Below are positions 1 through 64,000 of a stretch of DNA of 64,000 nucleotides, piece after piece (the first letter of the stretch is position 1; each line of letters starts with the position of its first letter). The DNA is from Uranotaenia lowii (taxonomy: Eukaryota > Arthropoda > Insecta > Diptera > Culicidae), in the NCBI RefSeq assembly GCF_029784155.1, contig NC_073693.1, forward strand, positions 149,980,843 to 150,044,842, in the 5' to 3' direction. Below the pieces are notes generated by a model that searched no databases, had not been told where the DNA came from, and saw nothing but the letters and a program-made list of their open reading frames with translations. The translations under genes were made by a program, and so were the position numbers.

Positions 1-160
1 GTTGTAGCCGAGACTCCCGGTGATGTTAAATGGCTAATTGCCACCTTTGAAGTTGCCAGCGCGGGCACGTTGTGGCCGAGGCGAGGCTGGCAGTTGTAGC
101 CGAGAGTTCCGGAGATGCTGAATGGCTAAATGCCACCTTTCCTCCGGCAAAAGTTGCAGG
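1..160. repeat. Two imperfect copies of a 92-bp tandem unit
   Basis: A unit beginning GTTGTAGCCGAG starts at position 1 and again at 93. Both copies continue with a block ending in ATGGCTAAxTGCCACCTTT. The array may extend left of the window. No reading frame in it resembles a known protein. Confidence 0.7.
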
Positions 161-1740
161 AATCGATGGAAACCTCGAAGGTGCTTGATGGTGGATAAAA
201 GAAGGCCGCCTGTGTTGGACATAAGGCGTTTGTTAGAGGAAAAGGTTGCAGGCTTTTTTTTTTTTTTTGAAGGTGGTGTCTTACCTGAGCGACCCTCTTG
301 TTCTTCTTTTTCTTTTCCGCAGTCTTGAGCTCGAATTTACCCTTTTAGGTGGGCGTGTGTGCACCTAGAAGCCGTGAATAGAATGGTATTAGCACTAAAC
401 CATTAGTTTGTTAGGTCAGTTAGGTGTCTCACCTTCCAGTGGGGCTCTGCCCTCTACGCTTCTTCCGCGAGCACGTGCCGCGTGGCTGGTATGCGCCTTG
501 TCGGAGCTAAAGCGAAACATAGGCGTTTTCTGTTAATTTTACGGCACTTTGCCCGCTCGAATTTAACATACCTTTTCCTTTCAGTGCTGAGGAGCTGTCG
601 TTTGCGGTTTTCCTCCGATTTTCCTCCGATTTTCCTGTGTGAAACACTACCGCGCTACACTTCGCTCTCGTGGCGATCGTTTTTTTTATTCGCACCCGGA
701 CGGAAATGATGATGACATTTCCCGGGTTTTCCAGCTCACGCTAAACGTGAAATACCGTGTATTTTACACGCCGAGTATTTTGTCGTGTTTTTGGGTAAAT
801 TTTAACGACACGCTATGAATTATCAACATGGGGATGGGTTTTTTGGTTGCCAAATTATCGTATCATATTATTTAGGACTAGAAACATCAAATGAACTTTA
901 AATTGTAACAAAAGATCACAAAAGTTGTTTTGAATTCCAGTAGAATTGTGTAAAGCTCAATATTATATCCCACTGTACAATTAAGCAATCTTTCATGCTT
1001 GCGATCTATGATGACATATTATTTCCATGAAAGGACGTACAGTAATTGTAAGAACATCGTATAATGGAATTTAAACAATCTTCAGATTGTCGAATTGATT
1101 AACAGTACAGTAAATAGCTAGCTAAGATCGCACAGCGCTGAATACAATTAATCGATTGTAATAGAATCGTCCATGAGATAGGTTAAAGTTGTATATCAAA
1201 AAACGGCATCTATAAATAGATTTGGAGTCCGAAATGATGCAGTCAGTGGTACTTTATACGATCAACTGATTTTTAAACGGAACTCTCAACTGTACATGAA
1301 CAAATTGGCTTGTTTATATCAATATAAAATGGCGCCGAGGAAGTATCGAAGGACAGGGATCGGAACGTTGTGAGTTCGAGACTGAGGAAAAAGAGACACA
1401 TAAAGTTGTATATGGTTCAATTTTTTTTCGCAGTAAACATTAAATTCTTTTGTATTAATGTTCACGGCGATTCTTAGTAAAATCGTCATAAAGGAAAAAT
1501 ATAATTGCTTTGGGATACAGTAACAATAAATTGTATTAAATGGCGAAGAAAGTTGTACAAACCTCAGGCTACCTGCAAAAGGAAATTGTAATCAAATTGT
1601 AGGGCAGGCAATAAAAAGTTGTAAGTTGTACAATCCTAAGATTTTATGCAAAGCAAAGTTGCTATCAAATTGTTGAAAACGCAATACAAAGTTTTATATT
1701 TTCAAGGTGAGCAAATTTTGGTCCGTATATTGCCTCCACT
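161..1740. other. No gene recognised; possible 5' region of the PDZ gene
   Basis: This stretch should contain or precede the missing first exon(s) of the PDZ gene at 2787-5231, but I could not pick out a convincing coding exon. It holds short runs of T (about 250-270) and scattered short repeats containing AAGTTGTA between 1380 and 1640. Open frames here are short and look like chance. Confidence 0.4.
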
Positions 1741-1799
1741 TTGGTACGTACAGGCTCATATAGAATATTCTATACAACTTTTTCAGATTGTACAAAAGT

Positions 1800-2199
1800 G
1801 TGTATATCTCAGAAACAACTGAAATATACAGACCAAAATGTTTACTAGGAAGGATACACAGCCCAAGACGAGAAAATGCAGGCGGTGAAAACTACATCTA
1901 CTGCTCTTATCGCACACTGTATTGACCACCAACATAAATTCGATTTAAGTTCTGTAAAAATACTCGACCACACATACAAACAGAAAAGTTTACCCATCCT
2001 TGAGATGATACACATTTTCAACGAACCTAAATCTGTTAACAAACGCACTGATGTAGCGAATTTAAACTCAACTTACGCAGGAGTTTTACATTCCATACAC
2101 AGACACACACAAAAAGAACATCATAATAAACATGATAACAAGGAAACCAACAATTCTACATCCAGTATACAAAGCACAGTTGACAGTGACACAGTGTAA
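1800..2199 (+). pseudogene. Penelope-like element, GIY-YIG endonuclease C-terminal remnant
   Basis: The frame from 1876 reads like the C-terminal half of the GIY-YIG nuclease that follows the reverse transcriptase in Penelope-like elements: TALIAHCIDHQHKFD, then KILDHT, then EMIHI, a K(T/S)VN motif and a terminal NSTYAGVLH. The frame is interrupted by a stop just upstream (about 1845), and the GIY-YIG signature itself and all of the RT are missing. It is therefore a 5'-truncated dead copy. Family identification rests on remembered motif order, not a search. A ribozyme-like motif typical of the 3' part of these elements follows at 2379. Confidence 0.65.
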
Positions 2200-2378
2200 C
2201 TACCGATAGCAGTTAAAAACAAATTCAAAATTTACGCTGATGTGGACAATTAAGAAAACAGGACGGAGAGAAGTTGAGACACAACATATTTTGACAAGAA
2301 ATAGCACCCTAGTAAGTAAAACAAAAATCATATTACACAACACCTTTCATTGTTACACTCACAAATTACAGTAAAACC

Positions 2379-2412
2379 CTGAAGAAGGCGAAATACATTA
2401 CGCCGAAACGTC
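2379..2412 (+). ncRNA. Hammerhead-ribozyme-like motif
   Basis: CTGAAGA at 2379-2385 fits the CUGANGA core. It is followed by a 4-bp stem GGCG/CGCC (2387-2390 with 2401-2404) around a 10-nt loop, then GAAA and CGTC. Hammerhead ribozymes are known from Penelope-like elements, and the Penelope remnant lies 180 bp upstream. There is one extra A before the stem, and stems I and III are not evident. This may be a degraded ribozyme or only a relic of one. Confidence 0.4.
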
Positions 2413-2786
2413 GGATGAAATAGGAAAACGCTGTTTTTCTTAAGAATTTGACTGAAAGCCAAAAATTTTCCAAAATTAACAAACAACAGTCGCAAAAGTT
2501 TTATCAATTTTTTAATTACTTGAATGAAATTTCAGAATTTCACTCTCCTTATCTAAATTTCAATAATAACCTAGATTTTTTTTTCCAAAACTCTAATGTC
2601 AATATTACTATCCGGCTACTTTTCAGAATTCTGAAGTGAAATTCTCGTAATGAGTTTTGAAAGTTGATTTAACGTTATTTAAACGTAATTTTGATTGTTT
2701 TTCTCGACCTCAAAGCTGTTTTCTGACACCAAAGCTACAATTTTTCCTTGATTCTAATAATATTTTTATTTTCTCTGAAGTCTCAG

Positions 2787-5231
2787 GTTCTTGAAAAAGT
2801 CAAATCCGATCGTATTGCTTCGACCAAACCTGATGAAGATTGCCGGCGGCGAACGATCATTGTTGAAAAGAAAAACGGTTCATATGGATTTACATTGCAA
2901 AGCTATGGGATCCATTATAAGAAAGAACAGGAAGTAGAAATGATCACGTATGTCGACTACGTAGAATACGACGGACCCGCCTACAGGGCAGGGATGCGAG
3001 AAGGTGATGTCATCCTGTCGATCAACGGACATGATATGGAAAAGGCCGAGCATAAGACGTTGGTCAACTTCATCAAAAACTGTGATAACCGCATGCGGAT
3101 GGTGGTGCTGTTTGAAGACTGTTGTCGAAAAGTATAAACATGATACATTTTAAAATATTGTTCATACCATGACACTATTTTTATCCCACAGGTTGAGTTA
3201 CACTTGAAATATATACATTTACAAGAACTGCTCAAAAGCAAGATGAACGACCTAGATAGAATATGTTTGCGTGAGAGAGAACTTCTGGAGGGCAAATGGA
3301 AAACCCATAGTCTTCCAGCTCGAAAAAAGGCCACAGTACCGAGTGATGATATCGACCCAGGTTCCACCACAGATGTTGAATCGGGTTCTGGGCCTAATTT
3401 GTGCCGTCCAGCCGCATCTACTGAAGACGTTAAAAAGTTGCTCCGCCAAAAACCCTACATCGTACCACCACCTGCCCAATTCATGCTAGCCTATCACGTA
3501 AGTTTAGATTAATTTAATCAAGAAATCTTTTCACTAATATTCCAAATGTTCTATCAGTGTTTGGACAGTAACTATCGGTACGTTATCCATCCATCAACAT
3601 CGACTGGTGCCAGCGGAAGCACCGAATACGCATCCAGTGCTCCCACATTTAACCCCAGTTGTGCTCAATCTACAGCCAAATTTTGTAAGGACCATCAACA
3701 TTTCGTTCGTGGTTCCTCTCTCGACAATAGTAGTTTAGGTGGCTTTAAAGCCAATTCCCAGCAGCAGCCAAAATCCACGTCTCCCACTAAGAGTCTCCAC
3801 AACTACGATACTAAAACAGGCAAATCATCTTCACGAAAGCATTTGCATGGTCATTCATGCAATCCTTGCATGGGTCATTTCCTACGTGGTGGTGATAAAA
3901 GTAATAAAACAACCGGCGTTGAAAAAGATAACACCAGTCTTGATGCATATGATCTGGCTAGCCCTTGCTGTGATCCGCAATGTGTTCCGACGCGCCGCAA
4001 ATCCAAACACCACAAAGACCACCATCACAAACACAAACATCGGGACAAAGAGGCGAAGGATGGCGGCAAGGATCGTATCCCTCGCCCCAAGTCTCAGCCA
4101 CATATTTCACCCCAGTCGCAGCCAAATTATCTGTATCGCCATAATAAAGATAAGCACGTAAGTTTTGACGCGTAGTGAAAGAATTTTTACGCCAGTTTCA
4201 CTTCTGTTAGTCAAAAAATGTTTTAAGTACAAAAAGTTTTCAAATTTATCTTTTCATAAGCTCGTTTTAAACCTGTATTTATATGTTATAATTCTAAAAT
4301 TCAACAGTTACAAAACGGAATTAGAAATTAAACCTTCTTTTTGTTTGCATTGGTTATTAAGACGCAACATTTCAACGAGTCCAACTAATCTGTCATTTCC
4401 TTTTTGATACCTTATCCTCAGGAACATCATCATGTTAATGTTTACGACTTAAATGCTAGTTTGGCCAGTCATTGTAGCCTTCATTCATGTACATCTAGCG
4501 AGTTCAATCCAGCAGCCGATCATTCACCTGCATCCTATAGTACTTCTATTAGTACCGATACGTTGTATTGGGAACCACACAGCGAATCAACATCGGCATC
4601 TGCTGGTTCATCACACAAAAAACTTCCGGCACCGACTACAGCCATTCCGAATAGACCACCGCACACCCATCAGCATCACTACTATGTCCAAAAGTACGTA
4701 AATCCGCATACTGGCCAAATACAACCGATAGCAATGTATGCCGGACCACCTGTTCATAAACCAAAATCGTGGGACAATCTAGCAATGAAAGGATTCGGGG
4801 GTTATGGATACGGCTATGGTTATATGGAGGTTAACAAAAGCGCAATACCTGCGCAAACTCGCACTCAAACTACGATTACTATCCAACATCGCAACTCAAT
4901 ACCCAAGAAGAACGGCTACGAAAGATATTCAGCCTTCGTGGATGTGGAGAATTACGCTCCACCGCCAACACAGTTTCTAGAAGAAACGACCACGACAACG
5001 ACTACCATTACTACGAAATCGACCGAAAATCTTCTGGGCCCTTATAATTTATCCGATACTAGTTTATCTTGTGAGTGCCTGGAGGGACCGTCAATGAAAG
5101 CTAGCGCTAGCAGTGGTCCGAACACACTAGAGATTCTTCACGACAAGTCTGGTTACTACTCAAGTCTGGGTCAAGGTGGGGCAGGTAGTAAAAAGCAAAT
5201 AACAAACATGACAGAAATTGCACGTCTTTAA
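2787..5231 (+). CDS. Tamalin/GRASP-family PDZ scaffold protein, 5' end missing
   Basis: Four exons are visible: 2787-3131, 3192-3497, 3558-4157 and 4422-5231. All have GT-AG borders in phase 0, and the frame ends at TAA 5229-5231. Exon 1 shown encodes a PDZ domain: [18 protein letters not shown], a YGFTL carboxylate loop, then [19 protein letters not shown]. The next exon starts with a leucine-rich, probably coiled-coil stretch ([14 protein letters not shown]) followed by an ERELLEGKW motif. This PDZ-plus-coiled-coil order is that of vertebrate tamalin/GRASP and CYTIP, adaptors that link cytohesin Arf-GEFs and membrane receptors. The remaining ~470 residues are low-complexity, rich in His, Ser, Lys and Gly ([20 protein letters not shown]) and probably disordered. 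The start codon lies in an unidentified upstream exon. A poly(A) signal AATAAA is at 5390-5395. Assignment to the family is firm; the exact orthologue is inferred. Confidence 0.85.
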
Positions 5232-5803
5232 ACTTTTTTGTTTTTGCTAAATGCCCGAAAAGAACGTTTCTAAATGCATATAGACACCATCAAACTTTTG
5301 CCAGACATAAAGTTTTTTTTACTGAGTATTGCAAAATTCAAAGTGATGCCAAAATATCAACAGTAGGAGTAGTAAACAATGTTGCATGAAATAAAATGCT
5401 ATCCAATTACACAAAAAGTAATCTTACACTCAACCATTCTATTTATTGATAATTGATACTATTAGATTACTACAATCAATATCTATGACAGTGGAAAAAT
5501 ATGAAATATTAGAATGTCACATTCGTAAAAAATCATTTGAACTAGGTTCCGAAATGAAGACTTTGTCTGATAGTGATAAGTCATAAAGTCATACAGGTAG
5601 TCCAATTTGCTTATTACTTTTTCAGAACAGATAATTTTTTGCAATTGGAGGCAGTTAAGGTGATTAAAAAAAGATTGTAGTCACGAAGCATTAGTCGTAA
5701 TAATAAAATGTAGGAACTTAAATTATTATATTCTACAATTAATACTTATTACATATATTGAGAAATTCAAACTTTTGGGTACTGAACTTTAAACAATTCT
5801 AGA
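5232..5803. other. 3' UTR and AT-rich spacer
   Basis: This is the trailer of the PDZ gene with AATAAA at 5390-5395, then AT-rich sequence with no recognisable gene or repeat up to the hAT-like insertion. Confidence 0.6.
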
Positions 5804-5811
5804 ATGTCCAT

Positions 5812-6585
5812 TAGAGTGCCCCAAATGACCCGACTTTTGAAAAAGTTATGTGCTGCAGGCTAGAATTAATCCTAGGCCTAGTGCAAGACCTCATGCCAAA
5901 TTTGGGCCAGATTGGACCACTGAAAGGGGTCGCTCAACGAGCCTGAAGTTTGTATGAGATTTTTAGAAGTTTTGTTCGGGAGAAACATGAAAAACAAGTT
6001 TTTCATCAATAACTTTGGTTTTCTTCGACCGATTTCTTTTGAAAACGGGTTTTCTTGAAGCCCAAATTATGACAAATGTTTCATCCCAAGACTGCAATTT
6101 GATTCAAATTAAGATAAAAAGTTATTAGGCTAAAAAAATGGGCTACTTTTTTTAAGGGTGGTATTCAACACGGTTAGTGCTGCGTCAAAATGTTTGAACG
6201 CCCCGACACATTAACAATGATGAATACCACTCTTTAAAAGCAAGCCCATTTTTGAAGCCTGATAATTTATAATCTTAATTCGAATCAAATTGCAGTCTTG
6301 GGATGAAATATTTGTCAAAATTTGGGCTTAAAAAAAACAGTATTCAAAAGAAATCGGCCGAAGGAAACCAAAGTTATTGATGAAAAACTGGTTTTTCATG
6401 TTTCTCCCGAACAAAACGTCTCATAATCCCATACAAACTTAAGGATCGTTGAGCGACCCCTTCCCGAAATCCGATCTGGCCCAAAATTGGCGTGAGATCT
6501 TGCACTAGGCCTAGGATCAATTTTAGCCTGCAGCGCATAACATTTTACAGGTTTTTAATTTCTCATACAAATTTGGGGCAGTCTA
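5812..6585. mobile_element. hAT-like foldback element, 774 bp, with 8-bp TSD
   Basis: The ends are TAGAGTGCCCC (5812) and GGGGCAGTCTA (to 6585). They are inverted copies and continue as two long arms of about 360 bp each that pair nearly throughout; for example, the TCATCAATAACTTTGG block at about 6003 is repeated inverted at about 6370. The flanking direct repeat is ATGTCCAT at 5804-5811 and 6586-6593. An 8-bp duplication and TAGxG-type ends fit hAT superfamily non-autonomous elements. No transposase is present. It is inserted into the retroelement ORF1 remnant at 6594-6880. Confidence 0.85.
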
Positions 6586-6593
6586 ATGTCCAT

Positions 6594-6880
6594 TTATTGG
6601 CATCGTTAGCATAAATTGAGAACTTATGCAAACAAAATTGTATTGGGTCCACTTCATTCCTCCTATGTACGTGAGGCGTACGAAGGACTTCTTGTAAACC
6701 GCAAGATATCCCCAGCACATTCATGATGTTTTCAAACAAGCTGTCAAGATTCTCGTTCTCTAGCTGCACCACATTACAAATTAACAAGTGACTCTCGATG
6801 GAAGATTGCTTAAGTTGGTTCACTTCATATTTCAATTCTTCAATATTTTTTTGAGCTTGCGCTTGATTATATTTCAGCTA
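6594..6880 (-). pseudogene. Retroelement ORF1 remnant (FP/coiled-coil type)
   Basis: The minus-strand frame reads QAQAQKNIEELKYEVNQLKQ, then SHLLICNVVQLENENL and IMNVLGISC. A short coiled coil followed by an I-C/G-V-(P/Q)-x-x-x-x-ENL motif resembles ORF1/FP-like proteins of insect retrotransposons. It is truncated at both ends, and the hAT-like element above is inserted downstream of it. No host gene is implied. Confidence 0.45.
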
Positions 6881-7157
6881 GAGTGTCCGTCCCGGGATTT
6901 CCCGGGAGTTTTGGAAACTTCGGGAATTCCCGATTCCCTGGAATCATAGTTTCATTCCCGGGAATTCCAGACATGTATGAAATTATTTCTCTGGAAAAGT
7001 CTGAAAGCTTCCGGAATCATTCTTATTGTACTTTTTGAAAATGTAGTCATACAAAACTCATTGAGAATATGTATGTCGATTCCTGTGGCAGTAGACATTT
7101 TGCAGACATTTGGTGAAAAAATTTTTATTCAAAAAATAAATTGAAAAAGATTATATG
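6881..7157. mobile_element. Possible hAT-like MITE end (CCCGGGAATT-rich)
   Basis: It begins TAGAGTGTCCGTCCCGGG and contains repeated CCCGGGAATTCC-like palindromes. Repeats of this look are common as non-autonomous hAT elements. The other end was not found, perhaps because the LTR element inserted at 7158-16541 separates the halves. Confidence 0.4.
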
Positions 7158-7162
7158 TATTT

Positions 7163-7314
7163 TATGATATCTGAGATAATTATCAAACTGGCACCGCAAA
7201 TAGATGCACTGATCGACCAAATATACTAATGAACCGTCTCGTAATCTGGGAATATGTCAATTCACTTTTTAGTCTATTTAAATCATATGACTACTTCGAT
7301 TTCTCGATACCACA
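7163..7314 (-). repeat. 3' LTR (152 bp) of the non-coding LTR element
   Basis: It is essentially identical to the split copy 8984-9050/16452-16536. It is preceded in transcription order by the purine-rich tract (plus-strand TTCCTCCTTTAC, 7315-7326). Confidence 0.85.
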
Positions 7315-7326
7315 TTCCTCCTTTAC

Positions 7327-7919
7327 TTTAAAGACGATTTTTCCAACAAAAGAGGACATTGTTCTCCTGATACCTGTGTTTAATTTGCGCAAGATTCTAG
7401 AAACCTTTCTCATTACTTCTATCGACGAAACTTGGTTGATTTTGGTCACGACAAACTCGCTCGATTCTTTTTCTTATGACATAACCTTTCTCTCCATTTA
7501 CTACCAATGAAAAATATGCTCCTCTTTTGTTAGTAAAAGCAAATCCTTCTGATCACTTTTTCCAATTGCGACCTCGCCTTGTTTTTTCAATAACGAATTC
7601 TTGTTATTTTTTACACTCACCTAAACGTTATTTTTCAATGATGAATTCTTCTAAAATTTTTCATGTCTAATGCACTTGACATTTTTAGACCAGCTGTGTA
7701 CTTACAAATATAAACAGCTTGTTTGAAGGTTTCCTGTAAACATTTTTAAACAAGTATGCCGATGAGCTGTCACTGAAGTTCTAGTCGCAAGATCACATTA
7801 AAATATATCTATTTGATAATATAAAAATAGTCTAACTTTTTAATTCCTCTCTCTGAGTTGTAATAGTTTCTTGTTGACTTAACGTCGGTCCATAAATACA
7901 AAATCATTGTTGAAGTCGC
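7327..7919. other. Internal region of the LTR element, no coding
   Basis: AT-rich sequence between the polypurine tract and the tandem array. A 93-codon open frame at 7229-7510 straddles the LTR border and has no protein-like features. Confidence 0.5.
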
Positions 7920-8400
7920 CTTATTTTATAAAAGGCGAACCCACACTGACTCTTCGTCAACCTTTTCTTTTAATAGCGAATTATATCTTAACCCGTGGCG
8001 AATCCACCTTTTTATTATTTTTTTAATGGCGAACCCGCCTCATCTTTTTTCAAGTGGCGAACCCGCCTCATTTTTTTTTAAATGGCGAACCCGCCTCATC
8101 TTTTTTTTCAAATGGCGAACCCGCCTTATCTCATTCCATTGATGGCGAACCCGCCTAATCTTTTCAAGTGGCGAACCCGCCTTATCTTTTTTCAAATGGC
8201 GAACCCGCCTGATCACACTTTTTTCATGTGGCGAACCCGCCTGATCTCTTTTCAATAATGGCGAACTCGCTCATATTTTTCCAAGTGGCGAACCCGCCTT
8301 ATCAGTTTTGTCCAAAAATGGCGAACCCGCCTTATCACATTTTATTTTTGAATGGCGAACCCGCCTAATCATTTTTTAAAAGTGGCGATCCCACTTGATC
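7920..8400. repeat. Tandem array of about 15 units with core GGCGAACCCGCC
   Basis: A core TGGCGAACCCGCCT(T/C/A)ATC recurs every 26-34 bp, separated by T-rich spacers, with decayed units at both edges. Each core can fold as GGCG-AACC-CGCC. It lies inside the LTR element and replaces coding sequence. Any translated peptide repeats simply reflect the array. Confidence 0.9.
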
Positions 8401-8969
8401 ATAGTTTTTTTCATAAAAGCAAATTCACTTCGTCATGATTTTCATTATGCAAACCAGTCCGATCGTTTCGAAATGAAAAGAAACCTCCACTTTCAATTTC
8501 TTCTTTCTCAGAACTTACCTGTTCTTTGCCATAGTGCAACTGTCCCCAAGATTCGTTTCCCAGTGCCAGTTCAAGTAACCGGATGATGATAGAAAATCTT
8601 GGTTTGTATAGAACCATTCATTTAAAGTTGAGTATCTTTTCCTGCAACCGTCAAAACTTACTCCGCACTGGCACAACGTGCTGGCATGTACGTCAGTCCT
8701 CTGGTACTTTCCCTTTGCTGTACTTTCTGTAATCCACTCCGACAAAACACAAAATTAAGTTCTTTTTAAGAACAGACTTATCTATCTACAAAAAAAACTG
8801 GGTGGAAGACAAAAATGATCATAATCTTTTCATCATATTACACAGATAAAATAAGTATCGTCTGTTGACCAGTTGTTATAGTAGCTTAGCATTTCTTTCC
8901 AATGCAAAAAAAAACTTTCCGCGTATTCCTTTCACTATTCTGGAGTAATTTATAGTTACTTACAGTTTT
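8401..8969. other. Internal region of the LTR element next to the PBS
   Basis: No gag or pol motifs in any frame. This corresponds to the 5' leader of the element (minus orientation). Confidence 0.5.
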
Positions 8970-8982
8970 ATCCTCGTCGCCA
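8970..8982 (-). promoter_or_regulatory. Putative primer-binding site
   Basis: On the minus strand TGGCGACGAGGAT starts one base after the 5' LTR. A TGG start is expected for pairing with the CCA end of a tRNA. The tRNA identity is not assigned. Confidence 0.55.
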
Positions 8983-8983
8983 A

Positions 8984-9050
8984 TATGATATCTGAGATAA
9001 TTATCAAACTGGCACCGCAAATAGATGCACTGATCGACCAAATATACTAA
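8984..9050 (-). repeat. 5' LTR, first part (interrupted)
   Basis: This is the first 67 plus-strand bases of the LTR. The remaining 85 bases resume at 16452, after the TAA-flanked insertion 9051-16448. Confidence 0.85.
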
Positions 9051-9311
9051 AAGCAAGTTCACTGGTTGAGATGGAGATAGAAATTTTGAAGGTTTACAAC
9101 ACATCACAACACATTTGCCGTACACCGGTGTTGGTAAAATCTGATATTCGAACAGTTTCGCGCTGCAAAATTTGTATCGTATAACACTTTTTGGCCGAGG
9201 GTGATAGAAAAACACGATGTTTTGCAACACCGAACCGAGTGATACAGTCGGCGTTGCAATACAGTATTCGTGCATGAAACGCTTCGGTGCTGCCATCTTT
9301 CTTATGCTCAA

Positions 9312-10149
9312 AACCTTAGTTGAGGGGAAAATAAAGGAAATTGACCAATTTTAGGATTTTAACATAAAGTGATATTTTCTTTTGTAAACAATTCTCTTAT
9401 ATTAAATAAATACTTAAATTGATACAAATTACAAAGAAGTTAATCAACTCTTTAAAACCTACAGCCAATTTTTGTCATGCCCTTGCCAATTGAATTGGCT
9501 ATCATACATTTCGAGGCGCAGAGATGCCAGAAAGCTGGGTAAATAAATTTTGTTTGTTTGAGCGGTTTTCAGGAGTAGGAGTTTAATTTTTTTATTTGAA
9601 AAATGTTATTCCGTCGGAATGTCCGGTATCAAAGTTTTAGCGTCGCCTTTAATGGTCCATCATCTTTAGAAAACGGAACCCTCGCTGTTAATTCGTCGAG
9701 TGTCAATCATATCAAACGCAAATTATTTTATAATTAAACCCCATATTCCAAATTTTAGGTTGTGCTGCCGGAATGCAGAAAATGAGCACTTTTTTAAAAG
9801 ATTTGTAAGCGTTTATGAAAAAAATCGTGCCGGAACCAAACAAAATCAACAAAGCTGTTGTTTCATAGATGAGACATGCTCAGTTGAGTGAAACTTGTAT
9901 ACTTATCCAATGCAAAACTCTCTCAACAACTTAGAAAAAGTTTTAAGAATGGTATTAGCACTACTATTTCAATAAAGTGAATTTGATTTCAATTTTTAAA
10001 CGATCAATTCGAAATAGGAAAAATAGTAAAAAAAAATGAACAGCAAATGCACTTGGCATCGCTGGTTTCCCCCAATTTTATACCTTCGTTTTCTATCACA
10101 CCGGTGGACGGCCAACATTTTTGATCTATTTTTCACGATACAAAAATTC
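9312..10149. other. Non-coding interior of the TAA-flanked TIR element
   Basis: AT-rich, no transposase. A splice-acceptor-like AAATTTTAG precedes a short open stretch at about 9760-9810; nothing further can be supported. Confidence 0.4.
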
Positions 10150-10566
10150 CCATCTGTGCTTTTTTTTTTTTTTTTTAATCATAGGTTTGTTTATTAAGGC
10201 ATTTTACTGATAAAGTTTAATTTTGCCGAGTGTATCACTTAATTAATCTATGTTAGTAGAAGGGGGATCCGTAATAGTCGCGGGGACTCAACTGTTAGTT
10301 GTATACTAATTTAAGGAAGGGAAGGGGAGCATTTATGGTTCACTTTTGAAGACGTTTTTCCATCTGGACTCGGTGGTGGCTTCCTGTAGCTGTGGATACT
10401 GTAGCTACTCTTGATTGTCGTCTTTCTGGCCAGACTTCTGGTAGAGATTGTGGAACCCATTAGATGGTAGGTTGCTCTATTGAATAGATAAAATGAACAT
10501 TAAAAGGGTACATATACAGGGAAAAAGTTACGAAGGAAAGAGGACTAAACGACCAAGTCAGACATT

Positions 10567-13500
10567 TTAAGGTATTTGTAGATAGGGTACAAATACTCCA
10601 GATAGTTTTGCCAAGATGTCTCGAATTGGAACATCGGGTGGTTTACGTCGGGCCCTAAGGGTATCCAGTAGCCAAGCCCTCGATCGATCAAACCGTTCAC
10701 ACGTCCACACAACATGATCAATGTCGTGGTAGCCATCCCCACAAACACAAACATTGCTTGTAACTAGTTGTATACGAAACAAATGCGCGTCAAGCCGGCA
10801 GTGATTTGACATGAGCCGAGAAACCACGCGAATGAAATCGCGACTCATGTTGAAATGCTTAAACCATGCCTTCGTCGGGACCTTAGGGATAATCGTATGG
10901 AGCCAACGTCCCTTTGTGCCATCATCCCAGCTAGACTGCCAAGCGTTAATCGCTAAAGTGCGAGGTATTGAAAAATATTCATTGTAAGTTATAATCCTCT
11001 CAAAGATTTCACCTTGTAACGCGCCCACCTTAGCCAATGAGTCCGCCTTCTCATTGCCTTGTATAAGACAATGAGACGGGATCCAAGCTAAGGTAATCCT
11101 ATACGAATTTTCGATCAAAGCGCCCAATAACCCTGAAATTTCCAGCAAGAAATGGGAAGAGCGCTTCATCAGTTTCATCGATCGAATTGCCTCAACGGAG
11201 CTGAGACTATCCGAGTAGATGAAATAGTGGTCTACGGGCAGTGTGCGAATGTGTTCCAAGGTGCAGTAAATAGCGGCTAGCTCAGCAGTGTAAACGGAGC
11301 ATGGCTCTCGAAGCTTGAACGAAGCTTCAAAGCCCTCATTATACACTGCGAAGCCAGTCGCGTTGTCGATTCTAGAACCATCAGTAAAGAACATTTTTAA
11401 AGGATCAATTTCACGTACTTTTGAAGCAAAGATTGAAGGAATGATGTTGGGTCGGACGTGATCTGGTATTCCACGGATGTCAGCGGTCATGGACAGATCG
11501 AATCTTATCAAGGAACTGCTACTCGGGTAAAAGTGACTCGTGTCCGAATTTAATAAAGAAGGATTTATTTCTAATTGACTAAAAGTTTTATAATCATTTA
11601 CATATTTTACTTGCGAATTAATATTCATAAGCCTTTTCAAATTTTCTATCACCAAAGGATTCATAGTTTCACTTCGAATTAGGAAACGTAGCGATAAATC
11701 GAAGAATCGATTTTTCAACGGCATTACTCCCGCCAGTACTTCGAGACACATCGTATGTGTCGACTGCATACAACCCATGGCAATACGCAAACAACGATAC
11801 TGTATTCGTTCTAGTTTAATCAAGTGGGTATCCGCGGCGGACCCAAAGCAAAAGCTTCCGTATTCTATGACCGACAGTATCGTTGTTTGGTATAACCTGA
11901 TGAGGTCCTGTGGATGAGCACCCCACCAGGTTCCAGTAATCGTTCGAAGAAAATTGATTCTCTTTTGGCATTTTTGAGTCAAGTACCTAATATGTTTTCC
12001 CCAGAGGCATTTAGAGTCGAACCAGACACCCAAATATTTAAAACTAAGAGATTGAGTTAGAGTTCTACCCATCATAAGGAGCTCTATTTGAGGAGGGGAA
12101 TGCTTCCTTGAAAAAACTACTAACTCGGTTTTACTAGGTGAAAACTCGATACCTAGATTCCTGGCCCAATGTGATAAGTTATTTAGAGTTTCTTGCAAAG
12201 GAGGTTTTATTTGAGTGTCTGTTTTACCTGTGATGTGAACAACACAGTCATCCGCAAGCTGTCGTAGCGTGCAATTTTGTGCGATACAAGCATCGATTTC
12301 TCGGATATAAAAGTTGTATAGCAGGGGGCTTAAACATGAGCCTTGGGGTAGACCCATGTAACTAATGCGTTCAACGTTGGTTTCTCCATGACTAAAATGC
12401 ATGATTTTTTCAGACAACAGGTTGTATAGAAAATTGTTCAATATTGGTGAAAGTCCGCAAGAGTTAAGATTACTTGATAGCACTTCTATGGACACCGAAT
12501 CGAATGCCCCTTTGATGTCCAGAAATACTGCCCCCATCTGCTCTTTTTGGGCAAACGCCAATTGAATGTCTGATGAAAGTAATGCTAGACAGTCGTTCGT
12601 ACCCTTGCCTCTACGGAATCCAAATTGTGTACTTGACAACAGGTTGTTTGATTCAACCCATTTATCCAGCCGAAAGAGAATCATTTTTTCGAGCAATTTC
12701 CGGAGACACGAGAGCATCGCAATCGGCCTATACGAATTGTATTCAGAAGCTGGTTTTCCCGGTTTTTGGATGGCGATGACTTTCACTTGTCTCCAGTCAT
12801 GCGGAACAATGTTCAGCTCCAAACACTTATTGAATAAATTCAACAAGCGTTTTTTAGCGGTATCTGGCAGATTCTTCAACAAGTTGAATTTGATTCTATC
12901 CAGTCCGGGAGCTGAATTGTTGCAAGACCAGAGCGCAAGTGAAAGTTCGACCATCGAGAATTGATCCTCTGATTCGGAACTATTCTCTGTATCCCAATAG
13001 TGTTTCTGAGCTGGTGCTGCGTCCGGGCAGACCTTTTTCGCGAACTGTGTCAGCCATCGACTCGAGCTTTCCTCACTTTCGTTCGTGGGAGTGTGATTAC
13101 GCATGTTTCGTGCTGTTTGCCAAAGTGTGCGCAGAGACGTTTCTCGAGATAACCCATCAACGAATCGCCGCCAGTACCCACGTTTCTTGCCCCTGATCAA
13201 GTTCTTGAACTTGCGTTCCAAGGCCAAGTAACGTTGGAACTTCTCTGGCAATCCGGTTCTGCGAAACTCGACAAACGCCTTGCACTTTTCTCCTCGTGCA
13301 CGTGAGCAGTCTCCATCCCACCACGGAGTGGGAGGCCGTTTTTGTATCGTCGAATTCACATTCCGTCTGACCTGTGCCCCGATTGCACAGTCCACAATTG
13401 TCCCGGAAATGAAACTGTACTCTGCCTCCGGAGGCAGTTCGTCCGTTGAGTCGATGGCTTCAATGACACCCGATGCATACTTTTTCCAATCTATATTCCT

Positions 13501-14229
13501 TGTGAGGTCATAAGGAATATTGATTTCTTCGAGTGGACTACGACCACTGATGATAGAAATATTGATAGGCAAATGATCGCTTCCCTGAGGGTCTTGGATT
13601 ACCTTCCACGTACAATCCAAGCTCAGAGAGGAAGAAGCTAGAGAAAGGTCTAAAATACTATGCTGTGATTGGGATCCATTAATTCGAGTCACTTCCCCAT
13701 TGTTTAAGACAGTCATGTTGAAGTCGTCGCACAGCTCATAAATAATGTTAGCACGATCATCATCACGTGAGCTACCCCAGCCCACGCCATGGGAGTTGAA
13801 ATCTCCCAGAACTAACCGGGGTTCCGGGAGAAGTGAAATGATATTCGCCAATTGGTTCCGGCTCACGCTTGAAGATGGCGGAATATAAACCGAGGCTAGG
13901 CAAAGGTCTTGACCTTTTATCCTAGCTTGGCAACTAACGACTTCAATACCTGGAGATGGTTGTAGTGGAATACGATAGAAAGAGTGGCATTTCTTGATCC
14001 CCAAAAGAACACCACCCCCTCTTTGACCATCACGGTCCAGGCGAATTATGTTGTGGCTGTGGAAGTTGAAATCTACGTTAGGAGAAAGCCAAGTTTCGCA
14101 TAAGGCGAATACATCACAATTCAAATTGTGTACCAAAGCTTGAAAAGAGTCTAATTTTGGTAGAATACTTCTGCAGTTCCATTGTAATACAGAAACAATT
14201 TCTCTTCCCTCATTGAATGAATTAGCCAT
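10567..14229 (-). CDS. Non-LTR retrotransposon ORF2: APE endonuclease, reverse transcriptase, RNase H
   Basis: 1220 residues from the ATG at 14229. An APE-type endonuclease fills about residues 10-230 (LQWNCRSI, CETWLS, LGDFNSHGVGWGS, SDHLPINISI). Reverse transcriptase follows at about 440-720, with FGFRRGKGTNDCLALL, AVFLDIKGAFDSV, GLPQGSCLSPLLYNFYI and the catalytic QLADDC. RNase H lies near 945-1080: FFTDGSRID, ELAAIYCTLEHI, YSDSLSSVEAI and AWIPSHCLIQGNEKAD. A C-terminal CCHC-like motif VCVCGDGYHDIDHVVWTC ends the protein. All key acidic residues are present. The product nicks target DNA and copies the element RNA at the nick. Confidence 0.95.
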   Translation of the reverse strand: MANSFNEGREIVSVLQWNCRSILPKLDSFQALVHNLNCDVFALCETWLSPNVDFNFHSHNIIRLDRDGQRGGGVLLGIKKCHSFYRIPLQPSPGIEVVSCQARIKGQDLCLASVYIPPSSSVSRNQLANIISLLPEPRLVLGDFNSHGVGWGSSRDDDRANIIYELCDDFNMTVLNNGEVTRINGSQSQHSILDLSLASSSLSLDCTWKVIQDPQGSDHLPINISIISGRSPLEEINIPYDLTRNIDWKKYASGVIEAIDSTDELPPEAEYSFISGTIVDCAIGAQVRRNVNSTIQKRPPTPWWDGDCSRARGEKCKAFVEFRRTGLPEKFQRYLALERKFKNLIRGKKRGYWRRFVDGLSRETSLRTLWQTARNMRNHTPTNESEESSSRWLTQFAKKVCPDAAPAQKHYWDTENSSESEDQFSMVELSLALWSCNNSAPGLDRIKFNLLKNLPDTAKKRLLNLFNKCLELNIVPHDWRQVKVIAIQKPGKPASEYNSYRPIAMLSCLRKLLEKMILFRLDKWVESNNLLSSTQFGFRRGKGTNDCLALLSSDIQLAFAQKEQMGAVFLDIKGAFDSVSIEVLSSNLNSCGLSPILNNFLYNLLSEKIMHFSHGETNVERISYMGLPQGSCLSPLLYNFYIREIDACIAQNCTLRQLADDCVVHITGKTDTQIKPPLQETLNNLSHWARNLGIEFSPSKTELVVFSRKHSPPQIELLMMGRTLTQSLSFKYLGVWFDSKCLWGKHIRYLTQKCQKRINFLRTITGTWWGAHPQDLIRLYQTTILSVIEYGSFCFGSAADTHLIKLERIQYRCLRIAMGCMQSTHTMCLEVLAGVMPLKNRFFDLSLRFLIRSETMNPLVIENLKRLMNINSQVKYVNDYKTFSQLEINPSLLNSDTSHFYPSSSSLIRFDLSMTADIRGIPDHVRPNIIPSIFASKVREIDPLKMFFTDGSRIDNATGFAVYNEGFEASFKLREPCSVYTAELAAIYCTLEHIRTLPVDHYFIYSDSLSSVEAIRSMKLMKRSSHFLLEISGLLGALIENSYRITLAWIPSHCLIQGNEKADSLAKVGALQGEIFERIITYNEYFSIPRTLAINAWQSSWDDGTKGRWLHTIIPKVPTKAWFKHFNMSRDFIRVVSRLMSNHCRLDAHLFRIQLVTSNVCVCGDGYHDIDHVVWTCERFDRSRAWLLDTLRARRKPPDVPIRDILAKLSGVFVPYLQIP

Positions 14230-15847
14230 CAAAAGAAATTGTTTCTGAAATGAGGGTCATGGTGAGAGCTTTTTTTTTTAAAATTTCTCTCAAAAGGGGT
14301 ACAAACATATTAATCATAGTTCTCCATCCTGCTGGTACACTGAAAAAGTCCAGGATGAACGCAACAATTTCCGAGAATTTCATCTTACCATCAGCCGAAA
14401 AGCTGGGAAATCTATTCGACGACGGATCAGATGCAGTTTCTCTGGAAATTGTTGCATTCCTGTTAGCTACTGATGGGCCTGAATTCTGAAGGGAAGCCTG
14501 GGGTTTTGACTTCCCAGAAAGTGGAGGGAAGTCCTTCGGGGATGGATTAAAACCCGGAGGATTCTGAATAGGAGGGGAAGAATTACTATTTCCACTTTGA
14601 GGATTTCTTTTAGTTTTAATTTTGCTGGCAGCTAATAGGGGTTGTGTGTTAGTTGTGCGTTTCCTTTTTGGAGCCTGTGAAACTTTTTTATTGAGGGATG
14701 GCCCAGTTGATGTTCCTTCACATGGATCCTCCCCTTCGGACTCATTCTCACTTAGAAGGCCAAACTGATTTTCTGAGACGATTGGCAAAGACTTTATCAG
14801 CATGTCTCTATAGGATGTTTTGACACGAGTTTTTAGAGAAGTCTTGATTTTTTCCCGGCGCGATATGTACTTCGGACACGCCGAGAGAGCATGAGATGCT
14901 TCCCCAGTGCAATACAAACATCTGTTTGCTGCTGGTGTTGTACACGAAGCTTCCTCATGCTTCTCCCCGCACTTAGAGCAGCGTGCCTGATTGCAACAGT
15001 AGGCGGCCGTATGATCCAACTGCTTGCACTTCTGGCAGAACATGACCGAAGGCACATAAAGTCTCACAGGTAGACGAACCTTCCCGATCGCAACGTAATC
15101 AGGAAGTGCAGTGCCGGAAAAGGTAACCCGAAAAGAGTTCGACAGGGAAAACGTCCGTTTTTCCCCCTCGTCAGATGCTGACTTTAGTTGACGCGCGTCC
15201 AACACCTTGATCGTGGGAAGAGCAGGGTCTTTGAATCGGCCAACCCCGGACTTCACCAGATCATCGACGGTCAAACCCTCTTCCGTTACCACTCCGTCGA
15301 TTTCCACGTCACGAGCGGGAACGTAAACGCGGTATTCGATCGTAAACTTCGGGTCACAAGCAATGGCATTTGCTTCCTTCAAGCTACCAACAACAATGCG
15401 CATCTTGTGCGGTCTCATTGGCTGGTAGCTAATTACGGAAGGGTAAGATCGATCAAGGTCTCGGGCAATTGAAATCACATTGGGTGATTTCCCATTCGGT
15501 TTGGACCGGATGTAAACCACCCAAGGTCCCGTCGATTCAGGTTGGTAAACCCGACGACGAGGAGTATATTCGGTAACATCTTCAGTAGGGGAGTTAGCTT
15601 GGTTCGGTGTTAGGGAAGTAGCTCCAATTGTTGGAGAGGAGCGAGAAGTACCGAATTTAAAGAATGCTGAGCTTACTGGTTGCTGAATTGGGTTGGTAGC
15701 AGGGAGAGGAGAATCTTCCGTATCAGAAATGTACATTGGTTGGAGAGGGGTATTAGGGAAATTGTCCTCGAAAATATTCTCCTTGGAAAGTGGAGAATTC
15801 TCATCATCCTCGCCGTCGTCATCCGATAGTCGGTTGCTTTCCGACAT
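14222..15847 (-). CDS. Non-LTR retrotransposon ORF1, Gag-like zinc-knuckle RNA-binding protein
   Basis: 541 residues from the ATG at 15847 (MSESNRLSDDDGEDDENSP); a GTG three codons upstream is not needed. The N-terminus is acidic and Ser/Pro-rich. A conserved globular part follows at about residues 95-220 (TGPWVVYIRSKPNG, RVYVPARDVEIDGVVTEEG). Three zinc knuckles then follow at about 270-330: CQKCKQLDHTAAYC, CSKCGEKHEEASC and CLYCTGEASHALSAC. The tail is basic and low-complexity. The protein is expected to bind element RNA and form the RNP used in target-primed reverse transcription. Its TAA overlaps the ORF2 ATG by 8 nt (ATGGCTAA), in a different frame, which suggests ORF2 is made by reinitiation. 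Confidence 0.9.
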   Translation of the reverse strand: MSESNRLSDDDGEDDENSPLSKENIFEDNFPNTPLQPMYISDTEDSPLPATNPIQQPVSSAFFKFGTSRSSPTIGATSLTPNQANSPTEDVTEYTPRRRVYQPESTGPWVVYIRSKPNGKSPNVISIARDLDRSYPSVISYQPMRPHKMRIVVGSLKEANAIACDPKFTIEYRVYVPARDVEIDGVVTEEGLTVDDLVKSGVGRFKDPALPTIKVLDARQLKSASDEGEKRTFSLSNSFRVTFSGTALPDYVAIGKVRLPVRLYVPSVMFCQKCKQLDHTAAYCCNQARCSKCGEKHEEASCTTPAANRCLYCTGEASHALSACPKYISRREKIKTSLKTRVKTSYRDMLIKSLPIVSENQFGLLSENESEGEDPCEGTSTGPSLNKKVSQAPKRKRTTNTQPLLAASKIKTKRNPQSGNSNSSPPIQNPPGFNPSPKDFPPLSGKSKPQASLQNSGPSVANRNATISRETASDPSSNRFPSFSADGKMKFSEIVAFILDFFSVPAGWRTMINMFVPLLREILKKKALTMTLISETISFDG

Positions 15848-16541
15848 ACCGGGCACGAGTGGAGAGCAAAACCTTCAAAGTAATTATTACCTAATTATGA
15901 AACACAAATCACTATTAACCGAGATAGAAACAAAATAAAATAATAATAATAATAATGTATATCCGTAAGCAAAACGATAAAAAGAAATAGAAAACACACA
16001 CACAAAAGGAAAAGGAAAAAAACAAATCAATCGATACTTATTCTACTGGTAACCCTATACCAGACTGCAATCGATCCAAAAGTGTGGTCTTTTGTTTCCA
16101 CACAACTGAAACGCCGGCTGCTGGCAGCCAGCCGTGGCTTGCTGTGGCGAAACAATGGGCGCACGATTTCACTCAGCCGGGGAAAGGAAAAAAAAACCCC
16201 AAGATTCACTTTGGGGAAAATAAACTGCCGAACTCCGTTGTCTTTATTACCGGTAGCGGCACGTAAGTCCAAATATGGTAGGTAACAGCTGAAACTATTT
16301 AATTCGCTAACGGAGAACCTTTTCCACACACTATCACTGCGAAAAATAAAACGCGACCTTCTTCACCGAGTGATGCGAAACGAATGACCATCTGTGCTAC
16401 AGCTGTCAAAATTCCTACCACTTTTTCCCAACACCATTGGACTTGCTCTAATGAACCGTCTCGTAATCTGGGAATATGTCAATTCACTTTTTAGTCTATT
16501 TAAATCATATGACTACTTCGATTTCTCGATACCACATATTT

Positions 16542-16858
16542 CCACACCGTATTCATTGAACGAAAACCCACAACAGTTCAAAACCATATGAAAAATCGCG
16601 CCGTTCTTCGTTCCATGCCAAAATTGTTTCCACTTGTTGTTATAGTTCTCGAGTTATACAGTAAAAACTGTATGAAACTTCCTTCCCTTTTTTCTTTCTC
16701 CCCGCTGGAAGAAGCAAGGGGTCTCAAAAAATCATTAGAATATGTCTCGTTCCCAAATACCCTTCCAGCCAAATTTGGTTCCATTTGCTTAATTAGTTTT
16801 TGAGTTATGTAAAAAATTATAAAACAGGCCACCTCCCCCTTCTATATCTTCCTACTTC
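16542..16858. other. Spacer between LTR element and degenerate retrotransposon
   Basis: No gene seen. It probably includes the decayed 3' UTR of the minus-strand retrotransposon relic that starts at 16859. Confidence 0.4.
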
Positions 16859-17189
16859 CTACATTTTAAAGAAAAAGAAGATAAGAAAGGGAACCATGAA
16901 AATAAAAAGAATTATAGACGAAGGTCGATAGATTTTTGAAAAAGATAGATTTCGAGCATGTGGTCCAAATTTAGCACAGATAGTATATCTCTCACTGGGA
17001 CGTAAGGTGGTTTTCCTCGGGCCCGAAGGAAGTCTATTAAATTCGTTCTGGCGACAACACGACCAGACAATATGCTCGATGTCATGGTAACCTTGGCCGC
17101 ATATACACAAATTGCTGCCAGCAATGTCGAAACGGTAGAGTACCGCGTCTAAGGAATAATGATTGGACATGAGACGGAAAAAATATACG

Positions 17190-18404
17190 AATAAAATCCC
17201 GACAATATTTTAACAAACCTTAACACCATCTACTGACAGAAAAGGTCAACATTTCTCGTTAATTGAATTTTTCACTTGTACCCCTCGTTCCGGGGGGTTC
17301 AAATGCACTCTAATATGCTTTTGTTCAAATTTGGAATACATTTGCAAAATGTACTCTGACATACTTTCGCCAATTTTTGGAGAAATGCTATGCCACTGAC
17401 TCAATTTAATTGAGAACCTGACTCGTTTTTGCGCATTCAGATTCCTCAATTAAAATAATAGTCTTCAATTTAAACAGATAACTTATTTGTATTGCATATC
17501 TGGTTGAGCCTGATCATTGATTCCAAATTCCACGGAACAGTGCTGAGGAAAATGCGATTAAGGGTTTTGATGACTTGGCCAAGTATTTATTTTGATTGGG
17601 ATCCTGATTTATGTTATAACAAGATATATAATACAGATTGTTTTACCAAAGTCTTAATTTAATTTATTTGAATTCATTCAGATGAAGATAAATTTTATCT
17701 AGTTTTATTAAGATGATTAATTCAAAATCTTAAAATAGCAGAGTTTTCCAGTTTAAGTTTAAACATCTAGTAGCCACTTGAAAGCAAATGATAAATAACA
17801 TAATTAAGAAATTTAAAATTTTAAAATTATTTCATAATAGGAAATGCTATTTCGCTTTTTTTCAAAACCAGCTATTTCTATAACAAAAAAGCAGAAAGTA
17901 GTGTTTTCTAACTGTCAAATGAGATTTAGAAAAAAAATTCAAACCTGTCCACCGGGACATCCGAGGACGGGTTTAGGGTTTGCCAAACGTCCACGCTTGT
18001 CCACGTAGAGGAAGGAGGGGGTCTAAAATCGCATTTTTCTATCCACGTGGTATCTGAACGGCCCCCAAGTAAAAAAAAGCTTTGAATAGCGAATGACGAC
18101 TCTGATTCCGAAAAACTGTGCTAATTTTGGAGAGCCAAGACCACGTAGAGAAAGATCTCAGTGTGTTTGTTGTGCAAATGAACCTTCAAAATGCTAGTTA
18201 TTTCCAACCGTGTAATATAAATTGGTTTTTTTTTCTTAGCGTGTTTTACTGAATAGTTGCATTTCTGCCGCAGCATTTGATGGTGGCGCTTTTGGATTTT
18301 GTCCGTCGATTTCTGCAAGAGTTCCGAATCTTGTAATGGATAATTTTTGGTTTAAGGCTTACCCAACTCATCCTCGTCCCATTTGCGCTGCAAGTTGACA
18401 AGAG
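17190..18404. other. Unidentified insertion in the shredded retrotransposon
   Basis: Sequence with no ORF2 similarity separating the RNase H part from the C-terminal piece. AT-rich apart from a segment at about 17945-18065 with TCCACGTGG/TCCACGTAGAGG blocks of a type often seen in insect MITEs. Termini could not be defined. Confidence 0.4.
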
Positions 18405-19560
18405 AGTTTCTTTGATCTAAGAAGTAAAATTCGTTGAAGACGATTTCACGGTGATACGTGTGCGTGTCGCCTTCTATCGCCCCCATCTTTGCCAGAAAGT
18501 CCGCCCTCTAATTGCCCATATAATCGAGCAATGTGAGGGGCCCAAACGAAGGTGATGGCAAAGCAACGTCTTGATAAGGCACTCAGAATTTCCCGTATCT
18601 TCCCGAGGAAATACGGTGAGTGCTTTTCCGGTCTTATTGAACAGATTGCTTGAACAGAACTGAGGCTGTCCGTTATAATATAGTAGTGTCCTACTGGCCT
18701 TGAAACGACGCTGTCCAACGCCCAGTAAATGGCTCATAACTCTGTGATGTATACCGAACATGGTGGATGGAGGTTATTTGAGGCGGTAGTTATTTCTTTA
18801 AAAACTCCAAATCCCATTGATTTCTGTATTAGCGACCCATCTGTACAGTACATTTTGTCAGCATCGACGTGTCTATAGCATTGAAAATTCTTGGAATCAG
18901 AAGTGGACGATGCGAATCAGGGATTCCACGAATTTCTTGCTGCATAGACAAATCAATCTGGACAGAAGATTTGTCGTAGTCTGGGATGTAAACACGAGTT
19001 GGAGAATATGAAAAAGGATTAATCTGCATGGACATGAAGACATGGTATATAGACATAATCTGGTTTGAAGATTTTGCTCAAGTAGCCTTTCAAAATTTAC
19101 GATCACCAATGGGTTCATGACCTCACCAAAGCGATGCGAAGACAACGGTATTGGATACGCTCGAGTTTTATGAGGTGAGTTTTGGCAGCTGACTGGAAAC
19201 AGAAGCTACCATATTCCATCACTGAGAGAATTGTTGTTCGATACAATTTTAAAAGATCTTCTGGGTAGGCTCCCCACCAGGTGCCAGGGATTGATCGGAG
19301 AAAATTGATTCTTTATTAGCATTTTCCTTTCAGATACTCAATGTGGGCTCTCCAGGTACATTCGGAATCGAAATAAACCCCAAGATACTTAAAACACCTC
19401 GATTGAGTGATTGATCTGCCAAGGAGTTGAAGTTTAGGTTAAGCAGGTCAATGTTTTTTAGAGAAAACAACCATTTCCGTTTTCTGTGGAGAAAACTCAA
19501 TCCCGAGCCTCAAAGCCCAGGTTGACAACCTGTCTAAAGTATCTTGTAAAGGTTTATGCA
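18405..19560 (-). pseudogene. Degenerate RT end and RNase H of the shredded retrotransposon
   Basis: Minus-strand fragments read YYIITDSLSSVQAI (RNase H second acidic motif) and FAITFVWAPHIA (degenerate W-x-P-S-H motif). Upstream pieces match the thumb region of the intact ORF2 (MNPLVIVNFERL against MNPLVIENLKRL). Several frameshifts and stops are present. Confidence 0.8.
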
Positions 19561-19884
19561 GATGAGACTCAGTGGATCGGTTATTTCGGTCGGTATTTTA
19601 GATGGTTTGATTGGTTGCGTTTTTATCTATTTACTGATTTTCGCACCCATTGTTGCCATCCAGGTTGATATTTGTGTTTGTTTATTTTCTGAAGGCAACG
19701 ACCAGCTGCGTTGCTACCGGGTTGCTACATAAACGAATCCTGTAACAACCTACTGCTCGAATGCTATTTCTCGAATCAAGTTAGCAACTGTTGGTGCGAT
19801 GATGGGTTGATAGATATGTTGCTGAATGTACTCGATTCGAGGTTTAGCAACCATTGGTGGGCATGGTCTTATGTAAAGAAACAC
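19561..19884. other. Probable small insertion in the RT region
   Basis: Breaks the RT similarity. It contains CGCACCCATTGTTGCC (about 19643) and an inverted, imperfect partner GTTAGCAACTGTTGGTGCG (about 19781), so a short MITE is likely. Confidence 0.4.
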
Positions 19885-20120
19885 TGACGCCATTTGCTCA
19901 TGTTTTGCGTACGCCATTTTTATCTCTGAAGACAGCAAAGCAAGACAATCGTGTATCCCTTTGCCCCTTCGAAACCCAAATTGAGTATCTGAAAGAAAGG
20001 AGACCATTTGTTTCCACCCATTTATCCAATCGGAACAAAATGATTTTCTCCATCAATTTCCGAATGCAAGACAACATCGCTATTGGACTGTACGAATTAA
20101 AATCGGACGCAGGTTTCCCA

Positions 20121-21122
20121 CACTGAACAAAATTGGGCTATAAGCTTTATTAGAAATTCTAGTATTTTCGCACTACTAGAAAATCCAATACTTTTTATCA
20201 ATAGAGAAAGGATTGAATTTATAGGAATTCCAATGAATTTTAAAGCAAGCCAAATTCATAAAATTTATTGTTTAATGTAATGAAATGAATAATTTTATCG
20301 CGTAATAAAATATGCTCGTTCAGTTTATTAGTTTTATTCAAATTTATTTCCATGTTGAATAATTATATGAAGTTTTTATTGATAGTCAATACATTTTATT
20401 CTCGTCTACCAAACAAACTCGATCGACAATTTCACACACAATTCACTACTTTCTGGAGGACTAGCAATGTACCGACAATTCATCTATGCTCAAATTTTTC
20501 GTTTAAATCGGGTGTGGTTAAGGTGTTGGCCGCTGACCACATTTCGTATTGCTATCTGGTGTTTCCGTCTGCAGACTACATTAGATTTATTTTTTTCCGA
20601 CTATTCTGACAATTTGATGTAATCTAAAAGCAAACCACAATTTCAATTTCAACATAAATTAATTTTTAAAATCGCGGATTACCTGTTCTGTTGTAGTATA
20701 AAATCGTACTCGCAGCCGCTCAAATCCGGAGTTTTTCTTCTGGGCTGCTACCCCTCTGGGATACAAAGATTTACCTAAAGAAGGATACATATATCATCAA
20801 TATCCACGGCGCATTTTGAAATTTATCAATTTCTATTTCGATAATCACATTAAAAATAATTTACTTACCAATCGAAAAACCAACAAACTTGAAACGAACT
20901 CAAGTACACGGAAAGGACGATTTATCCCGCCAAATGTACTTTTTTCAAACTGATGAAATTTATAGGAAATTCTTGTATACTTTGCTTGGGACAGAAAAAT
21001 TTTGTAATCTATTGGACTTTCTTATAATTTTTACTGGATTTGTCTTTAGCTTCTATTAGTACCAGAACTATAAGATTTATTGGATCAATCTTTTAAATTT
21101 CATAGCCTGGTTTGGTTCAGTG
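20121..21122. mobile_element. TIR element, CACTGAAC family, copy 1
   Basis: The ends are CACTGAACAAAATTGGGCTAT (20121) and the inverse, ending GGTTTGGTTCAGTG (21122). Subterminal sequence rich in AAATTTATTGGATTTTCC-like motifs is shared with the copies at 43604, 48364 and 57785. The interior differs from them: on the minus strand an open stretch at about 20780-20690 ends at a consensus donor (ACAG/GTAATCC) and an acceptor-like TGTCAG follows near 20610. It is inserted in the RT of the shredded retrotransposon. Confidence 0.8.
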
Positions 21123-21526
21123 AGGCTTTTGGCTAGCAATAACTCTCACTTGTCTCCAATCTTCGGGAACAATGTTATGCTCCATCCAAGAATTGATTAA
21201 ATAAATTCAACAAGCGAAATTTGGCGGCCTCCGGGAGGTTTTTCAATAAGTTGAATTTTATTTTATCGAATCCTGGAGCTGAATTGTTACAAAAGAGGAG
21301 AGCAAGTGAGAATTCGATCATTGAAAAGCTGGAATCCAGATCGCATCTGTTCGGAGACACACTTCCGATGATTTTTTGCACAGGTGTGGAATCTGGACAG
21401 ATTTTCCGTGAGAAATTGAAAATCCATTTATGCGAATGTTAGTGCTTAAGAATGTTTCCCGCGACAAACCTCCCACAAAATTACGCCTATGCGCACGTTT
21501 TTCCCCTTGATCAGGTTTTCAAATTA

Positions 21527-22855
21527 CTGCCCCTATTCGCATATGAGTCCCATGTGCATTTTCAGCGTTTTTGAGTTATCGATAGAAAACGCTTCTTTGT
21601 GCTCCAATTTACCAATAAAACAAGTTTTTGTTCGAAGTTTGTTCCCAAAATTTCGAAAACAATATGACCCCTGATGTGTCCCATGTGAAAAATATTCGCA
21701 TATGAGTCCCATGACCAAAATTCAGCGCCAGAGCTTACAATTAAAGTAAAGGATAGATAGAAAATGAAGTAAATCAATTATTTAATGCTTAAAACATTAA
21801 TGTACATAAAAATTGATCGTAAAGTAGCAAAATGATTCCGAAGAAATCTGGTTCATAGTCACAAAAAACATTAATAAGTCACAGGTTAATTCTACCAAAA
21901 TTATTTTTTCGACAAAAATCAACCGATGAACAACGCTCAATAGATCAGTCTTCGGTCAGGATGGATCCTTCGTGGGTGATTTCGACGATCTAATGTGTGA
22001 TGGTGGTACTTGAAGTGTTGTTTCGGTAACAAAATAACAAACTTTTTTCATTACTTTTTTCTATATGCACAACAATATCAATACCACTGTTTTCGTTTAT
22101 TACCCAGGAAGATTTTCCCGGAAGAAATCTCCTTCTTTGTCTTGAATCCAGCAGACTTTTGGTCGGTGTTATCCACGTATCCGTTTAACACGCATTGAAT
22201 TAACGGCGTGTTCGTAAATTGATTTGTTCTATCGAAGTGATTTTTTCTATCGATGCTGGCGTTCGTAAATTAAACAAACTGTATGCAAAAGCATTGGAAG
22301 GTGATTTGACATCTACCAAACAAATCGATGCATCACCCAAACAAATCAGTTTACGAACACGCCGTAAATGATGATGATGTCTTATAAATTCGCAGCAATT
22401 TCATACGAATGAAAACAATGTTTTGGAAAAACACATCCCACTTGACGAAAAAACCTTGATTGAAACCAGTTTGGAATCAAGATCTTTCGAAAATTTTCTT
22501 CCGTCATCAAAAAGTATGGTAAACAAATGGAAAAAATATGTTAGAAAAGTACTTGCCACTTGCCGGTAACTTTAGCACCAGAGACTCATTTGCGAATAAT
22601 CTCTGATCGAGGGTTAAGAATATTCGCATATGAGTCACATGAGTGTTTTATTGAAATTTCTCCGTAATTATTAGTTAGTATTAGCGCAAAAGTAAACAAA
22701 AGTATTCTTTAAAGTGTTTTCTATTCGAACTATTGATAGGTTTTGCCAACAAACGATGCATACGGTTGTTTTCATGAAAACAAGTTTCAAACTTTACAAG
22801 CGTTTTTCTCGGTTTGCAGTTTTTACACATGGGACTCATATGCGAATAGGGGCAG
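21527..22855. mobile_element. TIR element with perfect 30-bp termini
   Basis: Perfect inverted repeats at 21527-21556 and 22826-22855 start CTGCCCCTATTCGCATATG. The flanking duplication is ATTA (21523-21526, 22856-22859). Extra copies of the subterminal motif ATTCGCATATGAGTC occur inside at 21693 and 22622. No transposase is present. It is inserted in ORF2 of the shredded retrotransposon and carries the small MITE 22204-22364. Confidence 0.88.
22204..22364. mobile_element. CGGCGTGTTCG MITE, copy 1 (161 bp)
   Basis: The ends CGGCGTGTTCGTAAATTGAT and their inverse (GTTTACGAACACGCCG) are flanked by TAA at 22201-22203 and 22365-22367. Other copies lie at 29873, 33348 and 56003. Confidence 0.88.
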
Positions 22856-22995
22856 ATTACTGCTCAAGAGAAAAATACGCGTTGAAGTTATCCAGAGTTC
22901 CGTGTTTCCTAAAAACTTTGAAAGCGTTCGATTTGTCCACTGACACGTTATTTATTGGAGTCTCATCTAAAGTTGGAGTGCCCGCGGGTGGGGAA

Positions 22996-24060
22996 TTATT
23001 TTGAGGCGAAAAAGTCGCGCGGAATCCGGGGGGCGGGGGGGGGGGGGGGGGGAATCAGTTTTTTCTCTTTTTGCTGCAATCGCTTTTTTATTGACGCTTC
23101 CGGAGGGCTGATTGTTGGTATTTTATTGGGAACTTTTGAGGCCTTTGTAGCTGTTTTCGCACGTTTCCTGGAGTAAGCTACGAAAACAAATGGTGTCTCT
23201 TCATCAGTGGTGTCTTCATTGTCAACTGGCAGAGCTGAAAAAATATTACCTGACAGAGGATGAGTCGGGGAAGAAGCGCTCTTCAAAATGGCGGCGTAAG
23301 AACGATTCGATCGTTCTTTCAAAGAGCGCCTCCCCTTATCCCATCGACTCTGAAATGCCTCGCACACAGAGATATCATAAGGTGAGCCCCCGCAATAGAC
23401 ACATTTCTGTTCTACTGCTGAGCACGCTCCATCCTCATGTATATCTCCGCAACGAGGGCAACGTGCCTTGTTGCAACAATGGGACTCAGTGTGTCCCATT
23501 TTAATGCACCTTTTGCAACTCATTGGGCGAGGCACAAAGAGTCGCACAGGAAGCCTCAACATTTCGTCAATCTAAACGAAGTGAGGGAAGGCGGTACCCG
23601 CAAAGGTCACGCAAAATGAGGCTGAAGGCGAGTACACTTTAACTCCATTAACGACGCTTCACGTAATCTGCCTCCAGACTCATTTCCGTAATCACGCCCT
23701 CGATCTCCACGTTTCGAGACGGAATAAAAACATGGTATTCTAGATTAAAGAAATTGTTGGCAACAATTTCATTAGCAGCCTTTCGGTCAGCCACTACTAC
23801 GCGGAACTTGTCTGGTCTCACCTTGGTCAATGCTGTACCACATTGAGAAGTTTTCCATCTTTTTTCTGCCGGATGAAGAACACCCAAGGACCAGAAAAAG
23901 ATATACCAGAAAAAGGTTCGGAGCCGGGTTGTTCTATCTTCAATCGTGGATGATGGAGAACTCTCAATCATCCGAAAATGATCTGCATTTGAGGGACTAG
24001 CTTCATCTGAATCCTCCAAATGCACCTCATTCTCGTAGATGTCGTTTTCATCATCGCTTC
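22996..24060 (-). pseudogene. Degenerate ORF1 of the shredded retrotransposon
   Basis: The N-terminal part (24025-23648) contains KFRVVVADRKAANEI and a VEIEGVITE motif matching the intact ORF1. The C-terminal part (23562-22996) keeps three zinc knuckles: CKRCIKMGHTESHC, CPRCGDIHEDGAC and CVYCGGSPYDISVC. The two parts are in different frames. A poly-proline run near the end corresponds to the G-tract at 23028-23052. Confidence 0.85.
23028..23052. repeat. G-tract (G6 C G18)
   Basis: Twenty-four G in 25 bases within the degenerate ORF1, read as proline codons on the minus strand. It could form a G-quadruplex or be length-variable. Confidence 0.9.
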
Positions 24061-24469
24061 TCGGTAAATTTCACCTTTTTTTTATTTTCATGTAAGTTCG
24101 GAATCACAAAGCCTGGGGCGTCTTGGGAAATTCACCCATTTATTCATTTGGAGGCGGAATGATGAACGGTAATGATTTTGTTCCTTGCTGGGCGAATCGG
24201 GTGACTACTATAGTCACCTCTCTGTCTACCTGTTTCTTACTTGAAATGATTTCTTTTTGCTACTTCTTAGAATACCACGTAAAATAACATTTTTTTTATT
24301 TTTTTTTATTTGCCAAAAAGCAGACTCTCGAAACGTGTTAATAAGTCAAAATATTTTCCCGGAAAATTTTTTGTTGAGTATTTCCTTTAAAATAGAAAAA
24401 AGATCAAACTTATACCACTGCTTATACCTCAATCAATACTAACATTCCTTAGTTAATACTTCCAAAAAC
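24061..24469. other. AT-rich spacer
   Basis: Spacer with T-rich runs (24290-24310) between the degenerate retrotransposon 5' end and the zinc-finger gene. No gene seen. Confidence 0.5.
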
Positions 24470-25357
24470 TTACAAACTATCATCCAAGTGGATCCTATTC
24501 CAACGTTCTTGATTATAAATGCGTTCATCACCTCTGGTAGAGTCATCCAGGAAGTTATTCGGCGTGCTTGTTACAATTTTACAGTGATACTTTTTGGTAA
24601 ATTTCGATATAACGTACTTCCTAAAGTTAAGCTTAGTTTTCAGAAATTTGAACGAAAATTTTCTCCGCTGTTTTTTTGATTTCTTTACGTTGGAATGTGC
24701 TGAGATATCCGTAGCACTCGTGTCAGCATTGAGCAATGCATCGAATTGAAGTTCTCTTCGAGCACTTGTTGAAGGTCGTGAGACCGATGTAAATTCAAAA
24801 TCACAACTTACCCACGATTCTTCCGGTGTGTGGAGCTTGGAAGCTGATATTCGATTGGCATTCTTCAATGCGGATTTGTATAAGGGAGACGCTTTGCGAC
24901 GATAGTTTCTGTTTTTTTTCCTCCCGGAATTTGTGCTTAGTTCTTCGAAAAGATCACTTAAACCCGGAGAGCAAGGCACACATTTGATGCTTGGCTCGGC
25001 AGCATACTTTTTCCGCAGACTGTTCTCTTTTTCGATGGTTTGCCATTTGATTAAACAATCACGACTGTGACTGTTCAAAATATGTTTTGGAAGAGCTGAT
25101 AAATAGTAAAACAGCGATCCACAATAAGGACAAATATTGCTACCACAGAATTTGATACTGGAGTCTGGAGATTGGACTATTTTAGATAAATCTTCTTCGT
25201 GACTTTTGAACAAATGATGCCGCAATGTGAATTCGAATAAATATTCATCCGCACAAAACGGGCAGTGAAAGTATTTTGAAGTAGTCAGCAATGTTTTTAC
25301 GATATTTTTCACCAAATTGTTTAGCTCTACTTTCTCACGACCGTTACTTGAGTCCAT
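24470..25357 (-). CDS. Two-finger C2H2 zinc-finger protein
   Basis: A single-exon frame of 295 residues from the ATG at 25357 (MDSSNGREKVELNN); an in-frame TTG four codons upstream is ignored. Two C2H2 fingers lie at about residues 30-55 and 75-100: CPFCADEYLFEFTLRHHLFKSH and, after a C-x2-C pair (CPYCGSLF), a His pair in ALPKHILNSH. Both have the C-x2-C-x12-H-x4-H spacing. The rest is basic and Ser-rich (KKSKKQRRK, KKNRNYRRK), with likely nuclear localisation signals. Fingers of this kind may bind DNA or RNA, but no specific role can be read. I do not recognise the orthologue. It is a plausible single-copy insect gene, with no TIRs or poly(A) tail around it. Confidence 0.75.
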   Translation of the reverse strand: MDSSNGREKVELNNLVKNIVKTLLTTSKYFHCPFCADEYLFEFTLRHHLFKSHEEDLSKIVQSPDSSIKFCGSNICPYCGSLFYYLSALPKHILNSHSRDCLIKWQTIEKENSLRKKYAAEPSIKCVPCSPGLSDLFEELSTNSGRKKNRNYRRKASPLYKSALKNANRISASKLHTPEESWVSCDFEFTSVSRPSTSARRELQFDALLNADTSATDISAHSNVKKSKKQRRKFSFKFLKTKLNFRKYVISKFTKKYHCKIVTSTPNNFLDDSTRGDERIYNQERWNRIHLDDSL

Positions 25358-25692
25358 CGTAAGGCTCAACGGGCAATTTACTGGTTTTCACTGGAACGTA
25401 AAGATTGATTGATTAAAAAAACTACCTAAAATAAATTTAACATTTAGGAATACCTGTTCACAATTTATGTTTAAATTTTCGCCTGTTCAGCAAGTAGAAA
25501 ATTGTAATAAATTGGCTAACTTCGAATAAAATTTTATATTTATGCTAACTTTCTGTTTTCTCTGGCGAGGCGAGATCGGCCATAAACTTGGATGCCAGAC
25601 TGGGTTGCCAGGTGCCCAGATTTGTTTGTGAAACACGTGCACGCTCCTTTTTTTTTAACTCAAAATTAAGTATGACCGAGGTTCAAATCATA
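25358..25692. other. Upstream region of the zinc-finger gene
   Basis: Expected promoter/5' UTR on the minus strand. Nothing recognisable is seen beyond AT-rich sequence. Confidence 0.4.
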
Positions 25693-26330
25693 TCAGCACC
25701 AACACGTGAAAAGGGTCTATGTTCATTTATGACGTTTCGAGAAAAACGCGTTTGAAAATTTTGCAATCTGTTTTAAATAGCTAATTTAAATTCACGAGGA
25801 ATCTTCCAAATCTATGTGGTTAAAACGGTGCGTAGGATCATTCTAAATATGTTTTTATCGATACGACGGTGTAATCATGGAAAAATAGCTCGCAATTGTT
25901 TATAGACCCTAGCTGGAGTATGAAATTCGTCTAAATGTTTTATACACCCTTTGCTTTGTACTGTATGTCTCATATGTGTGAGTGAGATTAAGATAAAATT
26001 TGCCCTATTTTTTTTTACAAAGGCTTATGGTTCTAGCTACAGGAGTGAGTGAATAGCTTTCCGCATTCTTCCCCTTTTAATTTTTTGCATCTAGACCGTT
26101 TGCTTTGTTGTGGAGTAAAGGGTGTATAAAATAATCTGTGTGAGGATAATGTCATTTTATGGCTCTAATTTTTTAGATCCTTTACTCAAACTGCATTATA
26201 AATCTTACGAAAACTGAAAAGCTAAAAACAATTTTTGTGTTAAGTAGAGCTCATAATGAGCTATTTAAATCCCCTGAAAACGGGTTTTGTTTACTTTGTC
26301 TTTTATACCCTTTTCACATGTTGGTGCTGA
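25693..26330. mobile_element. TIR element (TCAGCACCAACA ends), 638 bp
   Basis: The ends TCAGCACCAACACGTGAAAA and the inverted TTTTCACATGTTGGTGCTGA match over 24 bp with one mismatch. The flanking dinucleotide is TA (25691-25692, 26331-26332), suggesting a Tc1/mariner-type MITE. Internal inverted pieces of TTTATACACCCTTTGCTTTG occur at about 25938 and 26115. No coding. Confidence 0.85.
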
Positions 26331-26332
26331 TA

Positions 26333-27236
26333 TATGTAGTTCGATTCTTATGAGCTTTAAGTTAAGAGTTAAAAACACTCATTAATAACCCAAAATTTAC
26401 TTCCAGGTCGCACCAAAACGTTCAGCTATTTTTCTTTTCTTTTCTTTTTTTGGGTGTAGAAAAAGCAACAATCGATGCTCAGCAATGCTCTTTAAACAAA
26501 ATCTTTTTCTTTTGGCCGTGTTGCCTCATTTGGTACTCGTTTTGTATTGAGCCACTGATTTTGTTGAAAGGTAATACCTATATATAAGAGTTTAATTATG
26601 TTCTGGTTTAATATGAATTATAATTTTAAAAATAGTTAACATTTGCTGCAGGATTTCTGTTTGGTGTGTTAATTTATGATACCCCTCGAATGGATAAACT
26701 CCACTTTTAGTTTAGGATCAGATTTTTTTTTTCAACAAATTTCACTCATAACGAAGTATTTCAAATCTAATCAATTGAAAGTTTCACCACCCATCTTTGT
26801 TCAAACATGTTCTTCTAGCATGTAAAAATCGCGTCATTCCTGTCAGGATAGGACTTCAGTACCTACTTGCGAAAATATTCGAAAATTGGAATAGCTTCCA
26901 AATACCGAATTTGGTCTCTTAGACAGAGCAGAGTAATTGCATGGAGGTTACCCGGACACTTCCTAAGAATTTAAGGTTATAGAAAGCAACTCGATATCAA
27001 AATTTTATAAATTCTTCAAATATTCCTCCCTTTCATTATATTCATTACAGATATCCGCTTATACATATGCATCAATTTTTCACCAATCCTAGCGAAATAA
27101 CAATTTTATGAAAGATAAAATAATACTGAACGAACCTTGAAATTTGTATTCATCGTCGAAAATTTATGTTGAGAGCATTTTGGTGGTCGGTCCCACAAAA
27201 TAAAAAGATTGTTATTTGTTTTAATTTAGATTATAT
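26333..27236. other. AT-rich spacer, nothing recognised
   Basis: No open frame with protein-like features and no clear terminal repeats. Confidence 0.5.
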
Positions 27237-28096
27237 TGGCAACATTTTACCCCTTTAAAAAGCGTGTTACTCACAGTTCTGCCTCGTCGGACGGTTCACA
27301 ATGTTGCGACATGAACACGGTGATTTCCCTCCATCCGGAACCTCGATCCTCCTTGGGCGCGAAACTCGGAGCTGGCTGGCTCGCTCCTGCCGTTTCCGCT
27401 GCTGACGTCGTTGCGAAATGGCACTGCGGAGGCTGCGCCGTCGTGGATTGGCCAGATACCCAATGGCCCCGACAATTCAGGAATGACTCGCTGGCCGAAT
27501 TGTTCCGGTTTCGCCGACCTAGCTTTTCCGCTTCCAGGCACTGTTGAACGGTCCATGCTCCGACTTTGACCACTGAGGAGGAACCGCATGGGCTTTTCCG
27601 GTAACGACACAGTAGACAGCCGCCTTGGCTGTTCCGGTCTCGTAGCTGCTGAACGACCCGACTGTTGATATTGCTGCCACCGGGTGCTATCCCCTTCACT
27701 TTGCCGATTCCGTTGCAAATCCACAGACCACCTGGCTGTTTCGCGTACCACCACCGAACGCGGCCGTCCTGGCTGGGCCGACGTTGATTGGACCGAACCG
27801 TACTCTTCCAAGTTCGCATCTCGACTCCCAGGGAGAAGCTTCGTGTGCACCCCGCGACTTTTTTTTTTCCCCGGAACTCCACCTGACGTCTGTCATTTTC
27901 CGCCACAGCCACTGCCAACTTTTCCGAACCGAAAATTGCCCAGTCAGGAGATTTCATCCGACAATTTGTCCGATTTCGGACGAATTTGGCTTGATCTTCG
28001 ACTGAAGTTTTCCAGCCAGGGTTTTTAGTTTGTCAATCCGCTGCACGCTAGCAAAATTTTGCTGAGAAGTGGGTTTTTTATTAAAAAATGTTGCCA
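27237..28096. mobile_element. GC-rich segment bordered by TGGCAACATTTT inverted repeats
   Basis: A 12-bp inverted repeat (TGGCAACATTTT at 27237; AAAATGTTGCCA ending 28096) encloses about 800 bp that is far more GC-rich than its surroundings. Both strands stay open for long stretches (for example minus 27957-27271, 228 codons), as expected from GC-rich sequence. None of the translations resembles a known family. No target duplication was found, so the element call is tentative. Confidence 0.5.
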
Positions 28097-29254
28097 GTTC
28101 GCTCGTGACATATCAAATTGAGAGAGACATTATTCAATGTTAATACAAATGCAACATTTATTCTAATTTTTTTTTCAATTTTGTCTTGATGTAGTGATTT
28201 TTATGGCTATACAAAAACAAATACAGGCCAAAAACCGCAAAATCATATAATTTTTTTCACACTCGATTGAGTGACTGAAAATAAATTTGGCTTTGTGTGC
28301 ATTTTTCATTGGTTGAAGGTATTATTGTTTGAGCGTGTAGAAAAAATGGAAAAAAAGAAATTCCCGGTAACGACATCTAGTGGCTCTTAGCTGAGTTGCA
28401 AAAATGGCGTCGTTTATTTTGAAATAACGGTTGGTATTTAATTTCCGTGGGATTTCATTCGGTTCCAATCATTCATTAAAATAGTACACGTCATCCAGAA
28501 TCCGTCAATCCAGAAATATGGAAGAAGGGATTTCTGGATTTTACACATTTTCCTCTCTAAGCGCCTCTTTATTTTACACATTTTCCCGTTTCAAACGCTT
28601 TTTGCATAATGTGTGAAACGCTCACATTTCGTTTCCTTGAGCGGTGTTTCATATCAATGTGCAGCAGTACTTTCACACATTTAATGTGTTTGTCACTTAT
28701 TTCCAAAATGTGTGAAATTTCACACAGTAATGTGTTAAATGTTCTGTCAGTGTATGTAGAATTTTTATTAAGCGGGTGGGTATATTCACGATATTCACTC
28801 ATGAAGTCATGACAATTCATTCTCTCATTATTGTTACGGAGCTGCCTCTGGAAACTTTATGTCCATATGCACATCAAAACAGATACGCGCTTTTGACTGT
28901 GACAGATATTACTTTTATGCATTATTTAAATATTCAGAACATTCAAAAATAAAAATTTTGTATTTGTTGGAAATCAATCCGACTATTCTTCAATCTGCAG
29001 TGTTTCGATCCTTGAAGGTATGTAAAAGTTTCCTGGCAACGAATAAATAGCGAATAGTTTAGAGTAAGCGAATAAATTCATTTTAATGACGTGTACTTAT
29101 TTTCCATACATTTTATTAGTACTGCGGACACGGCATTTTTGCGGATCTATGAATAGTTGCTTGGGAAGAAATATACCTTTTAGAAACGCTCTCGTTGAAA
29201 ATAATTAAAGAGGAGTAGTCCAACGTGATATAAGGAGACCAGATCGCGTGTACC
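28097..29254. other. Upstream region of SLC33A1, with short inverted repeats
   Basis: No coding. It contains AGTACACGTCAT at 28483 and its inverse ATGACGTGTACT ending near 29097, possibly the ends of a 0.6-kb MITE. A cluster of TACACATTTT/AATGTGTGAAA motifs lies at 28535-28740. The SLC33A1 promoter should lie in the last few hundred bases. Confidence 0.45.
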
Positions 29255-31910
29255 ATGAGCGTCCGCAAGCGCCAGGATCGCAACGATCAGGAACAGCTGC
29301 TGATAAGCGATACAAATAATCAACCCACAAGACACCATGACGAGGACAGACAGGAGCCGAGTGACCTCCGTGGAGACTGGGGCAACATAGCAATTTTGTT
29401 TTTTCTTTATTTGCTTCAAGGAATTCCGATAGGACTGGCTTCTGCGATACCGATGCTATTACAGAATCGAGGCGCGAGTTACAAACAGCAGGTATGAAAA
29501 ATAATGATGTGGCGTTTTCTTAAAAGTAGGTGTGACAGCAGGTATACCAAAATTTCTAATGGTGACTTGTCTTATCACCTTTGCCACCTGAAACGCTGAT
29601 AAGTGGAGGGTAATAGATAGTTGAATATGCATCGCTGTATTGCGTATGTTAATATGGTACCTATTACATATATTATATTTTATGTTTTGATAGAACTTAT
29701 GGCACCGGGACACAGTCCTTATGGTTTTTGCGCTACAAGGCATTTGGTTCTCACCCCCTAATATAAAAGTACATATAATTACCTTAATTAAGAAGAATAA
29801 ATAAATATGTACCTACATTAAATATGTTATACAATGCTGAATGCTAAGTCCTTCATGCTACTAGAAAAACTACGGCGTGTTCGTAAATTGATTTTTTCTA
29901 TCGAAGGGATTTTTTTTATCGATGCTGGCGTTCGTAAATTCCAAACAAACGTATGCAAAAGCATATGGAAAGTGATTTGACATCTACCAAACAAATCAAT
30001 CGACTGATGCATCACCCAAAAAAATCAATTTACGAACGCGCCGCTAGAATGTAAAGCTTCGACCACACCCGGCAACTTTAACTGCGGTTTCGGTTGCTGA
30101 GGCTTGTTTATGTTTACATTTGATGAGATGCACATCTCAAGTTTCCCGACAGTTATGAAGCCTATATAGTCCACATTAGGCAACATGAACTGCGATTTTT
30201 GTTATGAGACGATCTTTGTTGTCTGTTGTTGTTGTTGGAAACCTGATACGGTCTCAGTGTCTCCCGAAGAAAATGGGAGACGCTGAAACCGTCTCGAGAC
30301 GAACCGTCTCCTAGTGTGGACTAGGCTTGAGAGACCTTCAGCAACCATGATGTAAACATAAACAAGTCTCAGCAACCAAAATCGCAGTTCAAGTTGCCGA
30401 GTGTGGACTAGACTTCATATGCTAGTTTTGTTGATCTCATCGTAAAAGTTTTATGTACTTATCTTGATCTATCTTGATATTTTTCAGGCGGAGTTTAGTT
30501 TCGCCCATTGGCCGTTTAGTATGAAGTTGCTTTGGGCTCCAATAGTGGATTCACTGTACTGGTCTAGATTCGGACGCCGGAAGTCATGGCTTATTCCAAC
30601 ACAGTATTTAATTGGCATATTCATGTTGATTCTTTCAATGCAAGTCAATCGTTGGCTGGGATCTAATGATGAAGGCGGAACAGTCACGGTGGCACCTAAC
30701 ATTCCAATTCTAACAGGAATATTTTTTGCGCTCAACTTCCTGGCTGCAACCCAAGATATTGCTGTTGACGGATGGGCTTTAACTATGTTGAAACGATGCA
30801 ATGTTGGACACGCATCAACCTGCAACAGTGTTGGACAAACTGCGGGATATTTCCTCGGATACGTCGCGTTCATGGCACTCGAATCGGCTGAATTCTGCAA
30901 TGGATATTTGCGCTCTGAGCCATCGGATGAAGGTATGGTAACCCTTCCAGGTTTCTTGTGGTTCTGGGGCTTGGTGTTCCTGGTGACGACTACTTTGGTG
31001 GCACTATTCAAACGGGAATCGCTGCCTAATGCTGAACGCGGTGGCGAAGAACATATGGAGCTAGATATTAAACAAACATACAGTTTATTGTTGGATATTA
31101 TCAAAATGAAACCGATACTAATTTTAACTGCCATCCTACTGACAGTGAAAATAGGGTTTGCCGCTTGCGATGCAGTAAGCTCGCTAAAGTTGATAGATGC
31201 AGGAGTCCCCAAGGATAAACTAGCGTTGCTTGTGGTCCCATTAGTCCCTCTGCAAATTATTTTGCCACTTGTGATAAGTAAGTATACCACAGGACCAAGA
31301 CCAATGGAAGTCTATCTCAGAGCAATTCCTTATCGAATTGGAATGACCGTATTGGCAGCAGCAGTGGTATGGTTCACTCCAGTCATGATCTACAATAACC
31401 ATGTTCCTTATTACTATTATATGATCTTGCTGACCAACTATGGGCTCTATCAAATTGCTCTCTATAGTATGTTTGTGGCAGTGATGGCGTTTTTTGCGAG
31501 AGTTAGTGATCCTGCAGTTGGTGGAACCTATATGACCCTTCTTAATACGTTGAGTAACCTTGGCGGTAACTGGCCTACAACTGTTGTACTCTGGATGGTA
31601 GATGTATTAACGTGGAAACGATGCTCTATAAACGACGATAATACATGCTCAAACACTACTGATCAAGAGGTAAGTTTTTATACCATACAATATAAAAAAA
31701 ATCAACAAAATAACACATCTCTTACAGATTTGTACAAACGATGGAGGAAAATGCAACATAGAAATTGACGGTTACTATATAGAAATAGTAATTTGCTTGG
31801 TTTACGGAATTTTGTGGTATCAGTGGGGAAAGCACAAAATTCGATATCTGCAGAATTTACCACTTAATGCATGGCGCGTTGTTCGTAGACAACGAGCACA
31901 TACTAGCTAG
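29255..31910 (+). CDS. SLC33A1: Acetyl-coenzyme A transporter 1 (SLC33A1/AT-1)
   Basis: Three exons, 29255-29491, 30488-31669 and 31728-31910, all in phase 0 with GT-AG borders, give 533 residues (the human protein is about 550). After a hydrophilic N-terminus comes the first membrane segment with the family motif FLYLLQGIPIGLASAIP. The second exon begins within the loop leading to KLLWAPIVDSLYW and RRKSWLIPTQYLIG, and later has FALNFLAATQDIAVDGWAL, all signatures of the AT-1 family. The last exon supplies the final membrane segment and a basic, cytosolic C-terminus (RVVRRQRAHTS). The protein is a multi-spanning ER membrane carrier that imports acetyl-CoA for lumenal acetylation. A poly(A) signal lies at 32145-32150. 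The 1-kb first intron holds a MITE at 29873-30043. Confidence 0.97.
29873..30043. mobile_element. CGGCGTGTTCG MITE, copy 2, in SLC33A1 intron 1
   Basis: 171 bp, with CTA duplicated at 29870-29872 and 30044-30046. Ends as in the 22204 copy. Confidence 0.88.
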
Positions 31911-32464
31911 CAATTAATGAGGATGATCTAGCCTGGACATACATAGTGAGAGATCCACCGAAGAATTAAGTTGTGATGTGTGCGTTATTACTTTGATTTA
32001 TTATAGATCGGATATATTCGTTTATGTATTTTAATAGTTTATTACGGACGACAGCAGCTAAGTTGATTTTTGTCAGTTTTTTCAACAGCGACAAAGTGAG
32101 ATGCATTTTTGCTCTAGGAGCATGTTCGAAATGGCACAATTCCAAATAAAATAAAATTCCAGTTTCCTAGTGAAATATTTGAGAAAAATTTCAGTTTTTC
32201 TAAACATAGTTCAAAAGGATATGTAATTTAGTGGGATCTTTCGTAAGATAGGCAGAAGTATTTGATAAACATTTATATATTGAATTACATGTTAGTTTGT
32301 ATCCCTTTGTAAATCTTTCAAAAACTACCGAAGGCATAATTAATTATATTCGTTCGTATTTAGTCTCAAATATACAACAAACATTTAAAAATGCTTTCTC
32401 CTGAAACAGCTCAAAAGCCGAAAAAATCAGATATCAAGAAGTTTTTATTTCAGTTTTAATAACT
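31911..32464. other. Convergent 3' region of SLC33A1 and DDX51
   Basis: 3' UTRs of the two convergent genes. AATAAA for SLC33A1 at 32145-32150. On the minus strand, AATAAA for DDX51 overlaps its stop codon and recurs near 32443. Confidence 0.6.
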
Positions 32465-35113
32465 TTATTTTCCTGTATTTCTTTGAGCTCCCTTGAGGCG
32501 TTTTAAGTTTTGACGCTTACCTGAACGTGAAGCTTTTCTACTGGTAAGTTTAAGCTTCTTTCTGCCTTCCGAAACAATGTCTTTATCAGTATTTTGAACA
32601 TTCTTTGGATCCAGATTTGCCGCTTGCTTCTTACGTTTTCGTTTGCGAGCACCGTCTTCGTTAGCTCGCTGTTCGATAGCTTCGTTTGTCCAAGCTTTTG
32701 GAAGGAACATGAGAGATTTGATGGTTTCGCTCGAGTTATTCGTATCCAGGTCAACTCTGTCTTTCAATTTGCTCAGAAGGTTCACCTTTGTCTATATGAT
32801 TGAAACCATTGCTCAGTTAGATAAAACTGTTAACTTCATATTATAGGTACTTACCATACTAGCAATTGACATTCCGTTTCGTATTTTATTTATAGTTTGC
32901 TTCTCTATATCTAATGCTTCGCGCAGATCATTCAATGCACTTGAATATAAAACGGCGTACTCTTCCTCAGCATTCGATTTTATATCGATCGTTCCAAGTT
33001 CACTTTTGCCGGCTGCAGCTAGCATAGCCTGTATTCAAATTATAGATTTGCTTTGTGATATTTGGTTAAAGAAATTCGTAATCACACATTACTTACATTA
33101 AATTTCTTCTTCTCTTCATCTATGAGCATTGTTATTGAAGTACCGTGATTTCCGGCGCGACCAGTACGACCGATTCGGTGAATATATGTGTTTATATGTC
33201 TCGGCATATCGTATGAAATAACGACGTCGATATCCTCTATGTCAATACCTCGAGCGAGTGCATCTGTGCAAATAATTCTGGCACATGACCGGAAAATGTA
33301 TAGGTAATAGGTTTTATTTGTTCCATTGATTTCTCAAATTTTTTTTTCGGCACGTTCGTAAATTAATTTTTTTTGCGATTCCTCTTTTTTTTGGTAGATG
33401 TCAAATCACCTTCTAATGCTTTTGCATACAGTTTGTTTAATTTACGAACATCGATACAAAATCACTTCGACAGAAAAAATCAATTTACGAACGTTAGTAA
33501 AGCTTGTCATTGTTTGAGGATTTCTTGTTTTATATAACAAAATGTATACCACTTACCCGTTGACTTTACCCAGAGCGAATCTGTTGAGCACGCTTTTCCT
33601 AGCAGCAGGACTTAATGATGAAGACCATTCTTCAACAAGCAATTCTTGGCCGAGCATTTTCTGTAACACGAATGACAACCGATGTGAGGCATCAATTGAA
33701 TTCGTGAAGCACAAAAACCGTTTGTAGTTGTTCTCTTTTATCAGTGCAAACAAGGTGAGCGGTTTTATGCGATACTGGGTCATGCAGATGAGTTGTCGCA
33801 GTTCTGCCGGAGTAGAATATTGCCCAGCAAATGCACCACGCTTTTCTTCCGTTTGCTGTGATTGCGTTTTCTCGTACACGTCTACCCGTTTGATAGGATC
33901 GGCAACTGCTGTAAACAGCTTAGGATGGAAAAGTTTGAAGGTCTGAAGCTTTTCTGGATCTTGGCTCAAAGTAGCCGAGAAAAGCAATTTATGAGGCTGT
34001 TTTGGTTTGTCGAACAGTTCAGATTGCGAAAGCTGTCCAACAGTTCGTCCAAGTAAGTATTGATCAGATTCTGCCTTGACGTGCTTATTAAGATGATACA
34101 ACCAATCATTTTGAATTTGATCCATAACGCGATCAGCTTCGTCAATAATGAGAAACCGAAGGTCTTTCAGCGTGAAACCTTCAGTGGAATTCAAATGTTC
34201 CACCAAACGACCAGCAGTTGTAACGACAATGTCAACTTTTGCCATGTATTCGCCATTAAATTTATCCACCAGTTTACCCTGTTCTATGGTAAAGTTATGT
34301 TTTCGTGATAGCAAAATTGGCCTCACTTTGGTTCCATCGCAGAGTTTCTCAAACACTCCAAATACTTGCTCAGCCAATTCCTTCACAGGCAAAATAACTA
34401 ATGCTCTTACAGCAGGAAAAATACGCCTTAGAAGCATTTGAACAATAGGAACGGCGAATGCTAGTGTTTTCCCGCTTCCAGTGGGAGATGAAATACACAG
34501 ATCACGCGGCCAAAACGGAGCAGGCTTACGATGGACATTAAGAATCCAAGGAATTACTGTTTCCTGAACAGGGAACAGTCGCTTATAATGCATATTTCTT
34601 AAGTTTGTCTTAAGCTGATCGTCGATATAATCCAGCTTTTTGATCGATTTTCCTCTTTTATTAAGATCACTATCGATTATAGTAGGATGTGACAGCCATG
34701 GAGGCAAAATTTCATCTACTTTTTTTAACCGTTTGATATGGTCTTCGCCAAGAGTTGTGAAATTGGTCTGATTTTCTGGTTTGGATTCACTTTCGTAAGT
34801 TTCATGTAGGCGATCCGATATGACGTTCTCTGTTTGCTCGATTTTTTTATCTATCTTCCTAGTTGTTTCTTCGGAATCATCGTTCTCGTCTTGTCCCGGT
34901 TGCCTCTCAGTGATTTCTGGTTCCACATGTTGGATACTTTTTCCAGTATTTTTCTTTGATGATAGCAATCGTTGCAAAATTAGCTCTTCTTGCAACTTCT
35001 CTTCATCTTGACTCAGTTTAGTGGCATCATATCTAACAGAAAATATAAAATATATTATCTTGATTTATCAGTAAATATAAGTTTAATTACCTGTTTACTT
35101 TAAATAAATCCAT
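32465..35113 (-). CDS. DDX51: DEAD-box ATP-dependent RNA helicase DDX51 (Dbp73D/Dbp6 type)
   Basis: Five exons on the minus strand: 35113-35091, 35032-33557, 33277-33097, 33028-32855 and 32791-32465, giving about 726 residues. The N-terminus starts [10 protein letters not shown] and has an acidic/basic linker. The helicase core includes a Q-like segment [11 protein letters not shown], motif [10 protein letters not shown], Ia [11 protein letters not shown], Ib [55 protein letters not shown] and [18 protein letters not shown] is present as DEAD in IIDEADRV. The C-terminus is very basic (ARKRKRKKQ). The family acts in nucleolar 60S subunit assembly. The last exon uses an acceptor ATATAG before 32791; this tail is the least certain part. 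Intron 2 contains a MITE. Confidence 0.93.
33348..33493. mobile_element. CGGCGTGTTCG MITE, copy 3 (decayed), in DDX51 intron 2
   Basis: CGGCACGTTCGTAAATTAAT and, inverted, ATCAATTTACGAACG are diverged versions of the family ends. The interior is in opposite orientation to the 22204 copy. The target duplication is no longer clear. Confidence 0.75.
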
Positions 35114-35743
35114 TATCCGAAAAATCCGAAAAAAAATACTATATGGGCTTCAACACGTGCATTTGTTTGTGTTCATTCGGACGAAAGACGAAGTTCATCT
35201 GACATGCACGGAAAAATTGAGTTATTCATAAAATGTGTTGACAGTCAATTATGATTCTACCTAACTTTTTTTAAACGTGTATTTACGGTTAGATGACAGT
35301 TCAAGTCAAAAAAATTATAAATTTTATGTTTTTGTTATTTTCCGTGAACCTCTCCTCCACACTCCCCGAATAGCAAAGACCATGGTATTAAAATAAACGT
35401 ACAATGATTTTCAATTTCACAATGAATTTCATCGTAGTATCTAAATATTTTTCAACCGCTTTTAATTATGAAACCACCATAATTTTTAAAGTTACCGTAC
35501 AATTCATCGTGAATATAAAATATTTCATAGTTGTCGAAAAAAACAGAAACACGGTATTACAATATTTTTTTTGTGATTATTATTGTTACAGTGTACTTCA
35601 TTGTGAAATGAAAATCCAAACCATAAGTGAACATTGGTAAAATTTTGATAGTTTTACACATATATATTTTATCGTGTAGACCTTTTTTTCGAGCGCGCGC
35701 CATTTTTGTCTTACAATTTTTCGATAAATAATTTTTTGCGAAA

Positions 35744-36271
35744 ATGCTGTATGGTAAGTTCGTTTTATGAATAGCTATAGGTTTATTGAAATTAATGTAT
35801 TCACTCTCTTTCTGAAAGGTGAAACAAATAGTACTTCCTTTTGGGCGCCGTTCCTGGGGCAGCGGAAAAAGCTTTCGGTGAAGTGTGAGATCGGGAAGAT
35901 GCCATCGGAAGGTACGATTGATGGAATTCCTTGTCCCAAACTGCCTGGTATTAGCTCAACCCAGCTCAGCTCCTGGTCAACGGAAAGAACAGCGAAAACT
36001 TTGGTGGTGAGTACATTTCAAGAATAATTGTTTAATATTTGTTTATATTTATTATTAATTTGTTTTACAGTGGACATTCCAAGACGGGCAACTTAGTTCC
36101 GGTAAATTTGGCTCGGAAACGGGTATGACCACACGCCGTATCGTACTGCTTCAAACCTGGATCACGCACACCGGAGAATGCGCCGCTTCCAGCCACGGTG
36201 GAAAAAAAACCCCGACAGAAAACCGAGAATGGACGGCAACTCAGACATTTGCGAGTTATTGGGAACGATGA
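35744..36271 (+). CDS. Unrecognised three-exon reading frame (132 residues)
   Basis: Exons 35744-35753, 35819-36006 and 36071-36271 join in frame across two small introns with consensus borders (ATG/GTAAGT, AAAG/G, GTG/GTGAGT, TTTTACAG/T). The product starts MLYGETNSTSFWAPFLGQ and ends TFASYWER. It has no membrane segment, signal peptide or known motif. It lies between decayed inverted repeats, so it may be transposon cargo copied from a host gene rather than a resident gene. The first exon is only 10 nt and is therefore uncertain. Confidence 0.4.
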
Positions 36272-36423
36272 CGGATTTGCTGCAATATATAGATTCTTGA
36301 CAATTTAAGGAGTTTTGTTTTTCCACCTGGTGTTAGAAAAGTGCAAAAACAGTATTATTATAGAGCATTCATAAAATTTTAAAATTAAATAAAATTATTT
36401 CGAATTTCTATTTTAAATTAAAC

Positions 36424-36564
36424 AGTTTGCTTAAGTTAATTCTTGTTTTGAGGAATTATATTCCTGATTGGTTGTGCTTTTAAATAAACGTTTATCATGT
36501 TTATTACAAAGCATAACTAATCATGAATAAAATTCCTTGAAATAAGTATTAACTTAAGCAAACT
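36424..36564. mobile_element. 141-bp foldback (hairpin) sequence
   Basis: AGTTTGCTTAAGTTAAT at 36424 is repeated inverted to 36564, and pairing continues imperfectly for about 40 bp per arm (GAGGAATTATATTC with its partner). It is probably a tiny MITE. Confidence 0.7.
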
Positions 36565-36979
36565 ATTCCAATCCATGAAAGTATAAATTATTCATGGTAA
36601 ACCATGAAAGATTATGGTTGAAACAATACATACATACCATTGAAAAACCTTGATTTCCATCTTCGTTTAAACAATGGAAATAAACGGATTTTCATGGTTT
36701 TATTGTGAAAAAGTGGAAGCTGTTATCACCATGAACTTCATATTTTTGAGCTTCCAAATGTATGGGAAATCGCCATTTTTTTCATGGTCACGCTGCATAA
36801 CAATACCCCTTTTTCATGGTTATTTTCGCCAAAACAGTGAAATGTATGGTCGGAAACTATGAATTCCAATGTACATTCACGGTATCGGAGACGATAATAT
36901 GCATTGTGTAGACCATAAAACTTATGGTTTGTGATTATGGAATTCATGGTTTTTTCATCGTACAATTCTATTCGGGTCC

Positions 36980-37356
36980 GTATTTGACCTTTGAAGTGTA
37001 CGCATACGAAGCGAAAAGTTATCTTTTATAGTTGGATGTTTGATAGTGAAAACGTGTTAGATATTGGGAAACGATTTTATTCCTGAAAGCACTAATTTGA
37101 AGAAGGACAGTGGCCATCATATTGGTAAACATCGGGTGGTGGCGTGGACCACTGCGGCAGAGGCCGAATCCGGACAAGAATAGCGGAGGATTTCGGAATT
37201 TGAGGTTAGGTGACGAGGCGGAAAAGAATCAAGAGGCCAAGCGAACCCACGAGGTCGAGTGAGAGCACGAGGTCAAACGAGGACAAATTGGCATTGGAAC
37301 TCGAGGTTAAGGAAAGCTAGAAGAGAAGTAGAAGGATCTCGAACGGAAATAAGATA
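36980..37356 (+). other. 5' leader of the plus-strand non-LTR element
   Basis: Purine-rich, no open frame. The exact 5' end and target duplication were not located. Confidence 0.4.
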
Positions 37357-38781
37357 ATGACGATGGTAGCAGGGTCCAAGGACCTTTCGCAGGAACCACG
37401 CAGAAGTGCGCGAATGGTGTCGCTGACTCTTGGTAGTCAACCGGCACGTTGCAAGGTTACCTTGAGTTCGAAAAAGCAACTTGTATCAAACAAGAGAGTC
37501 CAGCCTGGGATGAATAAGCGCATGTCAGGTCCACTGTTCTCAACTGACACTGGAAAACAAAGCTCGGGCACCGAGCCGTCCTCACCTATTGAAATAAGCA
37601 TGGATGAAAGAATTATTTTCCTAGAACCGGAAAAAATATCAGGAAATATTACCAAACATCAACTGGTGGTGGCCAAAATGTTAAAGGATGCTGAGGTAAC
37701 ATACAAGGAGATTTCCGAATTGGGACGCTTTAGATTTAAAGTTATCCTAGATTCAATGGAAGCGTACGAGAGTATCCAGAAAATCGACTTAACGAAGCAC
37801 AATTTGAAGATATTCCAGCCCAAATCTACAACAGAAACTGTAGCTTTTGTGCGAGGAATCCCGGTGGATTTTGACGAAAAGGATGTACTAGACAACATAG
37901 AATGTGACTTCGAAGTCACCAAAGTTGAAAGGATTAAGCGCAAAAGGAAGGAGAACTTGGTACCCACAGAAAATATGAAGATAACGGTGCAGGGTGGAAA
38001 AGTTCCGGAAAAAGTAATTATCTATGGCTGTCCATTCAAAGCTGAGATGTACGTTTACCCAGTAAAACAGTGCTTCAAATGCTGGAAGTTTGGACACCTG
38101 AAGTAGTTCTGTATATCCAGGCAACGGTGCCAAGTCTGCGCCATGGTGCATCCTGGAAAAGAAGAAGATTGTAACAATGTACCCCGTTGCCTTAATTGCA
38201 AAGGAAGGCATAGTGCAGGTGATAAGGAATGCCCCGAGAGGCACAGACGGTTACAAATAACGGAGGAGATGAGGAAAAAAGGAGTTTCATTCAAAGAGGC
38301 GGAATGCAATTTCCCGAAACTATCCAACAGGTTTGATATTCTTCAGACGGAAGACGATTTTCCCAGCATCATTGCTGTGGACGAAAATGACCGAGGTTTT
38401 CCAACCGAACAAGCAAACTGGGGCACACAAAGAATGAGGCTAAGAAAAACTTACAGCCAACGCGAGGCATTTGATTCTGGAAGACGGGACAGAAGAATTT
38501 CTACTGAAAACGAGCCATGCAATGCAAATTTCGTGGAAGCGGTAGTAGCTGGAGTGAGAAGAGAATTGTTGAGATCCTTGCGAGAAAAAGCTTGGCTTTC
38601 ACCACTTATTGAACTGAGAGATCAGACGACCGAAAAATTGAAAAGCTGTAAGGACGGAATACAATCTGATGAGTTAGCCATGTTCATTTACGGAAGGCTA
38701 AACGAAATCATAGAACAAGAGTTTAGTAGCACAAGGCACGACCAGAACAGGATAGGAAGACCAACTCAAAATGGCCAGTAA
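37357..38781 (+). pseudogene. ORF1 (zinc-knuckle) of the plus-strand non-LTR element, one TAG
   Basis: The frame is open from 37357 to 38781 except for a TAG at 38104-38106. That stop lies inside the first zinc knuckle (CFKCWKFGHLK-stop-FC), between the histidine and the last cysteine. Two more knuckles follow (CQVCAMVHPGKEEDC, CLNCKGRHSAGDKEC), then a conserved FKEAECNFPKLSNRFDIL segment. Its end overlaps the ORF2 ATG by 11 nt. The product would package element RNA. Confidence 0.85.
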
Positions 38782-41562
38782 AAACTTAAAAATTCTTCAA
38801 TTGAATATACAATCAATTCGACCAAGTGACAAAAGAGATGTACTATCCAGATTCCTGAAATGTAATGAATTTCAGATAGCGTTGTTGCAAGAAATATGGC
38901 TACGGGAAGCGGAAAATTTTCAAATGAAGGAATTTCAATTAGTATCAAAACGCAGGCAGACCGGATATGGAGGTGTTGGATTGCTCATATCAAACGAACT
39001 GACTGCAGAGGAGATGAGGTTACCAGACCTAAAATTTTTAGAAGGAGTTGCAGTGAAAATAATAAGAGGTTTCGATCCTGTAATCCTGATTTCGGTGTAT
39101 CTTCCACCAGATAGGACAGACAGCCAGTTAACTATTAACCAGCAAAAAGCGTTAGCCACGAATGAGATTAAAATATTGTTTGATTGGTTAGAAAAACAAT
39201 CCGGAGAAATCTTGTTGGGAGCTGACTTTAACGCTCATCACGAAGCATGGAGCGAAGATTTTCCTACGTGTTATAGAGGTAAACTTTTGGGAGATATGAT
39301 TGAAAATTCAAGACTTATTTTATTAAATGATGGTAGTCCAACAACTATCAGTTTACCAGGAAACCGTGACTCAGCAATTGACATCACTTTGGGAACTCCA
39401 GGATTAATAAGAAAAACTAGATGGAAGGTTATAGAAGAGGACTTTAGAAGCAACCACTTACCAATAGAAATCGAAATTTCCAGTTCTATCGAAATTGCAA
39501 AAATAAAAACAACAAAAGTTAATGAAAATAAAGTAGTAGAGTACCTCAATAAAATTAGGCCACAATTCTTTTATGATGCCAACGAAATGCAAGTAATATT
39601 TGATGAAGCTATACAACATGGCTCGTATGTTATTAAAAACAAAAAAAGCAACTTCTTGAAGAAATGGTGGACCCAAGAAATAGACCAAATATATCAGCAA
39701 AAAAGAGAAGCATTAAAAATATACAATAGAAGCAAATTGCTGGAAGATTTTCTAGAATTTAAAAGAAAAAGAGCCATATTTAAAAGGGAATTTCGGAAAG
39801 CCAAAAGAAAATATATAGAAGCAACTCTCGGAAAAAATTGATGAAAATACTTCGGCTAAACATGTCTGGAATATAGTCAAAGGAATTGACACGGCATTGA
39901 CAGGGGAATCTAAATCATTAAAACCAATCTCAATTGATGATGGTACGGCGTTCATGAACCATTATTTCACAGAAGATGAAAACCATCTTAATCTTCCTCG
40001 AAATACAACAATTCCAATACTTACCGGCTACGAAATTCCACTCAAAGCGACCGAAATTTTGGATGTCCTCAGGAAAAAGAAAAATTATTCGGCTCCAGGG
40101 GAGGATAAAGTTTCATACTCAATAATTAAACGCCTGAATTTTGATTTACAGCTCAAAATATGCGAAATGCTAAACATGGTCTTCATGACAGAACAAATCC
40201 CTGAAAAGTGGCGAATAACGGAAATAAAACCGATTCCGAAAAATCGTTCACAAGTGGGCCCCGCCTCAAAAAGACCCATAAGCCTAATGAATGTGAACCT
40301 CAAACTAATAAACTCTGTAGTGAAAAATAGAATAGCTGAGATTACCGAAATTTTGAACTTAATTCCCAAAAATTCCTTTGGGTTTCGGAAATTTTGTTCG
40401 GCGCAGACTTGTGTTAACTTTTTAGTAAATTCCATCAAAGAAGCAAAAGCAAAGAAACAGGAATGTATAGTGGCCTTCTTAGATATCTCGAGAGCTTTTG
40501 ACAAAGTCAAAACAGAAATACTGTTAGAAACTTTAGCCTTGCAAGATATCCCACAAAAACTAATATCTTGGTTGCATTCCTACCTAAGCTGTAGAAGATT
40601 AGCTCTTAAAACGGATAAAGGAGTAATTAAAAAAACTGTTTCGGAAGGTTTACCGCAGGGTTGCCCTTTGTCCCCGGTTCTTTTTAATCTGTATACTGCA
40701 GCATTACACCAATTACAAAAAGAAAACTGCACTTTCCTCCAATTTGCAGATGATATTGCTGTTTTAGCAATTGATGATTCTTTGAAAGGAGCTGAATCGA
40801 ACTTAAACGAATTTCTTAAAAGCCTAGTCGAAACAATGAAAAATTTAAATTTAGAGGTCAACCCTAGCAAATGCGCTGCTATCCCTTTTACATACAAAAA
40901 AATAGACCATCTGAAAGTAAAAATAAATGGAAATCAAATAGCAATTAATAACACACATCAGTATCTTGGGTACACACTCGATCGAGGATTGTGTCACCGA
41001 AAACACATTGAAAGCGTCAGAAAGAAAGCCATCGAAAAACTACCTCTTATGAAACTTCTCGCTGGACGTTTCTCTCATGCTAATCCAGAATCTTTGGTAA
41101 AAATTGGTAATGCCATGATTAGAAGCAAATTAGAATATGGAGGACAGATTTACGGAGGGGCTGCAGAAACAAATTTGCAAAAAATTCAAACCGCACAAAA
41201 CGCTTTTTTGAGAATATCTTTAAAATATTTGAAATCGACCCCAATTCACGTAATGCTGTCTGAAACAGGACAACTGCCCATGAGAACAAGAATAGAACTC
41301 CTAACCAAAAGGGAGCTAATAAGAAGTGTCTTCAACAAGAATCAGCTTGTCGAATTTGTCGAAAGAACAGTGGCAGATGGAAGGCCAAATGGCTCTTATT
41401 TTACTAAAATAATCGATCAAAATTTAGACTTGGTAAGTCAAATTCACCCTAAAGACCCTGACATCGCGCTGGAAAGTAGGCTTCAAAGGACTCCAACAGT
41501 GGACATAAGCTTCGTTCAATCGCTAGTAAAAATCGATTTCAACTGGTTTCTGTCAACTGATA
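38771..41562 (+). pseudogene. ORF2, endonuclease and reverse transcriptase part (frameshifted)
   Basis: From the ATG at 38771: APE endonuclease with LQLNIQSIRPSDKR, LLQEIWL, LGADFNAHHEAW and SNHLPIEIEI. A one-base frameshift lies near 39828-39840. The RT follows, with FGFRKFCSAQTCV, VAFLDISRAFDKV, GLPQGCPLSPVLFNLY and the catalytic LQFADDIAVLA. The frame is cut at 41562 by the insertion of a MITE, and the protein continues with STDR before the cut and HIDW after it, at 56979. Confidence 0.9.
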
Positions 41563-42130
41563 GGCTGATGTCATGCTGAAACAACTAGCAACGCAACGCA
41601 ACGCAACGTTCCAATAAGATTGCGTTGCATTGCATTGGTATGTCATGCTGGCGCGACCTGTCACTTTGAAATTCCCTACAAATCATCACTTCTCTACATC
41701 TGATAATGCTTTGAATCGTCTCCTTTCTTTCCGGAGCCATCAAAAACTCATCAAATCACGACCCGGATTGCAAGAATGCCGAAATTTGAACCGACAAAAT
41801 TCCTTGTTTTTTTGCCGGAACTAAGAATTCATGAAAATTTTCTCGCCGATTAGGATAGTTTTTAGTTTATTATCACAAGTTCGGACAGATCTTCGTAATA
41901 TTGTGCTTAAAACCCGGAATCACTGCTTCAAATCGAGAAAAAACAATGTTCCTATTGGATTTCCTACTAGTCGCGCTACTAAACACATTGGCATCAGATT
42001 GGTCGCGCTACTCAAAGCGACCAGTATGACAGGTCTGCGCGATTTCCATGGAGATCAAATGAGAGCTGGTTAGTCGTGTGAACGTTGCGTTGTAGGTCGC
42101 GTTGCTAGTTGCTTCAGCATGACATCAGCC
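41563..42130. mobile_element. TIR element (GGCTGATGTCATGCTGAAAC ends), 568 bp
   Basis: Long inverted termini: GGCTGATGTCATGCTGAAAC followed by AACTAGCAACGCAACGC at the left, and the inverse ending CAGCATGACATCAGCC at 42130. ATA is repeated at 41560-41562 and 42131-42133. Short GCAAC/GTTGC repeats sit inside the ends. No coding. It is inserted in ORF2 of the non-LTR element. Confidence 0.85.
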
Positions 42131-43603
42131 ATAGATGTTCAACGAGCCAATGTTTTGGTCGAAACAAGTCGGGTCGTTCACATTCTTGTTTGAGCTGCCG
42201 TGGCGCATAGACGTGACTTTTTACTGAACAAGATACAGTTTTGAAATAAGTGCTTCAAAAGTTACTTTGTGATAAAAGTTTTATTACCTTTTTGATTATT
42301 GGGTACTCGAAATGAGTGTCACAACCGGTGCCCCACCGGGGGCACCTATGGACGGCATTTTAGAAGGTTGTGAAAAAACGTTAGATCCTGCGAAAAAAGA
42401 TGGCGGGAAAAGAGTTTTCGAAAAATACTTGTACGCTAACAGTGACACTGGCCCGTATAAAGTTATTATTGAAAAAGAAGAAGAAAAGGACAAACCAATT
42501 GGAATCAATAAGATCTCTGTCGGAATAGTTCTAAAGCAAAACGGTTTCACGAAATCAATAATGGACATCCGAAAAATAGGACGCTCGAAAGTATTGGTTT
42601 ATTTTCAAGATTTTGCTGCAGCAAACAGGCTCGTGAGTTGTAAAAATTTGTCTTTGAGGAAATATGCAGCTTATATTCCGAAAGGTTTCGTGTCTGTAAA
42701 GGGCGTTATAAGTGGCATCCCTGAAGACATCGACGTCAAGGAGCTACAAAGTGAAATCGATTCAAACAAGGAGATCTTGGAGATTTTCCGGATGCATCGA
42801 TTCGTCAGTAAGGACAATAAGGTTCCATTAAAAAAGGTATGTGTTGTATTCCGTTCCAATAAGCTTCCGGATTCAGTAAGAATATATGCGGTTAATATGA
42901 GAGTGGAGGCATATGTAAACAGAGCGGTCATGTGCAACGCCTGTTTAAGGTATGGTCATAAAGCCGATAACTGCAAAGGTAGGAAACGATGTGATAACTG
43001 TGGAAACGCGGAAGATGAAAATCACGATATCAAAAATTGCGTCAACCTGACGAAATGTGTGCACTGCAAGGAAAGCCACAAAGCGTCAGACCCCAAATGT
43101 CCGGAAAGAGCTAAGCAGGCAGCCATTAAGAAATTGATGGCTTGCCAAAATTTAACCTTCCAAGAAGCTAAAGAAGAGTTCAGGGTGGAAACTCGTAATG
43201 GATTCGATATTCTCTCCAACATGAGAGAATTTCCGAGCATTTACGAAAGTTTTGCGACAGTGACTGCGAAAAGCGTTAAGCCTCCAACAAAACCACAAAA
43301 TCAACCTAGAAAACCAGTTGCTTCTACTAGCGCAAGTGGTGGAAATAGTGGGCAAACTAGGGTAAACATTCAACACATTCAGAAAACGAAACAAAGCGTA
43401 AACAACGCTGATGACGATAGTTGCAGTTCGGTACAACCAAAAAAACGAAAAACACATACATCTTCAGATCCAAATGATGATACGGAAAATCAACAAATGA
43501 TGCCCGTACAACAATACTTGGAACTTCGAAAACGGTGGGATGACCAAATGCAAATATTGGCAAACCAGAGAGAGAGTTATAAGTCTGCTATGAAGAAGTC
43601 ATA

Positions 43604-44756
43604 CACTGAACCAAATTAGGCGATTAAATTTATAAGGTCATTCTAATAAATCTTACTATTCACAGTCAAATTTTAGCTACTAAATTATCCTTTGAAAGAT
43701 ATAGCAAAATCCAATAAATTGTATCTGCTTCACTCACTTGGTGAAATGCATAGGACAATCCAATAATTATGAAACCAAATTGGGCTATAAAATTTATAGG
43801 GTCAATCTAATAAATCTTATCATTCAGTGTTTGATAGAAACTAACGATAAATCCATTACGAAATATGGAAAAATCCAATGAATTTCATAAGCTTGTTCTA
43901 CCTAGGAAAACATATATAAAATTCCTATACATTTCATCATTCAAAAGTTAGTATACATGTTGGCGTGTCCGTTTCAATTCTGTTTGGAGAACATAAATCA
44001 AGAAGAACGATTGTTTGTGTTGAGCCAGTAATTTTTGACCGGAAGATTTTACCAGTTGAATGGCAGCAAACAAAACTAAAATACCATCGCCGTGATAAAA
44101 GCTAAACATTTATGAACGTAAGTTAGAAAAATGGAACGGCTGAACGACCTGGTGTTAATATTTTGTTATCTATCCTAACAGGTAAAATACGGGACTTAAA
44201 ATGACGGCCAGCAGCGGAGAAATACAGATCCGGACTTCAGCTAGTAAGCACACGGTTCCATTCTTTGCCATGCATAGGTAATTCATACTTTTTTTCAAAA
44301 ACATAATTCGTTTGAAACTAAATGCTGATTTTTTCCCAGGAAAAACATCAATCCACCAGAACAGCAGCGCCCGACCAGCTGAATCAGGATTTATGCACCA
44401 GCCATGATCAATGCATGGAACCGCATCCTCATCAATAAGTGTTTGAAGTGCAGTGCAGTATAACGTTTACATTTTTGGAAGATTTGTTGTAATAAATGTT
44501 TAACGAGATCAATTTAGTTATTTATATGAATAAGATGGAAAATAGAAATTGAATTACAGGCGTATTTGATTGCAATGATGGAACCATTCATAACACTAGA
44601 TTAGATAATAAATCATAATAATTTCGCTCTCCATAACATTCATTGAAATTTCTTATAAAATAAATCATTCGTCTACTGATAAAAAGTATTGGATTTTCCT
44701 TTAGTGCGAAAACACTAGAATTCCCAATAAACCTTATAGCCCGATTTTGTTCAGTG
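43604..44756. mobile_element. TIR element, CACTGAAC family, copy 2 (1153 bp)
   Basis: The ends are CACTGAACCAAATTAGG and, inverted, CCCGATTTTGTTCAGTG, flanked by TA at 43602-43603 and 44757-44758. On the plus strand the interior holds an exon-like block at about 44182-44277 bounded by CCTAACAG and GTAATTC. It contains an ATG at 44200 (MTASSGEIQIRTSASKHTV) and is followed by a TTTTTCCCAG acceptor at 44338 and a further open stretch. This cargo differs from the other copies. Confidence 0.85.
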
Positions 44757-45108
44757 TACGCTATGCTTTCACGATACACGCTGGAAATTATTTAACCAAT
44801 TATCGTTAAAAAGTAACCATTTTCACACCTTTCCGCGTTAAGTTATTTTTTGGTTTCTTCCATAGAAGTCATTTTTTGACTTCTCTTGAGAAGTGGAAAT
44901 ATGGTTACTTTTTAACCGCAAGAAATTATTGCGGAGAAGTTGAAAAACGGTTAATTTTGAACCATATCGCAGAATGGAAGGAAAACAGGTAATTTTTTTC
45001 TTAAAAATACTAGAATTGGGATTTCGGATCGAAAGATAAATCATCATCCAGCGTTCTAATACGAATTTATTGGCAATTTCTTAGCACACCTGACCAGGAA
45101 CACGAAAT

Positions 45109-46176
45109 TTAACTCACCCTTACCGCCGCTCTCAGTTTGGCCGACCGACTCCGGGGATTTCGTTCGACCTCCTCGTCACCCGGAAGCACCACATGTTTGG
45201 TCAGTTGCTGCCATCCGGAGCACGGTTTCGTTATACTGTCCATCGCCTGCCGTTCGTGATAAACGGTGTGGCTGGAGTAGCGCAGCGGCAACCGATTGGC
45301 CATATCGTTCAACACGTTACCCATGACGTGCCGCTTCACGATAGTGTCCTCGAGCGAGTGGAACGTTATGGCCACCAGTTTGCCACTAAGCTTCAGATAT
45401 CGCTGGGCCAGCAGCATCCCGTAGTTGATTTCGTTCAGTTCGTTGTTGACAAAAATTCGCAGCGCCTGGAAAGTTTTCGTGGCCGGATGGCTTGGTCTTT
45501 TAAATTTGTCCAATCGGTGCATTCCCGTTCCGAAGCAGGACTGAACGATGTCGGCCAGCTGGTGTGTGGTTTCGATTTTACGCATTGAGTGACGAGCCTC
45601 GATTATGGCAATTTTCCTGTACTGTTTTTCTTCCCCGTAAATTTTCAATATCCGGCTCAAATCGGTTTCGTCAATTTTGGCCAAGACTTCAGCGGCCGTT
45701 GGACTGTCCTGGCATCGATCCTTATCCATTCGCATATCCAGGGGACCGTTTCTGCTAATTGAAGAACCACGCAGTCCTTCATCAAACTGCATCGAGGAAC
45801 AACCGAAATCGAATATGAATCCTTCAATGCAATTTTGTTGAATCTTTAATTCTCGCAATTTTGCGGGAAGCTCGGAAAACCTCCCAAGTACAGGTATGAT
45901 TTGTTTCGGATAACAGGAAGCCAAATCAGTTGCAATCCTATGAGCAATTGGATCTCGATCCAATGCAATAATTTTGGCTTCCGGAGCAGTTTTTCAAATT
46001 TCTTTGGTGTGACCTCCCGCGCCAAAAGTCATATCAACAAATAGCTCTCCGTTCTGAAGTTTCAAAAACGTGACCGTCTCTCTGGCCATAACCGGAACAT
46101 GGCCAACATTCGTGGCAAAGTTTCTGCTTAAAACTAATCCTAATCTTTGAACACCGCCGGCTAATACCTTCCTCAT
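45109..46176 (-). pseudogene. METTL15: METTL15 (mitochondrial RsmH-like rRNA N4-cytidine methyltransferase) with in-frame TGA
   Basis: 356 codons from ATG 46176, one of which is an internal TGA at 45996-45994 (codon 61). The N-terminus MRKVLAGGVQRLGLVLSRNF looks like a mitochondrial presequence. RsmH/MraW motifs follow: HVPVMARETV, the SAM-binding DMTFGAGGHTKE, ALDRDPIAHRIA, FDFGCSSMQFDEGLRG, GPLDMRMD, KTFQALRIFVNNELNE and AITFHSLEDTIVKR, ending RSRSAKLRAAVRVS. Human METTL15 methylates mitochondrial 12S rRNA. The TGA follows GAGGHTKEI, inside the SAM-binding domain, and would truncate the enzyme; the frame is otherwise open. The ATG overlaps the UQCC2 stop (ATGA). It sits within a TIR element, so it is probably a captured, decaying copy. 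Confidence 0.85.
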
Positions 46177-46478
46177 TGCTTGTTCAAGTATTCCATAAAC
46201 TCCGATGAAAGCACGTCCCGGCACTGCTCCCCGGACAGCCCGGTGTCAGGCGATTGAAGCGTCCTCGGGTGTACCTTCAGGTGCACGTCGTTAACCAGAT
46301 TCTCCAACGCTCGATGCTGTCGCGATAGATTTTCGTCGTTCACGGCAATAATGTTGACATTACCCAGCACTCCGGCCAGCTGATCCCGCAGAAACTGTCC
46401 CAGATCCCGCCCGATTTTACTCTGATCCACCGGCCAACGATCCAGAAGCTTGAAAAAGTGATTGTAGTACTGGGACAT
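46173..46478 (-). CDS. UQCC2: UQCC2-like complex III assembly factor
   Basis: 101 residues from ATG 46478: MSQYYNHFFKLLDRWPVDQS, then KIGRDLGQFLRDQLAG, and LENLVNDVHLKVHPR. The Y-x-x-F-x-K-L-x-x-x-WPVD and GRDLGxxLR pattern is that of UQCC2 (human 126 residues), which supports cytochrome b synthesis and complex III assembly in mitochondria. An acceptor TTTTACAG lies 20 nt before the ATG, and a donor TTATT/GTAAGT at about 46587 marks a 5'-UTR intron. The stop TGA overlaps the METTL15 ATG, so the two may be read from one mRNA. Divergent residues are few, and the frame is intact despite its location in a mobile element. Confidence 0.78.
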   Translation of the reverse strand: MSQYYNHFFKLLDRWPVDQSKIGRDLGQFLRDQLAGVLGNVNIIAVNDENLSRQHRALENLVNDVHLKVHPRTLQSPDTGLSGEQCRDVLSSEFMEYLNKQ

Positions 46479-46589
46479 TATACGCACCGACCGGAAGCTG
46501 TAAAATAAATTCTTGTATAACTAATAGTTAATTGTAACTGCAAGGTTACGTTAAACACTTCAGAGACAAATTAGGTAGAATACTTACAA

Positions 46590-47364
46590 TAAGTTCTATA
46601 ACTTTGGCTTCAAAAAACCTTAGTAACCGATTCTAGGGCAGCGGCTTCCAGGCAGTTTTGTTCGCTTCCCGAATGATGTTTGCTTGAATGACGATGATGA
46701 ACCGCAATCGGAAACAATGAGGATACGCTTCCCCCGAATGGATTTTCGCATAAATGCTGCCATCAATAAACAAGGCAGGTAAACGAACCTAGGACATTGT
46801 ATATTCATGGACATTGGATTCAACGGGAAACGTAAAATGCGAACTTACCTTGAAACAGCTAAATTTCAAATGTTGGTTCGATCAATCGTTTCACGGTTCA
46901 GCCAGCTATGATAATTCTTCACTTTCTTCCGGACACAAAATAATCGGCAAGTTACCTTTAATTTAAGGTAAACCCTCTTTGATCTTCAGGGGAAAGAATA
47001 CCCACGATTTTCGTCTTTCCGTAGTCAACAAACCTTGAACATGCCAATGGCTTTCGAATCACTTGGGATGTATTCCGACTAAGCCTGACTACTACAAATA
47101 TGTCGAAACAAAAATACCCCCAGAGAGAACCGCAAGATTAGCCACTCTACAACACGGATGATTCCAGCCAGACCGATTTCGTTTTCGTTTTTTTTTTTGC
47201 AACTTGTCCAAGAGTCACTTAAAATTCTGAATTCGAGGCCTAATTTTCTCACGACTTTTCGAGGGCTCTTCTTTTGATAGCCAGTTCGAGGTAATTTTTA
47301 ACTTACAAACGAACAGAAAAAAAATACACACGAAACCGAAACTCGCCACAGTGCTTCAACTTCC
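46590..47364 (-). other. 5'-UTR exon and upstream region of the UQCC2 copy
   Basis: The untranslated first exon ends at the donor near 46588. Further upstream there is no coding and no recognisable promoter motif. Confidence 0.45.
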
Positions 47365-47800
47365 TTGTGCCTTCAGGTGCACGTCGTTAACCAGATTCTC
47401 CAACGCTCGATGCTGAGATTTTCGTCGTTCACGGCAATAATGTTTACACTACCCAGCACTCCGACCAGCTGATCCCGCAGAAACTGTCCCAGATCCCGCC
47501 CGATTTTACTCTGATTCTCCGGCCAACGTTCCAGCAGCTTGAGAAAGCGAGTGTAGTGCTGGGACACCGTACCGACCGGAAGCTGTAAAATAAATTCTTG
47601 TATAACTAATAATTAATTGTAACTGCAAGGCTACGTTAAGCACTTCAGACAAATTAGGTAGAATACTTGCAATAAGTTCTATAACTTTGGCTTCAAAAAA
47701 CCTTTGATAAATGCTGCCGTGTTTGGTATGCACCACGGGTTAGTAATCGATTCTAGGGCAGCGGCTTCCAGGCAATTTTGTTCGCTTCCCGAATGATGTG
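47365..47800 (-). pseudogene. Second, broken UQCC2 segment
   Basis: A near-duplicate of 46270-46690, including the 5'-UTR intron. The start codon is GTG instead of ATG, the intron donor reads GCAAGT instead of GTAAGT, and a 7-base deletion near 47417 shifts the frame after VNDENLS. It ends before the C-terminal third. Confidence 0.88.
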
Positions 47801-48326
47801 GACCATTCGCTGTGCCATGATGCTGATTTCTTCCGACCGGAGCTTTTCGGAGTGGCTTTTTTTCTCATTTTCGATTGATTTTTACCGGCGGATTTAATCA
47901 AAATTTACCAAAACTTGGCAAAAAAATATTGACAGGCTGAAAAAAAAATCCAAGTTATAAACATGAAATATTGAAAACCGAATACAAGAAAAATTACCAG
48001 TCCAGCACTGAATGTACCGGAAGTTTCCTGAGACAGTGATATTCCAGCAGAGACGCCGACCGACCAGCCCCAGCTCCATCCGGATCACAGGAACAGATTT
48101 ACTTTTAAACATTTTATTCGTTCGCGCTCGGTTTGCTCTACGCGTTTACTCCAAAATGGCGAAGACAAGTTTTTCAACCGTTTTGTGGTTAATACACGAA
48201 AACTACCAAAATGGTTAAAATTTCGCGAAGAAAAAATCTTAAAAAATAACCATATTGATAGTTTTGGAGCAAAAACCATAAAATGGTTATTTTGTAACCA
48301 TAAATGGTTAGATAAAAATGAGCGTG
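47801..48326. other. Right end of the gene-carrying TIR element
   Basis: No coding supported. It contains repeated ATGGTTA/TAACCAT blocks that form the subterminal inverted repeats with 44780-44990. Confidence 0.55.
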
Positions 48327-48363
48327 TATGCTCCAGTCTCCAGACGAAGATGACAGGCACCTA

Positions 48364-49479
48364 CACTGAACGAAATCGGGCGATTAATTTTATAGGGTCA
48401 TTTCAATAATTTCAATCATTCACGGTCCGCATATAAGCTAACGATTTACTCACTAAAAAACTCCGGAAAATTCAATAAATTTTACAGTTGAATCCTAAAA
48501 GAGATTTACCCATTAAAATTTATAGGAAAATCCAATGAATCTCATGAGCCACACTCGATCGGTAGAACGTATAAGAAAATCTGATAAATAATACAGTTTC
48601 GATTAATGATACATTATAAATTTGCTCAAAGATTTTGTTCATTTTTTATGTTGCTGTTCAACGGAAATTGAAGTTGATTAATGTCAGCTCATCCGTACAA
48701 AAAAGTGAAGCTCAACAAATGCAACGGTATGTATTTTGTGTATTTTTAAAAGATGCGTGCGAATTTTTCTAATGATCACAATAGTTTCATATTTCTTTTG
48801 TGGTTTTCAGGATTGAAAGCGAACAGTACCAAGATGAAAATGGACGCCTCAGATCCCCAAATGAAGAAGATGATCTATTATTGGTTTATTGGAAATTGGA
48901 ATTCACGGAACCAACTCACCCATCAATGGTATTGACCGCGAAATTTCGATTCTCTGTGCTAAAGAGGTGAGATAATGTAAAACTTTGTTTTTAATATCTG
49001 AAATTAAATCATTCCTCTTGATTTCAGGTTTGTTTTGTACCAACTTTCCTCTGCTGAGAACCTAAGCCGGAAGTTCTGGTTTCGGATCATCACCATTCTA
49101 TAACGTTAGCACTGGCGACTGTGCCATAGTAATTGCTAAGTGCTTAATAATTCGAAATTTGTCTATAGACAAGAAACAATAAAATTTTCAAAGTAAACAA
49201 TAATTAGTTGCAAGTTTTCGGAAAGAAAATACGAATAGAAATCATAAAAATGAAAACCATAACACAAGCCACCCCATGTATTTGTATTCCATCATTTCGA
49301 ACTGTAACCATTATAAACTTGACGTTCTATAACATTCATTGGAATTTCCGATAAATTTTATCAAAAACTAAAACCTTGCATTGCATTCGATGAGCAAACT
49401 TGTAAAAAGTATTAGATTTCCTATTAGTGCAAAAACACTAGAATTTCCGATATTGTTCATAGCCCGATTTCGTTCAGTG
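48364..49479. mobile_element. TIR element, CACTGAAC family, copy 3 (1116 bp)
   Basis: The ends are CACTGAACGAAATCGGGCG and, inverted, AGCCCGATTTCGTTCAGTG, with TA at 48362-48363 and 49480-49481. It is an apparently identical inverted twin of 57785-58900. It carries the spliced frame described at 48719-49103. Confidence 0.92.
48719..49103 (+). CDS. Unrecognised spliced reading frame inside the CACTGAAC element
   Basis: Exons to 48726 (ATG at 48719), 48811-48966 and 49028-49103 join in frame over two introns with good borders (AACG/GTATGT, TTTTCAG/G, AAGAG/GTGAGA, ATTTCAG/G). The product contains ENGRLRSPNEEDDLLLVYWK and FRFSVLKRFVLYQLSSAENL. The frame is also open upstream of this ATG for about 25 codons, so the true start is uncertain. 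A second frame in exon 2 (60 codons, 48753-48935) is less protein-like. No family is recognised. It may be a fragment copied from a host gene. The same structure exists on the minus strand of 57785-58900. Confidence 0.4.
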
Positions 49480-49675
49480 TAGTAATGATAGAGGTTACCC
49501 AGTCAGGAAAAATCGCCCGAAATCGGCCCGATTTTTGTCCGTACATCTGCTCGATCGGTCCGAAATCGTATAAGAAATCGGGCCGACTTTAGTAGAAAAT
49601 CGCGCGAAAATGAAACACTTTTTCGGACGACGATAAGTTTTCTCAACCAGTTCGAGCAGATCAAATGTCAAAACA

Positions 49676-49987
49676 AGCGGACCGTTTTCCAACCGAATCT
49701 GAACGGTTTTCGAACCGTTTTTGGGCCGATTGCCATCGTCCCTCCGAAATAAAGGACCGATTTCGGACCGAAACCGAACGATTTTTCGAACCGTTTCCGG
49801 GCCGATTGCCATGGTGTCCATCCGAAAAAACGGGCCGATTTCGGACCGAAACCGAATGATTTTTCGAGCCGATTCCGGACCGATTGCGATGGCGTACATC
49901 CGAAAGAAAGGACCGATTTCGGACCGAAACCAAACGGTTTTTCAAACCGTTTCTGGGCCGATTACCATGGTTGCCATTCATTCAGGT
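49676..49987. repeat. 78-bp minisatellite, four copies
   Basis: GGACCGATTTCGGACCGAAACC-type units start near 49676, 49754, 49832 and 49910. Because 78 is a multiple of three, both strands show a repeating 26-codon pattern (RNRPRNG..., SVRNRSF). It forms the subterminal region of the 7-kb TIR element and is probably structural, not coding. Confidence 0.85.
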
Positions 49988-49999
49988 TTTTCGGTTTTG

Positions 50000-51508
50000 A
50001 ACAAAAAGCTAGAAATTATTTCATTTGTTTTTCTTTTATTTTTCTGGTTTTTTTTTTCTTCTAATTTATACTTTAAATCATAGCTTATATTAAATACAAT
50101 ACAAGCTTATTTTTTCAGCGATTCGTCTGTTTTCAGGGGTTGATAAAGTCTTCGGGATGACAACAACATCATGCGAAACCATCTTCGAGGACCAATGTTG
50201 TGAGGAGATGGCTTGAGGGTTGTTCGAGTTTACCTAATTCGAAGCTCATTCGTCATCAACAGAAGGTGACATGAAAAGAAATACTAAAAAGAAAAAGGAA
50301 AAAAGAGAAAAAAAGGAAAAGAAAAATATGATATTAGTTAATATCATCTATCAATATACAATAAGAAGCCTAGCCCAAACTAATAATAAATCTAGCTTAA
50401 ATAGCTTGATTGATATTGTCTACTCATCTGTTAGGGAAGAATGGCAGTTTAACTTCCTTAATAAAAAAAAGTCTACTCATCAACAGAACATAAAATGCAC
50501 AATGCTGTTCTTCTAAAACCTCATTACTCTTTGTGGTCAGCCTCTCTGACAACCTATACTAATTTTACATAGGGGTTCTATTAAAATATACCATGTGCCT
50601 ACTTTTAAATGCCCGAAATCAGTTATCTGGACTACCTACTCATAGTTGTTCTTCAAAATCATACATTCTACTATCTAATATAATTTTTCCGTTTTTTCTT
50701 AAATCTAGCATTTTCAAAATAATTTCGACATTTATGATTTATGTGTGATGAATGTTGTTCATTTTACCCTGAGATTTGGTAATTTTACAATGCGCTTCGT
50801 TTTTGAGTGCATTTTATTATGTTTTGTTTTCATCGGTCGCGATTTTGGAACACAAAAAATAAAATGTTGCTCGGGTTCGTCGATTTGTAATCGTTCACCG
50901 CGAAGAAAAATGTTAGTGTTTGGTCAACGATCACAAAGCTGGCCGCCCTCCCGGCCAATATACGGATTCGGATGCGGTACGATGCGAAATCGACCATTGA
51001 TGGGGCTACCGGAAACCATGGGGGCTGGCGTTCAGAGTAAGACAATTCCGGAATTGGATTAACAAGTTTAAAAACGACTCCGATGACTCAGACGATGATT
51101 CAGGAATACCGCATTTTTTCAGGTGAGTGAAATTTTGTTATTTTTCCCCCTGTTGTAGGTATTTATATTGGGTAAAAAAACATCCAATCCATTTTTTTTT
51201 TAATTTACTTTAAGTGGCGGCGAATGCTGTTATCGTCTAAATGGTCCAAATTTCCCTACCGTGGGAACATTCCTTGATGGTGATATTAGGGCACAATTGG
51301 TCAATGTTGCCGAACATTGAATCTCCAACAGTCGTTCCAAAGCTTTCTGGAACTGGGACAAAGTATGCTGTTGCAACTCATTGAAAGCGGGACGCAGGCC
51401 TGGAAAAGAGAGTCTTATAGGTGAGTTAAACTGTGATGTGAAAGTTACTGATGAAATAAAAATTAAATTTGCAGTAAAATTTATATTTTTTGAAGCCTAA
51501 AATAGTAT
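50000..51508. other. Interior of the 7-kb element with exon-like fragments
   Basis: An A-rich stretch lies at 50270-50330. At 50745-51062 (+) there is an open frame ending GLPETMGAGVQSKTIPELD. At about 51215-51420 (+) an open stretch ending AAGAGAGTCTTATAG/GTGAGT looks like an exon with donor. None is recognised. Confidence 0.4.
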
Positions 51509-51573
51509 ACTTGCCTAACCAACCTTTAAAGTAGGTTATATTATAACCTACTTTAAAGGTTGGTTAGGCAAGT
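51509..51573. repeat. Perfect 65-bp palindrome (32-bp arms, 1-nt centre)
   Basis: ACTTGCCTAACCAACCTTTA onward (51509-51540) is exactly reverse-complemented at 51542-51573. Confidence 0.95.
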
Positions 51574-51626
51574 AGGTTTAAAGGTTCATGTCATATAGGC
51601 TGTATAATTAAAGGCGCTTTAAAATG

Positions 51627-52381
51627 CACGCTAACTTTTGGCTACCCCTTAACGAATACTTTTGACCCGTTATTCGATAAGACTGGGAGAACTCCTTTTT
51701 AAGGATAAAGCCACTGTACCCTTTAAGGGGTACTCAGCTTGATAACGCTTGTAGCGGATCAAAATTACCCCTTATTTGAAACGCTTTTGTCTGCTGGAAA
51801 TTTCAGGAGCTACTTATAGGAAATATGTTTTCTGAACGAAAAATTGAAACTAAATGTTGTTTTTCATTTTGTTTATTTAACTTCCAATTATTTCATGGAT
51901 TGGATAAACTTTGTTAAAAAAAAAATTCACTGATTTGGTTTTCATCTCCTCCGTTTCCTCGCTATAAGTTGAATCCTGAAACAAAATTAATAAACAAAAG
52001 ATGAGATTTTAAATATAGAATACAAAAACCACAAAACTTACCACCAATGTTAGTCCACTGCCGTTCATGTTGAATCCTTCTGGTTTTCTTCTGGTTCGTC
52101 CGGAGTCCGGAACTTTGCTGTGCTGCTAAAATGAAAATGAATAACAATTCTGGAAATAATACAATTTAAATTATCAACAAATCACCACAACCTCTCTCAT
52201 CGTGCCAAATCAATCACTTTGGATGTAACGCATCTAAAACTACCCCTTTTGAAAGGAATCGAGCTTTTCGAAATAAGGGGTAATATTGATCCGATATAAT
52301 GACCCGTTATTTGACAGATCGTGGAGGTTCTCAATAACGGGTCAATATTACGCCTTTAAGGGGTAGCCAAAAGTTAGCGTG
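51627..52381. mobile_element. TIR element (CACGCTAACTTTTGGCTACC ends), 755 bp
   Basis: The left end CACGCTAACTTTTGGCTACC plus CCTTAA, and the inverse ending GGTAGCCAAAAGTTAGCGTG at 52381. The flanking TG/TG is only a weak duplication. Internal ACCCGTTATT-type repeats occur in both orientations. It is nested in the 7-kb element. Confidence 0.82.
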
Positions 52382-52550
52382 TGTGCAATGTCGGGCAATA
52401 TATCGGTATTGATTTTTGAATACGACGAATGCGCCAAGACCTTTGTTTTGAGAAAAACGCATTCCAAGTTTCAGAAAATAAAATCAATTTCATATTTAGC
52501 CTTCAAATTGATTTAATTTCATCATCGATCAATATAGCTTTTCCGTACTA

Positions 52551-53435
52551 CCCAAGTAACCATAAGCACTAAAATCTAGCACCAATTCTGCTCTAGCGTC
52601 AGCTATATAGCTTGATTCTGTGCATCATTTTAGCACTGTGAGCCAGGTTTGGCGAAATTAACTGCTGCTTTAGTGCAGAAACTGGTATAACCATATAAAA
52701 GCACTGTTATAGCATTGGTTGATGCTATAGCGTTGGCGGGCAAAATGCTGGGAAAATGCAAATGGCGTTCAAATGAGGTTCGACCATGCGGAAAAAAATA
52801 TTTTTCGGATTTTTGTTTGGTTCCATTTTTCTGCCATGATACTTAATTTGTAATTATTTTTATATTCGCTTATGCATATTGAGAAGATCTCTCGGATTGA
52901 ATTTTCTACATGATATTTTTTTTTTATTTTTCAGCTGATAATCTGGAATCGAACTCATGACATATATGGCTCTGACATTTGACATTGACTTTGCCTGTGA
53001 ACCTATCAGGTCCGCGTTTAATCTATGAAAAAAAAGACCTATTTGAATCAAATTTCTAGCAACCGGTGCCCTAAATTTGCATTGATTCAGCATCAATCAA
53101 TGCTTATGTGCTTTGGCCTAATGCCACTGTAGTGCTTACATAGTGCTTAAAAGCATTAAAACAAGCTTGTGTGATGCCAATTTAATGCTTAGAAAATATA
53201 GCATTTGTTATTCTGATTTAGAGCAATGTTGCATTTCAAAAGCATTGTGCAAAGCTGATAAAATGCTAGTTGCATTTTAAAACGGTGGTATAATTCTAAA
53301 ATGATGCAGCATAGCACTCGAAGGGCTGTTGTAATGCAAAATTGCACTTGACGTGCTGATATAGTGTAATTTAGCCTTTGAATGCTGGTGTAAAGCTATA
53401 AAAATGCAAAGCTTTAGTGCTTATGGTTACTTGGG
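52551..53435. mobile_element. TIR element (CCCAAGTAACCATAAGCACT ends), 885 bp
   Basis: Matching 23-bp ends (CCCAAGTAACCATAAGCACT onward, inverse ending GTTACTTGGG) with TA at 52549-52550 and 53436-53437. Many internal repeats of TTAGTGC, AAAGCAT and TGCTATA-type words in both orientations. No coding. Confidence 0.87.
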
Positions 53436-53437
53436 TA

Positions 53438-55290
53438 ATTACTTAAAAAAATTAATAAATATAATTGTGGGCCCTTTTACCACAGACTGGTGCTCTCATT
53501 TTGTTCATTCGCCAAATTGGAGCGCCCTTTTGAATTGCAGAATGGCTGTTCGCCTTTTGGATCACTTATTAAAGAAGCAATATTCAAGCAAATTTCGGCT
53601 TGAAAGCGGGTCCAAATGATCACATTAAAACATTAGCACATTCAACGATCTTATAAATTCTGATTTGTGCATCTCCTCGTCCTGGAAAACAAATTTCAAA
53701 AACTTCTATGCCCTTTTTCTATCTCGAAATAACTATTGGCCCTTTTGTTCGCGACGAAATTTTAAGGGTAAATGAGCGAAGAAACTGTGGGATTACACAC
53801 TCATAAAAAAAAGCTATTCGCCTTATTTAAAAAATTAAACTTAACATCACTAAAATAAGAAAAATTAAAAGGAGATCATATTTTCGGATGTAAAATAAAG
53901 AGTTTAACGCATTTAGGTGATTATCTGGACCTGTTTACAGTTGGCGCATTCGCCGTATTCAAAATTATACCGATACCGATATAGTTGCATTCACGACAAT
54001 GTATTGCAAAAATCGCCTACTCATATGCAATCATAGGTTTTTAATGTTTTAAAGCAGTTTGATGAAACTTAACGTTGCATATGTGTAGGCGATATTCGTA
54101 TGACACGCTTATTTTTTGAACCATTATCCTTTTATCAATCGTTTTATTATATTTTTAATAAAACTTCAATAGTTCTTCTGATTTAAAATTGAAATCGCTG
54201 TCTGCGAACTAAATGGAACAGCTACATATGCAGTAGGACAAACAAAAAAAACACAGGTGAGTTTTGTTATTGGCAGCTCCTGAAGAGTCGGAAATTTCAA
54301 CATTCATTGAATGGTTCGGAAGTGCTTAGCTTTAATCTGTTTTTTTTCCTTTAAAGGTCCATGCTGGGCGTTCGGATCTAAACTGACGGTTCACGGCTTG
54401 ACACTAGAAACCTTATCAGCCCTGGCAGTAGAAGGTGACACTAACATATTGAAGTGAATTGTACTCTACACGAGTCCTGAATACATGGGCATGTGCTGCA
54501 ATGTGAGTTGGATACAAAACCATCATGCAAGCTCTGGTTCTTTAATTGAACCGGAATAGAAATTATTCATACTTGCCCTGTTTTTTATCATTGAACGTGT
54601 CAATGATCGAGATGGTGCATCAAGACCCCGTGCTTGCAAAGGGACATCAGTTCCAGGGTAACAATTTATAAATAGCTATATGGAGAATGTTGATTATCTA
54701 ATAACTTTTTTGTATGTACGTTTCAGAATGTGTTTGTCTAACTGCCGTTCTACTATAACGGGTGGCTCAATAAACGCAGGAGAGATTAAAGTAGGAATTA
54801 GGAATGCATCTGATACCGGGAGTGGCAGCCGTCCTGTTGCTGGCGTCGAGATGGTAGCTAAACAGATGATCGTTTTTTTTTTATCTACATGATATCTCAA
54901 TCTTCCGAAATCCGATCAAGTCATAGTAGAATGGTTCTTGAAACATTCGGACCTGCTTCTGAAGATTTCAATTTTCCTAATAAGAAAAATCTGCACAGTA
55001 CTAATCAAAGGATCGTCATCTACTAACACATATTATCGAATTCGAGCAGTTTTTATTCAGTCGAGAAAACTAACTAATTGAAATTTCTATTTAAAACTTG
55101 TATGTATCGCTACGCTGTAGGCGATTCACAAGTGCTGTGAAATTAGGATTAAGTTAAATTTAATTCTTGACCAAATACATATAGGTGTTGTACGATTTAA
55201 AATTAGATAATTTTAAAAAAATATTAAAAAAAAATGAAGTCTCAGCGGTTCTGTCACGATTAATTTGAATTTTTTTTTGGTTTGTAGAAT
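53438..55290. other. Interior of the 7-kb element, no gene recognised
   Basis: Exon-like pieces on the plus strand near 54200-54255 (ending ACACAG/GTGAGT) and 54358-54500 (after CCTTTAAAG). Their translations are short and not recognised. Confidence 0.35.
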
Positions 55291-55295
55291 TCAAG

Positions 55296-55985
55296 CAATC
55301 AGACATTTTCGAAATTTGAATCTAGTTTTGATCCACAAGAATCAAAACTTAAATCTTGAAAATGATCAGTTTAATTAGCAAATAGTAAAGAATTGTGACA
55401 ACAGTACTCACCTTGCTTTCCCCTTTGAAGTATCACACCGTAACTGATTAAAAGTAATCCAAGTTAAGGCTCCACTTCTGAGCCGAGATCCGGATCGGGG
55501 TACGATGTCCGGGATGAAATTCCACCAGAGCCCATACCGTGTGTACATTTCCTTGGAAGCTTTGTTTGCAATGGGTCGATGTTTTCTATAATTCGTTAGA
55601 AAATAATATAAATAATACTTGATTATTTACAATTCAATCAATCAAACATTTTCGAAAATTGAATCTAGAGTGAATCCACAAGAATTAAAATTTAAATCTT
55701 GAAAAAGATCAGTTTAATAAGAAAATAGTAAATAATTGTGACAACGCTACTTACCTTAAGCAATTGCTTTTCACTATGAGGTACCACGGCAAAAACTAAT
55801 TATAAGTGATCTAAAAGTGAAGCCACCACCTCTGAGCGTGTCTGGGATCCGGATCCGGATCATAATACGATGTTCAGGATGACATTCCACCAGCGCCCGT
55901 ACCGTGTTGACATTTCCTTGGAAGCTTTGTTCGCATGGTCCGATATTTTCTATGGGGACGATAATGGATTAGAGAATTATATAAA
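55296..55985 (-). repeat. Two tandem exon-like units of about 345 bp
   Basis: Unit 1 from 55296 and unit 2 from 55638 share CAATCAxACATTTTCGAAA and, on the minus strand, an exon-like block with GCTTCCAAGGAAATGT ending at donors GCAAG/GTGAGTACTG and TTAAG/GTAAGTAGCG. Unit 2 reads CEQSFQGNVNTVRALVECHP. The repeated block is diverged but has kept its splice sites. Confidence 0.6.
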
Positions 55986-56002
55986 CAAAACTTGATTATT
56001 TA

Positions 56003-56140
56003 TGGCGTGTTCGTAAATTGTTTTTTTTTATCGAAGCGATTTTTTATCGATGCTGGCGTTCGTAAATTATAAACAATCGTATGCAAAACATTGGAAAGTG
56101 ATTTGACATCACCCAAAACAATCAATTTACGAACACGCCA
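56003..56140. mobile_element. CGGCGTGTTCG MITE, copy 4 (138 bp)
   Basis: TGGCGTGTTCGTAAATTG and the inverse CAATTTACGAACACGCCA; flanks TTA/TTG are an imperfect duplication. It lies within the 7-kb element. Confidence 0.85.
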
Positions 56141-56978
56141 TTGGAATTCAATCAATCTAAACATACCTTACATATTATTAAATTATCGCCGGACAATGGC
56201 TTCTTCTATACGGCGCTCAAAGCATTTCTGAACAGGAACAACGGAAAAAGCAGAAACCGAACTGCGACCAAATTCCACAACACATTTCACAACAATAACG
56301 CACCAAAACAAAACCCGCACCCGGATTGCTGCGATTGAAAACTGCTCGTGTTTCGTTTTGCTCATCGCAGCACTGCGAAAAATATCGTCTGTTTTCGAGC
56401 AATCGAGCAGGCGGATGGAAATCGAGCCGAAAACGAACCGAATTCTAACCGCTAGAATTCGAGTGCCGCCATGTCTGTTTTGCAATCGGCCCGATTGAGC
56501 AAACCTTCCTGACAGGGTATGGACGAGTTAAGCGAAATATTGGGTCCCATTGACCAAGTCCCATATCAGTCTCAAAATAATTCCCATCCGATTTATACAA
56601 CTCAACCAAATGCAAAACGAAATTGAAATAAAATTATTTAATCAAAAGAAAACTAATAAAAGTAAACAAGTTAAGTGAGTGACGATGAATCGTAAATTCA
56701 ACGTTACAAACAGCCGTCAAACGACAAAAATAAGAGAGATGGCGATATGAGGCTCCGTTCCTCAGGCCAAAAAACCTAAAACCCAACAACAACAACAACA
56801 AAAGTCGGGTCGTTGTTCAATGGAGCGAGTTGAAACTAGTCGAAACCAATCCAGCTCGGCAGCAGGATTAGTTTCGACTTGGTAGAAATCGGTCGAAGTC
56901 AATTGGAAAGAGACAGGTGATCAACTGTCAATCCATTTCTACTTGTTTCGACCCGTTTCGACTAGAGTTGATTGAACA

Positions 56979-57784
56979 GACATATAGATTGGTCGGTACG
57001 AACCACAATCGGAAACGTCAAAATGAAAAAGGAAAACGTTTCAGCTCTGCAATGGCAGTCTCGTTTCGCTGAAATGAAAAATACAACCTATCGCAATTGT
57101 AATATTATTTTTACGGACGCAAGTAAAACGGAATTTGGCACAGCGATAGCTCTATTTGATCAGAAATGTAACCAATTAAAGTCAGAAAAAATAAACAACA
57201 ACTTTTCCATCACAAATGCAGAGCTAATGGCCATACTGATGGCATTCAATTGGATACTCCAAAAAGAATACACTGAAGCAGTAGTAATGACAGACTCTGC
57301 TAGCTCGTGTGAAATCTTACGCAACACTAAAGAACTACACAGAAACTTCATCGCATGGAACATCTTTAAACTTCTATCTAAAGCGGGCCATAGACTACAC
57401 AAATTGGCCTGTACAAATTCGATGATTCCGCGTCGATTGTTTGATCTATGCTCGCCCACACACTATACAAACATATTTCACGCGAACACAAATGATTGCT
57501 GGCGAAAACAGCAACAGCAACAAAAAAAACCATCTCCACCCCGGGTGGGAGAATGTTTTGTACAAAATATTTCGATCCCGACCGATTTTACTCCAACCGT
57601 TTGGGCGCTCATTCAAGCAGTGCCATACACTATGCAAATCGTGCTCACAGCGACAAAATTTCATCGAATTTCATCGCATTTGTACAAATGTTGTGTAGTC
57701 TGTGGCCCGCTTAAGAGAGAAATGAAGAAGGTTCGAATCCAATGGATCCCCAGCCACTGCGGGATATTAGGCAACGAACTAGTA
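56979..57784 (+). pseudogene. ORF2 of the plus-strand non-LTR element, RNase H part
   Basis: The frame resumes with HIDWSVRTTIGNVKMKKENV, then RNase H motifs NIIFTDASKTEFG, AELMAILMAF and MTDSASSCEIL. A 330-bp MITE interrupts it at 57382-57711; the last motif IQWIPSHCGILGNELV follows at 57727-57780. All four RNase H catalytic positions are retained. Confidence 0.88.
57382..57711. mobile_element. 330-bp MITE (AGCGGGCCAYAGACTACACAA ends) in RNase H
   Basis: The ends AGCGGGCCATAGACTACAC and the inverse GTGTAGTCTGTGGCCCGCT are flanked by TAA at 57379-57381 and 57712-57714. Its removal restores the RNase H frame (FKLLSK then REMKKVRIQ). TAA fits Harbinger-type insertion. Confidence 0.9.
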
Positions 57785-58900
57785 CACTGAACGAAATCGG
57801 GCTATGAACAATATCGGAAATTCTAGTGTTTTTGCACTAATAGGAAATCTAATACTTTTTACAAGTTTGCTCATCGAATGCAATGCAAGGTTTTAGTTTT
57901 TGATAAAATTTATCGGAAATTCCAATGAATGTTATAGAACGTCAAGTTTATAATGGTTACAGTTCGAAATGATGGAATACAAATACATGGGGTGGCTTGT
58001 GTTATGGTTTTCATTTTTATGATTTCTATTCGTATTTTCTTTCCGAAAACTTGCAACTAATTATTGTTTACTTTGAAAATTTTATTGTTTCTTGTCTATA
58101 GACAAATTTCGAATTATTAAGCACTTAGCAATTACTATGGCACAGTCGCCAGTGCTAACGTTATAGAATGGTGATGATCCGAAACCAGAACTTCCGGCTT
58201 AGGTTCTCAGCAGAGGAAAGTTGGTACAAAACAAACCTGAAATCAAGAGGAATGATTTAATTTCAGATATTAAAAACAAAGTTTTACATTATCTCACCTC
58301 TTTAGCACAGAGAATCGAAATTTCGCGGTCAATACCATTGATGGGTGAGTTGGTTCCGTGAATTCCAATTTCCAATAAACCAATAATAGATCATCTTCTT
58401 CATTTGGGGATCTGAGGCGTCCATTTTCATCTTGGTACTGTTCGCTTTCAATCCTGAAAACCACAAAAGAAATATGAAACTATTGTGATCATTAGAAAAA
58501 TTCGCACGCATCTTTTAAAAATACACAAAATACATACCGTTGCATTTGTTGAGCTTCACTTTTTTGTACGGATGAGCTGACATTAATCAACTTCAATTTC
58601 CGTTGAACAGCAACATAAAAAATGAACAAAATCTTTGAGCAAATTTATAATGTATCATTAATCGAAACTGTATTATTTATCAGATTTTCTTATACGTTCT
58701 ACCGATCGAGTGTGGCTCATGAGATTCATTGGATTTTCCTATAAATTTTAATGGGTAAATCTCTTTTAGGATTCAACTGTAAAATTTATTGAATTTTCCG
58801 GAGTTTTTTAGTGAGTAAATCGTTAGCTTATATGCGGACCGTGAATGATTGAAATTATTGAAATGACCCTATAAAATTAATCGCCCGATTTCGTTCAGTG
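57785..58900. mobile_element. TIR element, CACTGAAC family, copy 4 (1116 bp)
   Basis: Reverse complement of the copy at 48364-49479, with the same length and no difference noticed by eye. TA at 57783-57784 and 58901-58902. Its removal restores GNELV-DQEA in the RNase H C-terminus. Confidence 0.92.
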
Positions 58901-58902
58901 TA

Positions 58903-59213
58903 GATCAGGAAGCTGTAAGAAAAACGAAACAGGTTCAATCAGATTTCACTTCGCTCACAGCAGGGGACGTAATTCTCCTGGCTAAATTGGAGGCTTGGGA
59001 CTCTTGGAATTCACATTTCCAAAACACAAGTTTAACCAAGGGAAGATTTTACGCTCAAATAGAATCCAACCCATTAAAACGAATATGGTTTAAAGAATTG
59101 GTATTGAATAACAAAGAAAAAAGAATATTATCACGTATAAGAACAGGTCATGTTCTCACTAAAAGCAGACTATTTCTGTTAAGATGGATAGGTTATGACA
59201 TCCCAATTAACCA
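58903..59213 (+). pseudogene. ORF2 C-terminal region of the plus-strand non-LTR element
   Basis: Reads DQEAVRKTKQVQSDFTSLTA, then EKRILSRIRTGHVLTKSRLF and LRWIGYDIPIN, where it is cut by the copia element. The frame resumes at 63791. Confidence 0.88.
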
Positions 59214-59227
59214 CTGGGCCCATAACC

Positions 59228-59618
59228 TGTAGAGTTTCTCTATTCAATCGAATAAAACGCGAATACAAACTCTTGTTTAAGGTGATTTTATTTGAGTCAA
59301 AACAGAGTATAGCTTAAAACTAGATCAGTTACATTAGTGATGTTTGTATTTATTTTATGCACTTTCTTCTCGGTGTGCCTATTTCTGATTTGAAGAACCA
59401 TGAACATTTAATCCAGTTGCCCACTACATTGTATCAAACATTGTATCCAATCTCGTGCAATGTTCCGTGCAAGTTGTCCGTTTGACAGATGACAGCTGAC
59501 AGATGAAGTCTCCACGAAATGCGCAGGGTGTTGTTTGTAGAATGTCAAATTGATGTTGTGTGCAATTCACTCGACTTGCATATAATCGCTAGTTCCCGAG
59601 TGAAATGATTTCTCAACA
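59228..59618 (-). repeat. Copia 3' LTR (391 bp)
   Basis: Direct copy of 63400-63790. Followed on its outer side by a 14-nt PBS sequence at 59214-59227. Confidence 0.95.
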
Positions 59619-62520
59619 CTTCCCCTCAATTTGAACATTCAACACGCTGAATAATTTCCGATGCGTTAATTTAGGTAACCCCTTAGTAAATGCATCTGCC
59701 GGTTGATCTACGCTTGGGATGAACTGCAACTTCAATCGGCCTTGTCTGATGAGATCTCGTACAAACATATATTTGATATCCAAATGTTTCATACGCTGAT
59801 GCGCCCTCGGTTCCTCTGCTATGCTGATGCACGGAATGCTATCTTCCATTATGATGAAAGGTGTTAAGTTAATTTCCAATTCGTTGAGAAGGTTTGTTAT
59901 CCACATTCCTTCTTTTGTTGCTGCACAAAGCGCAATAAGTTCTGCTTCGCTCGTTGATAAACTGATTGTTGGCTGACGTTTCGTTGACCACGAAACTAAG
60001 TTGCCATACAGTAAAAATGCATATCCTGATACCGATTTTCGATCGTCAGGATCATTTGCAAAATCTGCATCTCCAAATCCTACTAAACCTGGGTACTCGC
60101 TTTTCTGGCTGTAGATTATTTTTGTATTTCTGGTGCCGCTTAAGTATCTTAAGATACGTTTCAATCCAGACCAATGCCAATCCGTTGCACAGTTGGCATA
60201 TTTGCTTAAAATGCTAACCGCTGCGCAAATATCTGGTCTAGAAATTAATGAGAGATATTGCAAGCATCCCAATAGCTCTCTGTACGGTTGTTCAGTATGT
60301 TTATCTTCAGTTTTGGACCATTTAGTGTTGGTTTCTAGTGGTGTCCCCACTGGTTTACATTTATTCATTCCAAATCTCTGAAGAAGTTTTTCAGTATATT
60401 GTACTTGAGAAATTTCTAACGTTTGATTCTCAAAGTCACGTGTTATTTCCATTCCCAGGAAATGTTTTACTTCATTCAAGTCCTTCATTTGGAATAACCT
60501 TCCAAGTTCCTTTTTGATCCATTTAATGGAATCAATATTTCTGGCTATCAATAGGATGTCGTCTACGTAGAGTATAAGAAATATTCCTTTGGATTTTGAT
60601 TTATAGATACAACAGTCTGTTTTGAGAGGAGTAAAATCAAGAGCTCTCATAGCATCATCAAATCGTTTATTCCATGATCTGCTTGCTTGTTTCAAACCAT
60701 ACAAACTTTTATGCAGGCGTACAGTTTGACTCAACCCATCCTCATTTCGTGGTAATTTCATAAATATTGCTTCATCCAATTCTCCATTTAAAAATGCCGT
60801 CTTGACATCCATTTGATGGACTAATAATTTGTGCTCGTTTGCAAGTGCAAGAATAAGTCGAACACTTTCCAATTTTGCAACAGGTGCATATGTTTCACAG
60901 TAATCAAATCCAGGTCGCTGTGAACATCCCTTTGCTACCAATCTTGCTTTATATCGCCCATCTTCCTTCATTGTGAAAACCCATCTCGAGTGAATTGGTT
61001 TCACTCCTTTTGGAATACAGTTTACCACTGTCCAAGTTTCGTTTTGATGTAATGCATCAAGTTCTTCTTGAATTGCAACTTTCCATTCCGTCCAGTCGTC
61101 CGTTTTCTTCAACTCGTCGATTTGTTGTGGAATATCATTAATGACCGTTGCTAATTTTGCTGAATAATCCGTGAACCAAGCTGGGGGTTTCTTGGTTCTA
61201 TTGCTTCGCCGCAATGTTTGGTTCAAGACGTTGTCACTTATATCGTCTTCTTGAGTTTCATTCGTACTCTCATAATCACTTATTCCAAATGATTCTTCAG
61301 TTTGACCATTATCGATTGAAGTATCTTCTCCAGATACTGATTCTCGGTCCTCAATTTCGTTTTGCTCACTTTCGAATTTATCAATTTTCTCGTGCAAGAT
61401 AACCTCCTGCTTTTCATCAATTAAAATTGATTTATCTTCATTATTTACATTACTGGTTTCATCAAATATAACATTTCTTCCGATTTCAATAGATCGTGTT
61501 TCTTCGTTCCAGAGTCGAAAACCATTATTTGCGTAACCCACAAAAATTAATGTCTCGGTTTTCGAATCTAATTTTTGACGTCTTTCATTCGGAATTTGTT
61601 TGAATGCTTTGCATCCAAAGATCTTTAAATGTTTTACGTTTGGTATTTTCCCATACCACATTTCGTAAGGGGTTTTGTCTTCATTTATCCCGTTTGTAGG
61701 CGATCTATTCAATAGATATTTTGATGCATATAATGCTTCACCCCACATATCTTTTGAAAGTTTACTTTCATAGATCATTGATCTTACCTTTTCCATCAAT
61801 GTTCTATTCATCCGTTCACTCACTCCGTTTTGTTGTGGAGTGTATGGAACTGTGAACATCATCTTTATGCCTTGTTTCTTGCAATGGGATTCAAATTTTG
61901 TATTGGTGTATTCCCCACCATTATCACACCTAAACTTGGAAATTCTAGTTCCAAAGTGTGAACATACCAGTGCTTCATATTCTTCGAATTTCTCGAAGAC
62001 TTCCGATTCCGATGCTCCATCAAATATACCACCACAAAGTGCGTGTAATCATCTATGAAGGTGACGAAGTAACGATACCCATCGTACGTATGCTCCTCCA
62101 TGCTACCACAAACATCTGAATGCACCAATTCTAACGGTCTTTTTGATCTTGGAAGTTCCATCTGTTGATACTTATTGGCTGCTTGCTTTCCTGCCAAACA
62201 AGCATCACATACTTTCGCTTTGCTGATCTCATCGGAAGTAAGATTGATACCCTCAATCATGCCCTTCTTTAAGAGTTTTTCTACACCCGTACTGCTTAGA
62301 TGCCCTAGTCGTTTATGCCATGTCTCTATATTTATTTTGTTTCCAACATATGCTCTTGGTTCCGTCGACTTTCCTTCCCAAACGAGTTCAAGGTAGAACA
62401 GACCGTCATTGTAATTACCCGTGGCTATGATGTCTTCCCCATTTTCGAAGATAACCTCCTCATTTGTAAAAGTAACCCTTTTACCCTGTTTGCTGGACTT
62501 TCTTACTGAAAGTAGATCCT
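59613..62520 (-). pseudogene. Copia pol: integrase, reverse transcriptase, RNase H (one frameshift)
   Basis: From about 62520: a pre-integrase segment WHKRLGHLSSTG, HHCC zinc-finger end CDACLAGKQ and integrase core (HSDVCGSM, FVTFIDDYTHF). A one-base frameshift lies near 62020. The other frame continues through TPQQNGVSERMNRTLMEK and the GYAxxGFR/WNE tail motif. The RT follows (RWVFTMKEDGRYKARLVAKG, the catalytic YVDDILLIA), then RNase H (GFGDADFANDPDDRKSVSGY, SLSTSEAELIAL). The stop lies just inside the 3' LTR. Apart from the frameshift pol is intact, but the N-terminal Gag/protease is lost, so this copy is not autonomous. Confidence 0.92.
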
Positions 62521-62524
62521 CCCA

Positions 62525-63348
62525 TGTCGAGGAATAAATAAAACTTTGTATAATTCCAGAGCGAGTTCTTTCTAACTACACTCATTAGCCTTTTCTTCCC
62601 CATCTTCGTAGCCCAAAGATTCTTGATATGCTTGGCTATTCAAATTATCGCCGGATTCTTCAGCTCTTGGATTTCCTCCATGTCCACTAATATCGCTATT
62701 CCTGCTTTCTTGTAGATTCTATCCGGGAAATATAAATGCATCCTCAACGCCGATGAGTTTGTTGAGCACTCCGTTGTTGACCACAATGTTGATTCCGTCG
62801 AGCCCGCTGATTTCCTCTTATATATAAATACGCTCCCGAAGAGTGACCGCAAGCTCTTCCTCCTGCGCATCGGTAGCCCCTGCTACCGGGTTGACGATTT
62901 CTTGGTTGACTGGCGTACGCAGCAGTGTGTGTGAGCTCCAGCTCAACCTGTAGATATTCTGCTCGTCACTTCCGAGCTGCCAAAGTAGTCTCGCTGTCGT
63001 CGAAGATACTTTAAAACTTACAAAGCTGTCGAGAGTTGTCGTATACGGCACAGTACGCTCGAGAGTTCCCCTCTCGTAGCGACTTTCTCTCCTTTCTGCA
63101 TAACCTTCGCTCCAACCGGATCCATCGCCGCTTATGCCGCCGTCGGTTGACATCCTGCTTCCGCTTTTGTCCGTCAGTTCAAGTCTATCAGCTTCATCCT
63201 CGATCATCGGTTCAAGTCCAACCGATTCCTCCAATTTACAATTTATACTAGTAATCCACTAGTCTTATGCTTACCAGTTAAACCACTGGTTCAAATTTGC
63301 CGCGTCTGGCAAATTTGTTATCACCAGAATACTTCTGGGCCCATAACC
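62525..63348 (-). other. Non-gag internal region of the copia element
   Basis: Where gag and protease are expected there is a minus-strand frame of 138 codons (63234-62818, starting MEESVGLEPMIEDEADRLEL) and a further open stretch at 62870-62640. Neither contains the copia Gag pattern or a C-x2-C-x4-H-x4-C knuckle. The origin is unknown; it may be replaced or captured sequence. The PBS proper is at 63335-63348. Confidence 0.5.
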
Positions 63349-63399
63349 TGTTAAGATGGATAGGTTATGACATCCCAATTAACCACTGGGCCCATAACC

Positions 63400-63790
63400 T
63401 GTAGAGTTTCTCTATTCAATCGAATAAAACGCGAATACAAACTCTTGTTTAAGGTGATTTTATTTGAGTCAAAACAGAGTATAGCTTAAAACTAGATCAG
63501 TTACATTAGTGATGTTTGTATTTATTTTATGCACTTTCTTCTCGGTGTGCCTATTTCTGATTTGAAGAACCATGAACATTTAATCCAGTTGCCCACTACA
63601 TTGTATCAAACATTGTATCCAATCTCGTGCAATGTTCCGTGCAAGTTGTCCGTTTGACAGATGACAGCTGACAGATGAAGTCTCCACGAAATGCGCAGGG
63701 TGTTGTTTGTAGAATGTCAAATTGATGTTGTGTGCAATTCACTCGACTTGCATATAATCGCTAGTTCCCGAGTGAAATGATTTCTCAACA
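63400..63790 (-). repeat. Copia 5' LTR (391 bp)
   Basis: Direct copy of 59228-59618. Separated from the internal region by 51 bp of duplicated flank. Confidence 0.95.
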
Positions 63791-64000
63791 ATTTCAATGG
63801 AAATTAGAAGTTAATGACTTATGCGACATATGCCAAACAACTGAAAACATAAACCACATACTATATGACTGCCCACTTTACAACAACGCTCGAAGTAAAT
63901 ACCCCGTACTGGAATACTGTAAACCGCTGGTCCAAATCTTCAAAGAAGATTGCGAAACATCCATGGTTGAGATAGTCAAATTTCTCGATGATATCAAAAT
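63791..64000 (+). pseudogene. ORF2 C-terminus of the plus-strand non-LTR element, running off the window
   Basis: Frame resumes in phase with 59213 and reads FQWKLEVNDLCDICQTTENI, then a C-terminal Cys-His motif (CDIC...HILYDC) common after RNase H in these elements. Still open at 64000. Confidence 0.85.

Follow-up and report, generated by a model that had tools for sequence, protein, structure and literature searches.

The element at positions 44777-48326 of the analysed window, a stretch of 64,000 nucleotides from the mosquito Uranotaenia lowii, very probably belongs to a multicopy Pack-TIR of the non-autonomous kind and carries about 3.15 kb of host DNA with the UQCC2-METTL15 unit. The ends, the 2-bp duplications, the at least 12 copies, the two-codon loss common to them and the family members with other interiors were read directly in the genome, and from these we infer capture and transposition.

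Ends and cargo of the element

The two inverted ends, each with TA directly outside, are identical at 37 of 47 positions (Table 1), far above random pairs of 47-mers, so that the TIR element of the preliminary description was recovered. A chance inverted repeat is ruled out, since none of 200,000 random pairs drawn from the window reached 37 (best 29), and the end pair scored best when 43,466 pairs bounded by TA in the surroundings of the insertion were compared. The 431 bp of both ends contain nine AACCATWTT-like motifs vs 79 in the whole 64 kb (one mismatch; motif picked after viewing these ends). An exact scan of viral contigs with the right tip (32 bases) gave no matches.

Table 1. Coordinates of features in and around the element, in window positions
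Feature	Position	Strand	Basis or remark
Gag-like ORF1 of a retroelement, host of the insertion	42312..43601	+	split by three TIR elements
Left target-site duplication (TA)	44775..44776	.	end comparison, copy flanks
Left terminal inverted repeat, starts CACGCT	44777..44823	+	37/47 vs right end
TE-derived left end, 246 bp	44777..45022	+	common to family members with other interiors
Captured payload, ~3.15 kb, right limit approximate	45023..48170	-	stretch between the two shared ends
AATAAA polyadenylation signal	45066..45071	-	downstream of METTL15
METTL15 pseudogene	45109..46176	-	355 codons vs 357; two codons lost; frame broken by a TGA at 45996-45994
UQCC2 open frame (copy a), 104 codons	46173..46478	-	Pfam match, open frame
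Putative kept 5'-UTR intron, GTAAGT...TTTTACAG, 90 nt	46498..46587	-	splice signals alone
Second UQCC2 5' copy (b), truncated	47366..47799	-	GTG at the start codon position; 7-nt deletion
TE-derived right end, ~156 bp	48171..48326	-	common to other family members
Right terminal inverted repeat, finishes AGCGTG	48280..48326	-	37/47 vs left end
Right target-site duplication (TA)	48327..48328	.	end comparison, copy flanks

Both genes of the two-gene host locus described earlier are recognised by Pfam on the minus strand (METTL15: Methyltransf_5, PF01795, E 2e-60; UQCC2: PF20180, E 1.7e-13), but METTL15 has decayed through the TGA, which directly follows GGHTKEI, and the loss of two codons. Because METTL15 is broken, the window copy is not a working host locus; judged by its reading frames, the pair is decayed cargo without a working METTL15. 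The coding part of METTL15 is intronless here, and no A-run follows the AATAAA. The TGA of UQCC2 overlaps the METTL15 ATG as ATGA (46173-46176), and the putative intron sits just upstream of UQCC2 copy a. Further upstream, copy b differs from copy a by 7.7% over 416 aligned bases. A tblastn search of plasmids with METTL15 returned 61 records, and those listed were bacterial and of rsmH type.

A second, intact locus elsewhere had been named as support for capture, and an intact 357-aa METTL15 is indeed annotated on another chromosome-size contig, C1, apart from the window on C3 (the three large U. lowii contigs, C1, C2 and C3, have 216,245,183, 437,140,353 and 370,270,374 bases). The window frame is 94% identical to this protein. 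Comparing the 22 differences with 13 outgroup mosquito proteins, we found that the outgroups side with the intact protein at 13 and with the window at 4; at sites invariant in all outgroups, six changes lie on the window side vs one the opposite way. What we say of breakpoints, parental introns and copying direction is based on protein identity, the location of the pair in other mosquitoes and outgroup polarity.

UQCC2-METTL15 looks like an old neighbour pair, because UQCC2 and METTL15 are listed on contigs of equal size within each of Toxorhynchites, Sabethes, Malaya and Topomyia, and a single Clunio protein (P0061) holds both domains. Together, the ATGA overlap, the equal contig sizes in four other mosquitoes and the two-domain Clunio protein suggest a conserved dicistronic unit. 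Among the publications listed by a literature search on METTL15, UQCC2 and dicistronic genes, none mentions METTL15 or UQCC2, and among those listed for U. lowii genomes and transposable elements one names the species.

Payload copies and relatives with other interiors

The genome was searched with the left 300 bp of the element (44777-45076), and 40 of 469 first-look candidates were scored, so that all counts are lower bounds. At least 40 places match the left end. Twelve of them, including the window, run into the payload at 99-100%, and 28 cover just the first 236-246 bp, at 94-97%. Other elements with the same ends, which had been named as further support, thus exist at 39 further places among the scored matches, and the payload is shared by 11 of these places; given these and the intact METTL15 elsewhere, the window does not hold the only UQCC2-METTL15 copy.

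The 12 payload copies are spread over all three large contigs, and all 11 outside the window were fetched and compared (handles beginning with L denote fetched stretches). Over their first 1.9 kb, identities range from 95.7 to 99.9%, and the window and L021, at different sites, are 99.9% identical. The 3.55-kb kind is represented by the window, L021 and L028 (left tip altered in the latter), while L023, 3.18 kb long, has a gap in its interior, the right tip is absent from L022 and L024, and L025, L026, L027, L029, L030 and L031 have a different right part at 2.82-2.84 kb. Matching 2-bp flanks were found in all nine payload copies with both tips, the window included (TA in seven, AG in L026 and TG in L029).

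All 12 payload copies miss the same two METTL15 codons. The TGA occurs in five (window, L021, L022, L023, L028), and its site is TAA in L024 and a sense codon in the other six. None of the 12 has an open METTL15 (longest open stretch 294 of 357). Differences between the METTL15 of the window and of L025 fall on the three codon positions as 9, 10 and 6, with no sign of protein-level constraint. Such a pattern fits one putative capture that was followed by spread and afterwards by neutral decay.

The fetched stretches L032-L039 and L040-L046 hold 17 of the 28 end-only matches, of which 14 could be delimited as elements of 704 to 2491 bp (the right limit of the 2491-bp element is estimated) and three could not (L035, L045 and the third match in L039). 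A readable tip, or an end inside the fetched stretch, is missing in these three and in L022, L024, L028 and L044; L044 has no right tip. All 14 left ends match window positions 1-245 or 1-246 at 94.7-96.7%, and 12 of the 14 share at least 151 bases from the right tip with the window, at 76.8-83.5%; in this region L043 gives a partial match and L044 none at the threshold used. Several members resemble one another for 50-170 further bases past position 246 and the window does not, which makes position 246 look like a breakpoint specific to the METTL15 type.

Among distinct members with both tips, 2-bp flanks match in 11/11 (TA in four, TT in three, AA in two, TG and CG in one each; two units of L039 with identical flanks were counted once). 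For all insertions with both tips readable, a 2-bp duplication is therefore found in 20/20, or in 20/21 when L043, whose tips are degenerate and whose flanks as read do not match, is counted against. The duplication of TA proposed earlier stands for the window copy, but for the family it has to be restated as 2 bp, being TA in 11/20. L039, which has three left ends, contains a member repeated along with its flanks as two units of 99.9% identity, and a 99.7% copy lies elsewhere (L038).

The interiors of 16 elements compared fall into eight clusters. L034 carries ATG4, recognised once a GTAAGT...TTTCAG intron between two exons was spliced out (PF03416, E 3e-17), and its next ATG4 exons, after removal of a second putative intron, give E 5e-14 with the same domain. 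A related piece of ATG4 occurs in L043 (E 3e-19) and matched the human ATG4A structure 2p82 (E 4.5e-12); a PDB search with the L034 piece returned nothing at 0.01. Pfam searches of selected open stretches recognised no host gene in six of the eight interior types and had nothing acceptable beyond ATG4; a transposase did not turn up in the tested open stretches either. The 2.83-kb METTL15 subtype and the L037 element share a 129-bp stretch (79%) and another of 331 bp (70%), which suggests that halves may have been exchanged between family members. The right half of L025 is gene-like sequence joined to the METTL15 payload.

The insertion site in a Gag-like frame

The insertion was said to split a Gag-like ORF, and the short pieces between the elements do match gag relatives, although in the +1 frame only: the score of the pieces downstream of the gene element is matched by 10 of 5000 shuffles, vs 1819/5000 in the same frame and 1764/5000 in the other. 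Without a shift no single frame is significant (232, 162 and 1004 of 2000 shuffles). The argument offered for the split was that removing this and the neighbouring TIR element leaves exactly 445 codons and a stop. This count is reproducible (432 codons + AMLSRYAPVSRRR + stop, frame 0), yet by the frame comparison the ending is a coincidence, because the downstream pieces match gag relatives only with the +1 shift. Nor do two elements suffice: the ORF also holds CACTGAAC elements on the left (43602-44759) and right (48361-49484), and since gag-like pieces carry on past the right one, three elements split it.

The CACTGAAC/TA copies at 48361-49484 and 57780-58903, in opposite orientation, are identical within the element and show a single difference in the flank, therefore pointing to very recent movement. 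Members of this family (43602-44759, 48361-49484 and 20120-21122) have mainly their ends in common; their interiors differ and show exon-intron-like splice signals. The family may also carry gene pieces; Pfam searches of its element interiors found nothing. Retroelement ORFs lie at 37357-41579 and 56972-57790 (reverse transcriptase, E 4e-42; RNase H, E 1e-7), the RNase H frame finishing inside the TIR copy at 57780, and Copia-like polyprotein pieces at 59613-62260 were judged by eye from the ORF list.

Origin of the cargo and comparison with known systems

The proposed course would start with a single DNA-level capture from the parental locus, with METTL15 on the 216-Mb contig, in which host DNA probably came to lie between the ends when the repair of an element that had broken or been excised switched templates. 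Units would then have been moved in trans by a transposase recognising the CACGCT ends, the cargo would have decayed neutrally, and swapping of halves with other members would have given the 2.83-kb subtype. That capture took place at the DNA level, as claimed earlier on account of a kept 5'-UTR intron, is supported by the 5' intron signals of the window copy, by the polyadenylation signal without a tail and above all by sister element L034, whose kept coding introns in ATG4 mean DNA-level capture there.

For most single-copy animal Pack-TIRs, Tan et al. 2021 propose transposition-independent gap filling (PMC8277862). Applied to the window, an old short TIR element in gag would have broken, and UQCC2-METTL15 DNA would have been used to mend it on the spot. 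Host DNA filled in between TE ends shows the same anatomy, and template switching could also explain the duplicated UQCC2 piece. However, the payload recurs in 12 copies with their own 2-bp duplication wherever both tips are readable, and the near-identity of the window and L021 at different sites likewise speaks against it. This recurrence would leave gap filling to account for the founding copy only, and as an account of the window element we regard it as very improbable.

Least credible of all is the view that the host locus was retrocopied or segmentally duplicated and that unrelated TIR elements settled at the edges of the copy afterwards. An intronless METTL15 part and other TIR elements on both sides speak for it, but the same ends and payload recur together in other copies with 2-bp duplications directly outside the tips, and a retrocopy is further contradicted by the missing A-run and the ATG4 introns of the sister element. 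In view of the recurrent ends and payload with their own duplications we reject a retrocopy, a segmental duplication with unrelated edge elements and gap filling in situ as the sole process. It is also hard to believe that the element carries a functional second UQCC2 with METTL15 as a passenger. Copy a is open, and the 15 protein hits included no UQCC2 from U. lowii, a weak point given that METTL15 of Armigeres and Wyeomyia likewise appears without UQCC2 annotated under those names. Against this, of 64 sites that do not vary among six other mosquitoes copy a is changed at 9, a modest excess over the 0-6 of 64-70 sites in a leave-one-out comparison, and no payload copy keeps METTL15 open.

A multicopy Pack-TIR thus remains our preferred reading. 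UQCC2-METTL15 lies between ends shared by members without it, duplications flank the whole unit in every insertion with both tips, introns are kept in the ATG4 of L034 (the window copy has 5' intron signals alone), and the payload is multicopy. Mutator-like elements produce duplications of about 9-11 bp, and Pack-MULEs proper are excluded by 2 bp in 20/20. Tc1/mariner requires TA, and it fails on the 9/20 duplications that are TT, AA, TG, AG or CG. CACTA/EnSpm-Mirage (CMC) elements have CAC-starting tips, a 2-3-bp duplication, subterminal repeats and a CMC transposase; here the CAC tips, the 2 bp and the subterminal AACCATWTT repeats (a post hoc motif) agree, but the tip is CACGCT. With no transposase found in the open stretches tested, the family is assigned to no superfamily.

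On balance we favour, with some reserve, the broader view that this family is an insect counterpart of the plant Pack-MULEs: large (possibly hundreds of copies), recently active, repeatedly capturing whole or intron-containing host gene segments, making payload hybrids and steadily supplying chimeric gene copies. With many copies, among them near-identical recent ones, several interiors and kept introns, such a mosquito family allows tests, in an insect, of how genes are captured and whether new ones can arise in this way. Pack-TIR cargo can pass for duplicated genes, which is a warning for annotation.

TIR gene capture is best known from plants. Captures in the broad animal survey of Tan et al. 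are mostly single-copy and short (PMC8277862). The survey counted 370 animal Pack-TIRs, spread over 55 of 100 species, while insect reference genomes yielded none; the median captured size was 224 bp, and four cases were multicopy, lying far from the parent (PMC8277862). An element with two adjacent animal genes had been called unusual, but animal Pack-TIRs as such had already been described (PMC8277862). No mosquito case appeared among the papers listed by searches of open-licence literature. Like the animal Pack-TIRs described there, the U. lowii element has host sequence in TIR ends and a target-site duplication, with a putative parental METTL15 elsewhere; it is unlike them in its insect host, its two-gene payload of ~3.15 kb, its at least 12 copies and the several interiors within one family (PMC8277862). 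Ssk-FB4 of Drosophila populations, as outlined in that source, is similar in that a TIR element took up a nearly whole fly gene and carried it to several places, but FB4 has 9-10-bp duplications and ~700-bp TIRs, compared with 2 bp and ~47 bp here, and its authors argue for a functional protein family, whereas METTL15 is open in none of the U. lowii payloads (PMC8277862). With plant Pack-MULEs and Pack-CACTAs (Pack-TYPE), the family shares one set of ends with varied host-gene interiors and hybrids (PMC13317346, PMC8616336); unlike them, it resides in an animal, and its 2-bp duplication does not fit Mutator.
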